From: Pagrus major | Lineage: Eukaryota; Chordata; Actinopteri; Spariformes; Sparidae | Direction of reading: 5' to 3' | NCBI RefSeq assembly: GCF_040436345.1 | Contig: NC_133237.1 | Coordinates: 25,053,749-25,117,748 of the forward strand | Length of the DNA stretch: 64,000 nucleotides | Shown: one piece after another, positions 1-64,000 of the stretch | How the letters are laid out: each line of letters starts with the position of its first letter | How positions within the stretch are numbered: position 1 is the stretch's first letter | Position numbers and translations under genes: made by a program | The notes under the pieces: generated by a model | Database searches by the model: none | Seen by the model: only the letters and a program-made list of their open reading frames with translations | What the model was told of the DNA's origin: nothing

Positions 1-136
1 AGTGTTGAAACTCCTCCTCCTCCTCTTCTCCTCTCCTCAGTGTCTTTATAAGCTTCAGTCTCTCTTCTCCTCACACTCCAACCCTGCTCACCTCTCAGCT
101 GGACAGTAAGGGACGTTTACACCACACACTGACAAC

Positions 137-598
137 ATGCTGGGGACCCTCTGCACTCTCATCACTGCTCTAACATGTAAGGAGGCTGACTTACTGCAGC
201 TTTGACCTCATGTTGGATTCATCAGTCTGTGTGTTTCTCTTGACTCCATGTCATCTTGTTGTTTCCAGGTGTGAGTGGTGTGACGGTGCTGACACAGAAG
301 CCTCCTGTTGTGACGCTGAGGAGAGGAGAGACAGCCACCATGGACTGTAACCTGGGGACTGTTACTGACCGCCGAGCTATTTGGTACAAACAGGTTCCAG
401 GAGGAGTTCCTCAGTTTGTTTTATATTTTTATCACAGCATGAGCTCTCCAGCTTATGGCTCTGGTTTCTCCTCTCCAAAGTTCACATCTACTCATCAGTC
501 ATGATCACATTATCGTTTGATCATCAACAATGTGGAGGAGGGAGACTCAGCAGTCTATTACTGTATCACATGGGACACCTCTGTTAATCAGTACGTAT
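137..598 (+). pseudogene. IgL V segment V1 (family I), broken by an in-frame stop
   Basis: The leader exon (137-176, MLGTLCTLITALT) has a GTAAGG donor. The V exon (269-598) follows a TTTCCAG acceptor with a phase-1 junction. Framework 1 has the family I start (SGVTVLTQKP), the first Cys in MDCNLG, Trp in WYKQVPGG and YYC-like residues near the end. The frame holds a single TGA at 502-504, in framework 3 where intact relatives read a Gln codon. Sequence after it stays in frame to the RSS, so the break looks recent. The RSS is CACAGTG (599-605), a 12-bp spacer and nonamer ACAAAAACC (618-626). A TTTATA box sits at 45-50. It could still rearrange, but would not encode a light chain. Confidence 0.88.
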
Positions 599-626
599 CA
601 CAGTGATTTACACTGTGACAAAAACC

Positions 627-1970
627 TCCTCACTGATACTTCTGCTTTTTGAGACTCTGACCGGTCTGGATTAAGAGTAAAGTCATGAACCACAGCTCTC
701 TGTAACTTCTCTACAGAAACAGTGAAAAGTATAATATTTTTTGAACTCCCAAATCTTCTCAACAGGTTCTCACAATTTCTTGCAGTAGATGTAAAAGCAA
801 TATAACTTTTATTTCCACCTCCTGAGAAAGGCCCCAAAGCCAACTGCTACACAGCTGTTACAGAAACCAACAGTTAACAGATATCTATGCATAAATAACA
901 AAATGACAGAATGTGGGACTATTTTGGTCATGAGTTTACTACACTGTCTGTAATAAAACATCTTAAAGCAAAAATCTTTTTTGTGTCAGTTTAAGGGTCC
1001 TTGTGTGAAAAAGTCAAAGTGGTTGAGAAACACTGGTCCACTTTTACATATTTATATAGGAAGGCAAACACTCACCTTGGAGTGGATAATACTCACAGAA
1101 AAAAAAATCATGCAACTATTATAAAGGATGAGGAGAGACTGCCTCTCTTCAGTCATCGTCTATACGCCGATGATGTGTGACTCTTGCTTGCAAACAATAA
1201 AAGAACTGCTAGAAAATAAATATTGTGTCGAACTTGGTGTTTTGACCAACTCTCATCTGCACCAGACAAGTGGCTTATTTTCAGTTGCCATGACACTACA
1301 GTAGACATCTCTGCAACACTGTACATAGGTGTCTTTGACATTATATCAGCACTGTTGTTTCCTCACACGCTGTTAGTTCATTTCATTTTATGTTTTAAGT
1401 GAACATTCTGGCAATGTCTTGCAAATTGCTCCTTTAAAGCTTCTGTTAGTGAAATAGTTGATTTTTGAGTCTCATTCCCAGCTTATCAAATACTGACGCT
1501 TTGAGTTTGTGTGTCGGGTCAGCAGCCATCCAGTAGTGTCAGTATCCTACCAACAGGAGTTTTAAACATAGAGGCTCATGAAGATAGGAGACAGGTGGAC
1601 TGTGCTGTAGTCTAGATGCTGCTGGTGGTGGAGTAAAACCACCAGATGAAGATGAAACCTGTCAGTTCAATCACTCAGATTATCATGATGGATAAAGTGG
1701 TGATGGACTGCTCAGCTGTGGGGCTGAAAGACAATGACAGAAACACGACGATATTTAAAGAACAGCATCTGAGGACTGATTGGAAAAAGATCATTGGCCA
1801 GATGTGGTGATGTCATATTTATTCATTTGATTTTGGAAGCATGGGAAACCAGAAGTGACAGTGAAGATAATGGACTGAGAGAATAACAACAAAGGTACAG
1901 GTGAGAGGGAAAACATCTTCCTTGTTGAACTTTTGTCAAACCTTCAATAAAACTGTTTTTTGATGAAAGT
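627..1970. other. V1-V2 spacer
   Basis: No gene seen. About 640-1970 is duplicated at 7200-8560 (V4-V5 spacer), including the arm of the fold-back family (AAATACTGACGCT at about 1490). V1-spacer-V2 and V4-spacer-V5 therefore derive from one duplication. Confidence 0.7.
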
Positions 1971-2176
1971 GATTTAATGTGAAACCACAAACATGAAAGT
2001 GTTGATGAATGAATGAAAAAGAGTGCTGAGTGTTAAAACTCCTCCTCCTCCTCCTCCTCCTCCTCTTCTCCTCTCCTCGGTGTCTTTATAAGCTTCAGTC
2101 TCTCTTCTCCTCACACTCCAACCCTGCTCACCTCTCAGCTGGACAGTAAGGGACGTTTACACCACACACTGACAAC

Positions 2177-2634
2177 ATGCTGGGGACCCTCTGCACTCTC
2201 ATCACTGCTCTAACATGTAAGATATTCTTCTCACTCCTTTTACAGCCCATATTTTCACACAGAAACCTTTGACTCATGTACTTTTCTGTGTATGTTGACA
2301 GATGTGGATGCAGCCAAAATGGTGACCCAGACACCTGCTGTCCACACAGTTTCTACAGGACAACAGGTTGTTCTCACCTGCAACATTGAGAGAGATGATG
2401 GACATTATGTCAGTTGGTTTAAACAGGTTCCTGGTGAAGCTCCTCAGTATGTCCTGAGGTTTTACCATAGTCACAGTTCACCTAACAGCTTTGGAACAGG
2501 ATTCTCTTCAGACCGATTCGACTCTAAAGCCTCATCAGACATAAATTATCAGTTCATCATTAAGAGGGCAGAGACAGGAGACTCTGCTCAGTATTACTGT
2601 AACACATGGGACAACTCTGCCAATGAGAGCGTAT
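2177..2634 (+). CDS. IgL V segment V2 (family II)
   Basis: Leader exon 2177-2216 and V exon 2302-2634, joined phase 1 (T|AT, Tyr). The V domain starts YVDAAKMVTQTP, has Cys in TCNIER, Trp in SWFKQVPG, a long CDR2 (RFYHSHSSPNSFGTGF) and ends DSAQYYC. The RSS directly follows the third hypervariable stub NTWDNSANESVS: heptamer CACAGTG 2635-2641, 12-bp spacer, nonamer ACAAAAACC 2654-2662. A TTTATAAG box lies at 2085-2092. This is the only intact V of cluster 1 and lies about 0.3 kb from J1. Residue 2 of the usual WYKQ is Phe here (WFKQ), otherwise unremarkable. Germline V segments encode the antigen-binding variable domain after joining to J. Confidence 0.92.
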
Positions 2635-2907
2635 CACAGTGATTTACACTGTGACAAAAACCTCACTGAGACACTCCTGACAGCTTCAATCAATTGTGAA
2701 CAAAATCAAACACTTCAAATCAGAAAAACTGGAACAAAACATTGAAGGACATGAAATAAAGTCCTCTAAAGAGACAAGAGTGTTTGAATAAAGTCCAGCA
2801 GTGTTTGTGAATATAAGCAGACTGATGAAGTGAATGAGACATGGACAGTGAAAGTTGTTCTCAACAGGATGTTTCACTTCCACTCCCCTCATTAGTGAGA
2901 GTCAGGA

Positions 2908-2980
2908 GGTTTTTGTACAGCCATGTGTACAAACTGAATCACTGTGGTATTCGGACAAGGCACCAAGCTGACTGTGACAA
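2908..2980 (+). CDS. IgL J segment J1 with 23-RSS
   Basis: The nonamer GGTTTTTGT (2908-2916), 23-bp spacer and heptamer CACTGTG (2940-2946) precede the J coding piece 2947-2980, which reads V-F-G-Q-G-T-K-L-T-V-T and ends in a phase-1 GTAAGT donor. FGQG is the light-chain J beta-bulge motif (FGXG). The 23-bp spacer pairs with the 12-bp V RSSs under the 12/23 rule. It splices to C1 about 0.8 kb downstream. Confidence 0.95.
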
Positions 2981-3758
2981 GTAAGTACTTTTAACTCATC
3001 ATAAAACAGGAGAGATTTGATTGTTTCTCTTGTATATTTAAGTATTTCACATACTTGTTGATTCTTGTATAAAGTGTGAAACATTTTTAGTGCAGATTAA
3101 TTGTTTGTAGTTTTAACATCAGCTTTGAAACAGCACCAAGCTGTGCTTTAAAAGACAATGGACAGCTGAACAGCTGATTACAGGATTTTGTCCATAAGTT
3201 GTTTTAATTGTTGTGAGATTTAAAAACAGAAGATTATTCTCAATTATTATATTTAACTTTTAGTTCATATATTTTTACATTACGTCTTATTTTAACATTC
3301 ATTTATTCATTGAGAAATTCAGATTACTACAATGGTTGTTTGTTTATCTGGTGAAGGTGAAAATAAAATGAGAATATTTTCTATTCATCTTTAGTCATTA
3401 GGGCAGAGTAAACATTGTTTATTGTGCCTGTTTGAAAATATAGATTATTTAGGGAGACAGTCATCTTTGAATCTGAAGTGATATCTGCTGTAATTTAACA
3501 CAATGACTGATAATCAGAGATGATATTTAATTACTGTGGTTGAACAGAATTTCTCTGGTTCAATTATAATTTTTCATTCGTAATCCTTATATATCTGAGG
3601 TCAGGGAGAAACTGGTAGTCTTTGAAAATGTTAAAAAATAAACTCTGCTGATGATGTTGATGATTACTTTGACACTAAGTCTGAAAGTGTTTGTTAGTTT
3701 TCTCTTTTCTCTGACTTAATTTCTAGCGATGTGATGAATGTCCTTGATGTATTTTCAG

Positions 3759-4087
3759 GCTCCAGCCTCCCTCCTCCTGTCCTGACAGTCTTCCCTCCAT
3801 CCAGAGCTGAGCTCCAGTCCAACGAAGCCTCTCTGGTCTGTCTGTCCAGTCAGTCTGTGCCTTTTGCAGACGTGAGCTGGTTTGCTGCTGGGAGTCAAGT
3901 GAGCAGTGGGATCTCTACCAGCACCGCTGTTCAGCAACCGGACCACACTTTCCAAATCAGCAGCTATCTGGCCATCCAGACGTCAGACTGGAACATGGAG
4001 AAGGTTTACACATGTAAAGTGTCTTTGGGCTCCCAGACTGCAGAGAAACACATCAAGAAGTCAGACTGTCCCACTGAAGAACAGTAG
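3759..4087 (+). CDS. IgL constant region C1
   Basis: A single exon after a TTTTCAG acceptor encodes a 109-residue C1-set Ig domain that completes the light chain. It opens SSSLPPPVLTVFPPS, has the intradomain Cys pair at about residues 28 and 86 (SLVC, YTCKV), the core Trp at about 41 (DVSWF) and a second Trp at 78. The C-terminal SDCPTEEQ holds the Cys expected to bond to the heavy chain. AATAAA signals follow at 4186-4191 and 4258-4263. The J1-C1 intron (2981-3758) is AT-rich with no other gene. Relative to the other copies this one reads SNEASL, GSQVSSG and HIKKSD. Confidence 0.95.
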
Positions 4088-4600
4088 AGGAGCACAATGA
4101 CCATTTCAAATCTGCTTCTTTACTGTTTGTGCTGTTTGCTCATTACAAGGTTCACATGTTAGAAAAGATGTGTCTGCATGCTTGTAATAAATGTTGTGAC
4201 AGTTAGGTGGAGGTGTTGTATCAGCTTTGCAACTGCTGCATTTTTCAAAACTCATTGAATAAAAAAACTCAACAAGAACAAGTTTGTAATCAATTGTTTT
4301 CCTGAAAATATCATTTAAAACAGTAATATTCCTTGTGTATTGTAACTTTGACAAGATTTTATTTTTCTCCTGATGTCCATCTCACAGATTTCTGCTTAAG
4401 TCTCACTCGTATATGTATATCTAAATTCAGAAAGCTACATTGTTTTTAAGTGGTAATCTTAAATAAAAGCACAACAGACAGATTAATATTACTCTGCCTG
4501 GTTTTAGTTGCTTGCAGACGTTAGAAAAATCTGATAAAATGAGCAAATGAAACTGAGTTTTCATCCTCCGTCAGTGAAGCGTCACCTCTCTCTTCCTTCC

Positions 4601-4688
4601 CAGGATGCACCTGCAGGCCTCCTCTCCTTATTTATAGCTCCATGTAAATGACGAGGTCAAGTGTCAGCTCTCTGTAAAGTCAGAGGGA
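4601..4688. promoter_or_regulatory. Candidate IgL 3' enhancer element, copy 1 (E-box + octamer-like)
   Basis: This conserved non-coding stretch begins CAGGATGCACCTGCAGG, with E-box CACCTG at 4608-4613, then TTATTTATAGCTC and an octamer-like ATGTAAAT at 4642-4649 (one mismatch to ATGCAAAT). It lies about 0.5 kb past the C1 stop. Near-identical copies follow all other C exons. E-box plus octamer combinations drive known fish Ig enhancers, so an enhancer role is inferred, not shown. Confidence 0.5.
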
Positions 4689-5051
4689 AGTGAATTAAAT
4701 CACATTCATCAGTAAGTGAGCAAAGAAACAAATGTATGACAATAAAAGTGCAGGAAGTCTTTTTCAAATCATGATGTTGTAATATTTTGGGCTCAGGGGG
4801 GAGACGTCACCTATGTTGACAATAACGGAGACAGAAGAGATTTTTCCCTTCACAGAAGATAAGAGAGCAACAAATGTGACAATGCATGCAGGCTGAAGCA
4901 AAGCTCCTCCTCCTGTCAGTCACTCTCAGTTTCAGTGTCGTATTAAATTGCTCCTCCAGCACCTCCTCTCCTCATCCTCCAAAGCCTCTAATCTGTCAGC
5001 AGTAAGCTCACTTTCCAAGTTACAAGGCCATTCTCAGCACACACTGACAAC

Positions 5052-5513
5052 ATGCTGGGGACCCTCTGCACTCTCATCACTGCTCTAACATGTAAGGAGG
5101 CTGGCTTACTGCAGCTTTGACCTCATGTTGGATTCATCAGTCTGTGTGTTTCTCTTGACTCCATGTCATCTTGTTGTTTCCAGGTGTGAGTGGTGTGACG
5201 GTGGTGACACAGAAGCCTCCTGTTGTGACACTGAGGAGAGGAGAGACAGCCACCATGGACTGTAACCTGGGGACTGTTACTGGCAGTGATGCTCGCTGGT
5301 ACAAACAGGTTCCAGGAGGAGTTCCTCAGTATGTACTGAGGTTTCGTCACACCTATAGCTCTGTATATTATGGCTCTGGTTTCTCCTCTCCAAAGTTCAC
5401 ATGTACTCATCAGTCACAAACAGATTATCGTTTGATCATCAACAATGTGGAGGAGGGAGACTCAGCAGTCTATTACTGTAAAACATGGGACAACTCTGTT
5501 AATGAGTACGTAT
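5052..5513 (+). CDS. IgL V segment V3 (family I)
   Basis: Leader exon 5052-5091 (MLGTLCTLITALT) and V exon 5184-5513. Framework 1 is SGVTVVTQKPPVVTLRRGE, with Cys in MDCNLG, WYKQVPGGVPQYVLRF and DSAVYYC. The RSS is at 5514-5541 (12-bp spacer, nonamer ACAAAAACC). The upstream region differs from that of V1/V2: it is the second promoter type, with TATTAAA at 4941-4947 in place of TTTATAAG. Framework 3 reads KFTCTHQ, an extra Cys beyond the canonical pair, shared only with V13. First V of cluster 2. Confidence 0.92.
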
Positions 5514-5541
5514 CACAGTGATTTACACTGTGACAAAAACC

Positions 5542-6540
5542 TCCTCACTGATACTTCTGCTTTTTGAGTCTCTGACACTTGTCAACTGATCATAAAGCCA
5601 TCAACCATTACTCTGTGTAACAACATACACTTTATTGAATTCCTACATGAATCTTTAATTGTATTTAATTGTACTTTGCCCTCATGCTTTATTAATGGAA
5701 ACAAAAAAACAAACAATGCACGGGTAAATATGCACCACCTTCATGCATAATATCTGAGATTATTCTATAAAACATACTTCAAATGTTACTGTGTCTTAAC
5801 ACTTATCATTTTTAGTCATAGAAATTTTACAGAAGCTGTTCTGAGTGAAAAAAACAACATGTGATAGATATTTCTGAGACATACACGTAGTGATGATTGT
5901 TACACTAGATCCACATCCAAGAGAGGGCAGGCAGGAATATTAATAGATGAAGTTTATTTAGGATCAACAGCAGGAGCAGGTAAAAACAGCAGGATCTGAG
6001 AAACACAACAGACAACAAAACAAAGACTGACCTGAAGACTGGACTTAAATACAAACTACACTAATGAGGGGAGGAGGTGATGAGACAGATGCAAGACAGG
6101 TGTGGAGGAAAGTAGACTGGAGAGAAATACAAAAAAACAACAGGAGGGAAACAGCAAAAGACACCACAGAAACACAGAAAACACATGAAACAGAAATGAA
6201 AGAAGACATAAATGACAGGACCATGACAGTAAGTCTCCGTTAGTGGAGCTGAGAGAGGCACTGAGACGAGACACTCCAGAACCTGCAGGAAGCCACATCC
6301 TTTGGACTGTCCTGGAAAATCTGACCCGAGTCCTTAACAAAGAAATCCACAGTCCAGCAGCAGTAAACAACTTAAACACCACAGGCTTATAAAGGCAATC
6401 GAAAGAGACGGGAAAGATCTCATTATTCATGTCACGTTAAAATCTGCTCACATATGGTCAATAGAAACGTGATTAATACATGTAAACTGCTACAGATTGT
6501 TATATAAAGCCCCTTTAATGTGAAACTGTGCATGATGTAG
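5542..6540. other. V3-V4 spacer with degenerate interspersed repeat
   Basis: About 5920-6240 is an A/G-rich interspersed sequence (GAGAAACACAACAGACAAC..., then CCATGACAG), partly shared with the V13-V14 spacer (42340-42490), where the middle is missing. No coding gene is supported. Confidence 0.45.
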
Positions 6541-6702
6541 GTGGTTAATGAATGTTAACAGTGCCGAGTGTTGAAACTCCTCCTCCTCCTCTTCTCCTCT
6601 CCTCAGTGTCTTTATAAGCTTCAGTCTCTCTTCTCCTCACACTCCAACCCTGCTCACCTCTCAGCTGGACAGTAAGGGACGTTTACACCACACACTGACA
6701 AC

Positions 6703-7164
6703 ATGCTGGGGACCCTCTGCACTCTCATCACTGCTCTAACATGTAAGGAGTCTGACTTACTGCAGCTTTGACCTCATGTTGGATTCATCAGTCTGTGTGT
6801 TTCTCTTGACTCCATGTCATCTTGTTGTTTCCAGGTGTGAGTGGTGTGACGGTGGTGACACAGAAGCCTCCTGTTGTGACGCTGAGGAGAGGAGAGACAG
6901 CCACCATGGACTGTAATCTGGGGACTGTTACTAACAGTGCTGCTCACTGGTACAAACAGGTTCCAGGAGGACTTACTCAGTATGTACTGAGGTTTCGTCA
7001 CAGCTGGAGCTCTGTATCTTATGGCTCTGGTTTCTCCTCTCCAAAGTTCACATCTACTCATCAGTCACAAACAGATTATCGTTTGATCATCAACAATGTG
7101 GAGGAGGGAGACTCAGCAGTCTATTACTGTAAAACGTATGACAGCTCTGTTAATGAGTTCGTAT
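6703..7164 (+). CDS. IgL V segment V4 (family I)
   Basis: Leader exon 6703-6742 and V exon 6835-7164, open throughout. Framework 2 reads WYKQVPGGLTQYVLRF, where most relatives have GGVPQ. The CDR3 stub is KTYDSSVNEFVS. The RSS at 7165-7192 has a perfect heptamer but a variant nonamer ACCAAAACC, which could lower recombination efficiency. A TTTATAAG box is at 6611-6618. The coding part looks functional. Confidence 0.9.
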
Positions 7165-7192
7165 CACAGTGATTTACACTGTGACCAAAACC

Positions 7193-8560
7193 TCTTCACT
7201 GATACTTCTGCTTTTTGAGACTCTGACACATCTGGATTAAGTGTAAAGTCATGAACCACAGTTCTCTGTAACTTCTCTACAGAAACAGTGAAACGTATAT
7301 AATTTTCTGAACTCCCAAATCTTCACAATTTCTTGCAGTAGATGTAGAAGCAATGTTAATTTTATTTCCACCTCCTGAGAAAGGCCCCAAAGCCAACTGC
7401 TACACAGCTGTTACAGAAACAAACAGTTAACAGATATCTATGCATAAATATGAAAATGACAGAATGTGGGACTATTTTGGTCATGAGTTTACTACACTGT
7501 CTGTAATAAAACATCTTAAAGCAAAAATCTTTTTTCTGTCAGTTTAAGGGTCCCATTGTGAAAAAGTCAAATTGTTTGAGAAACACTGGTCCACTTTTAA
7601 ATATTTATATAGGAAGGCAAACACTCATCTTGGAGTGGATAATACTCACAGAAAAAAAAAATCCTAAAACTATTATAAAGGATGAGGAGAGACTGCCTCT
7701 CTTCAGTCATCATCTATACGCCGATGATGTGTGACTCTTGCTTGCAGGCAATAAAATAACTTCTACAAACTAAATATTGTGTCGTACTTGGTGTTTTGAC
7801 CAACTCTCATTTGCACTAGACAAGTAACTTATTTTCAGTTGCCACGACACTACAGTAGACATCTCTGCAACACTGTACATAGGTGTCTTTGACATTATAT
7901 CAGCACTGTTGTTTCCTCACACGCTGTTAGTTCATTTCATTTTATGTTTTAAGTGAAAATTCTGGCAATGTCTTGCAAATTGCTCCTTTAATGCTTCTGT
8001 TAGTGAAATAGTTGATTTTTGAGTCTCATTCCCAGCTTATCAAATACTGACGCTTTGAGTTTGTGTGTCGGGTCAGCACCCATCCAAAAGTGTCAGTATC
8101 CTACCAACAGGAGTTTTAAACATAGAGGCTCATGAAGATAGGAGACAGGTGGACTGTGCTGTAGTCTAGATGCTGCTGGTGGTGGAGTAAAACCACCAGA
8201 TGAAGATGAAACCTGTCAGTTGAATCACTCAGATTATCATGATGGATAAAGTGGTGATGGACTGCTCAGCTGTGGGGCTGAAAGACAAAGACAGAAATAT
8301 GACGATATTTAAAGAACAGCATCTGAGGACTGATTGGAAAAATATCATTGGCCAGATGTGGTGATGTCATATTTATTTATTTGATTTTGGAAACACGGGA
8401 AACCAGAAGTGACAGTGAGTATATTGGAGTGAGAGAATCGCAACAAAGATACAGGTGAGAGGGAAAACATCTTCCTTGTTGAACTTTTTTCAAAGCTTCA
8501 TTAAAACTGTGTTTTTTGATTGAAGTGATTTAATGTGAAACCACAGACATGAAAGTGTTG
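7193..8560. other. V4-V5 spacer
   Basis: Collinear duplicate of 627-1970; no gene seen. Confidence 0.7.
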
Positions 8561-8719
8561 ATGAATGAATGTAAAGAGTGCTGAGTCATGAAACTCCTCC
8601 TCCTCCTCTTCTCCTCTCCTCAGTGTCTTTATAAGCTTCAGTCTCTCTTCTCCTCACACTCCAACCCTGCTCACCTCTCAGCTGGACAGTAAGGGACGTT
8701 TACACCACACACTGACAAC

Positions 8720-9177
8720 ATGCTGGGGACCCTCTGCACTCTCATCACTGCTCTAACATGTAAGATATTCTTCTCTCTCCTTTTACAGCCCATATTTTCA
8801 CACAGAAACCTTTGACTCATGTACTTTTCTATGTATGTTGACAGATGTTGATGCAGCCAAAGTGCTGACCCAGACGCCTGCTGTCCACACAGTTTCTACA
8901 GGACAACAGGTTGTTCTCAACTGCAACATTGAGAGACCTGAAAACTATTATGTCAGTTGGTATAAACAGGTTCCTGGTGAAGCTCCTCAGTATGTCCTGA
9001 GGTTTTACCATAGTCACAGTTCACCTAACGAATTTGGAACAGGATTCTCTTCAGACCGATTCGACTCTAAAGCCTCATCAAACATAAATTATCAGTTCAT
9101 CATTAAGAGGACAGAGACCGGAGACTCTGCTCAGTATTACTGTGCAACATGGGACGACTTTGCCAAGGAGAGCGTAT
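8720..9177 (+). CDS. IgL V segment V5 (family II)
   Basis: Leader exon 8720-8759 and V exon 8845-9177, joined T|AT (Tyr). It starts YVDAAKVLTQTP, with Cys in NCNIERPENYYVS, WYKQVPGEAPQYVLRF and DSAQYYCATWDDF. CDR1 (PENYY) differs from the RDDG type of V2. The RSS at 9178-9205 is consensus. A TTTATAAG box is at 8628-8635. It lies about 270 bp upstream of the J2 RSS and is the likeliest partner of J2 by proximity. Confidence 0.92.
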
Positions 9178-9450
9178 CACAGTGATTTACACTGTGACAA
9201 AAACCTCACTGAGACACTCCTGACAGCTTCAATCAATTGTGAACAAAATCAAACACTTCAAATCAGAAAAACTGGAACAAAACATTGAAGGACATGAAAT
9301 AAAGTCCTTTAAAGAGACAAGAGTGTTTGAATAAAGTCCAGCAGTGTTTGTGAATATAAGCAGACTGATGAAGTGAATGAGACGTGGACAGTGAAAGTTG
9401 GTCTCAACAGGATGTTTCACTTCCACTCCCCTCATTAGTGAGAGTCAGGA

Positions 9451-9523
9451 GGTTTTTGTACAGCCATGTGTACAAACTGAATCACTGTGGTATTCGGACA
9501 AGGCACCAAGCTGATTGTGACAA
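9451..9523 (+). CDS. IgL J segment J2 with 23-RSS
   Basis: Nonamer GGTTTTTGT 9451-9459, 23-bp spacer, heptamer CACTGTG 9483-9489. J coding 9490-9523 reads VFGQGTKLIVT and ends in a phase-1 GTAAGT donor. It differs from J1 by Ile for Thr (LIVT versus LTVT). Confidence 0.95.
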
Positions 9524-10299
9524 GTAAGTACTTTAAACTCATCATAAAACAGGAGAGATTTGATTGTTTCTCTTGTATATTTAAGTATTTCATGTACTTG
9601 TTGATTCTTGTTTAAAGTGTGAAACATTTTTAGTGCAGATTAATTGTTTGTAGTTTTAACATCAGCTTTGAAACAGCACCAAGCTGTGCTTTAAAAGACA
9701 ATGGACAGCTGAACAGCTGATTACAGGATTTTGTCCATAAGTTGTTTTAATTGTTGTGAGATTTAAAAACAGAAGATTATTCTCAATTATTATATTTAAC
9801 TTTTAGTTCATATATTTTTACATTACGTCTTATTTTATCATTCATTTATTCATTGAGGAATTCAGATTACTACAATGGTTGATTGTTTATCTTGTGAAGG
9901 TTAAAATAAAATGAGAATATTTTCTATTTATCTTCAGTCAGTAGGGCAGAGTAAACATTGTTTATTGTGCCTGTTTGAAAATATAGATTATTTAGTGAGA
10001 CAGTCATCTTTAAATCTGAAGTGATATCTGCTGTAATTGAACACAATGACTGATAATCAGAGATGATATTTAATTACTGTGGTTGAACAGAATTTCTCTG
10101 GTTAAATTATAATTTTCATTAGTAATCCTTATATATCTGAGGTCAGGGAGAAACTGGTAGTCTTTCACAGTGTTAAAAATAAACTCTGCTGATGATGTTG
10201 ATGATTACTTTGACACTAAGTCTGAGAGTGTTTGTTAGTTTTCTCTTTTCTCTGACTTGATTTCTAGTGATGTGATGAATGTCCTTGATGTATTTTCAG

Positions 10300-10628
10300 G
10301 CTCCAGCCTCCCTCCTCCTGTCCTGACAGTCTTCCCTCCATCCAGAGCTGAGCTCCAGTCCAACGAAGCCTCTCTGGTCTGTCTGTCCAGTCAGTCTGTG
10401 CCTTTTGCAGATGTGAGCTGGTTTGCTGCTGGGAGTCCAGTGAGCAGTGGGATCTCTACCAGCACCGCTGTTCAGCAACCGGACCACACTTTCCAAATCA
10501 GCAGCTATCTGGCCATCCAGACGTCAGACTGGAACATGGAGAAGGTTTACACATGTAAAGTGTCTTTGGGCTCCCAGACTGCAGAGAAACACATCAACAA
10601 GTCAGACTGTCCCACTGAAGAACAGTAG
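10300..10628 (+). CDS. IgL constant region C2
   Basis: A 109-residue C1-set domain exon with the same landmarks as C1: Cys at about residues 28 and 86, Trp at 41, inter-chain Cys in SDCPTEEQ. It differs at GSPVSSG (Pro for Gln) and HINKSD (Asn for Lys). The J2-C2 intron (9524-10299) is collinear with that of cluster 1. An AATAAA follows about 100 bp after the stop, and a second one precedes the spacer. Confidence 0.95.
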
Positions 10629-11142
10629 AGGAGCACAACGACCATTTCAAATCTGCTTCTTTACTGTTTGTGCTGTTTGCTCATTACAAGGTTCACATGT
10701 TAGAAAAGATGTGTCTGCATGCTTGTAATAAATGTTGTGACAGTTAGGTGGAGGTGTTGTATCAGCTTTGCAACTGCTGCATTTTTCAAAACTCATTCAA
10801 TAAAAAAACTCAACAAGAACAAGTTTGTAATCATTTGTTTTCCTGAAAACATCATTTAAAGCAGTAATATTCCTTGTGTATTGTAACTTTGACAAGATTT
10901 TATTTTTCTTCTGACGTCCATCTCACAGATTTCTGCTTAAGTCTTACTTGTATATGTATATCTAAATTCAGAAAGCTACATTGTTTTAAGTGGTAATCTT
11001 AAATAAAAGCACAACAGACAGATTAATATTACTCTGCCTGGTTTTAGTTGCTTGCAGACGTTAGAAAAATCTGATAAAATGAGCAAAAATGAAACTGAGT
11101 TTTCATCCTCCATCAGTGAAGCGTCACCTCTCTCTTCCTTCC

Positions 11143-11230
11143 CAGGATGCACCTGCAGGCCTCCTCTCCTTATTTATAGCTCCATGTAAATGAAGAGGTC
11201 AAGTGTCAGCTCTCTGTAAAGTCAGAGGGA
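11143..11230. promoter_or_regulatory. Candidate IgL 3' enhancer element, copy 2
   Basis: Same order as after C1: CAGGATGCACCTGCAGG with the CACCTG E-box, TTATTTATAGCTC, then ATGTAAAT. It lies about 0.5 kb past the C2 stop and about 0.35 kb upstream of the V6 TATTAAA box. Role inferred from conservation and motif content. Confidence 0.5.
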
Positions 11231-11593
11231 ACTGAATTAAATCACATTCATCAGCAAGTGAGCAAAGAAACAAATGTATGACAATAAAAGTGCAGGAAGT
11301 CTTTTTCAAATCATGATGTTGTAATATTTTGGGTTCAGGGGGGAGATGTTGCCTACGTTGACAATAATGGAGACAGAAGAGACTTTTCCCTTCACAGAAG
11401 ATAAGAGAGCAACAAATGTGACAAAGCATGCAGACTGAAGCAGAGCTCCTCCTCCTGTCAGTCACTCTCAGTTTCAGTGTTGTATTAAATTGCTCCTCCA
11501 GCACCTCCTCTCCTCATCCTCCAAAGCCTCTAATCTGTCAGCAGTAAGCTCACTTTCCAAGTTACAAGGCCATTCTCAGCACACACTGACAAC

Positions 11594-12053
11594 ATGCTGG
11601 AGACCCTCTGCACTCTCATCACTGCTCTAACATGTAAGGAGGCTGACTTACTGCAGCTTTGACCTCATGTTGGATTCATCAGTCTGTGTTTCTCTTGACT
11701 CCATGTCATCTTGTTGTTTCCAGGTGTGAGTGGTGTGACGGTGGTGACACAGAAGCCTCCTGTTGTGACGCTGAGGAGAGGAGAGACAGCCACCATGGAC
11801 TGTAACCTGGGGACTGTTAATGACCGAGTTGCTCTCTGGTACAAACAGGTTCCAGGAGGAGTTCCTCAGTTTGTTGTATATTTTCATCACAGCTTTAGCT
11901 CTCCAACCTATGGTTCTGGTTTCTCCTCTCCAAAGTTCACATCTATTGATCAGTCACAATCAGATTATCGTTTGAGCATCAACACTGTGGAGGAGGGAGA
12001 CTCAGCAGTCTATTACTGTCAAACATGGGATGACTCTGTTAAGGAGAACGTAT
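11594..12053 (+). CDS. IgL V segment V6 (family I)
   Basis: The leader exon 11594-11633 reads MLETLCTLITALT, with Glu for the Gly seen in the other leaders. V exon 11724-12053 is open: SGVTVVTQKPP, MDCNLG, CDR1 TVNDRVAL, WYKQVPGG, CDR2 YFHHSFSSPTYGSGF, DSAVYYCQTWDDSVKE. The RSS is at 12054-12081, consensus. The promoter is the TATTAAA type (11483-11489). First V of cluster 3. Confidence 0.91.
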
Positions 12054-12485
12054 CACAGTGATTTACACTGTGACAAAAACCTCCTCACTGATACTTCTGC
12101 TTTTTGAGACTCTGACACTTGTCAACTGATCATAGAGCCATCAACCATTGCTCTGTGTAACAACATACACTTTGTTGAATTCCTACATGAATCTTTAATT
12201 GTATTTAATTGTACTTTGTACTCATGCTTTATTAAAAGGAAACAAAAAAAGCAATGCACGAGTAAATATGCACCACCTTCATGCATAACATCTGAGATTA
12301 TTCTATAAAACAACACATTTGCATGAAAATATAATAATATATGTTTTCATACACAGGATGCAATTCATAACAAAAAAAGAAATCAGGTGGTGTCGGGGCC
12401 GGAAACATTATTAATCCTGGAAATAAACCACAAACCTCAGTGGGCCTGTATGGACGATGAGCTCCTGTCTTCTTTGACCCTCGTT

Positions 12486-12604
12486 TAAACTGTCCTACCC
12501 TGACAGCTTCTTTGCTCACATGTTAAACTGTCCTAACCTGACAGCTTCTTTGCTCACATGTTAAACTGTCCTAACCTGACAGCTTCTTTGCTCGCATGTT
12601 AAAC
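12486..12604. repeat. 38-bp minisatellite, about 3 copies
   Basis: The unit is about 38 bp (CTGTCCTAACCTGACAGC + TTCTTTGCTCACATGTTAAA). The same unit recurs in four other V 3' spacers with different copy numbers. Confidence 0.93.
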
Positions 12605-12835
12605 CATCCAAGTCATCTGATTAATTCTCACTTTTAACTAAACAACAATATTTTTCTGACTCTAACAGAGCGGTAGACTAGGTTTCATTACATAAGAGTC
12701 TGCTGTCATGATTGACTGTTTCCAGGTATTAGTCAGGCCCCATGTAGTCCCAGGGGAACGGAAATAAGACAAGCATCAGGAATACATTTTGATTACATCT
12801 TTAATTTTGTTGCTAACTGTTGTGTAATCACAATA

Positions 12836-12923
12836 CTACACTGGAGGGTGAGCTGTATGGTCATTAATGACACTTCACCACATCACTGAAGTGTCAATAA
12901 TGACGGTAAAGCTCAAGTGTAAC
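12836..12923. mobile_element. Short fold-back (palindromic) element, copy 1
   Basis: GGTGAGCT...TGGTCATTAATG...CACTTCA pairs with TGAAGTG...CAATAATGAC...AGCTCA to form a hairpin of about 90 bp. Other copies are at 27668-27759, 31091-31182, 44345-44428 and 59928-60012, each about 0.3 kb after a minisatellite array. Confidence 0.65.
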
Positions 12924-13286
12924 AGTGCTTTATTAATGATGTTTTTCTAATAGATTAATAATAAGTGATTATTAATATTTAGCATGCTTGTTATGTGCAC
13001 TTTACATCCTGTTTATCATTGTCAACCTGTCAGTGGATCATACACTTCCTGACAGAAAGGAGGCGGCAGGTGAGACCGGAAAAAAGTAATCAAAATGTAT
13101 GATGTGAAAACTCACATACATGATGTAGTTTATGGGTATAAAGAGTGCTGAGTGTTGAAACTCCTCCTCCTCCTCTTCTCCTCTCCTCAGTGTCTTTATA
13201 AGCTTCAGTCTCTCTTCTCCTTACACTCCAACCCTGCTCACCTCTCAGCTGGACAGTAAGGGACGTTTACACCACACACTGACAAC

Positions 13287-13742
13287 ATGCTGGGGACCCT
13301 CTGCACTCTTATCACTGCTCTAACATGTAAGGAGGCTGACTTACTGCAGCTTTGACCTCATGTTGGATTCATCAGTATGTGTGTTTCTCTTGACTCCATG
13401 TCATCTTGTTGTTTCCAGGTGTGAGTGGTGTGACGGTGGTGACACAGAAGCCTCTTGTGACAGTGACCAAAGGAGAGACAGCCACCATGGACTGTAACCT
13501 GGGGACTGTTACTGACAAAGCTGTCTGGTACAAACAGGTTCCAGGAGGAGTTCCTCAGTATGTACTGAGGTTTTATCATGGCTGGAGCTCTGTATTTTAT
13601 GGCTCTGGTTTCTCCTCTCCAAAGTTCACATCTACTCATCAGTCAACATCAGATTATCGTTTGATCATCAACAATGTGGAGGAGGGAGACTCAGCAGTCT
13701 ATTACTGTCACACATGGGACGATTCTGTTAAAGCAGAAATAT
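13287..13742 (+). CDS. IgL V segment V7 (family I)
   Basis: Leader exon 13287-13326 and V exon 13419-13742. The exon is 6 nt shorter than its relatives: framework 1 reads TQKPLVTVTKGE instead of PPVVTLRRGE, and CDR1 (TVTDKAV) is one residue shorter. The Cys pair, WYKQVPGG and YYCHTWDDSVKAEIS are intact. The RSS at 13743-13770 is consensus and the TTTATAAG box is at 13195-13202. It looks functional and is the most divergent intact family I member. Confidence 0.91.
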
Positions 13743-14115
13743 CACAGTGATTTACACTGTGACAAAAACCTCCTCACTCAGTACTTCCCCTTTTTGAGTC
13801 AGACTATTGCCTGAAACTGAAGATCATCTAAAGCTCTCTGTAACTATGTGCTGTAGCCTAAATGAGTACTGTTTGTTCTACTGCTTGTACAGTGATGCTC
13901 AGACTTTAATCCCAATCACCATTACAGGAAGTAGTTTGTCTTACCTATAAAACTGAAAACAGTATTTTCATTCACAGTGACCGCAACATTTTCCTGTATA
14001 TATATTTTGAATGCCTGTAGTGTATATGATAGAAATGATTAGGGTTTGGTTCTCTGATTGATAGGGATGGTTTGATTGATGGGGTATAAACAGGGGCCAA
14101 ATGCAGTCCTGACTC

Positions 14116-14682
14116 TTACTCTTGTGTTCCCCTCTGAAATACTGACACGATTTTGCAAATCATCAGCACTGGGCTGCCTTCCAACTCCTCCAGATCACCC
14201 TGAGGATTCACCACAGTCATTGCAAGAGCCTCACACCCCTCTTTAGACTTTCTAATGTACTCCATCAGGGCCTGATACGGAGCTTGTGGCTGCAGCCCTG
14301 CACTCCTGGTGTTGAACTCAATGTTGGGTTCTGGTGGTAATATCAAAGCCTTGCAGGGTCCAAAGTTGTGTTCCCTCTCTCCATCACTGTAGGTGTTGTA
14401 GAGGTACTGGTTAATCTCCTCTTTGAAGCGTTCCAGGTGGCCATGTGTTCTCTGTGAACTCAGGGGGATGTGATGAATGATGACTGTCACTTGTTTCCTT
14501 GCTCTCTTTATGCTCCTCCTTCTGTGTGAACCTGCTTGAGCTTCTTCCTCACATTGTTTTAGAGATTTGCTCAGGTGGACTTTTCCTCCTCCCTCGCTCT
14601 CTTGCAGCCCCTTTATTAACTGGCAGAGTCTCGTTTCCTGTCTGATCTGAAAACTGACATTAACTGGATCTTCTGATCTGAT
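14116..14682 (-). other. Uncharacterised coding-like fragment, - strand
   Basis: A reading frame on the - strand stays open for about 188 codons before its stop at 14116-14118, far longer than chance allows in this AT-rich spacer. The only in-frame Met near the front is internal (14488-14490). The product would be hydrophilic, with a basic patch (HRRRSIKRARKQ), then VIIHHIPLSSQRTHGHLERF and ALILPPEPNIEFNTRSAGLQ, and an acidic end. A splice acceptor-like CAG lies at its upstream limit, so it may be one exon or a displaced piece of a gene. I do not recognise a family. It has no counterpart in the other V-V spacers, so it arrived by a separate insertion between V7 and V8. Confidence 0.4.
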
Positions 14683-15300
14683 TTATGAATACAGTCCAGG
14701 TTCTTGTCAAACTGAAGCCACACTCTTCTTGTGGGCAGTTGGATACTTGATGGATGTTCAGGTTTGTCTTGCGGAGTAACTTGCAGTGTGTGGAGGTTTA
14801 AGGCATGGTGGGGGGACTCTAGTCAAGGCTCCTCCTGTGTCTCGCCAAGGACAGAGAGTTTTGTAAGCTATGCAAACATGCTTTTACACAGAAAGAAACC
14901 CATCATGCACATGTGTGCAAATATGAGCTACTTAAAAAAGTCCTGATCTACAGACTGTTGTTACTAATGTTTGTTTCAGTAAATGTTCATGTCTGTTGCA
15001 CCTCATCATCAAAGGTGCGAGTTAGCAGCAGGTTCTCATTCGCTGATCTTCATTTCCACACAAACTACATAGATATAGAAATAAAATATAATTATCATAA
15101 CACAGAAAATTAATGCAATACATGTGTAGTCATAATATGACCAATGAAAATGTTAACAGTGCTGAGTGTTAAAACTCCTCCTCCTCCTCTTCTCCTCTCC
15201 TCAGTGTCTTTATAAGCTTCAGTCTCTCTTCTCCTCACACTCCAACCCTGCTCACCTCTCAGCTGGACAGTAAGGGACGTTTACACCACACACTGACAAC

Positions 15301-15758
15301 ATGCTGGGGACCCTCTGCACTCTCATCACTGCTCTAACATGTAAGATATTCTTCTCACTCCTTTTACAGCCCATATTTTCACACAGAAACCTTTCACTTA
15401 TGTATTTTTCTGTGTATGTTGACAGATGTTGATGCAGCCAAAATGGTGACCCAGACGCCTGCTGTCCACACAGTTTCTACAGGACAACAGGTTGTTCTCA
15501 GCTGCAACATTGAGAGAGATCATGGACAGTATGTCAGTTGGTATAAACAGGTTCCTGGTGAAGCTCCTCAGTTTGTTCTGAGGTTTTACCATAGTCACAG
15601 TTCACCTAACAGCTTTGGAACAGGATTCTCTTCAGACCGATTCGACTCTAAAGCCTCATCAGACATAAATTATCAGTTAATCATTAAGAGGACAGAGACA
15701 GGAGACTCTGCTCAGTATCACTGTGCAACATGGGACGACTCTGCCAAGGAGTGGGTAT
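15301..15758 (+). CDS. IgL V segment V8 (family II)
   Basis: Leader exon 15301-15340 and V exon 15426-15758, joined T|AT. It starts YVDAAKMVTQTP, with SCNIERDHGQYVS, WYKQVPGEAPQFVLRF and DSAQYHCATWDDSAKEWVS. The usual YYC reads YHC here; the Cys itself is kept. The RSS at 15759-15786 is consensus and the TTTATAAG box is at 15209-15216. It is the J-proximal V of cluster 3. Confidence 0.92.
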
Positions 15759-16031
15759 CACAGTGATTTACACTGTGACAAAAACCTCACTGAGACACTC
15801 CTGACAGCTTCAATCAATTGTGAACAAAATCAAACACTTCAAATGAGAAAAATTGGAACAAAACATTGAAGGACATGAAATAAAGTCCTCTAAAGAGACA
15901 AGAGTGTTTGATTAAAGTCCAGCAGTGTTTGTGAATATAAGCAGACTGATGAAGTGAATGAGACGTGGACAGTGAAAGTTGGTCTCAACAGGATGTTTCA
16001 CTTCCACTCCCCTCATTAGTGAGAGTCAGGA

Positions 16032-16104
16032 GGTTTTTGTACAGCCATGTGTACAAACTGAATCACTGTGGTATTCGGACAAGGCACCAAGCTGACTGTG
16101 ACAA
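16032..16104 (+). CDS. IgL J segment J3 with 23-RSS
   Basis: Nonamer GGTTTTTGT 16032-16040, 23-bp spacer, heptamer CACTGTG 16064-16070, J coding 16071-16104 (VFGQGTKLTVT), GTAAGT donor. The coding sequence matches J1. Confidence 0.95.
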
Positions 16105-16881
16105 GTAAGTACTTTTAACTCATCATAAAACAGGAGAGATTTGATTGTTTCTCTTGTATATTTAAGTATTTCATGTACTTGTTGATTCTTGTATAAAGTG
16201 TGAAACATTTTTAGTGCAGATTAATTGTTTGTAGTTTTAACATCAGCTTTGAAACAGCACCAAGCTGTGCTTTAAAAGACAATGGACAGGTGAACAGCTG
16301 ATTACAGGATTTTGTCCATAAGTTGTTTTAATTGTTGTGAGATTTAAAGACAGAAGATTATTCTCAATTATTATATTTAAATTTTAGTTCATATATTTTT
16401 ACATTACGTCTTATTTTAACATTCATTTATTCATTGAGAAATTCAGATTACTACAACGGTTGATTGTTTATCTGGTGAAGGTGAAAATAAAATGAGAATA
16501 TTTTCTATTTATCTTCAGTCAGTAGGGCAGAGTAAACATTGTTTATTGTGCCTGTTTGAAAATATAGATTATTTAGTGAGACAGTCATCTTTGAATCTGA
16601 AGTGATATCTGCTGTAATTTAACACAATGACTGATAATCAGAGATGATATTTAATTACTGTGGTTGAACAGAACTTCTGTATTTAAATTATAATGTTTCA
16701 TTAGTAATCCTTATATATCTGAGGTCAGGGAGAAACTTGTAGTCTTTCACAGTGTTAAAAATAAACCCTGCTCATGATGTTGATGATTATTTTGACACTA
16801 AGTCTGAGAGTGTTTGTTAGTTTTCTCTTTTCTCTGACTTAATTTCTAGTGATGTGATGAATGTCCTTGATGTATTTTCAG

Positions 16882-17210
16882 GCTCCAGCCTCCCTCCTCC
16901 TGTCCTGACAGTCTTCCCTCCGTCCAGAGCTGAGCTCCAGTCCAGCGAAGCCTCTCTGGTCTGTCTGTCCAGTCAGTCTGTGCCTTTTGCAGATGTGAGC
17001 TGGTTTGCTGCTGGGAGTCCAGTGAGCAGTGGGATCTCTACCAGCACCGCTGTTCAGCAACCGGACCACACTTTCCAAATCAGCAGCTATCTGGCCATCC
17101 AGACGTCAGACTGGAACATGGAGAAGGTTTACACATGTAAAGTGTCTTTGGGCTCCCAGACTGCAGAGAAACACATCAAGAAGTCAGACTGTCCCACTGA
17201 AGAACAGTAG
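16882..17210 (+). CDS. IgL constant region C3
   Basis: A 109-residue C1-set domain with the canonical Cys pair, Trp 41 and terminal SDCPTEEQ. Its combination of variants is SSEASL, GSPVSSG and HIKKSD, a mosaic of those in C1, C2 and C5. AATAAA sites follow within 190 bp. The J3-C3 intron is collinear with the other clusters. Confidence 0.95.
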
Positions 17211-17724
17211 AGGAGCACAACGACCATTTCAAATCTGCTTCTTTACTGTTTGTGCTGTTTGCTCATTACAAGGTTCACATGTTAGAAAAGATGTGTCTGC
17301 ATGCTTGTAATAAATGTTGTGACAGTTAGGTGGAGGTGTTGTATCAGCTTTGCAACTGCTGCATTTTTCAAAACTCATTCAATAAAAAAAACTCAACAAG
17401 AACAAGTTTGTAATCATTTGTTTTCCTGAAAACATCATTTAAAGCAGTAATATTCCTTGTGTATTGTAACTTTGGCAAGATTTTATTTTTCTCCTGACGT
17501 CCATCTCACAGATTTCTGCTTAAGTCTCACTCATATTTGTATATCTAAATTCAGAAAGCTACATTGTTTTTAAGTAGTAATCTTAAATAAAAGCACAACA
17601 GACAGATTAATATTACTCTGCCTGGTTTTAGTTGCTTGCAGACGTTAGAAAAATCAGATAAAATGAGCAAATGAAACTGAGTTTTCATCCTCCGTCAGTG
17701 AAGCGTCACCTCTCTGCTCCTTCC

Positions 17725-17812
17725 CAGGATGCACCTGCAGGCTTCCTCTCCTTATTTATAGCTCCATGTAAATGAAGAGGTCAAGTGTCAGCTCTCTGTA
17801 AAGTCAGAGGGA
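17725..17812. promoter_or_regulatory. Candidate IgL 3' enhancer element, copy 3
   Basis: CAGGATGCACCTGCAGG, TTATTTATAGCTC and ATGTAAAT in the same order as the other copies, about 0.5 kb past C3. Just downstream the sequence stops resembling the cluster 1-2 junction and enters block A. Confidence 0.5.
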
Positions 17813-18042
17813 ACTGAATTAAATCACATTCATCAGCAAGTGAGCAAAGAAAAAAAAATGTATGACAATAAAAGTCACTCAGTACTTCTCTATTATATTA
17901 TATATTGCACAGAGCAGTTTTCTGTGATTATTTTGTGCATATGTCTTGTGGTATTTACTGGTTGTGATGGTCAGTGCTCAGATTCATTTCCTTCAATGTT
18001 CCTTTAATTGTAAATATTTTACAAATATACTTTACAGATGAG

Positions 18043-18044
18043 GT

Positions 18045-18085
<41 letters not shown>

Positions 18086-18148
18086 GTGTGTGTGTGTGTG
18101 TGTGACAGAGAGAGAGAGAGAGAGAGTGAGAGAGAGAGAGAGAGAGAG
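18043..18148. repeat. (TG)n-(GA)n compound microsatellite
   Basis: A TG run merges into a GA run. The same compound repeat sits at the same place in blocks B (34286-34361) and C (47533-47621), with different lengths. It lies outside the predicted 3' end of the - strand peptide gene. Confidence 0.95.
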
Positions 18149-18544
18149 GTGAAATATGTCTCACAGTTGCAAAGAAACAAATAGTATTTGACACTTCTGA
18201 CCCCTTTTAGCCTCCACTTTGACCCGAACAGTATCCAGTAGTAATATAAACATGCAGGGGGGTGTTGCAAATATGTGAAATGAACCATTTTCATATTATA
18301 TGTTGATTACACTTATTAAGCCAAGCTGAAGAAGTTTCATACCGAAAAAATACTTTTAACAATTTTTTTAAATTTTTTGACTTTAAAATGGGTCATTTGA
18401 CCTGCAACATAACAGGGGGGTTAATTTTAAAAATTATTATTAATAATTATTAATTTATATTAACCACACGTGCCCTACCATCAATTCCCAACATCACCAA
18501 TAATATAACAAGCATATATTCACTTAAATAACACCACAAAACAG

Positions 18545-20300
18545 AGATGGTCTGTTGTAATGCAGCTTTATTCAGCAGGATAGTTTTCACTATCAAGCAA
18601 TTTTACATTTTTCAACATCAATTGGTGCTGTGACTAAAATCACTACATCTCAAAGGCTTCATGTTTACTCATCCAATTATTTCTTGCTTTGCAAAGCACA
18701 AAGATATAGCTCAAACTATATCTTCAAAATCAAGAACAGACTCAGTCTTGATAGTATCGAATCAATTTATCTTCGGCCACTTCATCTTGGGATCTTTCCC
18801 CACTGTTTGCATAACAAGACAGAGAAGGGAGAACAAAAGAGAGGAATCAGTTAGTTAAATTATCAACAGAGGTCGATCAACAGAAAAATATTTTAATAAT
18901 TGAATAATTCTGCAATAATTTTTGGAGCAAAACTTGACAAAAATTCACTGATTCTAGCTTCTGAAATGTGTCGACTTGCTTCTTTACCCTTTTGTCTGTT
19001 TGAAATCAGCAGAAATATTCAGTAATATGTACCGTCTGCAGCGTTTCACTAAAGGGACAAAAAGCAGAAAATAAGATGAATAAACATCAGAATATCATTA
19101 TCATATTTGAAAATCTTTGGATTTAAAACATTAATGATGCTGTCTTTACTTAGTTTTATGTTTATTATCTGAGGTACCAGGACTAAATAACAGATTTTAG
19201 CTAAACACAGAACTAAGTGAAGTTGTATGTAGTAAGTTAGTACAGTCAAGTGTGATTTGTTGATCACAGACTAAAGGAGCCTGATGTTTGTGTAAATCAG
19301 AGGTCAATCTGTTAATATCAACTCAGTATGTATGAAAGCTTGTGACTTACTGCAATTGTCCCGCACAAAGCCTGCAGGCTTTCTATACCAAGTTAGAGAA
19401 GGGGGAAAGAGAGAGGAATCAGTTAGTCAAATTATCAACAGAGGTCGATCAACAGAATCTTAAATGACAAATATTCTAATAATTTAATGATTTTGTAATC
19501 ATTTTTGGAGCAAAAACTGACAAAAATTCACTGATTCCAGCTTCTGAAATGTGTCGGCTTGCTTCTTTACCCTCTATTATATTACCGTGAATTTAAATGG
19601 GTTGGACAAACTAAGGTACTTGAAGACATCAACTTGGAAACTGGTTAATATTGATGCTTGCTGTGTTTGATAGGTTTGAGGCATTTCACAAAGTCTTTTT
19701 ATTTCTTTTATTTGTCTGTTTGAAATCAACAGAAAATATTCAGCATTACTTACCTCATGCATCTGGACCCTAAAGGGACAAAAAGCAGAAAATGCGATAA
19801 ATAAACATTAGTATATTATTATCACATTTAAAAATCTTTGCATTTAGAACATTAATGATGCTCTCTTTACTTAGTTTTAGGTTTATTATCTGAGGTGCCA
19901 GGACTAAATAACAGATTTTAGCTAAACACATAAATAAGTGAACTTGTATGTAGTAAGTTAGTACAGTCAAGTGTGTTTTGTTGATCACAGACTAAAAGGA
20001 GCCTGCTGTTTGTGTAAAACAGAGGTCAGTCTGTTAACATCAACTCAGTATGTATGAAAGCTTGTGACTTACTGCATCGTCGCGGAGGGACCAAACCTCC
20101 CGGACGTGGTCGCTGACTCTCCCCGGGTTCAGCCATGAGGACGACCAGCGTCAACACCAGAAAGATCATAACACACTTCATCCTGAGGAACAAATCACAG
20201 TGGCCACATCCAGAATAATTCACTGCTCGTTTGTCAGAACCAAAAAAAAACTGGTGTCACAGACAGCAAAGTGAGCACTGTGAGATCTAGAGGTGATGTG
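18545..20300 (-). CDS. Piscidin-signal cysteine-hairpin peptide gene, copy A
   Basis: Predicted small secreted peptide gene, 77 residues. Coding exons on the - strand: 20073-20182 (ATG at 20181-20179), 19754-19769 (16 nt), 19351-19382 (32 nt), 19033-19048 (16 nt) and 18742-18802 (stop TGA). Every junction is GT/AG and the frame stays open across all of them. The signal peptide (MKCVMIFLVLTLVVLM + AEPGES) closely matches piscidin-family antimicrobial peptides. The mature part begins QRPRPGGLVPPRRC and is strongly cationic (many Arg), with Cys as CRSRC-X11-CMKRC, that is CX3C-X11-CX3C. It ends in an acidic SQDEVAEDKLIRYYQD tail, perhaps a prodomain. A poly(A) signal AATAAA lies at 18567-18572 (- strand). 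The TATA position reads CATAAAG (20328-20333), and the 5' intron seen in copies B and C is missing, so expression is uncertain. Function (antimicrobial) is inferred from the signal peptide and charge. Confidence 0.68.
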
Positions 20301-20483
20301 GTGAGCAGTCGTGAGTTACCCATCTCTTTATGAGGATGGAGATGGAGTAATCTTATCCAGTCATTCTGTATTTCTCAATGTGTTTTGCAATTCTCTGTTT
20401 GTCCATTGACTGTGATGATGATGAAAGATATGAATAGTGCAATTTCTTTTACAATTTCCCTAACGAGACCACGCCACATTTTA

Positions 20484-21084
20484 ACATTAAGGTAGTTCAT
20501 TTAAATTGGTAGAAGATTTTGGGAGGATAGGAAAAGGGGGGTCAGGGTTGTTGGATGAAGGAAGGGGGGTTCGAGGTTGGTGGATGAAGGAAAGGAGGTT
20601 TGAGTAGCGCTGCGGATTGGCTGGACCGTCTAGGAACCATGGAGGTTGAGACTCAGAATGGGGGTACGTCTCGATGGGCGCACGTCTTGGTTGGTGTGGC
20701 TTCATTGTCCCCCCTGTGGTTCCTGTGCTGGAATGGCCTGGGTAACCGGTTCTGGAGGATCTTCTTGCCGTGGGATGGCGATGTCGAAGGCTGGGCTGTT
20801 GGTGATCCTGTGAGGGAGGATAGTGGAGAAGGAGAGGGCCTGGGGGGGAGGGTTGTAAGAACTTGAGACGAACGGGAGAGAAATGGTCAGGCTTGCATAT
20901 ATAGATTTTGCAAGTGATTGAATCAGGGTGACGTAGGTGGTTGGGTTAATGCTGCACAGGTGGTTAGGTTGACGAGACGCAGGTGGTTGGATTGATGAGA
21001 TGCAGGTGGTTTGACTGGCTGGGCCTGGGTGGCAGATCAGCGAGGAGGCGTGGCGTGGTCCAGTTCCTGAACCTTAGTTATAAC
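20484..21084. repeat. G-rich interspersed element of unknown class, copy A
   Basis: One strand is strongly G-rich, with GGTGGTT-type near-repeats in its second half (20930-21020), unlike the AT-rich surroundings. The same element occupies the matching place in blocks B (36818-37374) and C (50072-50668), about 150 bp upstream of the peptide-gene TATA box. No terminal repeats or coding capacity could be settled. A retroelement remnant is possible. Confidence 0.45.
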
Positions 21085-21914
21085 AACTCCATATCATAAA
21101 AATGCGTTGATATGTTGTTGAAAACACAAACAATTATGCTGAATGCATTAAATCTGCATTTTAATTATATTTTGGTACATTTTTAAAATAGTTTTGTTAT
21201 TTTCAATGACATTATCAGCATATAGATTAATTTGATATCATTTTTTATGTATACTTATATTTTTAATATAAAATAAATACCCTCTGGACAGAAAATGTGC
21301 ATGTTTTGTGTTTGACCTCACATGTTTCTAATGACAATGCTTGATGTTTCCTAAGACAGGAAGTGATTTATCAGTTTTATCAGCAACTGAAGAACAAACA
21401 CGGTATTTCAGAACTCAAGGGGAACAAAAGTCAACTTCCTCTTTGTAAAGTTAAGAAATATACAGTATATAAGTTATTAAGCTTCTTGATTGTATGAATT
21501 AGATGATTTCTTTGCTCATTTTACATTTTAATAGCTTGAATGTCTTTGTCTCTTTTGGAAAAGGCCAACAGCACGAATGCCATTTACACAGTGATCATCT
21601 TGGCTCTTATAAAATTGTTATTTTGACTGTTTTTCTGATGTTTTATAGACCAAATGATTAATCTATTGATGGAGGAAATGCCATACTTGAATCATTTCCA
21701 AAGTGCTGCTTTACCAGACACACAAGTACAGTCAGAAACAGAAAGAAATAGGAAGACTGTTCATTTAATGAACTGATCACACCAACACACATTATTTAGA
21801 TCTACTTAATTTAAACATTTACCTCTGACTTAATAAAAAACAATGTTCTTGATCATCATCACCAATAAATTTACAAGCATGTTCACTTAAATAACACCAC
21901 AAAACAAAGATGGT
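21085..21914. other. Spacer, block A
   Basis: AT-rich, no gene seen. It holds a stretch (about 21240-21430, with GGAAGTGATTTATCAG) that recurs at about 22650-22780 and 23380-23520, showing old local duplication. Collinear in blocks B and C. Confidence 0.6.
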
Positions 21915-22640
21915 CTTTTGTAATGCAGCTTTATTCAGCAGGATAGTTTTCACTATCAAGCAATTTTACATTTTTCAACATCAATTGGAGCTGTGACTAA
22001 AATCACTACATCTCAAAGGCGTCATGTTTACTCATCCAATTATTTCTTGCTTTGCAAAGCACAAAGATATAGTTCAAACTATATCTTCAAAATCAAGAAC
22101 AGACTCTTTCAACAGTTTGCATAACAAGATAGAGAAGGGGGAACAAAAGAGGGAAATCAGTTAGTTAAACTATCAACAGAGGTCAATCAACAGAATCTTA
22201 AATGACAAATATTTTAATAATTTAATAATTTTGCAATCATTTTTGGAGCAAAAACTGACAAAAAATCACTGACTCCAGCTTCTGAAATGTGTCGACTTGC
22301 TTCTTTACCCTCTATTATATCATCGGGAATTTAAATGGGTTGGACAAAATAAAGTACTTGAAAACATCAACTTGGGATCTGGTTAATACTGATGCTTTCT
22401 ATGTTTGATAGGTTTGAGGCATTTCACAAGTCTTTTTATTTCTTTTTTATTTGTCTGTTTGAAATCAACAGAAAATATTCAGTAATACTTACGGTGGAAA
22501 TTGAGGTCCTAAAGGGACAAAAAGATGAAAATTAGATAAATAAACATTAGTATACTATTATAACATTCGAAAATATTTGCATTTAGAACATTAATGACGC
22601 TCTCTTTACTTAGTTTGGGTTTATAAGCTGAGATGCCAGG
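21915..22640 (-). pseudogene. Truncated fossil copy of the cysteine-hairpin peptide gene (A2)
   Basis: This resembles the 3' half of the neighbouring peptide gene: a - strand AATAAA in the same context, the same intron sequence, and one 16-nt exon-like piece with GT/AG borders (22493-22508) that encodes no Cys. No signal exon or final coding exon is recognisable. It is a decayed tandem duplicate, also present in blocks B and C, so it predates block duplication. Confidence 0.6.
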
Positions 22641-24238
22641 ACAGAAAATGTACTTTTTTTTGGTTTGAGCCTCACACGTTTGTAATGACAATGCTTGATG
22701 TTTCCAAGACAGGAAGTGATTTATCATTTTTATCAGCAAAAGAAGAACAAGGTATTTCAAAACTCAGGTAAAGAAAAGGTCAACTTTCTCTTTGTTAAGT
22801 TAGAAGAAATATACAGTATATAAGTTTATTGTTAAGTCTTGTAACATAACAGTACATTTTGAAATTAAATATAAGCTAGAGACCATCTTGCAATGGCAGG
22901 CCCGTAAACATGTTCATATATATATATACACACACATTACACTGATCCGCAACTTAAAATGTGAAAAAGTTAATCACCAACGATGACTTTTGCGGTTTTC
23001 TATTTCATAAATTCCACAACCTCACACTATTATAAAGTGGCCAGTTGTGTCATCTAATGTAATGGTAGCACTGCAGCAGCAGTAAACAGATTTAAAGGTC
23101 TTATTTGTAAGAAAAGTGGATTTTTGAGTCTCATTCTCAACTTCTCAAATACTGACGCTGGGATTGTAGGTCGAGTTGGCCGCCATCCCAAAGTGTCAGT
23201 ATTTGATGAGTTGGGAATGAGACTCGAAAAAAACTTTTCTTACAAATAGGACCTTTAAATATTATGATAAAACATATATTCATACTGCTAAAGCTCCTCC
23301 ATCATTTGATGGTTCCAGCTTCTCAAATGTAGCTAATTTACATATAATTTTTATGTATACTTATACTTTTAACATAAAACAAATACTCTCTGGACAGAAA
23401 ATGTACTTTTTGTGTTTGAGCCTCATGTGTTTGTAATGACAATGCTTGATGTTTCCTAAGAAAGGAAGTGATTTATCAGTTTTATCAGCAAAAGAAGAAC
23501 AAACAAGGCATTTCATAACAAATGATGCTATCGTGTTGGCAAAGTCTGCCCACAGACGGACAGACAGACGGACAGACACACATGTTGAAAACAATAACTG
23601 CTGTACTTGAGCAGACAGGGATGACTGGAACTGGGTTACACTGACCTGCAACTTCAAATGTGAAACAATCATTCACCAACAATGACTTTTTGGGATTGTA
23701 GGTCGGGTTGGCCGCCATCCAAAAGTGTCAGTATTTGAAGAGTTGGGAATGAGATTAAAAAATCTACTTTACTTACAAATAGGACCTTTAATAATAATGA
23801 TAAAAAAAATGAAATCTTACTGCTTATACTTGTCCCAACATTTGATGCTTCCAGCCTCTCAAATGTAGGGATTTGCTAATTTGTTTTCTCCTTGAATGTC
23901 TTTGGCTGTTGGACTGTTGGCCGTATCCAAAAGAGACATTTACACAATGATCATCTTGTTTCTTATGAAATTGTTATTTTGACTGTTTTGATGTTGTTTG
24001 ATGTTGTTTCTGATGCTTTATAGACCAAATGATTCATCTATTGATGGAGGAAATGCCAGAATTTAATCATTTCCAAAGTGCTGCTTTACCAGAGACACAA
24101 GTACATTCAGAAACAGAAAGAAATAGGAAGTGTTCATTTAATAAACTGATCACACCAACACACACATTATTTAGATCTACCCAATATAAACATTTACCTC
24201 TGACTTAATAAAAAACAATGTTCTTGATCATCATCACT
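22641..24238. other. Repeat-rich spacer, block A
   Basis: No gene seen. It includes AT/AC microsatellite at 22917-22936, the fold-back element at 23091-23259 (separate entry), a single arm of the same family at about 23690-23795, and a duplicated GGAAGTGATTTATCAG region. Block B has lost most of this stretch; block C keeps it (52161-53754). Confidence 0.6.
23091..23259. mobile_element. Fold-back MITE-like element (169 bp)
   Basis: The ends are TTTAAAGGTC and GACCTTTAAA, and the arms pair over almost the whole length (TATTTGTAAGAAAAG with CTTTTCTTACAAATA; AAATACTGACGCT with a matching GTGTCAGTATTT). A single long hairpin like this is typical of a non-autonomous DNA transposon. A second full copy lies at 52620-52788, and single arms at about 1438-1555, 7985-8100, 23690-23795 and 53210-53315. 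Confidence 0.7.
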
Positions 24239-24700
24239 GTTGGGACCGTCCGTGTGGTTCTGACATCAGATCGGCCCGCGTGTAGCTCAATGCTTAAATG
24301 CGGCCTCCTTGCACTAACGAAGCCTGGTAAACAAAGGAAAGTGCACCGATCCTAATGTCCAGTAGGTGGCGCCTGCTTGTCACAGGCCCCCCAGGTTTGA
24401 AACTCCCACCTCCCATTGTCTGTGAGCGCACCTGAACATGATGGTTCCACTGTCACCGGAGGAGATAAATACAGCTGCAGGATCATTTTCATCGCAGTCC
24501 CAGATGTTACATGTTGCGGGAAGCATCAGCTTTCGTCTGCGCAACTGTACTCAAAGGGAGCACCCAGACGATTGGATTAACCCAATTCTAGACACATGAT
24601 TCAGCAAAATCATTATCATTTTTGAATTCGTATTCACGCCTGACTTCTCCAAGTCACGTTTCGGCCATTTTTGTAGTCCTTTCAACGGAACACTCCGTCC
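24239..24700. mobile_element. Interspersed element, possible LTR fossil, block A
   Basis: It starts TGTTGGGACCGTCC exactly where the spacer sequence shared with 21840-21860 stops, so it is an insertion. It contains a TATA-like ATAAATA and is more GC-rich than its flanks. No partner repeat or protein region is seen, so family and end are uncertain. A matching copy is in block C from 53755. Confidence 0.35.
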
Positions 24701-26150
24701 AAGAGATCGTGACCGCCATATTGGCTCTCCACCATCTTGTCACTTTGACAATGACCACCATCTTGGCTCCTCTTTCTTTTTTCTCTCAGATACACACAAC
24801 CACACACACACACACACACAAACAAATGTCTGCTGCTATCTGCCCTCTGCTGGTTGTCTGCAGTAAAGCAGACGGTCACTTTGTGGGACCAGAACAAATT
24901 GCCACCATATTATCTCAAGTTAAAAAGTGAAAATTCACATTTTTATCACATGTTGTATACATTTAGCAATTTTAGTTAATGACTGAAGAATCAGTTGCAC
25001 TAAATGATAAAAATGGCCTTTAATATGTCCTGTAATATGTTCTTTGTATGCATTTCTTTCTATATATTTATTACATTGCGTAGCACAATGTGATGACAGT
25101 AAAGAAGGGAGCACATACGTTATACCACAGTGTGTTATTCTGTTCAGTGCACACTAGAGAGCAGCACTGGAACACTATTAGAAAAGGCATGCACACAGAT
25201 TACAGACTCATTTTTCAACTCCTCTCTCTGATCTACAGGATGCACCTGCAGGCCTCCTGTCTTTATTTAGCTCCATGTAAATTAAGAGGTTCAGTATCAG
25301 TTCTCTGTAAAACTGTCCCTTGACAGGAAACACACTGATGTTTTAATAAAATGTTTAAGTTAGTCAGTCGGCATATTTCCAGCATGTTAGCTTTATTATT
25401 AAAACAGACCTTGTCTTCACACCAGTAATAATCTCACTAAGACTTTTTTACAAATGATACATTTTTGAAAAAGAAATCAGGAAATTGGATTCATACGATT
25501 TAAATAAGATCATTTTAGAGACTGTTCACTGAAGTCTTTCTGTCCAAGGTGTTTTAATATGTGCACATGGTACGGGCATCTGGGCGCTAAGTCATAAAAA
25601 TAGCTGTTCAGAATCAAATATGGCCAGTAAATGAATTTGTAAAGTGCAGAAACAGCTGGGATGTACATATAAAACGCAGGTGAAACAAAAGGCCCAACAA
25701 ATCGTGCACGAACCTGCTCATCCCATTTTTAAAGAATTCAGCCCCTCGAGCTTTACAGACGCTTTACAGCCACTGCAGCAACACCAACATTTACAAAATG
25801 TACTTCACACCAACCACTGCTTCCCTTGATTCATTTATAAACATCAGTCTAACTGGAACCTGTAAAGCTGAAGGCAAAGTTCCACATCAGTGGACACCAG
25901 AGATTATTTTCATCATTTGTAGTTTTTAATGTGTTGTTTTTTGTTTTTTTTACTGCAGCTTACATCCTGTAATAAGTGTCTCCTTGTAACTTGTGAAAAA
26001 CATGTGAATCAGATAAAGATGATTTTTGTATCTCAAGAAAGATTTGACTAGTTTACAAACTTTGATGTCATGAATCCCAGGAACTTTTCAGATCTTAAAT
26101 TTCATTTATAACATTTTTTGTGGTGTTGAAATAATTTAAATGTGACAAAG
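24701..26150. other. Spacer between block A and V9
   Basis: No gene seen. A (CA)n run lies at 24796-24817, an enhancer-like copy at 25246-25312 (separate entry), a 54-bp segment inverted relative to blocks B and C at 25387-25440 (see findings), and AT-rich sequence up to the V9 promoter. Collinear with 39856-41320 and 54960-56390. Confidence 0.6.
25246..25312. promoter_or_regulatory. Enhancer-like element, diverged copy in block A
   Basis: CAGGATGCACCTGCAGGCC with the CACCTG E-box, then TTTATTTAGCTCC, ATGTAAAT and TCTCTGTAAA, matching the elements 3' of the C exons but with different flanks. It lies about 1.1 kb upstream of the V9 leader. Same place in blocks B and C. Confidence 0.45.
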
Positions 26151-26317
26151 CATGCAGACTGAAGCAGAGCTCCTCCTCCTGTCAGTCACTCTCAGTTTCA
26201 GTGTCGTATTAAATTGCTCGTCCAGCACCTCCTCTCCTCATCCTCCAAAGCCTCTGATCTGTCAGCAGTAAGCTCACTTTCCAAGTTACAAGGCCATTCT
26301 CAGCACACACTGACAAC

Positions 26318-26779
26318 ATGCTGGGGACCCTCTGCACTCTCATCACTGCTCTAACATGTAAGGAGGCTGACTTACTGCAGCTTTGACCTCATGTTGGATT
26401 CATCAGTCTGTGTGTTTCTCTTGACTCAATGTCATCTTGTTGTTTCCAGGTGTGAGTGGTGTGACGGTGGTGACACAGAAGCCTCCTGTTGTGAGGCTGA
26501 GGAGAGGAGAGACAGCCACCATGGACTGTAACCTGGGGACTATTACTGTCAGTGCTGCTCGCTGGTACAAACAGGTTCCTGGAGGAGTTCCTCAGTATGT
26601 ACTGAGGTTTTATCATGGCTGGAGCTCTGTATATTATGGCTCTGGTTTCTCCTCTCCAAAATTCACATCTACTCATCAGTCACAGTCAGATTATCGTTTG
26701 ATGATCAACAATGTGGAGGAGGGAGACTCAGCAGTCTATTACTGTCAAACATGGGACAGCTCTGTTAATGAGGTCGTAT
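26318..26779 (+). CDS. IgL V segment V9 (family I)
   Basis: Leader exon 26318-26357 and V exon 26450-26779, open. SGVTVVTQKPPVVRLRRGE (Arg for the usual Thr), MDCNLGTITVSAAR, WYKQVPGGVPQYVLRF, CDR2 YHGWSSVYYGSGF, DSAVYYCQTWDSSVNE. The RSS at 26780-26807 is consensus. The promoter is of the TATTAAA type (26207-26213). First V of cluster 4, directly after block A. Confidence 0.92.
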
Positions 26780-27212
26780 CACAGTGATTTACACTGTGAC
26801 AAAAACCTCCTCACTGATACTTCTGCTTTTTCAGACTCTGACACTTGTCAACTGATCATAGAGCCATCAACCATTACTCTGTGTAACAACATACACTTTA
26901 TTGAATTCCTACATGAATCTTTAATTGTATTCGATTGTATTTTGCACTGATGCTTTATTAATAGAAACAAAAAAAACAATGCACTAGTAAATATGCACCA
27001 CCTTCACACATAAAATCTGAGCTTATTCTATAAAACAACACATTTACATGAAAATATAATAATATATGTTTTCATACACAGGATGCAATTTTTAACAAAA
27101 AAAGAAAAATCAGGTGGTATCGGGGCCGGAAACGTTTTTTAATCATGGAAATAAATCACAAACCTCAGTGGGCCTGTATGGACGATGAGCTCCTGTCTTC
27201 TTTGACCCTCTT

Positions 27213-27413
27213 TTAAACTGTCCTAACCTGACAGCTTCTTTACTCACATGTTAAACTGTCCTAACCTGACAGCTTCTTTGCTCACATGTTAAACTGTCCT
27301 AACCTGAAAGCTTCTTTGCTCACATGTTAAACTGTCCTAACCTGACAGCTTCTTTTCTCACATGTTAAACTGTCCTAACCTGACAGCTTCTTTGCTCACG
27401 TAAAACCATCCAA
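27213..27413. repeat. 38-bp minisatellite, about 5 copies
   Basis: Same unit as 12486-12604, 3' of V9. Confidence 0.93.
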
Positions 27414-27667
27414 GTCACAACACAGCAGTCACTGTTTCCTTCATTTGGCTGATTAATTCTCACTTTAAACTAAACAGCAACATTTTTCTGACTCTAACAG
27501 AGCAGTAGACTATGTTTCATTACATAAGAGTCTGCTGTCTTTATTGACTGTTTCCAGGTATTAGTCAGGCCCCATGTAGTCCCAGGGGAATGGAAATAAC
27601 ACAAGCAATAGGAATACATTTTGATTACATCTTTTATTTTGTTGCTAACTGTTGTGTAATCACAATA

Positions 27668-27759
27668 TCACACTGGACGGTGAGCTGTATGGTCATTAAT
27701 GGCACTTCACCACATCACTGAAGTGTCAATAATGACAGTAAAGCTCACCCTCAAGTGTT
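27668..27759. mobile_element. Short fold-back element, copy 2
   Basis: Both arms are well matched (GGTGAGCT / AGCTCACC). Confidence 0.65.
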
Positions 27760-28236
27760 ATAGTGCTTAATTAATGACGTGTTTCTAATATATTGATAAT
27801 AAGTGATTATTAATATTTAGCAGGCTTGTTTTGTGCACTCTACATCCTGCTTATCATTGTCCACCTGTCATTGGATCATACACTTCCTGACAGAAAGGAG
27901 GCAGCAGGTGAGACTGGAGAGAAGTAATCAAAGTGTATGATGTGAAAACTCACATACATGATGTAGTTTGAGTATAAAGAGTGCTGAGTTTCCACACAAA
28001 CTACATAGATATAGAAATAAAATATAATTATCATAACACAGAAAATGAATGCAATACATGTGTAGTCATAATATGACCATTGAAAATGTTAACAGTGCTG
28101 ATTGCTTAAACTCCTCCTCCTCCTCTTCTCCTCTCCTCAGTGTCTTTATAAGCTTCAGTCTCTCTTCTCCTCACACTCCAACCCTGCTCACCTCTCAGCT
28201 GGACAGTAAGGGATGTTTACACCACACGCTGACAAC

Positions 28237-28695
28237 ATGCTGGGGACCCTCTGCACTCTCATCACTGCTCTAACATGTAAGGAGGCTGACTTACTGCAGC
28301 TTTGACCTCATGTTGGATTCATCAGTCTGTGTTTCTCTTGACTCCATGTCATCTTGTTGTTTCCAGGTGTCTGTGGTGTGACGGTGCTGACACAGAAACC
28401 TCCTCTCATGACGCTGAGGAGAGGAGAGACAGCCACCATGGACTGTAACCTGGGGACTGTTAATAAATTAATGCTTACTGGTACAAACAGGTTCCAGGAG
28501 GAGTTCCTCAATTTGTTTTATATTTACATCGCAGCCATAGCTCTCCAACCTATGGCTCTGGTTTCTCCTCTCCAAAGTTCACATCTACTCATCAGTCAAC
28601 TACAGATTATCGTTTGATCATTAACAATGTGGAGGAGGGAGACTCAGCAGTATATTGCTGTAAAACAGGGGACAGCTCTGCTAATGAGCACGTAT
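28237..28695 (+). pseudogene. IgL V segment V10 (family I), frameshifted
   Basis: Leader exon 28237-28276 and V exon 28367-28695. The frame is lost in CDR1 (near 28462-28480), just before the Trp codon, and then runs to a stop at 28615-28617. Framework 1 also reads VCGVT, and the conserved Trp of the CDR3 stub is Gly (KTGDS). The RSS heptamer (28696-28702) and nonamer (28715-28723) are intact, so it may still recombine without product. TTTATAAG box at 28145-28152. Confidence 0.88.
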
Positions 28696-28723
28696 CACAG
28701 TGATTTACATTGTGACAAAAACC

Positions 28724-29640
28724 TCCTCACTGATACTTCTGCTTTTTGACCTACTGATACACATTGATGGAAGTGAAACCATCAGTGAATACTTTATTTT
28801 ACTTCTCCACTCATATTCTTAAACATCTAAACTCTTCACTTGGATTCTCACACAAATCTTCAGATCTTTCTTAATGGTATTAAAACAAACTATTTCCTGT
28901 GTACATGCTGACGTTACAATCTGTTACTCTTTTCTCGGAATCAACTTTACACATAAAAATGAGAGATTTCTTACACTCATCATTAAAGAATCAAGTTATT
29001 AAAAGTTTGCTGCAGATTCTCATTTGCTGATTGAAATTCAGATAACATGAAACATCTTAATTGATATAAATCTGGTGCACATGTATTGATGACTGTTGCA
29101 AGAACTCTTGGATTAAACTGTAATCTAGTAACATTCATCCTTCTTCACAAACGAGTTCAAAGATCATCTGGTTTCAAGAAGTTTCCGACTCTTAAAGTTT
29201 TTTTACGTGAAGCTAAAACTCAGCCAAATGAAAATGTTTCATTCACCTGACGACATGTTGTAGATTCAGTGATTCATGATGTGTTTCCAATAAATGAAAC
29301 ACTGGAGCATCAGTTAATAAGGAGCTCCTTCAGTGATAAACTGATAGAGATGAAAAGTTAAGTAAACTCAACACCCTGCGTATTATAAAACACTCTATAC
29401 TGTGATTTAGCATGTGACAATATCACAGGTTTACAATAACACTGATGAAAAGAACATCAGCATCAATGTGAAGAAACAAGCTTTTATTTCACAAACTATA
29501 AACCCATGAAGGAGCATTTATAGTGCGATCAGTGTTTAATGGAAACAAAGTAAAAAGAAAAATTCATGTGATAACACAACTGGAATTAAGACAATATGAT
29601 GTGAAAACTCACATACATGATGTAGTTCATGAGTATAAAG
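28724..29640. other. Spacer between V10 and V11
   Basis: No gene or strong repeat seen. The first 120 bp (CACTCATATTCTTAAACATC region, about 28808-28850) reappears immediately upstream of the V17 fragment at 58610-58650. Confidence 0.6.
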
Positions 29641-29783
29641 AGTGCTGAGTGTTGAAACTCCTCCTCCTCCTCTTCTCCTCTCCTCAGTGTCTTTATAAGC
29701 TTCAGTCTCTCTTCTCCTCACACTCCAACCCTGCTCACCTCTCAGCTGGACAGTAAGGGACGTTTACACCACACACTGACAAC

Positions 29784-30235
29784 ATGCTGGGGACCCTCTG
29801 CACTCTCATCACTGCCCTAACATGTAAGATATTCTTCTCACTACTTTTACAACCCATATTTTCACACAGAAACCTTTCACTCATGTGTTTTTCTGTGTAT
29901 GTTGACAGATGTTGATGCAGCCAAAGTGGTGACCCAGACTCCTGCTGTCCACACAGTTGCTACAGGACAACAGGTTGTTCTCAACTGCAACATTGAGAGG
30001 GATGAACATGTTGTGAGTTGGTATAAACAGGTTCCTGGTGAAGCTCCTCAGTATGTTCTGTACTTTTACCATAGTTACAGTTCACCCACCTTTGGAACAG
30101 GATTCTCTTCAGACCGATTCGACTCTAAAGCCTCATCAAACATAAATTATCAGTTCATCATTAAGAGGACAGAGACAGGAGACTCAGCTCAGTATCACTG
30201 TGCAACATGGGACAACTCTGCCAATGAGTGGGTAT
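29784..30235 (+). CDS. IgL V segment V11 (family II)
   Basis: Leader exon 29784-29823 and V exon 29909-30235, joined T|AT. It starts YVDAAKVVTQTP, with NCNIERDEHVVS (CDR1 one residue shorter than in V2), WYKQVPGEAPQYVLYF, a shortened CDR2 (YHSYSSPTFGTGF) and DSAQYHCATWDNSANEWVS. RSS at 30236-30263, consensus. TTTATAAG box at 29692-29699. Looks functional. Confidence 0.92.
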
Positions 30236-30667
30236 CACAGTGATTTACACTGTGACAAAAACCTCCTCACTGATACTTCTGCTTTTTGAGACTCTGACAC
30301 TTGTCAACTGATCATAGAGCCATCAACCATTACTCTGTGTAACATACACATATTGAATTCCTACATAAATCTTTAATTGTATTTAATTGTACTTTGCACT
30401 CATGCTTTATTAAGAGAAACACAAAAATAATGCACTAGTAAGTATGCACCACCTGCATGCATAATATCTGAGATTATTCTATAAAACAACACGTTTACAT
30501 GAAAATATAATGATATATGTTTTCATACATACGATGCAATTTGTAACAAAAAAAAAAGAAAAATCAGGTGGTCTCGGGGCAGGAAACATTATTAATTATG
30601 AAAATAAATCACAAACCTCAGTGGGCCTATATGGACGATGAGCTCCTGTCTTCTTTGATCCTCTTTC

Positions 30668-30822
30668 AAACTGTCCTAACATGACAGCTTCTTTACTCAC
30701 ATGTTAAACTGTCCTAACCTGACAGCTTCTTTGCTCACATGTTAAACTGTCCTAACCTGACAGCTTCTTTGCTCACATGTTAAACTGTCCTAAACTGACA
30801 GCTTCTTCACTCACATGTTAAA
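30668..30822. repeat. 38-bp minisatellite, about 4 copies
   Basis: Same unit, 3' of V11. Confidence 0.93.
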
Positions 30823-31090
30823 CCATCCAAGTCATAACACATCAGTCACTGATTCTGTTTCCTTCATTTGGCTGATTAATTCTCACTTTTAACTAAACAA
30901 CAACATTTTTCTGACTCTAACAGAGCGGCAGACTAGGTTTCGTTACATAAGAGTCTGCTGTCTTTATTGAATGTTTCCAGGTATTAGTCAGACCCCATGT
31001 AGTCCCAGGGGAACAGAAATAACACAAGCAATAGGAATACATTTTGATTACATGTTTTATTTTGTTGCTAACTGTTGTGTATTCACAATA

Positions 31091-31182
31091 TCACACTGGA
31101 GGGTGAGCTGTATGGTCATTAATGGCACTTCACCACATCACTGAAGTGTCAATAATGACAGTAAAGCTCACCCTCAAGTGTT
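31091..31182. mobile_element. Short fold-back element, copy 3
   Basis: Same hairpin as 27668-27759. Confidence 0.65.
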
Positions 31183-31547
31183 ACAGTGCTTAATTAATGA
31201 CGCGTTTCTAATATATTGATAATAAGTGATTATTAATATTTAGCATGCTTGTTATGTGCACTCTACATCCTGTTTATCATTGTCCACCTGTCAGTGGATC
31301 ATACACTTCCTGACAGAAAGGAGGCAGCAGGTGAGACTGGAGAAAAGTAATCAAAATGTATGACGTAAAAACTCACATACATGATGTAGTTTATGAGTAT
31401 AAAGAGTGCTGAGTGTTGAAACTCCTCCTCCTCCTCTTCTCCTCTCCTCAGTGTCTTTACAAGCTTCAGTCTCTCTTCTCCTCACACTCCAACCCTGCTC
31501 ACCTCTCAGCTGGTCAGTAAGGGACGTTTACACCACACACTGACAAC

Positions 31548-32005
31548 ATGCTGGGGACCCTCTGCATTCTCATCACTGCTCTAACATGTAAGATATTCTT
31601 CTCACTCCTTTTACAGACCATATTTCCACACAGAAACCTTTCACTTGTGTATTTTTCTGTGTATGTTGACAGAAGTTGATGCAGCCAAAGAGGTGACCCA
31701 GACACCTGCTGTCCACACAGTTTCTACAGGACAACAGGTTGTTCTCCACTGCAACATTGAGAGGAATGATAGAAATTATGTCAGTTGGTATAAACAGGTT
31801 CCTGGTGAGGCTCCTCAGTTTGTTCTGGGATTTCACCATGGTGGATGTTCACCTGACGAATTTGGAACAGGATTCTCCTCATACCGATTTGACTCTAAAG
31901 CCTCATCAGACATAAATTATCAGTTCATCATTAAGAGGGCAGAGACAGGAGACTCTGCTCAGTATTACTGTAACACATGGGACAACTCTGCCAAGGAGTG
32001 CGTAT
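31548..32005 (+). pseudogene. IgL V segment V12 (family II), stop created at the leader/V splice junction
   Basis: The leader exon 31548-31587 (MLGTLCILITALT) ends in T. The V exon (31673-32005) begins AA where relatives begin AT, so the split codon becomes TAA. Each exon looks open alone, and only the spliced message shows the stop. The rest reads EVDAAKEVTQTP, HCNIERNDRNYVS, WYKQVPGEAPQFVLGF, with extra Cys in CDR2 (GGCSPDEF) and in the CDR3 stub (KECVS). The TATA site reads TTTACAAG. The RSS at 32006-32033 is consensus. It lies next to J4, so it may rearrange often yet give no chain. Use of another acceptor cannot be excluded. Confidence 0.75.
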
Positions 32006-32278
32006 CACAGTGATTTACACTGTGACAAAAACCTCACTGAGACACTCATGACAGCTTCTATCAATTCTGAACAAAATCAAACACTTCAAATGAGAAAAAC
32101 TGGAACAAAACATTGAAGGACATGAAATAAAGTCATCTAAAGAGACAAGAGTGTTTGAATAAAGTCCATTCCTGTTTGTGAATATAAGCAGACTGATGAA
32201 GTGAATGAGACGTGGACAGTGAAAGTTGTTCTCAACAGGATGTTTCACTTCCACTCCTCTCATTAGTGAGAGTCAGGA

Positions 32279-32351
32279 GGTTTTTGTACAGCCATGTGTA
32301 CAAACTGAATCACTGTGGTATTCGGACAAGGCACCAAGCTGATTGTGACAA
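32279..32351 (+). CDS. IgL J segment J4 with 23-RSS
   Basis: Nonamer GGTTTTTGT 32279-32287, 23-bp spacer, heptamer CACTGTG 32311-32317, J coding 32318-32351 (VFGQGTKLIVT), GTAAGT donor. Confidence 0.95.
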
Positions 32352-33118
32352 GTAAGTACTTTTAACTCATCATAAAACAGGAGAGATTTGATTGTTTCTC
32401 TTGTATATTTAAGTATTTCATGTACTTGTTAATTCTTGTTTAAAGTGGGAAACATTTTTAGTGCAGATTAATTGTTTGTAGTTTTAACATCAGCTTTGAA
32501 ACAGCACCAAGCTGTGCTTTAAAAGACAATGGACAGCTGAACAGCTGATTACAGGATTTTGTCCATAAGTTGTTTTAATTGTTGTGGGATTTAAAGACGG
32601 AAGATTATTCTCAATTATTATATTTAACTTTTAGTTCATATATTTTTATATGACGTCTTATTGTATCAATAAGAAATTCAGATTACTGCAATGGTTGTTT
32701 GTTTATCTGGTGAAGGTGAAAATAAAATGAGAATATTTTCTATTTATCTTCAGTCAGTAGGGCAGAGTAAACATTGTTTATTGTGCCTGTTTGAAAATAG
32801 AGATTATTTAGTGAGACAGTCATCTTTGAATATGAAGTGATATCTGCTGTTATTTAACACAATGACTGATAATCAGAGATGATATTTAATTACTGTGGTT
32901 GAACAGAACTTCTGTATTTAAATTATAATTTTCATTAGTAATCCTTATATATCTGATGTCAGGGAGAAACTGGTAGTCTTTCAAAATGTAAAAAAAAACA
33001 AACTCTGCTCATGATGTTGATGATTATTTTGACACTAAGTCTGAAAGTGTTTGTTAGTTTTCTCTTTTCTCTGACTTAATTTCTAGTGATGTGATGAATG
33101 TCCTTGATGTATTTTCAG

Positions 33119-33447
33119 GCTCCAGCCTCCCTCCTCCTGTCCTGACAGTCTTCCCTCCGTCCAGAGCTGAGCTCCAGTCCAACGAAGCCTCTCTGGTCTG
33201 TCTGTCCAGTCAGTCTGTGCCTTTTGCAGACGTGAGCTGGTTTGCTGCTGGGAGTCAAGTGAGCAGTGGGATCTCTACCAGCACCGCTGTTCAGCAACCG
33301 GACCACACTTTCCAAATCAGCAGCTATCTGGCCATCCAGACGTCAGACTGGAACATGGAGAAGGTTTACACATGTAAAATGTCTTTGGGCTCCCAGACTG
33401 CAGAGAAACACATCAACAAGTCAGACTGTCCCACTGAAGAACAGTAG
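33119..33447 (+). CDS. IgL constant region C4
   Basis: A 109-residue C1-set domain with all landmark residues. It reads SNEASL, GSQVSSG and HINKSD and has a private change in strand F (YTCKMSLG, Met for Val). AATAAA signals follow. The J4-C4 intron is about 0.77 kb and collinear with the other clusters. Confidence 0.95.
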
Positions 33448-33966
33448 AGGAGCACAACGACCATTTCAAATCTGCTTCTTTACTGTTTGTGCTGTTTGCT
33501 CATTACAAGGTTCACATGTTAGAAAAGATGTGTCTGCATGCTTGTAATAAATGTTGTGACAGTTAGGTGGAGGTGTTGTATCAGCTTTGCAACTGCTGCA
33601 TTTTTCAAAACTCATTCAATAAAAAAACTCAACAAGAACAAGTTTGTAATCATTTGTTTTTTGCTAAAAACATCATTTAAACCAGTAATATTCCTTGTGT
33701 ATTGTAACTTTGACAAGATTTTATTTTTCTTCTGCCGTCCATCTGACAGATTTCTGTCTTACTTGTATATGTATATCTAAATTCAGAAAGCTACATTGTT
33801 TTAAGTGGTAATCTTAAATAAAAGCACAACAGACAGATTAATATTACTCTGCCTGGTTTTAGTTGCTTACAGACGTTAGAAAAATCAGATAAACGAGCAA
33901 ATGAAACTGAGTTTTCATCCTCTGTCAGTCAAGCGTCACCTCTCAACTCCTCCCTCTCTTCTTTCC

Positions 33967-34054
33967 CAGGATGCACCTGCAGGCCTCCTCTCCTTATTTA
34001 TAGCTCCATGTAAATGAAGAGGTCAAGTGTCAGCTCTCTGTAAAGTCAGAGGGA
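33967..34054. promoter_or_regulatory. Candidate IgL 3' enhancer element, copy 4
   Basis: CAGGATGCACCTGCAGG, TTATTTATAGCTC and ATGTAAAT about 0.5 kb past C4, at the left edge of block B. Confidence 0.5.
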
Positions 34055-34285
34055 ACTGAATTAAATCACATTCATCAGCAAGTGAGCAAAAAAAACAAAT
34101 GTATGACAATAAAACTCAGTACTTCTCTATTGTATTATATATTGCACAGAGCAGTTTTCTGTGATTATTTTGTGCAGATGTCTTGTGGTATTTACTGGTT
34201 GTGATGGTCAGTGCTCGGATTCATTTCCTTCACTGTTCCTTAAATTGTAAGTATTTTACAAATATACTTTACAGATGAGGTCAAG

Positions 34286-34286
34286 T

Positions 34287-34361
<75 letters not shown>
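34286..34361. repeat. (TG)n-(GA)n compound microsatellite, block B
   Basis: Orthologous position to the repeat at 18043; shorter TG run. Confidence 0.95.
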
Positions 34362-34363
<2 letters not shown>

Positions 34364-34759
34364 GAAATATGTCTCACAGTTGCAAAGAAACAAATAGTAT
34401 TTGACACTTCTGACCCCTTTTAGCCTCCACTTTGACCCGAACAGTATCCAGTAGTAATATAAACATGCAGGGGGGTGTTGCAAATATGTGAAATGAACCA
34501 TTTTCATATTATATGTTGATTACACTTATTAAGCCAAGCTGAAGAAGTTTCATACCGAAAAAATACTTTTAACAATTTTTTAAAATTTTTTGACTTTAAA
34601 ATGGGTCATTCGACCTGCAACATAACAGGGGGGTTAATTTTAAAAATTATTATCAATAATTATTAATTTATATTAACCACACCTTCCTACCATCAATTCC
34701 CAACATCACCAATAATATAACAAGCATATATTCACTTAAATAACACCACAAAACAGAGA

Positions 34760-36612
34760 TGGTCTTTTGTAATGCAGCTTTATTCAGCAGGATAGTTTTC
34801 ACTATCAAGCAATTTTACATTTTTCAACATCAATTGGAGCTGTGACTAAAATCACTACATCTCAAAGGCTTCATGTTTACTCATCCAATTATTTCTTGCT
34901 TTGTAAAGCACAAAGATACAGCTCAAACTATATCTTCAAAATCAAGAACAGACTCAGTCTTGATAGTATCGCCTCAATTTATCTTCGGCCACTTCATCTT
35001 GGGATGTTCCCCCCCTGTTTGGATAACAAGTTAGAGAAGGGGGAAAGAGAGAGGAATCAGTTAGTTAAATTATCAACAGAGGTCGATCAACAGAATCTTA
35101 AATGACAAATATTTCAATAATAATAATAATGATAATAAATTAAATAAAACAAAAATCTGACAGAAATTCACTGATTGTTTGATAGGTTTGAGGCATTTCA
35201 CAAAGTCTTTTTATTTCTTTTTTATTTGTCTGTTTGAAATCAACAGAAAATATTCAGTAATACTTACAATTTGTCGCAGTCACTCCCTAAAGGGACAAAA
35301 AGCAGAAAATAAGATAAATAAAAATTAGTATATTATTATCATATTTGAAAATCTTTGCATTTAGAACATTAATGATGCTGTCTTTACTTAGTTTTATGTT
35401 TATTATCTGAGGTGCCAGGACTAAATAACAGATTTTAGCTAAACACAGAACTAAGTGAAGTTGTATGTAGTAAGTTAGTACAGTCAAGTGTGATTTGTTG
35501 ATCACAGACTAAAGGAGCCTGCTGTTTGTGTAAATCAGAGGTCAATCTGTTAACATCAACTCAGTATGTGTGAAAGTTTGTGACTTACTGCATCGCCACC
35601 GCAAAGAGCTAAGTGGTAGTCTATACCAAGTTAGAGAAGGGGGAAAGAGAGAGGAATCAGTTAGTCAAATTATCAATAGAGGTCGATCAACAGAATCTTA
35701 AATGACAAATATTCTAATATATTAATAAGTATGTAATAATTTTTGGAGCAAAACTGACAAAGATTCATTGATTCCAGCTTCTGAAATGTATCGACTTGCT
35801 TCTTTACCCGCTATTATATCACCGTGAATTTAAATGGGTTGGACAAAATAAGTTACTTGAAGACATCAACTTGGAAACTAGTTAATACTGATGCTTTCTG
35901 TGTTTGATAGGTTTGAGGCATTTCACAAAGTCTTTTTATTTCTTTTATTTGTCTGTTTGAAATCAACAGAAAATATTTAGCATTACTTACTTCGCGCAAT
36001 CGGACCCTAAAGGGACAAAAAGCAGAAAATAAGATAAATAAACATTAGTATATTATTATCACATTTGAAAATCTTTGGATTTAAAACATTAATGATGCTC
36101 TCTTTACTTAGTTTTATGTTTATTATCTGAGGTACCAGGACTAAATAACAGATTTTAGCTAAACACAGAACTAAGTGAAGTTGTATGTAGTAAGTTAGTA
36201 CAGTCAAGTGTGATTTGTTGATCACAGACTAAAGGAGCCTGCTGTTTGTGTAAAACAGAGGTCAGTCTGTTAACATCAACTCAGTATGTATGAAAGCTTG
36301 TGACTTACTGCATTGGGACCAACTCTGACTCTCCCCGGGTTCAGTCATGAGGACGACCAGTGTCAACACCAGAAAGATCATAACACACTTCATCCTGAGG
36401 AACAAATCACAGTGGCCACATCCAGAATCATTCACTGCCTTCACTCACCAGTGTCAAAGCTCATCACAACCCATCTAAAAGACTTTGCATTTATTAAAGT
36501 AACATCAGGATTAAATTGACTTCTCACCTTTCCACAGCTTGTTTGTCAGAACCAAAAAAAACTGGTGTCACAGACAGCAAAGTGAGCACTGTGAGATCTA
36601 GAGGTGATGTGG
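34760..36612 (-). CDS. Piscidin-signal cysteine-hairpin peptide gene, copy B
   Basis: Predicted 70-residue secreted peptide. A non-coding first exon ends at 36528 (AAAG|GTGAGA donor) and begins near 36612, about 25 nt after a TATAAA box (36638-36643). Coding exons: 36309-36394 (ATG 36393-36391), 35991-36006 (16 nt), 35589-35620 (32 nt), 35268-35286 (19 nt) and 34954-35014 (stop TGA). All junctions are GT/AG and the frame is open throughout. The signal is MKCVMIFLVLTLVVLM + TEPGES. The mature part starts QSWSQ and carries CRSDC-X11-CRSDC, so both halves hold the same RSD triplet. It is less cationic than copy A. The tail is SQDEVAEDKLRRYYQD. AATAAA lies at 34779-34784 (- strand). With promoter, introns, signal, stop and poly(A) signal all present, this is the best-preserved copy. 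Confidence 0.7.
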
Positions 36613-36817
36613 TGAGCAGTCGTGAGTTACCCGTCTCTTTATAAGGATGGAGATGGAGTAAACTCATCCAGTCATTCTGTATTTCTCAATGTGTTTTGCA
36701 ATTCACTTTTTTTTCACTGACTGTGATGATGATTAAAGATGAAAACATATATCACATAGTGCAATTTTTTTTCTTTTACAATTTCACTAACGAGACCACG
36801 GCACATTTTAACATTAA

Positions 36818-37374
36818 GGTAGTTCATTTAAATTGGTAGAAGATTTTGGGAGGATAGGAAAAGGGGGGTCACGGTTGTTGGATGAAGGAAAGGAGGTGTG
36901 AGTAGGGCTGCGGATTGACTGGACCGTCTAGGAACCAGGGAGGTTGAGACTCAGAATGGGGGTACGTCTCGATGGGCGCACGTCTTGGTTGGCGTGGCTT
37001 CATTGTCCCCCCTGTGGTTCCTGTGCTGGAATGGCCTGGGTTCTGGAGGATCTTCTTGCCGTGGGATGGCAATGTCGAAGGCTGGGCTGTTGGTGATCCT
37101 GTGAGGGAGGATAGTGGAGAAGGAGAGGGCCTGGGGGGGAGGGTTGTAAGAAGTTGAGACGAACGGTAGAGAAATGGTCAGGCTTGCATATATAGATTTT
37201 GCAAGTGATTGAATCAGGGTGACGTAGGTGGTTGGGTTAATGCTGCACAGGTGGTTAGGTTGACGAGACGCAGGTGGTTGGATTGATGAGACGCAGGTGG
37301 TTTGATTGGCTGGGCCTGGGTGGCAGATCAGCGAGGAGGCGTGGCGTGGTCCAGTTCCTGAACCTTAGTTATAA
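36818..37374. repeat. G-rich interspersed element, copy B
   Basis: Counterpart of 20484-21084, slightly shorter, again just upstream of the peptide-gene promoter. Confidence 0.45.
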
Positions 37375-38206
37375 CAACTCCATATCATAAAAATGTGTTG
37401 ATATGTTGTTGAAAACACAACAACAAACAATTATGCTGAAGGCATTAAATCTGCATTTTAATTATATTTTGGTACATTTTTAAAATAGTTTTGTTATTTT
37501 CAATGACATTATCAGCATATAGATTAATTCGATATAATTTTTTATGTATACTTATATTTTCAATATAAAGTAAATACTCTCTGGACAGAAAATGTGCATG
37601 TTTTGTGTTTGACCTCACATGTTTCTAATGATAATGCTGATGTTTCCTAAGAAAGGAAGTGATTTATCAGTTTTATCAGCAACTGTAGAACAAACATGGT
37701 ATTTCAGAACTCAAGGGGAACAAAAGTCAACTTCCTCTTTGTAAAGTTAAAAGAAATATATAGTATATAAGTTGTTAAGCTTCTTGATTGTATGAATTAG
37801 ATGATTTTTTTTACTCATTTTACATTTTAATAGCTTGAATGTCTTTGTCTCTTTTGGAAACAGCCAACAGCACGAATGCCATTTACACAGTGATCATCTT
37901 GGCTCTTATAAAATTGTTATTTTGACTGTTTTTCTGATGTTTTATAGACCAAATGATTAATCTATTGATGGAGGAAATGCCATACTTGAATCATTTCCAA
38001 AGTGCTGCTTTACCAGACACACAAGTACAGTCAGAAACAGAAAGAAATAGGAAGACTGTTCATTTAATGAACTGATCACACCAACACACACATTATTTAG
38101 ATCTACTTAATTTAAACATTTACCGCTGACTTAATAAAAAACAATGTTCTTGATTATCATCACCAATAAATTTACAAGCATGTTCACTTAAATAACACCA
38201 CAAAAC
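37375..38206. other. Spacer, block B
   Basis: AT-rich, collinear with 21085-21914; no gene seen. Confidence 0.6.
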
Positions 38207-38920
38207 AAAGATGGTCTTTTGTAATGCAGCTTTATTCAGCAGGATAGTTTTCACTATCAAGCAATTTTACATTTTTCAACATCAATTGGAGCTGTGACTA
38301 AAATCACTACATCTCAAAGGCTTCATGTTTACTCATCCAATTATTTCTTGCTGTGCAAAGCACAAAGATATAGCTCAAACTATATCTTCAAAATCAAGAA
38401 CAGACTCTTTCAACAGTTTGCATAACAAGATAGAGAAGGGGGAACAAAAGAGAGGAATCAGTTAGTTAAACTATCAACAGAGGTCGATCAACAGAATCTT
38501 AAATGACAAATATTTTAATAATTTAATAATTTTGCAATAATTTTTGGAGCAAAAACTGACCAAAAATCACTGACTCCAGCTTCTGAAATGTGTTGACTTG
38601 CTCTTTTACCCTCTATTGTGTCAAGAATTTAAATGGGTTGGACAAAATAAAGTACTTGAAAACATCAGCTTGGGATCTGGTTAATACTGATGCTTGCTAT
38701 GTTTGATAGGTTTGGGGCATCTTTTCATTTCTTTTTTATTTGTCTGTTTGAAATCAATAGAAAATATTCAGTAATACTTACGGTGGAGATTGAGGTCCTA
38801 AAGGGACAAAAAGATGAAAATTAGATAAATAAACATTAGTATACTATTATAACATTCGAAAATATTTGCATTTAGAACATTAATGACGCTCTCTTTACTT
38901 AGTTTGGGTTTATAAGCTGA
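38207..38920 (-). pseudogene. Truncated fossil copy of the cysteine-hairpin peptide gene (B2)
   Basis: Same make-up as A2: a - strand poly(A) context, intron sequence and one 16-nt exon-like piece (38782-38797); no signal exon. Confidence 0.6.
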
Positions 38921-39721
38921 GATGCCAGGACAGAAAATGTACTTTTTTTTTGTTTGAGCCTCACATGTTTGGAATGACAATGCTTGATGTTTCCTAAGAC
39001 AGGAAGTGATTCATCATTTTTATCAGCAAAAGAAGAACAAGGTATTTCAAAACTCAGGTAAAGAAAAGGTCAACTTCCTCTTTGTTAAGTTAGAAGAAAT
39101 ATACAGTATATAAGTTTATTGTTAAGTCTTGTAACATAACAGTACATTTTGAAATTAAATATAAGCTAGAGACCATCTTGCAATGGCAGGCCCGTAAACA
39201 TGTTCACGTTCTGATCCATGACTACTCAGTAGTGATTACTACATTGTCACAGGAGTACTCATCACTCACACGGTTGTGATGCTATCGTGTTGGCAATGTC
39301 TGCCCACAGACAGACAGAAAGACATACAGACACAGACCACATTGTCCCTGTCCAGTGAAAACCACTAATATAAAAAAATGGCAATTTTTCATGAGCCAAG
39401 AAAAACAGATATGTTTTCAGCATTTGTCAGATGATTCGATGGCTTTCCAAATCATTTGTTTGGCTTAAGAAATAGGAGAATTGTTTCTTCTCATAAAAGG
39501 AACAGTTCCTTCATTTTTATCGAAAAATTCAAAAACACCAAATTTGCAATTAAGTGGTTTTCACTGGACGTTAATTAAAAGAGTAGACACAACATTAATT
39601 GAGAACTCCCCCTGGTTCTGTTCTAAACTTGTCAATTTATGTATTAATGACAAAAAAAACCAAAAACAGTACTGTTATACCAGTATGCATACATAAAATA
39701 GCTTATTGAATCGAAATATAA

Positions 39722-39760
<39 letters not shown>

Positions 39761-39855
39761 ATGATTATATATATTGATTATTTATATATTTCATAAATTC
39801 CACAACCTCACACTATTATAAAGTGGCCAATTGTGTCATCTAATGTAATGGTAGC
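38921..39855. other. Rearranged spacer specific to block B
   Basis: From about 39200 the sequence differs from blocks A and C and includes an (AT)n run (39729-39758). At 39855 it rejoins them, fusing sequence matching 23075 directly to sequence matching 24717. Block B has thus lost about 1.6 kb, including the fold-back element and the possible LTR fossil. No gene recognised. Confidence 0.6.
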
Positions 39856-39950
39856 CATATTGGCTCTCCACCATCTTGTCACTTTGACAATGACCACCAT
39901 CTTGGCTCCTCTTTCTTTTTTCTCTCAGATACACACAACCACACACACAA

Positions 39951-39989
<39 letters not shown>

Positions 39990-41320
39990 AATGTCTGCTG
40001 CTATCTGCCCTCTGCTGGTTGTCTGCAGTAAAGCAGACGGTCACTTTGTGGGACCAGAACAAATTGCCACCATATTATCTCAAGTTAAAAAATGAAAATT
40101 CACATTTTTATCACATGTTGTATACATTTAGCAATTTTAGTTAATGACTGAAGAATTAATTGCACTAAATGATAAAAATGGCCTTTAATATGTCCTGTAA
40201 TATGTTCTTTGCATGCATTTCTTTCTATATATTTATTACATTGCGTAGCACAATGTGATGACAGTAAAGAAGGGAGCACATACGTTAAACCACAGTGTGT
40301 TGCTATTCTGTTCAGTGCACACTAGAGAGCAGCACTGGAACACTATTAGAAAAGGCATGCACACAGATTACAGACTCATTTTTCAACTCCTCTCTCTGAT
40401 CTACAGGATGCACCTGCAGGCCTCCTGTCTTTATTTAGCTCCATGTAAATTAAGAGGTTCAGTATCAGTTCTCTGTAAAACTGTCCCTTGACAGGAAACA
40501 CACTGATGTTTTAATAAAATGTTTAAGTTAGTCAGTCGGCATATTCCCAGCATGTTAGTGAGATTATTACTGGTGTGAAGACAAGGTCTGTTTTCATAAT
40601 AAAGCTAAGACTTTTTTTTTTTTTTTTTTTTTTTACAAATGATACATTTCTAAAAAACAAATCAGGAAATTGGATTCATACAATTTAAATAAGATCATTT
40701 TAGAGACTGTTCACTGAAGTCTTTCTGTCCAAAGTGTTTTAATATGTGCACATGGTACGGGCACCTAGGCGCTAAGTCATAAAAATAGACTGTTCAGAAT
40801 CAAATATGGTCAGTAAATGAATTTGTAAAGTGCAGAAACAGCTGGGATGTACATATAAAACGCAGGTGAAACAAAAGGCCCTACAAATCATGCATGAACC
40901 TGCTTATCCCCTTTTTAAAGAATTCAGCCCCTCGAGCTTTACAGACGCTTTACAGCCACTGCAGCAACACCTTTACAAAATGTACTTCACACCAACCACT
41001 GCTTCACTTGATTCATTTATAAACATCAGTCTAACTGGAACCTGTAAAGCTGAAGGCAAATTTCCACATCAGTGGACACCAGAGATTATTTTCATCATTT
41101 GTAGTTTTTGTGTTTTTTTGTTTTTTTACTGCAGCTTACAACCTGTAATAAGTCTCTCCTTGTAACTTGTGAAAAACATGTGAATCAGATAAAGATGATT
41201 TTTGTATCTCAAGAAAGATTTGACTAGTTTACAAACTTTGATGTCATGAATCCCAGGAACTTTTCAGATCTTAAATTTCATTTATAACATTTTTTGGGGG
41301 TTGAAATAATTTAAATGTGA
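39856..41320. other. Spacer between block B and V13
   Basis: Collinear with 24718-26150. It holds a (CA)n run (39942-39984), an enhancer-like copy (40404-40480) and a poly-T tract (about 40612-40634). No gene seen. Confidence 0.6.
40404..40480. promoter_or_regulatory. Enhancer-like element, diverged copy in block B
   Basis: CAGGATGCACCTGCAGGCC with E-box, then TTTATTTAGCTCC and ATGTAAAT, about 1.1 kb upstream of the V13 leader, as before V9. Confidence 0.45.
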
Positions 41321-41492
41321 CAAAGCATGCAGACTGAAGCAGAGCTCCTCCTCCTGTCAGTCACTCTCAGTTTCAGTGTCGTATTAAATTGCTCCTCCAG
41401 CACCTCCTCTCCTCATCCTCCAAAGCCTCTAGTCTGTCAGCAGTAAGCTCACTTTCCAAGTTACAAGGCCATTCTCAGCACACACTGACAAC

Positions 41493-41954
41493 ATGCTGGG
41501 GACCCTCTGCACTCTCATCACTGCTCTAACATGTAAGGAGGCTGACTTACTGCAGCTTTGACCTCATGTTGGATTCATCAGTCTGTGTGTTTCTCTTGAC
41601 TCCATGTCATCTTGTTGTTTCCAGGTGTGAGTGGTGTGACGGTGCTGACACAGAAGCCTCCTGTTGTGACGCTGAGGAGAGGAGAGACAGCCACCATGGA
41701 CTGTAACCTGGGGACTGTTACTGACAGTGATGCTCGCTGGTACAAACAGGTTCCAGGAGGAGTTCCTCAGTATGTACTGAGGTTTCGTCACAGCTATAGC
41801 TCTGTATATTATGGCTCTGGTTTCTCCTCTCCAAAGTTCACATGTACTCATCAGTCACAAACAGATTATCGTTTGATCATCAACAATGTGGAGGAAGGAG
41901 ACTCAGCAGTCTATTACTGTCAAACATGGGACAACTCTGTTAATGAGTACGTAT
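41493..41954 (+). CDS. IgL V segment V13 (family I)
   Basis: Leader exon 41493-41532 and V exon 41625-41954. It is nearly identical to V3: SGVTVLTQKPP, TVTDSDAR, RFRHSYSSVYYGSGF, the same extra Cys in KFTCTHQ, and YYCQTWDNSVNEY. The RSS at 41955-41982 has spacer ATTTATGCTGTG. TATTAAA-type promoter at 41383-41389. The similarity continues through the 3' flank (repeat at 42340-42490 matching 5925-6090), so clusters 2 and 5 share recent ancestry here. Confidence 0.92.
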
Positions 41955-41982
41955 CACAGTGATTTATGCTGTGACAAAAACC

Positions 41983-42800
41983 TCCTCACTGATACTTCTG
42001 CTTTTTGAGACTCTGACACTTGTCAACTGATCACAGAGCCATCAACCATTACTCTGTGTAACAACATACACTTTGTTGAATTCCCACATGAATCTTTAAT
42101 TGTATTTAATTGCACTTTGCACTCATGCTTTATTAATGGAAACAAAAAAAGCAATGCACGAGTAAATATGCACCACCTTCATGCATAATAACTGAGATTA
42201 TTCTATAAAACAGACTTTAAATGTTACTGTGTATAAATACTTAACATTTTTAGTCACAGAAATGTTTCAGAAGCTGTTCTGAGTGAAAAAAACAACATGT
42301 GATAGATATTTCTGAGACATACAGGTAGTGATGATTGTTACATTGGATCTACATGCAAGAGAGGGCAGGCAGGAATATTAATAGATTGAGTTTATTTAGG
42401 ATCAACAGCAGGACCAGGTAAAAACAGCACGATCTGAGAAACACAACAGATGACTAGACAAAGACTGAACTGAAGACTGGACTTAAATACAAACTAAATT
42501 AATGATGGGAGGAGGTGCAGGTGGAGAGAGGCAGAGAAACACAGGTGAGAGTAATGAGTGGAAAAACACAAGGAGATGGGAAAGCTATCCAAAGAAATCC
42601 ACAGTCCAGCAGCAACCAACAACTTAAACACCACAGGCTTATAAAGGCAATCGAAAGAGAGAGGGAAGATCTCATTATTCATGTCACGTTAAAATCCGCT
42701 CACATATGGTCAATAGAAAAGTGATTAATACATGTAAACTGCTACAGATTGTTATATAAAGCCCCTTTAATGTGAAACTGCGCATGATGTAGGTGGTTAA
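41983..42800. other. V13-V14 spacer
   Basis: Collinear with the V3-V4 spacer but shorter, because the middle of the interspersed repeat (matching about 6080-6330) is largely missing. No gene seen. Confidence 0.6.
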
Positions 42801-42960
42801 TAAATGTTAACAGTGCTGAGTGTTGAAACTCCTCCTCCTCCTCCTCCTCTTCTCCTCTCCTCAGTGTCTTTATAAGCTTCAGTCTCTCTTCTCCTCACAC
42901 TCCAACCCTGCTCACCTCTCAGCTGGACAGTAAGGGACGTTTACACCACACACTGACAAC

Positions 42961-43415
42961 ATGCTGGGGACCCTCTGCACTCTCATCACTGCTCTAACAT
43001 GTAAGATATTCTTCTCTCTCCTTTTACAGCCCATATTTTCACACAGAAACCTTTTACTCATGTACTTTTCTGTGTATGTTGACAGACGTTGATGCAGCCA
43101 AAATGGTGACCCAGACGCCTGCTGTCCACACAGTTTCTACAGGACAACAGGTTGTTCTCAGCTGCAACATTGGGAGAGATGATGGACATTATGTCAGTTG
43201 GTATAAACAGGTTCCTGGTGAAGCTCCTCAGTATGTACTTAAGTTTTACCATAGTCACAGTTCACCCACCTTTGGAACAGGATTCTCTTCAGACCGATTT
43301 GACTCTAAAGCCTCATCAAACATAAATTACCAGTTCATCATTAAGAGGACAGAGACAGGAGACTCAGCTCAGTATCACTGTGCAACATGGGACAGCTCTG
43401 CTGGTGAGTGGGTAT
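42961..43415 (+). CDS. IgL V segment V14 (family II)
   Basis: Leader exon 42961-43000 and V exon 43086-43415, joined T|AC (Tyr). It starts YVDAAKMVTQTP, with SCNIGRDDGHYVS (Gly for Glu), WYKQVPGEAPQYVLKF, the short CDR2 YHSHSSPTFGTGF and DSAQYHCATWDSSAGEWVS. The RSS at 43416-43443 has a variant nonamer ACAAAAAGC. TTTATAAG box at 42869-42876. The only fully intact family II V of cluster 5. Confidence 0.91.
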
Positions 43416-43845
43416 CACAGTGATTTACACTGTGACAAAAAGCTTCTCACTGATACTTCTGTTTTTTGAGACTCTGACACTTGTCAACTGATCACAGAGC
43501 CATCAACCATTACTCTGTGCAACAACATACACATATTGAATTCCTACATAAATCTTTAATTGTATTTAATTGTACTTTGCACTCATGTTTTATTAATAGA
43601 AACAAAACAACAATGCACTAGTAAATATGCACCACCTTCATGCATAATATCTGAGATTATTCTATAAAACAACACATTTGCATGAAATATAATAATATAC
43701 GTTTTTAAACACAGGATGCAATTTGTAACAAAAACGAAAAATCAGGTTGTGTTGGGGCCAGAAACATTATTAATCATTGAAATAAATCGGAAACCTCAGT
43801 GAGCCTATATGGACGATGAGCTCCTGTCTTCTCTGACCCTCTTTC

Positions 43846-44072
43846 AAACTGTCCTAACCTGACAGTTTCTTTACTCACATGTTACACTGTCCTAAACTGA
43901 CAGCTTCTTTACTCACATGTTAAACTGTCCTAACCTGACAGCTTCTTTTCCTCACATGTTAAACTGTCCTAACCTGACAGCTTCTTTGCTCACATGTAAA
44001 ACTGTCCTAACCTGACAGCTTCTTAACTCACATGTTAAACTGTCCTAACCTTACAGCTTCTTTGCTCACGTA
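43846..44072. repeat. 38-bp minisatellite, about 6 copies
   Basis: Same unit, 3' of V14. Confidence 0.93.
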
Positions 44073-44344
44073 AAACCATCCAAGTCACAACACAGCAGTA
44101 ACTGATTCTGTTTCCTTCATTTGGCTGATTAATTCTCACTTTTAACTAAACAACAACATTTTTCTGACTCTAACAGAGCAGTAGACTAGGTTTCATTAAA
44201 TAAGAGTCTGCCGTCTTTATTGAATGTTTCCGGGTATTAGTCAGACCCCATGAAGTCCCAGGGGAACAGAAATAACACAAGCAATAGGAATACATTTTGA
44301 TTACATCAGATATTTTGTTGCTAACTGTTGTGTATTCACAATAT

Positions 44345-44428
44345 CACATTGGAGGGTGAGCTGGATGGTCATTAATGGCACTTCACCACATCACTGAAGT
44401 TTCAATTATGACGGTAAAGCTCAAGTGT
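44345..44428. mobile_element. Short fold-back element, copy 4
   Basis: Right arm slightly degraded relative to copies 2 and 3. Confidence 0.6.
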
Positions 44429-44809
44429 AATAGTGCTTAATAATGATGTGTTTCTAATAGATTAATATTAAGTGATAATTCATGTTTAGCATGCTTGTTA
44501 TGTGCACTCTACATCCTGTTTATCATTGTCCACCTGTCATTGGATCATACACTTCCTGACAGAAAGGAGGCAGCAGGTGAGACCGGAGAAAGGTAATCAA
44601 AATGTATGATGTGAAAACTCACATACATGATGTAGTTTATGAGTATAAAGAGTGATGAGTGTTGAAACTCCTCCTTCTCCTCCTCCTCTTCTCCTCTCCT
44701 CAGTGTCTTTATAAGCTTCAGTCTCTCTTCTCCTCACACTCCAACCCTGCTCACCTCTCAGCTGGACAGTAAGGGACGTTTACACCACACACTGACAACA
44801 TGCTGGGGA

Positions 44810-45242
44810 CCCTCTGCATTCTCATCACTGCTTTAGAAGATATTCTTCTCACTCCTTTTACAGCCCATATTTTCACACAGAAACCTTTGACTCATGTACT
44901 TTTCTGTGTATGTTGACAGATGTTGATGCAGCTAAAGTGCTGACCCAGACGCCTGCTGTCCACACAGTTTCTACAGGACAACAGGTTGTTCTCAACTGCA
45001 ACATTGAGAGGGATGAAAGTTATGTTTATTGGTATAAACAGGTTCCTGGTGAAGCTCCTCAGTATGTTCTGAGGTCTTACCATAGTCACAGTTCACCTGA
45101 CAACTTTGGAACAGGATTCTCTTCAGACCGATTTGACTCTAAAGCCTCATCAAACATAAATTATCAGTTAAGAGGGCAGAGACAGGAGACTCTGCTCAGT
45201 ATCACTGTGCAACATGGGACAACTCTGCCAATGAGTGGGTAT
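44810..45242 (+). pseudogene. IgL V segment V15 (family II), donor lost and frameshifted
   Basis: The leader (from 44810, MLGTLCILITAL) runs straight into intron sequence: the ACATGT that carries the splice donor in relatives is missing near 44835. In the V exon (44920-45242), 7 nt present in relatives between CAGTT and AAGAGGG (near 45170) are absent, shifting the frame in framework 3. Otherwise it matches V18 (NCNIERDESYVYWYKQ). The RSS (45243-45270) is intact and lies next to J5. Confidence 0.9.
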
Positions 45243-45515
45243 CACAGTGATTTACACTGTGACAAAAACCTTACTGAGACACTCCTGACAGCTTCAATCA
45301 ATTATGAACAAAATCAAACACTTCAAATCAGAAAAACTGGAACAAAACATTGAAGGACATGAAAAAAAGTCCTCTAAAGAGACAAGAGTGTTTGAATAAA
45401 GTCCAGCAGTGTTTGTGAATATAAGCAGACTGATGAAGTGAATGAGACGTGGACAGTGAAAGTTGGTCTCAACAGGATGTTTCACTTCCACTCCCCTCAT
45501 TAGTGAGAGTCAGGA

Positions 45516-45588
45516 GGTTTTTGTACAGTCATGTGTACAAACTGAATCACTGTGGTATTCGGACAAGGCACCAAGCTGATTGTGACAA
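45516..45588 (+). CDS. IgL J segment J5 with 23-RSS
   Basis: Nonamer GGTTTTTGT 45516-45524, a 23-bp spacer with one substitution relative to the other J spacers, heptamer CACTGTG 45548-45554, J coding 45555-45588 (VFGQGTKLIVT), GTAAGT donor. Confidence 0.95.
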
Positions 45589-46368
45589 GTAAGTACTTTT
45601 AACTCATCATAAAACAGGAGAGATTTGATTGTTTCTCTTGTATATTTAAGTATTTCATGTACTTGTTAATTCTTGTTTAAAGTGTGAAACATTTTTAGTG
45701 CAGATTAATTGTTTGCAGTTTTAACATCAGCTTTGAAACAGCACCAAGCTGTGCTTTAAAAGACAATGGACAGCTGAGCAGCTGATTAAATGATTTTGTC
45801 CATAAGTTGTTTTAATTGTTGTGAGATTTAAAGACAGAAGATTATTCTCAATTATTATATTTAACCTTTAATGAAGTTATTTTTACATTACGTCTTATTT
45901 TAACATTCATTTATTCATTGAGAAATTCAGCTTACTACAATGGTTGATTGTTTATCTGGTGAAGGTGAAAATAAAATGAGAATATTTTCTATTTATCTTC
46001 AGTCATTAGGGCAGAGTAAACATTGTTTATTGTGCCTGTTTGAAAATATAGATTATTTAGTGAGACAGTCACCTTTGAATCTGAAGTGATATCTGCTGTA
46101 ATTGAACACAATGACTGATAATCAGAGATGATATTTAATTACTGTGGTTGAACAGAATTTCTCTGGTGAAATTATAATGTTTCATTAGTAATCCTTATAT
46201 ATCTGAGGTCAGGGAGAAACTTGTAGTCTTTCAAAATGTAAAAAAAAAAAAACTCTGCTCATGTTGTTGATGATTATTTTGACACTAAGTCTGAGAGTGT
46301 TTGTTAGTTTTCTCTTTTCTCTGACTTAATTTCTAGTGATGTGATGAATGTCCTTGATGTATTTTCAG

Positions 46369-46697
46369 GCTCCAGCCTCCCTCCTCCTGTCCTGACAGTC
46401 TTCCCTCCGTCCAGAGCTGAGCTCCAGTCCAGCGAAGCCTCTCTGGTCTGTCTGTCCAGTCAGTCTGTGCCTTTTGCAGATGTGAGCTGGTTTGCTGCTG
46501 GGAGTCAAGTGAGCAGTGGGATCTCTACCAGCACCGCTGTTCAGCAACCGGACCACACTTTCCAAATCAGCAGCTATCTGGCCATCCAGACGTCAGACTG
46601 GAACATGGAAAAGGTTTACAAATGTAAAGTGTCTTTGGGCTCCCAGATCGCAGAGAAACACATCAACAAGTCAGACTGTCCCACTGAAGAACAGTAG
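46369..46697 (+). CDS. IgL constant region C5
   Basis: A 109-residue C1-set domain. Landmark Cys and Trp are kept. Private changes are YKCKV (Lys for Thr before the second Cys) and SQIAEKH (Ile for Thr). SSEASL, GSQVSSG, HINKSD. Poly(A) signals as in the other clusters. Confidence 0.95.
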
Positions 46698-47214
46698 AGG
46701 AGCACAACGACCATTTCAAATCTGCTTCTTTACTGTTTGTGCTGTTTGCTCATTACAAGGTTCACATGTTAGAAAAGATGTGTCTGCATGCTTGTAATAA
46801 ATGTTGTGACAGTTAGGTGGAGGTGTTGTATCAGCTTTGCAACTGCTGCATTTTTCAAAACTCATTCAATAAAAAAACTCAACAAGAACAAGTTTGTAAT
46901 CATTTGTTTTCCTGAAAATATCATTTAAAACAGTAATATTCCTTGTGTATTGTAACTTTGACAAGATTTTATTTTTCTTCTGCCGTCCATCTCACAGATT
47001 TCTGTCTTACTTGTATATGTATATCTAAATTCAGAAAGCTACATTGTTTTAAGTGGTAATCTTAAATAAAAGCACAACAGACAGATTAATATTACTCTGC
47101 CTGGTTTTAGTTGCTTACAGACGTTAGAAAAATCAGATAAACGGGCAAATGAAACTGAGTTTTCATCCTCTGTAAGTGAAGCGTCACCTCTCAACTCCTC
47201 CCTCTCTTCTTTCC

Positions 47215-47302
47215 CAGGATGCACCTGTAGGCCTCCTCTCCTTATTTATAGCTCCATGTAAATGAAGAGGTCAAGTGTCAGCTCTCTGTAAAGTCAGAGG
47301 GA
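47215..47302. promoter_or_regulatory. Candidate IgL 3' enhancer element, copy 5
   Basis: CAGGATGCACCTGTAGG (the E-box CACCTG kept, one change after it), TTATTTATAGCTC and ATGTAAAT, about 0.5 kb past C5. Confidence 0.5.
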
Positions 47303-47529
47303 ACTGAATCAAATCACATTCATCAGCAAGTGAGCAAAAAAAACAAATGTATGACAATAAAACTCAGTACTTCTCTATTGTATTATATATTGCACAGAGC
47401 AGTTTTCTGTGATTATTTTGTGCAGATGTCTTGTGGTATTTACTGGTTGTGATGGTCAGTGCTCGGATTCATTTCCTTCAATGTTCCTTTAATTGTAAAT
47501 ATTTTACAAATATACTTTACAGATGAGGT

Positions 47530-47532
<3 letters not shown>

Positions 47533-47618
<86 letters not shown>

Positions 47619-47621
47619 GAG
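47533..47621. repeat. (TG)n-(GA)n compound microsatellite, block C
   Basis: Orthologous to the repeats at 18043 and 34286; longest uninterrupted TG run of the three. Confidence 0.95.
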
Positions 47622-48019
47622 GTGAAATATGTCTCACAGTTGCAAAGAAACAAATAGTATTTGACACTTCTGACCCCTTTTAGCCTCCACTTTGACCCGA
47701 ACAGTATCCAGTAGTAATATAAACATGCAGGGGGGTGTTGCAAATATGTGAAATGAACCATTTTCATATTATATGTTGATTACACTTATTAAGCCAAGCT
47801 GAAGAAGTTTCATAACTAAAAAATACTTTTAACAATTTTTTAAAATGTTTTGACTTTAAAATGGGTCATTTGACCTGCAACATAACAGGGGGGTTAATTT
47901 TAAAAATTATTATCAATAATTATTAATTTATATTAACCACACCTTCCTACCATCAATTCCCAACATCACCAATAATATAACAAGCATATATTCACTTAAA
48001 TAACACCACAAAACAGAGA

Positions 48020-49867
48020 TGGTCTTTTGTAATGCAGTTTTATTCAGCAGGATAGTTTTCACTATCAAGCAATTTTACATTTTTCAACATCAATTGGAGC
48101 TGTGACTAAAATCACTACATCTCAAAGGCTTCATGTTTACTCATCCAATTATTTCTTGCTTTGTAAAGCACAAAGATACAGCTCAAACTATATCTTCAAA
48201 ATCAAGAACAGACTCAGTCTTGATAGTATCGCCTCAATTTATCTTCGGCCACTTCATCTTGGGATGTTCCCCCCCTGTTTGGATAACAAGTTAGAGAAGG
48301 GGGAAAGAGAGAGGAATCAGTTAGTCAAATCAACAGAGGTCGATCAACAGAATCTTAAATGACAAATATTTCAATAATAATAATAATGATAATAAATTAA
48401 ATAAAACAAAAATCTGACAGAAATTCACTGATTGTTTGATAGGTTTGAGGCATTTCACAAAGTCTTTTTATTTCTTTTTTATTTGTCTGTTTGAAATCAA
48501 CAGAAAATATTCAGCATTACTTACGTCATGCATCTGGACACTAAAGGGGCAAAAAGCAGAAAATAAGATAAATAAAAATTAGTATATTATTATCATATTT
48601 GAAAATCTTTGCATTTAGAACATTAATGATGCTGTCTTTACTTAGTTTTATGTTTATTATCTGAGGTGCCAGGACTAAATAACAGATTTTAGCTAAACAC
48701 AGAACTAAGTGAAGTTGTATGTAGTAAGTTAGTACAGTCAAGTGTGATTTGTTGATCACAGACTAAAGGAGCCTGCTGTTTGTGTAAATCAGAGGTCAAT
48801 CTGTTAACATCAACTCAGTATGTGTGAAAGTTTGTGACTTACTGCATAGCCACCGCAAAGAGCTAAGTGGTTGTCTATACCAAGTTAGAGAAGGGGGAAA
48901 GAGAGAGGAATCAGTTAGTCAAATTATCAATAGAGGTCGATCAACAGAATCTTAAATGACAAATATTCTAATATATTAATAAGTATGTAATAATTTTTGG
49001 AGCAAAACTGACAAAGATTCATTGATTCCAGCTTCTGAAATGTATCTACTTGCTTCTTTACCCGCTATTATATCACCGTGAATTTAAATGGGTTGGGCAA
49101 AATAAGGTACTTGAAGACATCAACTTGGAAACTAGTTAATACTGATGCTTTCTGTGTTTGATAGGTTTGAGGCATTTCACAAAGTCTTTTTATTTCTTTT
49201 ATTTGTCTGTTTGAAATCAACAGAAAATATTTAGCATTACTTACTTCGCGCAATCGGACCCTAAAGGGACAAAAAGCAGAAAATAAGATAAATAAACATT
49301 AGTATATTATTATCACATTTGAAAATCTTTGGATTGAAAACATTAATGATGCTCTCTTTACTTAGTTTTATGTTTATTATCTGAGGTGCCAGGACTAAAT
49401 AACAGATTTTAGCTAAACACAGAACTAAGTGAAGTTGTATGTAGTAAGTTAGTACAGTCAAGTGTGATTTGTTGATCACAGACTACAGTAGCCTGCTGTT
49501 TGTGTAAATCAGAGGTCCATCTGTTAACATCAACTCAGTATGTATGAAAGCTTGTGACTTACTGCATTGGGACCAACTCTGACTCTCCCCGGGTTCAGTC
49601 ATGAGGACGACCAGTGTCAACACCAGAAAGATCATAACACACTTCATCCTGAGGAACAAATCACAGTGGCCACATCCAGAATCATTCACTGCCTTCACTC
49701 ACCAGTGTCAAAGCTCATCACAACCCATCTAAAAGACTTTGCATTTATTAAAGTAACATCAGGATTAAATTGACTTCTCACCTTTCCACAGCTTGTTTGT
49801 CAGAACCAAAAAAAACTGGTGTCACAGACAGCAAAGTGAGCACTGTGAGATCTAGAGGTGATGTGGT
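48020..49867 (-). CDS. Piscidin-signal cysteine-hairpin peptide gene, copy C
   Basis: Predicted 69-residue secreted peptide. A non-coding first exon ends at 49782 (GTGAGA donor), with a TATAAA box at 49892-49897. Coding exons: 49563-49648 (ATG 49647-49645), 49245-49260 (16 nt), 48843-48874 (32 nt), 48525-48540 (16 nt) and 48214-48274 (stop TGA). The frame is open across all GT/AG junctions. The first half matches copy B (signal, QSWSQ, CRSDC). The second hairpin arm is CMSRC, and its exon 48525-48540 is nearly the same as the first micro-exon of copy A (19754-19769), not copy B's. CX3C-X11-CX3C is kept. The tail is SQDEVAEDKLRRYYQD. AATAAA at 48039-48044 (- strand). Confidence 0.7.
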
Positions 49868-50071
49868 GAGCAGTCGTGAGTTACCCGTCTCTTTATAAGG
49901 ATGGAGATGGAGTAAACTTATCCAGTCATTCTGTATTTCTCAATGTGTTTTGCAATTCACTTTTTTTTCACTGACTGTGATGATGATTAAAGATGAAAAC
50001 ATATATCACATAGTGCAATTTTTTTTTATTTTTACAATTTCACTAACGAGACCACGGCACATTTTAACATT

Positions 50072-50668
50072 AAGGTAGTTCATTTAAATTGGTAGAAGAT
50101 TTTGGGAGGATAGGAAAAGGGGGGTCAGGGTTGTTGGATGAAGGAAGGGGGGGTTCGAGGTTGTTGGATGAAGGAAAGGAGGTGTGAGTAGGGCTGCGGA
50201 TTGACTGGACCGTCTAGGAACCAGGGAGGTTGAGACTCAGAATGGGGGTACGTCTCGATGGGCGCACGTCTTGGTTGGCGTGGCTTCATTGTCCCCCCTG
50301 TGGTTCCTGTGCTGGAATGGCCTTGGTAACCGGTTCTGGAGGATCTTCTTGCCGTGGGATGGCGATGTCGAAGGCTGGGCTGTTGGTGATCCTGGGAGGG
50401 AGGATAGTGGAGAAGGAGAGGGCCTGGGGGGGAGGGTTGTAAGAACTTGAGACGAACGGTAGAGAAATGGTCAGGCTTGCAAATATAGATTTTGCAAGTG
50501 ATTGAATCAGGGTGACGTAGGTGGTTGGGTTAATGCTGCACAGGTGGTTAGGTTGACGAGACGCAGGTGGTTGGATTGATGAGATGCAGGTGGTTTGATT
50601 GGCTGGGCCTGGGTGGCAGATCAGCGAGGAGGCGTGGCGTGGTCCAGTTCCTGAACCTTAGTTATAAC
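50072..50668. repeat. G-rich interspersed element, copy C
   Basis: Counterpart of 20484-21084 and 36818-37374, at the same distance upstream of the peptide-gene promoter. Confidence 0.45.
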
Positions 50669-51499
50669 AACTCCATATCATAAAAATGCGTTGATATGTT
50701 GTTGAAAACACAAACAATTATGCTGAAGGCATTAAATCTGCATTTTAATTATATTTTGGTACATTTTTAAAATAGTTTTGTTATTTTCAATGACATTATC
50801 AGCATATAGATTAATTTGATATCATTTTTTATGTATACTTATATTTTTAATATAAAATAAATACCCTCTGGACAGAAAATGTGCATGTTTTGTGTTTGAC
50901 CTCACATGTTTCTAATGACAATGCTTGATGTTTCCTAAGAAAGGAAGTGATTTATCAGTTTTATCAGCAACTGAAGAACAAACACGGTATTTCAGAACTC
51001 AAGGTCACAAAAGTCAACTTCCTCTTTGTAAAGTTAAGAAATATACAGTATATAAGTTATTAAGCTTCTTGATTGTATGAATTAGATGATTTCTTAACTC
51101 ATTTTACATTTTAATAGCTTGAATGTCTTTGTCTCTTTTGGAAACAGCAAACAGCAGGAATGCCATTTACACAGTAATCATTTTGGCTCTTATAAAATTG
51201 TTATTTTGACTGTTTTTCTGATGCTTTATAGACCAAATGATTAATCTATTGATGGAGGAAATGCCAGACTTGAATCATTTCCAAAGTGCTGCTTTACCAG
51301 ACACAGTACAGACAAGTACATTCAGAAACAGAAAGAAACAGGAAGAGTGTTCATTTAATGAACTGATCACACCAACACACACATTATTTAGATCTACTTA
51401 ATTTAAACATTTACCTCTGACTTAATAAAAAACAATGTTCTTGATCATCATCACCAATAAATTTACAAGCATGTTCACTTAAATAACACCACAAAACAA
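50669..51499. other. Spacer, block C
   Basis: AT-rich, collinear with 21085-21914; no gene seen. Confidence 0.6.
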
Positions 51500-52160
51500 A
51501 GATGGTCTTTTGTAATGCAGCTTTATTCAGCAGGATAGTTTTCACTATCAAGCAATTTTACATTTTTCAACATCAATTGGAGCTGTGACTAAAATCACAA
51601 CATCTCAAAGGCTTCATGTTTACTCATCCAATTATTTCTTGCTTTGCAAAGCACAAAGATATAGTTCAAACTATATCTTCAAAATCAAGAACAGACTCTT
51701 TCAACAGTTTGCATAACAAGATAGAGAAGGGGGAACAAAAGAGGGAAATCAGTTAGTTAAACTATCAACAGAGGTCAATCAACAGAATCTTAAATGACAA
51801 ATATTTTAATAATTTAATAATTTTGCAATCATTTTTGGAGCAAAAACTGACAAAAAATCACTGACTCCAGCTTCTGAAAGATTCTTGAAAACATCAACTT
51901 GGGATCTGGTTAATACTGATGCTTTCTATGTTTGATAGGTTTGAGGCATTTCACAAGTCTTTTTATTTCTTTTTTATTTGTCTGTTTGAAATCAACAGAA
52001 AATATTCAGTAATACTTACGGTGGAAATTGAGGTCCTAAAGGGACAAAAAGATGAAAATTAGATAAATAAACATTAGTATACTATTATAACATTCGAAAA
52101 TATTTGCATTTAGAACATTAATGACGCTCTCTTTACTTAGTTTGGGTTTATAAGCTGAGA
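51500..52160 (-). pseudogene. Truncated fossil copy of the cysteine-hairpin peptide gene (C2)
   Basis: Same as A2 and B2, with the 16-nt exon-like piece at 52020-52035 and a poly(A) context near 51520. Confidence 0.6.
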
Positions 52161-53754
52161 TGCCAGGACAGAAAATGTACTTTTTTTTTGTTTGAGCCTC
52201 ACATGTTTGTAATGACAATGCTTGATGTTTCCAAGACAGGAAGTGATTTATCATTTTTATCAGCAAAAGAAGAACAAGGTATTTCAAAACTCAGGTAAAG
52301 AAAAGGTCAACTTCCTCTTTGTTAAGTTAGAAGAAATATACAGTATATAAGTTTATTGTTAAGTCTTGTAACATAACAGTACATTTTGAAATTAAATATA
52401 AGCTAGAGACCATCTTGCAAAGGCAGGCCCGTAAACATGTTCATATATATATATACACACACACATTACACTGATCCGCAACTTAAAATGTGAAAAAGTT
52501 AATCACCAACAATGACTTTTGCGGTTTTCTATTTCATAAATTCCACAACCTCACACTATTATAAAGTGGCCAGTTGTGTCATCTAATGTAATGGTAGCAC
52601 TGCAGCAGCAGTAAACAGATTTAAAGGTCTTATTTGTAAGAAAAGTAGATTTTTGAGTCTCATTCTCAACTTGTCAAATACTGACGCTGGGATTGTAGGT
52701 CGAGTTGGCCGCCATCCCAAAGTGTCAGTATTTGATGAGTTGGGAATGAGACTCGAAAAAAACTTTTCTTACAAATAGGACCTTTAAATATTATGATAAA
52801 ACATATATTCATACTGCTAAAGCTCCTCCATCATTTGTTGGTTCCAGCTTCTCAAATGTAGCTAATTTACATATAATTTTTATGTATACTTATACTTTTA
52901 ACATAAAACAAATACCCTCTGGACAGAAAATGTACTTTTTGTGTTTGAGCCTCATGTGTTTGTAATGACAATGCTTGATGTTTCCTAAGAAAGGAAGTGA
53001 TTTATCAGTTTTATCAGCAAAAGAAGAACAAACAAGGCATTTCATAACAAATGATGGTATCGTGTTGGCAAAGTCTGCCCACAGACAGACAGACAGACAT
53101 GTTGAAAACAATAACTGCTGTACTTGAGCAGACAGGGATGACTGGAACTGGGTTACACTGACCTGCAACTTCAAATGTGAAACAATCATTCACCAACAAT
53201 GACTTTTTGGGATTGTAGGTCGGGTTGGCCGCCATCCAAAAGTGTCAGTATTTGAAGAGTTGGGAATGAGATTAAAAAATCTACTTTACTTACAAATAGG
53301 ACCTTTAATAATAATGATTAAAAAAATGAAATCTTACTGCTTATACTTGTCCCAACATTTGATGCTTCCAGCCTCTCAAATGTAGGGATTTGCTAATTTG
53401 TTTTCTCCTTGAATGTCTTTGGCTGTTGGACTGTTGGCCGTATCCAAAAGAGACATTTACACAATGATCATCTTGTTTCTTATGAAATTGTTATTTTGAC
53501 TGTTTTGATGTTGTTTGATGTTGTTTCTGATGCTTTATAGACCAAATGATTCATCTATTGATGGAGGAAATGCCAGAATTTAATCATTTCCAAAGTGCTG
53601 CTTTACCAGAGACACAAGTACATTCAGAAACAGAAAGAAATAGGAAGAGTGTTCATTTAATGAACTGATCACACCAACACACACATTATTTAGACCTACT
53701 CAATATAAACAAATACTTCTGACTTAATAAAAAACAATGTTCTTGATCAACATC
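52161..53754. other. Repeat-rich spacer, block C
   Basis: Collinear with 22641-24238. It contains the fold-back element 52620-52788 and a single arm of that family near 53210-53315. No gene seen. Confidence 0.6.
52620..52788. mobile_element. Fold-back MITE-like element, block C copy
   Basis: Second full copy of the hairpin described at 23091-23259. Same site, so inherited with the block and not a new insertion. Confidence 0.7.
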
Positions 53755-54200
53755 ACTGTTGGGACCGTCCACATGGTTCTGACATCAGATCGGCCCGCGT
53801 GTAGCTCAATGCTTAAATGCGGCCTCCTTGCACTAACGAAGCCTGGTAAACAAAGGAAAGTGCACCAACCCTGATGTCCAGTAGGTGGCGCCTGCTTGTC
53901 ACAGGCCCCCCAGGTTTGAAACTCCCGCCTCCCATTGTCTGTGAGCGCACCTGAACGTGATGGTTCCGCCGCCACTGGAGGAGATAAATACAGCTGCAGG
54001 ATCATTTTCATCGCAGTCCCAGATGTTACATGTTGCGGGAAGCATCAGCTTTCGTCAGCGCAACTGTACTCAAAGGGAGCACCCAGACGATTGGATTAAC
54101 CCAATTCTAGACACATGATTCAGCAAAATCATTATCATTTTTGAATTCGTATTCACGCCTGACTTCTCCAAGTCACGTTTCGGCCATTTTTGTAGTCGGA
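53755..54200. mobile_element. Interspersed element, possible LTR fossil, block C
   Basis: Counterpart of 24239-24700, starting TGTTGGGACCGTCC; same caveats about family and end. Confidence 0.35.
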
Positions 54201-54255
54201 CGAACGTGAGTTCCCAAATTTCATGTCGGCCATTTTTGTAGTCCTTTTACACTCT

Positions 54256-54957
54256 GGCTGTGTCCAAATTCAGGGGCTGCAGCCTTCAAGGACGCGGCCT
54301 TTGCGGCCCACGAAGACCGGGTCCTTCAGAGAGACCTTGAAGGCCTCGTCCACAGCTGTTAAATGGGACGGTCCAGCCTTTGGAGTATTTCCTGGTTGCA
54401 TCACCAGGTGTTCATGCATTAAAGTTTGTTTTGGTTCAAATCTATCAAACGTGTACATTGATTTGTGTGTGTACAATGTGTCAAATCTAAATTGAATTAT
54501 CAACATTACAAAATAAACATTAACCCATTGATGATTAACAACTATATTTACCATAGCAGTACCAGCGTCACGTATTTTAACTGAAAGTTAAACTTTGGAG
54601 GTTTTATAGTCTCTTGAAGTTTAACATTTCTGGCGTTGGATGTTCAAATGAGTAAAAACCGAGTATAAACCCATTACTTAAATTTAAATGTCATGTCTGC
54701 GCCACTTGATGTCGCCATTTTCTCTTGCTTCCTCTTCTGTTTCGGGACTGAGCAGCGGTGCACAAAGGATCTTGGGATATGTGAGGCCGCGAAGGACAGT
54801 AGCGGTGCGTCCTCCTAAACGAGGGTGGGGAAGGCTGCATTTGTGGGCTGCATGTGGAGAAGCCTTCGAATTTGGACAGCCTTCGCGCAGCGTTGTGACG
54901 TAATTGGCCTTCAAATGCGCCCTTCGTGGGCTGCAGCCCCTGAATTTGGACACAGCC
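54256..54957. mobile_element. Non-autonomous DNA transposon, 702 bp, with about 29-bp inverted ends
   Basis: The ends are GGCTGTGTCCAAATTCAGGG and its inverse (CCCTGAATTTGGACACAGCC), and the match continues through GCTGCAGCC. TCT flanks both ends (54253-54255 and 54958-54960), a possible 3-bp target duplication. No transposase frame. Absent from the matching site in block A, so it inserted after the blocks separated. Superfamily not settled. Confidence 0.75.
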
Positions 54958-54959
54958 TC

Positions 54960-55062
54960 TGTGACGTCACCGTCCAAGAGATCGTGACCACCATTTTGGC
55001 TCTCCACCATCTTGTCACTTTGACAATGATCACCATCTTGGCTCCTCTTTCTTTGTCTCTCC

Positions 55063-55120
<58 letters not shown>

Positions 55121-56390
55121 TGTCTGCTGCTATCTGCCCTCTGCTGGTTGTCTGCAGTAAAGCAGACGGTCACTTTGTGGGAACAGAACAAATTGCCACC
55201 ATATTTCTCAAGTTAAAAAGTGAAAATTCACATTTTGTTGTTGTATACATTTAGCAATTTTAGTTAATGACTGAAGAATCAATTGCACTAAATAAAAAAA
55301 ATGGCCTTTAATATGTCCTGTAATATGTTCTTTGCATGCATTTCTTTCTATATATTTATTACATTGCGTAGCACAATGTGATGACAGTAAAGAAGGGAGC
55401 ACATATGTTATACCACAGTGTGTTATTCTGTTCAGTGCACACTAGAGAGCAGCACTGGAACACTATTAGAAAAGGATGCACCTGCAGGCCTCCTGTCTTC
55501 ATTTAGCTCCATGTAAATTAAAAGGTTCAGTATCAGTTCTCTGTTAAACTGTCCCTTGACAGGAAACACACTGATGTTCTAATAAAATGTTTAAGTTAGT
55601 CAGTCGGCATATTTCCAGCATGTTAGTGAGATTATTACTGGTGTGAAGACAAGGTTTTTTTAAAAAAAATAAAACTAAGACTTCTTTACAAATGATACAT
55701 TTTTGAAAAAAAAAATCAGGAAATGGGATTCATACGATTTAAATAAGATCATTTTAGAGACTGTTCACTGAAGTCTTTCTGTCCAAAGTGTTTTAATATG
55801 TGCACATGGTACGGGCACCTGGGTGCTAAGTCATAAAAATAGACTGTTCAGAATCAAATATGGTCAGTAAATTAATTTGTAAAGTGCAGAAACAGCTGGG
55901 ATGTACATATAAAACGCAGGTGAAACAAAAGGCCCAACAAATCATGCACAAACCTGTTCATCCCATTTTTAAAGAATTCAGCCCCTCAAGCTTTACAGAC
56001 GCTTTACAGCCACTGCAGCAACACCAACATTTACAAAATGTACTTCACACCAACCACTGCTTCACTTGATTCATTTATAAACATCAGTCTAACTGGAACC
56101 TGTAAAGCTGAAGGCAAAGTTCCACATCAGTGGACACCAGAGATTATTTTCATCATTTGTAGTTTTTATGTGTTGTTTTTTGTTTTTTTTACTGCAGCTT
56201 ACATCCTGTAATAAGTGTCTCCTTGTAACTTGTGAAAAACATGTGAATCAGATAAAGATGATTTTTGTATCTCAAGAAAGATTTGACTAGTTTACAAACT
56301 TTGATGTCATGAATCCCAGGAACTTTTCAGATCTTAAATTTCATTTATAACATTTTTTGTGGTGTTGAAATAATTTAAATGTGACAAAGC
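54960..56390. other. Spacer between block C and V16
   Basis: Collinear with 24701-26150. It holds a (CA)n run at 55063-55118 and an enhancer-like copy at 55474-55547. No gene seen. Confidence 0.6.
55474..55547. promoter_or_regulatory. Enhancer-like element, diverged copy in block C
   Basis: GGATGCACCTGCAGGCC with E-box, then TTCATTTAGCTCC and ATGTAAAT, about 1.1 kb upstream of the V16 leader. Confidence 0.45.
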
Positions 56391-56720
56391 ATGCAGACTG
56401 AAGCAGAGCTCCTCCTCCTGTCAGTCACTCTCAGTTTCAGTGTTGTATTAAATTGCTCCTCCAGCACCTCCTCTCCTCATCCTCCAAAGCCTCTAATCTG
56501 TCAGCAGTAAGCTCACTTTCCAAGTTACAAGGCCATTCTCAGCACACACTGACAACATGCTGGGGACCCTCTGCACTCTCATCACTGCTCTAACATGTAA
56601 GGAGGCTGACTTACTGCAGCTTTGACCTCATGTTGGATTCATCAGTCTGTGTGTTTCTCTTGACTCCATGTCATCTTGTTGTTTCCAGGTGTGAGTGGTG
56701 TGACGGTGGTGACACAGAAG

Positions 56721-57898
56721 CAGCGCCGCCCCTCCCTACACGCAGAACACGCGCTGTGCGTAGGGCCCCACGATCCATGGGGGGCCCCATTTTGCGCAAG
56801 GGGACACATTCTCTGCAAATGCGCAAAGGATGCGCATCGCTGCCGTGAGGCGCGCGTAGAGCACCAAGTCAGCCCGAGGCAGGAGAGAAAAAAAAAAAAC
56901 GAGTAATCTGACACCGCACACGTTGGCGCAATGATTGACAGCACGCAGCATCTGACCAATCAGCGGTCGGATGCGCCGACAGGCAGTTGGATGCAGGTGG
57001 AGAGATGGCCTCCAAACGGCAATATGAATCGGGAGAAAGCAAAAGAAAGACAAAGTCAAAACAAGAGGAGGAACACCCCAGCTGCTAGCCTGCTAATCAT
57101 GAGACAGAAGAGAGGATAATTCTGGACTGGAGATTACATTTTCCAGCGGCCCTGATTATCATTTATTGAATGTCTTGTTAACTGCATATACATTCACCTC
57201 TGTTGAAAAAGGAGTGGTTAATTGACCAGTTGGTGGTCGTATGTTGGCTCAGGTTTATAGCCTATCAATCTATGCTATCAATAGAAGTTTTGGGCTATTT
57301 TTATGGAGGTAAAATGTCGCCATCTCTTGGTGAATTTAAGATAATCCTTTATTTGACCCACAATGGAGAAATTTAAAGCGTTGCAGCAGCAAACAGCAGT
57401 ATAGGAATATAGAACCTAAGTACAAAATGTAAAAATAAGTATATAAAAATATTTAAATATAGAGGTATCAAATAGCGGCAATAGCTCAGTCCGTAGGGAC
57501 TTGGCTTGGGGGCTCAGATGTGGCCGGTTCAAGTCCCGCTCGGACAAAAAAAAAAAAAAAAGTATGATGTGAACTAGTAATGGAGAATACTAGTTCACAT
57601 CCTGGGCATTGCCGAGGTACCCTTGAGCAAGGCACCGACCCCTAACAATGCTCATTGGGCGCTGCCTTGTGGGATTAAAATAGTATAATCAAATCATAAT
57701 GAATATAATTATTATTTGCATTAATTTTAATCTTTGTGAGGCTAGTGTTTACATTAATTTCATTGTGTAATTTACCATTAAGACCAAAACAAATCTTAAT
57801 AATCTGCTTGTATGATGGATTTCTTGTCATAACAGGGTCAAAAATAAAATCAAAATAAAATTCTGCTTAGGGCCCCAATTTGGCCAGGGGCGGCCCTG
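56721..57898. mobile_element. hAT-type non-autonomous transposon inside V16
   Basis: It begins CAGCGCCGCCCCTCC and ends AGGGGCGGCCCTG, imperfect inverted ends of the CAG...CTG kind. It is flanked by an 8-bp direct repeat CACAGAAG (56713-56720 and 57899-57906), the target duplication length of the hAT superfamily. The left 400 bp is GC-rich and unlike the locus. No transposase frame is seen, so movement would have needed an enzyme from elsewhere. Confidence 0.82.
57475..57690 (+). mobile_element. tRNA-derived SINE nested in the hAT element
   Basis: A tRNA-like head has an A-box-like TAGCTCAGTCCGTAG (from 57482) and a B-box GGTTCAAGTCC (57536-57546). A poly-A stretch follows, then a body with CCGAGGTACCCTTGAGCAAG, a conserved domain seen in fish SINEs. 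Ends are approximate. I do not name the family. Confidence 0.6.
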
Positions 57899-58232
57899 CA
57901 CAGAAGCCTCCTGTTGTGACGCTGAGGAGAGGAGAGACAGCCACCATGGACTGTAACCTGGGGACTGTTACTAATCGTCAAGCTGCCTGGTACAAACAGG
58001 TTCCTGGAGGAGTTCCTCGGCATGTACTGAGGTTTCGTCATGACTGGAGCTCTGTATCTTATGGCTCTGGTTTCTCCTCTCCAAAGTTCACATCTACTCA
58101 TCAGTCACAGTCAGATTATCGTTTGATCATCAACAATGTGGAGGAGGGAGACTCAGCAGTCTTTTACTGTAACACATGGGACACCTCTGTGAATGAGTAC
58201 ATATCACAGTGATTTACACTGTGACAAAAACC

Positions 58233-58655
58233 TCCTCACTGATACTTCTGCTTTTTGAGTCTCTGACACATCACCTAAAGCTCTCTACTACTCTGTCTTT
58301 GAGACTGTAAAAGAACCATTTTGAATACAATTAGATAATTAAACAAAGACGACTCCAATAACCATATTGTTTTACTTCTCTGAGTGAATCTACAGAAGCT
58401 AAAATGTTACATAATCTAAATTAATTCAGATTAAACTAAATTCAATGTTGGACACCCTGGCCTCTTTAACAGCTCATAAAACATAAAACATAAAACTGTA
58501 TCAAAATTGCTGATGAACATGATTTTGAACTAATGAATCATTTTATCTGCACCGTTAATTGTTGAAGCCCAGTTTGTGTGGAGGGTTACCACTTCAATAT
58601 TTTACTTCCCCACTCATATTCTTAAACATCTAAACTCTTCAGTTGGATTCAGTTG
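58233..58655. other. Spacer between V16 and V17
   Basis: No gene seen. Its last 50 bp matches the 3' flank of V10 (28808-28850), marking a recombination joint with the V17 fragment. Confidence 0.6.
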
Positions 58656-58768
58656 GACTACTCATCAGTCACAAACAGATTATCGTTTGATCATCAACAA
58701 TGTGGAGGAGGGAGACTCAGCAGTCTATTACTGTCAAACATGGGACAATTCTGTTAAAGCAGAAATAT
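58656..58768 (+). pseudogene. IgL V fragment V17 (family I, framework 3 to RSS only)
   Basis: It starts abruptly within framework 3 (THQSQTDYRLIINNVEEGD) and runs to YYCQTWDNSVKAEIS with an RSS at 58769-58796 (heptamer CACAGTG, 12-bp spacer ATTTACACTCTG, ACAAAAACC). Leader, framework 1, CDR1, framework 2 and CDR2 are absent. The 3' end resembles V7 (KAEIS). Because the RSS is intact it could act as a donor for V replacement-like or non-productive joins. Confidence 0.88.
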
Positions 58769-59203
58769 CACAGTGATTTACACTCTGACAAAAACCTCCT
58801 CACTGATACTTCTGCTTTTTGAGACTCTGACACTTGTCAACTGATCATAAAGCCATCAACCATTACTCTGTGTAACCACATACACTTTACTGAATTCCTA
58901 CATGAATCTTTAATTGTATTAAATTGTACTTTGCCCTCATGCTTTATTAATGGAAACAAAAAAAGGAATGCACTAGTAAATATGCACCACCTTCATGCAT
59001 AATATCTGAGATTATTCTATAAAACAACACATTTGCATGAAATATATAATAATATATGTTTTTACACACAGGCTGCAATTTGTAACAAAAAAAGAAAAAT
59101 CAGGTTGTGTTGGGGCCAGAAACATTATTAATCATTGAAATAAATCGGAAACCTCAGTGGGCCTATATGGACGATGAGCTCCTGTCTTCTCTGACCCTCT
59201 TTC

Positions 59204-59663
59204 AAACTGTCCTAACCTGACAGCTTCTTTGCTCAAATGTTAAACTGTCCTAACCTTACAGCTTCTTTGCTCACATATTACACTGTCCTAAGCTGACAGC
59301 TTCTTTGCTCACATGTTAAACTGTCCTAACCTGACAGCTTCTTTGCTCACATGTTAAACTGTTCTAACCTTACAGCTTCTTTGCTCACATGTTAAACTGT
59401 CCTAACCTGACAGCTTCTTTGCTCACATGTTAAACTGTCCTAACCTGACAGCTTCTTTGCTCACATGTTACACTGTCCTAAGCTGACAGCTTCTTTACTC
59501 ACATGTTAAACTGTCCTAACCTGACAGCTTCTTTGCTCACATGTTAAACTGTCCTAACCTGAAAGCTTCTTTGCTCACATGTTAAACTGTCCTAACCTGA
59601 CAGCTTCTTTGCTCACATGTTAAACTGTCCTAACCTTACAGCTTCTTTGCTCACATGTTAAAC
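59204..59663. repeat. 38-bp minisatellite, about 12 copies
   Basis: Longest array of the unit, 3' of V17. Some repeats share variant bases (CCTTACAG, TACACTGTCCTAAGC) in alternating order, a sign of block-wise expansion. Confidence 0.94.
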
Positions 59664-59927
59664 CATCCAAGTCACAACACAGCAGTCACTGATTCTGTTT
59701 CCTTCATTTGGCTGATTGATTCTCACTTTTAACTAAACAACAACATTTTTCTGACTCTAAGTGGTAGACTAGGTTTCATTACATAAGAGTCTGCTGTCAT
59801 GATTGACTGTTTCCAGGTATTAGTCAGACCCCATGTAGTCCCAGGGGGACAGAAATAAGACAAGCATTAGGAATACATTTTGATTGCATCTTTTATTTTG
59901 TTGCTAACTGTTGTGTAATCACAATAT

Positions 59928-60012
59928 CACACTGGAGGGTGAGCTGTATGGTCATTAATGACACCACATCACTGAAGTGTCAATAATGACGGTAAAGCTC
60001 ACCCTCAAGTGT
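59928..60012. mobile_element. Short fold-back element, copy 5
   Basis: The left arm lacks a few bases near the loop; otherwise as in the other copies. Confidence 0.6.
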
Positions 60013-60378
60013 AACACTGCTCAATTGACGACGTGTTTCTAATATATGAATAATAGGTGATTATTTATATTTGGCATGCTTGTTATGTGCACTCTATATC
60101 CTGTTAATCGTTGTCCACCTGTCAGTGGATCATACACTTCCTGACAGAAAGGAGGCAGCAGGTGAGACCGGAGAAAAGTAATCAAAATGTATGATGTGAA
60201 AACTCACATACATGATGTAGTTTATGAGTATAAAGAGTGCTGAGTGTTGAAACTCCTCCTCCTCCTCTTCTCCTCTCCTCAGTGTCTTTATAAGCTTCAG
60301 TCTCTCTTCTCCTCACACTCCAACCCTGCTCACCTCTCAGCTGGACAGTAAGGGACGTTTACACCACACACTGACAAC

Positions 60379-60830
60379 ATGCTGGGGACCCTCTGCATTC
60401 TCATCACTGCTTTAACATGTAAGATATTCTTCTCACTCCTTTTACAGCCCATATTTTCACACAGAAACCTTTGACTCATGTACTTTTCTGTGTATGTTGA
60501 CAGATGTTGATGCAGCTAAAGTGCTGACCCAGACGCCTGCTGTCCACACAGTTTCTACAGGACAACAGGTTGTTCTCAACTGCAACATTGAGAGGGATGA
60601 AAGTTATGTTTATTGGTATAAACAGGTTCCTGGTGAAGCTCCTCAGTATGTTCTGAACTTATACCGTAGTTACAGTTCACCCAGCTTTGGAACAGGATTC
60701 TCTTCAGACCGATTTGACTCTAAAGCCTCATCAAACATAAATTATCAGTTCATCATTAAGAGGGCAGAGACAGGAGACTCTGCTCAGTATTACTGTAACA
60801 CATGGGACAACTCTGCCAAGGAGTGGGTAT
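60379..60830 (+). CDS. IgL V segment V18 (family II)
   Basis: Leader exon 60379-60418 (MLGTLCILITALT) with an intact GTAAGA donor, and V exon 60504-60830 joined T|AT. It starts YVDAAKVLTQTP, with NCNIERDESYVY, WYKQVPGEAPQYVLNL, CDR2 YRSYSSPSFGTGF and DSAQYYCNTWDNSAKEWVS. The RSS at 60831-60858 is consensus. TTTATAAG box at 60287-60294. Closest relative is the broken V15. The only intact V of cluster 6. Confidence 0.92.
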
Positions 60831-61103
60831 CACAGTGATTTACACTGTGACAAAAACCTTACTGAGACACTCATGACAGCTTCTATCAATTGTGAACAAA
60901 ATCAAACACTTCAAATCAGAAAAACTGGAACAAAACATTGAAGGACATGAAATAAAGTCCTCTAAAGAGACAAGAGTGTTTGAATAAAGTCCAGCAGTGT
61001 TTGTGAATATAAGCAGACTGATGAAGTGAATGAGACGTGGACAGTGAAAGTTGGTCTCAACAGGATGTTTCACTTCCACTCCCCTCATTAGTGAGAGTCA
61101 GGA

Positions 61104-61176
61104 GGTTTTTGTACAGCCATGTGTACAAACTGAATCACTGTGGTATTCGGACAAGGCACCAAGCTGATTGTGACAA
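61104..61176 (+). CDS. IgL J segment J6 with 23-RSS
   Basis: Nonamer GGTTTTTGT 61104-61112, 23-bp spacer, heptamer CACTGTG 61136-61142, J coding 61143-61176 (VFGQGTKLIVT), GTAAGT donor. Confidence 0.95.
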
Positions 61177-61954
61177 GTAAGTACTTTTAACTCATCATAA
61201 AACAGGAGAGATTTGATCGTTTTTCTTGTATATTTCAGTATTTCATGTTCTTGTTGAGTCTTGTTTAAAGTGTGAAACATTTCTAGTGCAGATTAATTGT
61301 TTGTAGTTTTAACATCAGCTTTGAAACAGCACCAAGCTGTGCTTTAAAAGACAATGGACAGCTGAACAGCTGGTTACAAGACTTTGTCCATAAGTTGTTT
61401 TAATTGTTGTGAGATTTAAAGACAGAAGATTATTCTCAATTATTATATTTAACTTTTAAAGAAGTTATTTTTACATTACATCTTATTTTATCATTCATTT
61501 ATTCATTGAGAAATTCAGATTACTACAATGGTTGATTGTTTATCTTGTGAAGGTCAAAATAAAATGAGAATATTTTCTATTCATCTTCAGTCAGTAGGGC
61601 AGAGTAAACATTGTTTATTGTGCCTGTTTGAAAATATAGATTATTTAGAGAGACATTCATCATTGAATCTGAAGTGACGTCTGCTGTAATTTAACACGAT
61701 GACTGATAATCAGAGATGATATTTAATTACTGTGGTTGAACAGAATTTCTCTGGTTAAATTATAATTTTCATTAGTAATCCTTATATATCTGAGGTCAGG
61801 GAGAAACTGGTAGTCTTTGAAAATGTTAAAGAAATAAACTCTGCTCATGTTGTTGATTATTATTTTGACACTAAGTCTGAAAGTGTTTGTTAGTTTTCTC
61901 TTTTCTCTGACTTGATTTCTAGTGATGTGATGAATGTCCTTGATGTATTTTCAG

Positions 61955-62289
61955 GTTGCAGCCTCCCTCCTCCTGTCCTGACAGTCTTCCCTCCGTCCAG
62001 AGCTGAGCTCCAGTCCAACGAAGCCTCTCTGGTCTGTCTGTCCATTTTGCCCAGTGAGTCAAAGGGTTTTGCAGATGTGAGCTGGTTTGCTGCTGGGAGT
62101 CAAGTGAGCAGTGGGATCTCTACCAGCACCGCTGTTCAGCAACCAGACCGCACTTTCCAAATCAGCAGCTATCTGGCCATCCAGACGTCAGACTGGAACA
62201 TGGAGAAGGTTTACGCATGTAAAGTGTCTTTGGGCTCCCAGACTGCAGAGAAACACATCAAGTCAGACTGTCCCACTGAAGAACAGTAG
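61955..62289 (+). CDS. IgL constant region C6, divergent subtype
   Basis: A C1-set domain of 111 residues, against 109 in the other copies. After the first Cys it reads LSILPSESKGFADVSW where the others have LSSQSVPFADVSW, a 3-residue longer loop between strands B and C. One residue is missing before the terminal Cys (HIKSDC). It also has an extra Cys at the V-C junction (SCSLPPPV for SSSLPPPV), PDRTF for PDHTF and YACKV for YTCKV. The canonical Cys pair, Trp and SDCPTEEQ remain, so it should fold. AATAAA signals follow. From about 62460 the 3' flank diverges from the other clusters. Confidence 0.94.
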
Positions 62290-62844
62290 AGGAGCACAAT
62301 GACCATTTCAAATCTGCTTCTTTACTGTTTGTGCTGTTTGCTCATAACAAGGTTCACATGTTAGAAAAGATGTGTCTGCATGCTTGTAATAAATGTTGTG
62401 ACAGTTAGGTGGAGGTGTTGTATCAGCTTTGCAACTACTGCATTTTTCAAAACTCATTCAATAAAAATTTTGAACAGAAATGTTTTTGTATTCATTTGTA
62501 TTCTTGAAAACGTCATTTAAAACAATAATGTTCAACCAAATATTGTCTATTTTATTTTTCTCCTGATGTTCATCACACTGATAATTACAGTTAATGCAGG
62601 ACACATAGATAACAGACATATTTCTGCTTAATTCTTACTTGAATATGCATATTTAAATGAATACATCTACATTGTAATTAGATGTTAATTCTCAAGCAAC
62701 GTCCAACAGACAGATTAATATTACTCTGCCTGGTTTTAGTTGCTTGCAGATGTTAGAAAAATCTGATAAAATGAGCAAATGAAACTGAGTTTTCATCCTC
62801 CGTCGGTGAAGCGTCACCTCTCGACTCCTCCCTCTCTTCCTTCC

Positions 62845-62932
62845 CAGGATGCACCTGCAGGCCTCCTCTCCTTATTTACAGCTCCATGTAAATGAAGAGG
62901 TCAAGTGTCAGCTCTCTGTAAAGTCAGAGGGA
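62845..62932. promoter_or_regulatory. Candidate IgL 3' enhancer element, copy 6
   Basis: CAGGATGCACCTGCAGG, TTATTTACAGCTC (one change) and ATGTAAAT, about 0.55 kb past C6. It is conserved although the sequence just before it (62460-62700) has diverged, which supports selection on the element. Confidence 0.55.
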
Positions 62933-64000
62933 ACCGCCTCTGACCACAAACCAACTGAATTTTCAATTAGTTGCATTTGATCAGTCATAGACAGTGTACT
63001 TCTTGTGTTTTGTGTTTTGTGTTTATGTGTGCAGATCCAAAACGAACATCCTGCAACAGACGTTCCTTGTTAAACTCCAAACTTGTTAAAGACAAATAAA
63101 TATAAAAACTGTAGTGTGTGTACGAAACATTATACACAGTTACATTTGTGATTGTTGTCATTGATTAAGAGGTGAGCAAGGAAACAAAGCTAATATGATA
63201 AAACTGAACTCTGTTTCAAATCATGATGTTGTCATATTTGGGGGTCAGGGGGAGACATGGTGTCACTGAAAATAACTGACCCATATATATGATGTAGTCG
63301 GAGAGAGGAAGAGCGCCTGAGCTTGCAAAACTGTTGGTGAATGAAGTCAACTGAAGTCAGTCAGTAAAGAAACAGACTCCAGTCCTGACACAGCTGATGC
63401 TGCTCTGATCCCTGTTCAGTTGCTGCTCTCTAGCTGACATTTTTAGGTAGTGCTTATTTTTCTTAAGTTTCAGTTTCCATCTTGCATTTTGTTTCTAGTT
63501 GAACAAAGAGCAGCCTATAATAGACATCCAAAACAGTGTCCTCCTGTTGTTTAAGCCTTGTAGTAGATAAGTCTGTATATTTGTGTGCATTGAGTTTTTT
63601 CATTAGAAAACAATGCCAATAAGTGTACGGTTCATATGCCGATACTTACCTGCCATGTTACCTGTAAAGAGAAGTATAGAAAAATATGTATATGTCTCAT
63701 TCATAATATAATTGTTTCAAAACAATGCAAGAGAAAGATAAAAAAATACTACTAAATACAGTGTGCCATTTTCCACCATTTCCAATGACTCACTACTGTA
63801 TCATAATTGAAATGATACTTTACCAATTAGTATCAGTTTCACAGAGATCAAATACTCATTCAACATATAAGAATGTATACATGCCCCTCCTATGAGCTGC
63901 ATGAATTCTGCTTCAGAGATTTATTGATTAAAGTAAAGAAGCTCATTCTGTCAGGTAGGATCGGACTACGACCTCAATAAATCTAGTTAATATGTATATT
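62933..64000. other. Right-end flank
   Basis: Mostly not shared with the other clusters; AT-rich. No V, J, C or other gene is seen before the window ends. Confidence 0.6.

Follow-up and report, generated by a model that had tools for sequence, protein, structure and literature searches.

Three genes (A, B, and C) on the minus strand of the window, a 64-kb stretch of contig C23 of the Pagrus major genome (786 Mb in 25 contigs), carry a piscidin-type leader, and their mature-peptide micro-exons probably encode a cysteine-stapled helical hairpin, not a linear helix. Exon-by-exon splice reading gave each gene one open frame across five coding exons, with AG/GT at all internal boundaries and fitting phases. 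The predicted proteins are MKC...GESQRPRPGGLVPPRRCRSRCMRKPAGFVRDNCMKRCRRGERSQDEVAEDKLIRYYQD for A, ...SQSWSQCRSDCAKLPLSSLRWRCRSDCDKLGGTSQDEVAEDKLRRYYQD for B, and ...SQSWSQCRSDCAKQPLSSLRWLCMSRCMTGGTSQDEVAEDKLRRYYQD for C. In window positions, the features of gene B and the coding exons of the other two are:

36638-36643, minus strand: TATAAA of gene B, just upstream of its 5'UTR exon (direct reading)
34760..36612, minus strand: gene B, whole (sequence read directly; transcript ends predicted)
~36612-36528, minus strand: gene B 5'UTR exon (direct reading; ends predicted)
36309..36393, minus strand: gene B exon 2, with signal peptide, start of the mature peptide, and Cys1 (splice model and Pfam scan)
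35991..36006, minus strand: gene B exon 3 (16 nt, b exon), with Cys2 (splice model)
35589..35620, minus strand: gene B exon 4 (32 nt, a exon), with the loop and Cys3 (splice model)
35268..35286, minus strand: gene B exon 5 (19 nt, b exon), with Cys4 (splice model)
34954..35014, minus strand: gene B exon 6, with the C-terminal tail and stop (splice model)
34779-34784, minus strand: gene B polyadenylation signal AATAAA (direct reading)
20073-20181, 19754-19769, 19351-19382, 19033-19048, and 18742-18802 (18742..20181), minus strand: gene A coding exons, intron 1 lost
49563-49647, 49245-49260, 48843-48874, 48525-48540, and 48214-48274 (48214..49647), minus strand: gene C coding exons (splice model)

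The signal exon ends in phase 1, b exons (16 or 19 nt) pass from phase 1 to 2, and a exons (32 nt) from phase 2 to 1; in A, B, and C, b and a micro-exons alternate between the signal exon and the tail exon, which comes last. Identity is 98.3% between B and C (1,854 aligned bases) and 89.9% between B and A (1,717), and AATAAA lies downstream of each of the three. We identified three further genes on C23, all upstream of the window, namely G (ATG at 25015137), F (25026282), and E (25032270), and splice phases were consistent across all six. A TATAAAG box stands 249-250 bases upstream of the ATG in five of these six genes; the exception is A, which has CATAAAG in place of the TATAAAG of B and has lost the intron-1 donor. 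Gene G encodes one hairpin, and E and F encode four CX3C units each, that is, two tandem hairpins. These read C-KFS-C-X11-C-FDG-C-X12-C-RSR-C-X11-C-WRN-C-N in E, where a premature stop just past the last cysteine leaves no tail, and C-RDK-C-X10-C-WSE-C-X11-C-KAK-C-X11-C-RSN-C in F, where the tail is retained. One a exon of F has its acceptor 3 nt downstream of the usual place, giving X10 and removing Pro9.

A sequence-only reading of the window had proposed one open GT/AG-bounded frame per copy, C-X3-C-X11-C-X3-C spacing in A, B, and C, a piscidin-type leader, and a shared acidic tail. The frames, the spacing (3/3), and the leader (above the PF08107 cut-off in 3/3) were borne out; the tail is shared, but its acidity is only mild (net charge -2 or -3). 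That reading had also spoken of an undescribed peptide family, a claim that relatives lacking the frame or the cysteines would refute. The four-cysteine mature region recurs in E, F, and G of the same genome with no such loss, though E stops early; for three genes, "family" was nevertheless too strong a word.

Several other open frames were noted. Proline-rich frames lie upstream of each gene copy (window 20487-20945, 36869-37364, and 50125-50657, minus strand), and a Pfam scan of one of the three (20487-20945) gave no match. A 188-residue frame (window 14116-14682, minus strand), occurring once among the listed frames of at least 75 aa, likewise had no Pfam match. An intron of gene F holds a repeat insertion (C23 25020700-25024300; L023 and L024) with a reverse-transcriptase-like frame discerned by eye.

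The leader matches the Pleurocidin family (PF08107) on residues 1-22, with E-values of 2.5e-9 (B), 2.3e-9 (C), and 4e-10 (A) and scores of 37.2, 37.3, and 39.7 bits (cut-off 22), covering only positions 1-22 of the 42 in the profile. Pfam matches to Tsg (Twisted-gastrulation, E 0.21) and DIM (E 0.21) fell below the cut-off and were taken as noise. The C23 genes share with piscidins, pleurocidins, and moronecidins a signal peptide, a 5'UTR exon 1, a start codon one base into exon 2, a tiny exon 3, and a C-terminal exon. In sea-bass piscidin genes, the 5'UTR exon extends to the first base of exon 2, which holds the signal, and exon 3 measures 19 bp in four of six genes and 19-49 across species, followed by the C-terminal exon (PMC7369796); in the C23 genes, exon 3 is 16 nt and lies below that range. 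Tandem clusters and a mature part that evolves faster than the signal are further shared traits (PMC7369796, PMC2830478).

The mature region departs from this plan. Piscidins usually have four exons and three introns, with three- and five-exon exceptions known (PMC7369796), whereas extra micro-exon pairs bring the predicted count to six exons in B, C, and G, five in A, and ten in E and F. Piscidins are cysteine-free according to PMC8468504 and section 5 of PMC10215159, the introduction of which calls them rich in arginine and cysteine; instead of a cysteine-free linear amphipathic helix, the C23 genes encode four cysteines (A, B, C, and G) or eight (E and F). Their C-terminal piece is conserved, whereas cod piscidins show high diversity in the pro domain as well (PMC2830478). 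Judged by leader and build, A, B, and C are piscidin genes, with a mature part that is not that of a classical piscidin.

The six genes yield eight hairpins, all with the four cysteines; the inter-pair loop is X11 in seven and X10 in one. Seven of the eight have Pro9, all have Gly or Ser two residues further on, at position 11, and most positions other than these and the cysteines are variable. The pattern C1-C5-C17-C21 is symmetrical about position 11. Mainly because the Pro9-Gly/Ser11 turn sits at this centre, we infer a two-helix hairpin fold. Mean helix propensities of the arms outside the turn (0.34-0.53 against a non-proline average of 0.48) speak neither for nor against helix. At E up to 10, comparison with solved structures gave no match for protein A or for a profile of the eight hairpins.

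Instead, these piscidin-family genes could encode secreted cysteine peptides that form no two-helix hairpin, their cysteines paired otherwise, for example as interchain dimers, or binding metal. The cysteine pattern alone is no predictor of structure (PMC7191063), and a single-unit relative on C18 with C-X3-C-X3-C has three cysteines, from which no closed hairpin is possible. We regard this as unlikely, since an x-Pro-x-Gly/Ser turn ends at the symmetry centre of the four cysteines in seven of eight hairpins and the unit count of E and F, four, is even, which two hairpins require.

Divergence between the genes is concentrated in the micro-exons. The 16 b exons had a mean pairwise difference of 0.446 per site, versus 0.055 in the upstream and 0.084 in the downstream introns, with the exon above its flanks in 119 of 120 pairs; the 10 a exons had 0.439 per site versus 0.087 and 0.021 in their flanking introns (exon above in 45/45 pairs). 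The signal and tail (0.042 and 0.040 differences per site) were conserved. Since the b and a exon pairs are not independent, we compared three disjoint gene pairs, with introns of >900 nt excluded and with Fisher p values that take sites as independent. Micro-exons differed at 13/64 sites versus 7/922 intron sites in B-C (~27-fold, p = 5.8e-12), 24/64 versus 41/526 in A-G (~5-fold, p = 1.6e-9), and 52/157 versus 65/1992 in E-F (~10-fold, p = 2.3e-31). The B-C contrast comes close to a single exchange event, because exon 5 holds 11 of the 13 differences, exon 4 two, and exon 3 is identical.

Nei-Gojobori estimates for the seven X11 hairpins, cysteine codons removed, were pN 0.490 and pS 0.238, compared with pN 0.027 and pS 0.095 for the signal. 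Hairpin pS (0.24) lies well above intron divergence, which makes dN/dS crude here and points to block exchange besides selected point mutations. The last micro-exon of C resembles first-unit exons of A and G, and the introns around it match B, bar a few bases just downstream. Each CX3C unit reads as a pair of micro-exons, phase-neutral and copied inside its gene.

Interspersed with the genes are five relics that lack a signal exon, two of them upstream of the window and three within it:

21911..22642, minus strand: relic D1, a 3' fragment with no signal exon, a broken last acceptor, and a cysteine-free b exon
38212..38931, minus strand: relic D2, a signal-less 3' fragment like D1, with a cysteine-free b exon
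51503..52169, minus strand: relic D3, a signal-less 3' fragment like D1, with a cysteine-free b exon

Among the relics, the 16-nt exon differs by 0.0875 per site, compared with 0.012 and 0.023 for its two flanks, with three of 10 variable columns inside the exon. This exon divergence is five-fold below that of live exons, and drawing five live exons at random 2,000 times never gave a value as low. In matched live sets (A, B, C, E, and G), the first b exon reached 0.306 against flanks of 0.050 and 0.028, and the last b exon 0.450 against 0.052 and 0.166. The relics are no clean neutral control, because their exon/flank ratio is about as high as that of the live genes.

These relics, whose exons too vary above their flanks, would suit a locus of decaying tandem piscidin pseudogenes with micro-exons that drift and are never translated, as would the premature stop of E and the lost intron 1 of A. 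We consider this very improbable. Drift alone is insufficient for the exon excess in the disjoint pairs, and signal and tail vary less than flanking DNA. All 32 cysteine codons are TGC, and every exon holds its AG/GT ends and phase amid highly variable neighbours. Retention of TGC merely for splicing was considered and rejected: Cys1 and Cys3 end exons, where splicing may play a part, but Cys2 and Cys4 lie mid-exon, and exon 2 of a relative on C22 (L014) ends in TGTG, not TGC.

A genome-wide search for the b-exon signature CCCTTTAG-N8-TGC-N5..8-GTAAG found 16 places in 786 Mb, 14 of them belonging to the six C23 genes and the other two to inverted copies on C18, whereas the reversed control had no matches genome-wide. 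This strict signature misses two of the 16 C23 b exons, one in E (acceptor tract differs) and one in A (donor differs). A slightly looser version, run over 154 kb of C23, recovered 16 places on the minus strand, namely the 16 expected exons, and none on the plus strand. The loose pattern ATGAAGTGC alone was uninformative (8,805 matches), and TGCN-GTAAGTCACAA was too loose for counting (41 matches versus 10 in the control). Given this signature with its empty control, together with the exon/intron contrast, a chance reading can be rejected.

The leader itself is more widespread. Searching the genome with protein B gave at least 61 places, at least 45 of them matching from residue 1 (the signal): six on C23, 34 in two clusters on C22, two on C15, two on C21, and one on C18, the weakest at E of about 1 to 4, with part of the matches inspected. 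A search with the unit DNA gave at least 69 matches on C23, C22, C18, and C21 (40 of 86 first-look candidates scored). Set against the 16 places of the TGC signature, this suggests that the exon-pair unit is common in the superfamily and the CX3C form is not. The C23 genes are one branch of a leader-sharing piscidin superfamily.

Other payloads were mostly read by eye from the fetched part of the leader matches. Classical-looking mature starts, GFFGWLIKGAIHG and GFIGLLISGAISG, occur on C22 at 12.228 and 12.233 Mb. A large piscidin-leader array occupies C22 13.87-14.08 Mb (L014, L015, L018, L020, and L041-L048), with mature parts that are Gly/Ser-rich, single-loop, multi-unit C-X6-C, or Pro-rich, and with CCTCCA-type repeat runs within some micro-exons. 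L014 and L045 encode a single small cysteine loop (CVLGGVRFGC and CVLGGSRFC), and L015, L018, and L020 a Gly/Ser-rich two-cysteine part, given a GC donor at the end of exon 2. Several units with C-X6-C were read in L041 and L042, C-X6-C units with no signal exon in the stretch examined in L043, and L044 adds one more multi-unit locus. Some of the copies on C22 seem to be broken, because the exon-3 acceptor is apparently lost in L046 and L048 and L047 has no signal exon. On C18 (8820291-8834313), an inverted pair with CX3C micro-exons includes a plus-strand gene, ...FPSRCKFECMRKCGGTGTSQDEVAEDKLRRYYQA by eye, whose three cysteines (C-X3-C-X3-C) possibly represent a single-unit form.

Under the hairpin reading, each C23 gene would be transcribed from its own promoter, and the signal would be removed after about residue 22, a length taken from piscidin papers. 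Cys1-Cys4 and Cys2-Cys3 bonds would then form in the secretory pathway around the x-Pro-x-Gly/Ser turn, the two disulfides closing a short two-helix hairpin, and the mildly acidic tail would act as the piscidin pro-region. The hairpin core, with a predicted net charge of +12 in A, +9 in G, +7 in E, +6 in F, and +3 in B and C, would be a secreted host-defence effector that acts outside the cell on microbes or parasites, its exposed residues under diversifying selection. Unequal exchange of the phase-neutral pair may give rise to both one- and two-hairpin precursors. The a-exon acceptor resembles the tail-exon acceptor of single-unit relatives and the a-exon donor resembles the exon-2 donor. A single unequal exchange that takes in the end of exon 2, exon 3, and intron 3 could therefore add such a pair. 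Going by sequence likeness, one added pair would mean one CX3C unit more and hence one hairpin, and three added pairs two hairpins. The earlier interpretation as a secreted host-defence peptide is partly supported, by the piscidin leader, the gene plan, and a four-cysteine region kept under strong diversification; its hairpin payload and host-defence role stand as predictions.

Like the C23 genes, plant alpha-hairpinins combine a signal, one or several hairpins with CX3C-X4..20-CX3C, and a short C-terminal piece (PMC7191063, PMC11591084). This piece spans 19 residues in the chickweed precursor (PMC7191063), and modular plant precursors hold up to 12 modules (PMC7191063, PMC11591084). All eight C23 hairpins show the motif. 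The definition in PMC11591084 also restricts alpha-hairpinins to peptides of no other protein family, and the PF08107 match conflicts with this rule, so we file the C23 genes as alpha-hairpinin-like and not as members. They differ further in being fish piscidin genes with introns, with no kinship found among solved structures, and if the fold is right, the likeness is convergent. Scorpion kappa-hefutoxins and the cone-snail peptides flf14/vil14 have the same cysteine motif, with a reported Cys1-Cys4 and Cys2-Cys3 pairing, but they are described as potassium-channel blockers of invertebrate venoms (PMC7191063), and we claim no kinship with them. A process termed ASSET radically alters short exon sequences from one paralogue to the next in the three-finger toxin genes of snake venom (PMC2711939, PMC2474615); these belong to another gene family, and in the C23 genes the unit is a whole micro-exon or exon pair.

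If translated, these genes would have one vertebrate leader and gene frame carry unrelated payloads (linear helix, single loop, stapled hairpin, and double hairpin) in a venom-like manner, and would give vertebrates a hairpin scaffold described in plants, scorpions, and cone snails. Contrasts between exon and intron as sharp as these allow direct measurement of diversifying selection on a putative host-defence peptide. In the literature searched, often the top of longer results and with subscription journals and database annotation outside its scope, no title or abstract start concerned cysteine-hairpin piscidins or piscidins within a light-chain locus.

Sequence matches mark the plus strand of the window (1-64000) as an immunoglobulin light-chain locus in which V and C exons recur. 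The V ends carry 12-base-spacer recombination signals: each of 15 inspected V-exon ends is followed by CACAGTG, and 13 of them by the nonamer ACAAAAACC after a 12-base spacer. One V exon and one constant exon were scanned, matching Pfam V-set and C1-set, respectively; among known structures, the constant exon matches antibody chains, light chains included. Eight constant exons lie at C23 25.044-25.116 Mb, six of them inside the window, including:

16884..17207, plus strand: immunoglobulin light-chain constant exon adjoining gene A (Pfam and structure match)
33121-33444, plus strand: matching constant exon by gene B
46371-46694, plus strand: matching constant exon by gene C

Genes A, B, and C lie about 1.3 kb beyond these three constant exons, antisense between light-chain cassettes, and E, F, and G just outside the cassettes. 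Among 73 constant-exon matches genome-wide, none fell on C22 or C18, the home of other relatives. Hitch-hiking on segment duplication would explain the location of A-C, and joint regulation with the light-chain locus is possible.

The hairpins, if secreted, could instead have a main job other than microbe killing, such as inhibiting proteases, binding ion channels or receptors, or immune signalling, perhaps B-cell-linked. We hold this unlikely. Some other CX3C-Xn-CX3C hairpins inhibit trypsin, the cores of B and C are only +3, and A, B, and C stand between light-chain cassettes, all of which favour such a job. Some hairpins of this type also block potassium channels (PMC7191063). The piscidin leader and gene family and the +12 and +9 cores of A and G argue against it; for the B-cell link in particular, co-location may be plain hitch-hiking on segment duplication, and E, F, and G lie outside the cassettes.

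Beyond the stapled-hairpin reading, a wider proposal is doubtful, namely that the piscidin locus diversifies peptides in the germline. Phase-neutral micro-exon pairs would be duplicated, exchanged, and changed under selection into one- and two-module stapled hairpins, as a vertebrate counterpart to the modular alpha-hairpinin precursors of plants, the array being partly embedded in, amplified with, and possibly expressed with the immunoglobulin light-chain locus. With A, B, and C placed inside that locus, one can test whether innate and adaptive arrays are linked. Four further, similar constant exons form a second group at C23 17.26-17.28 Mb.
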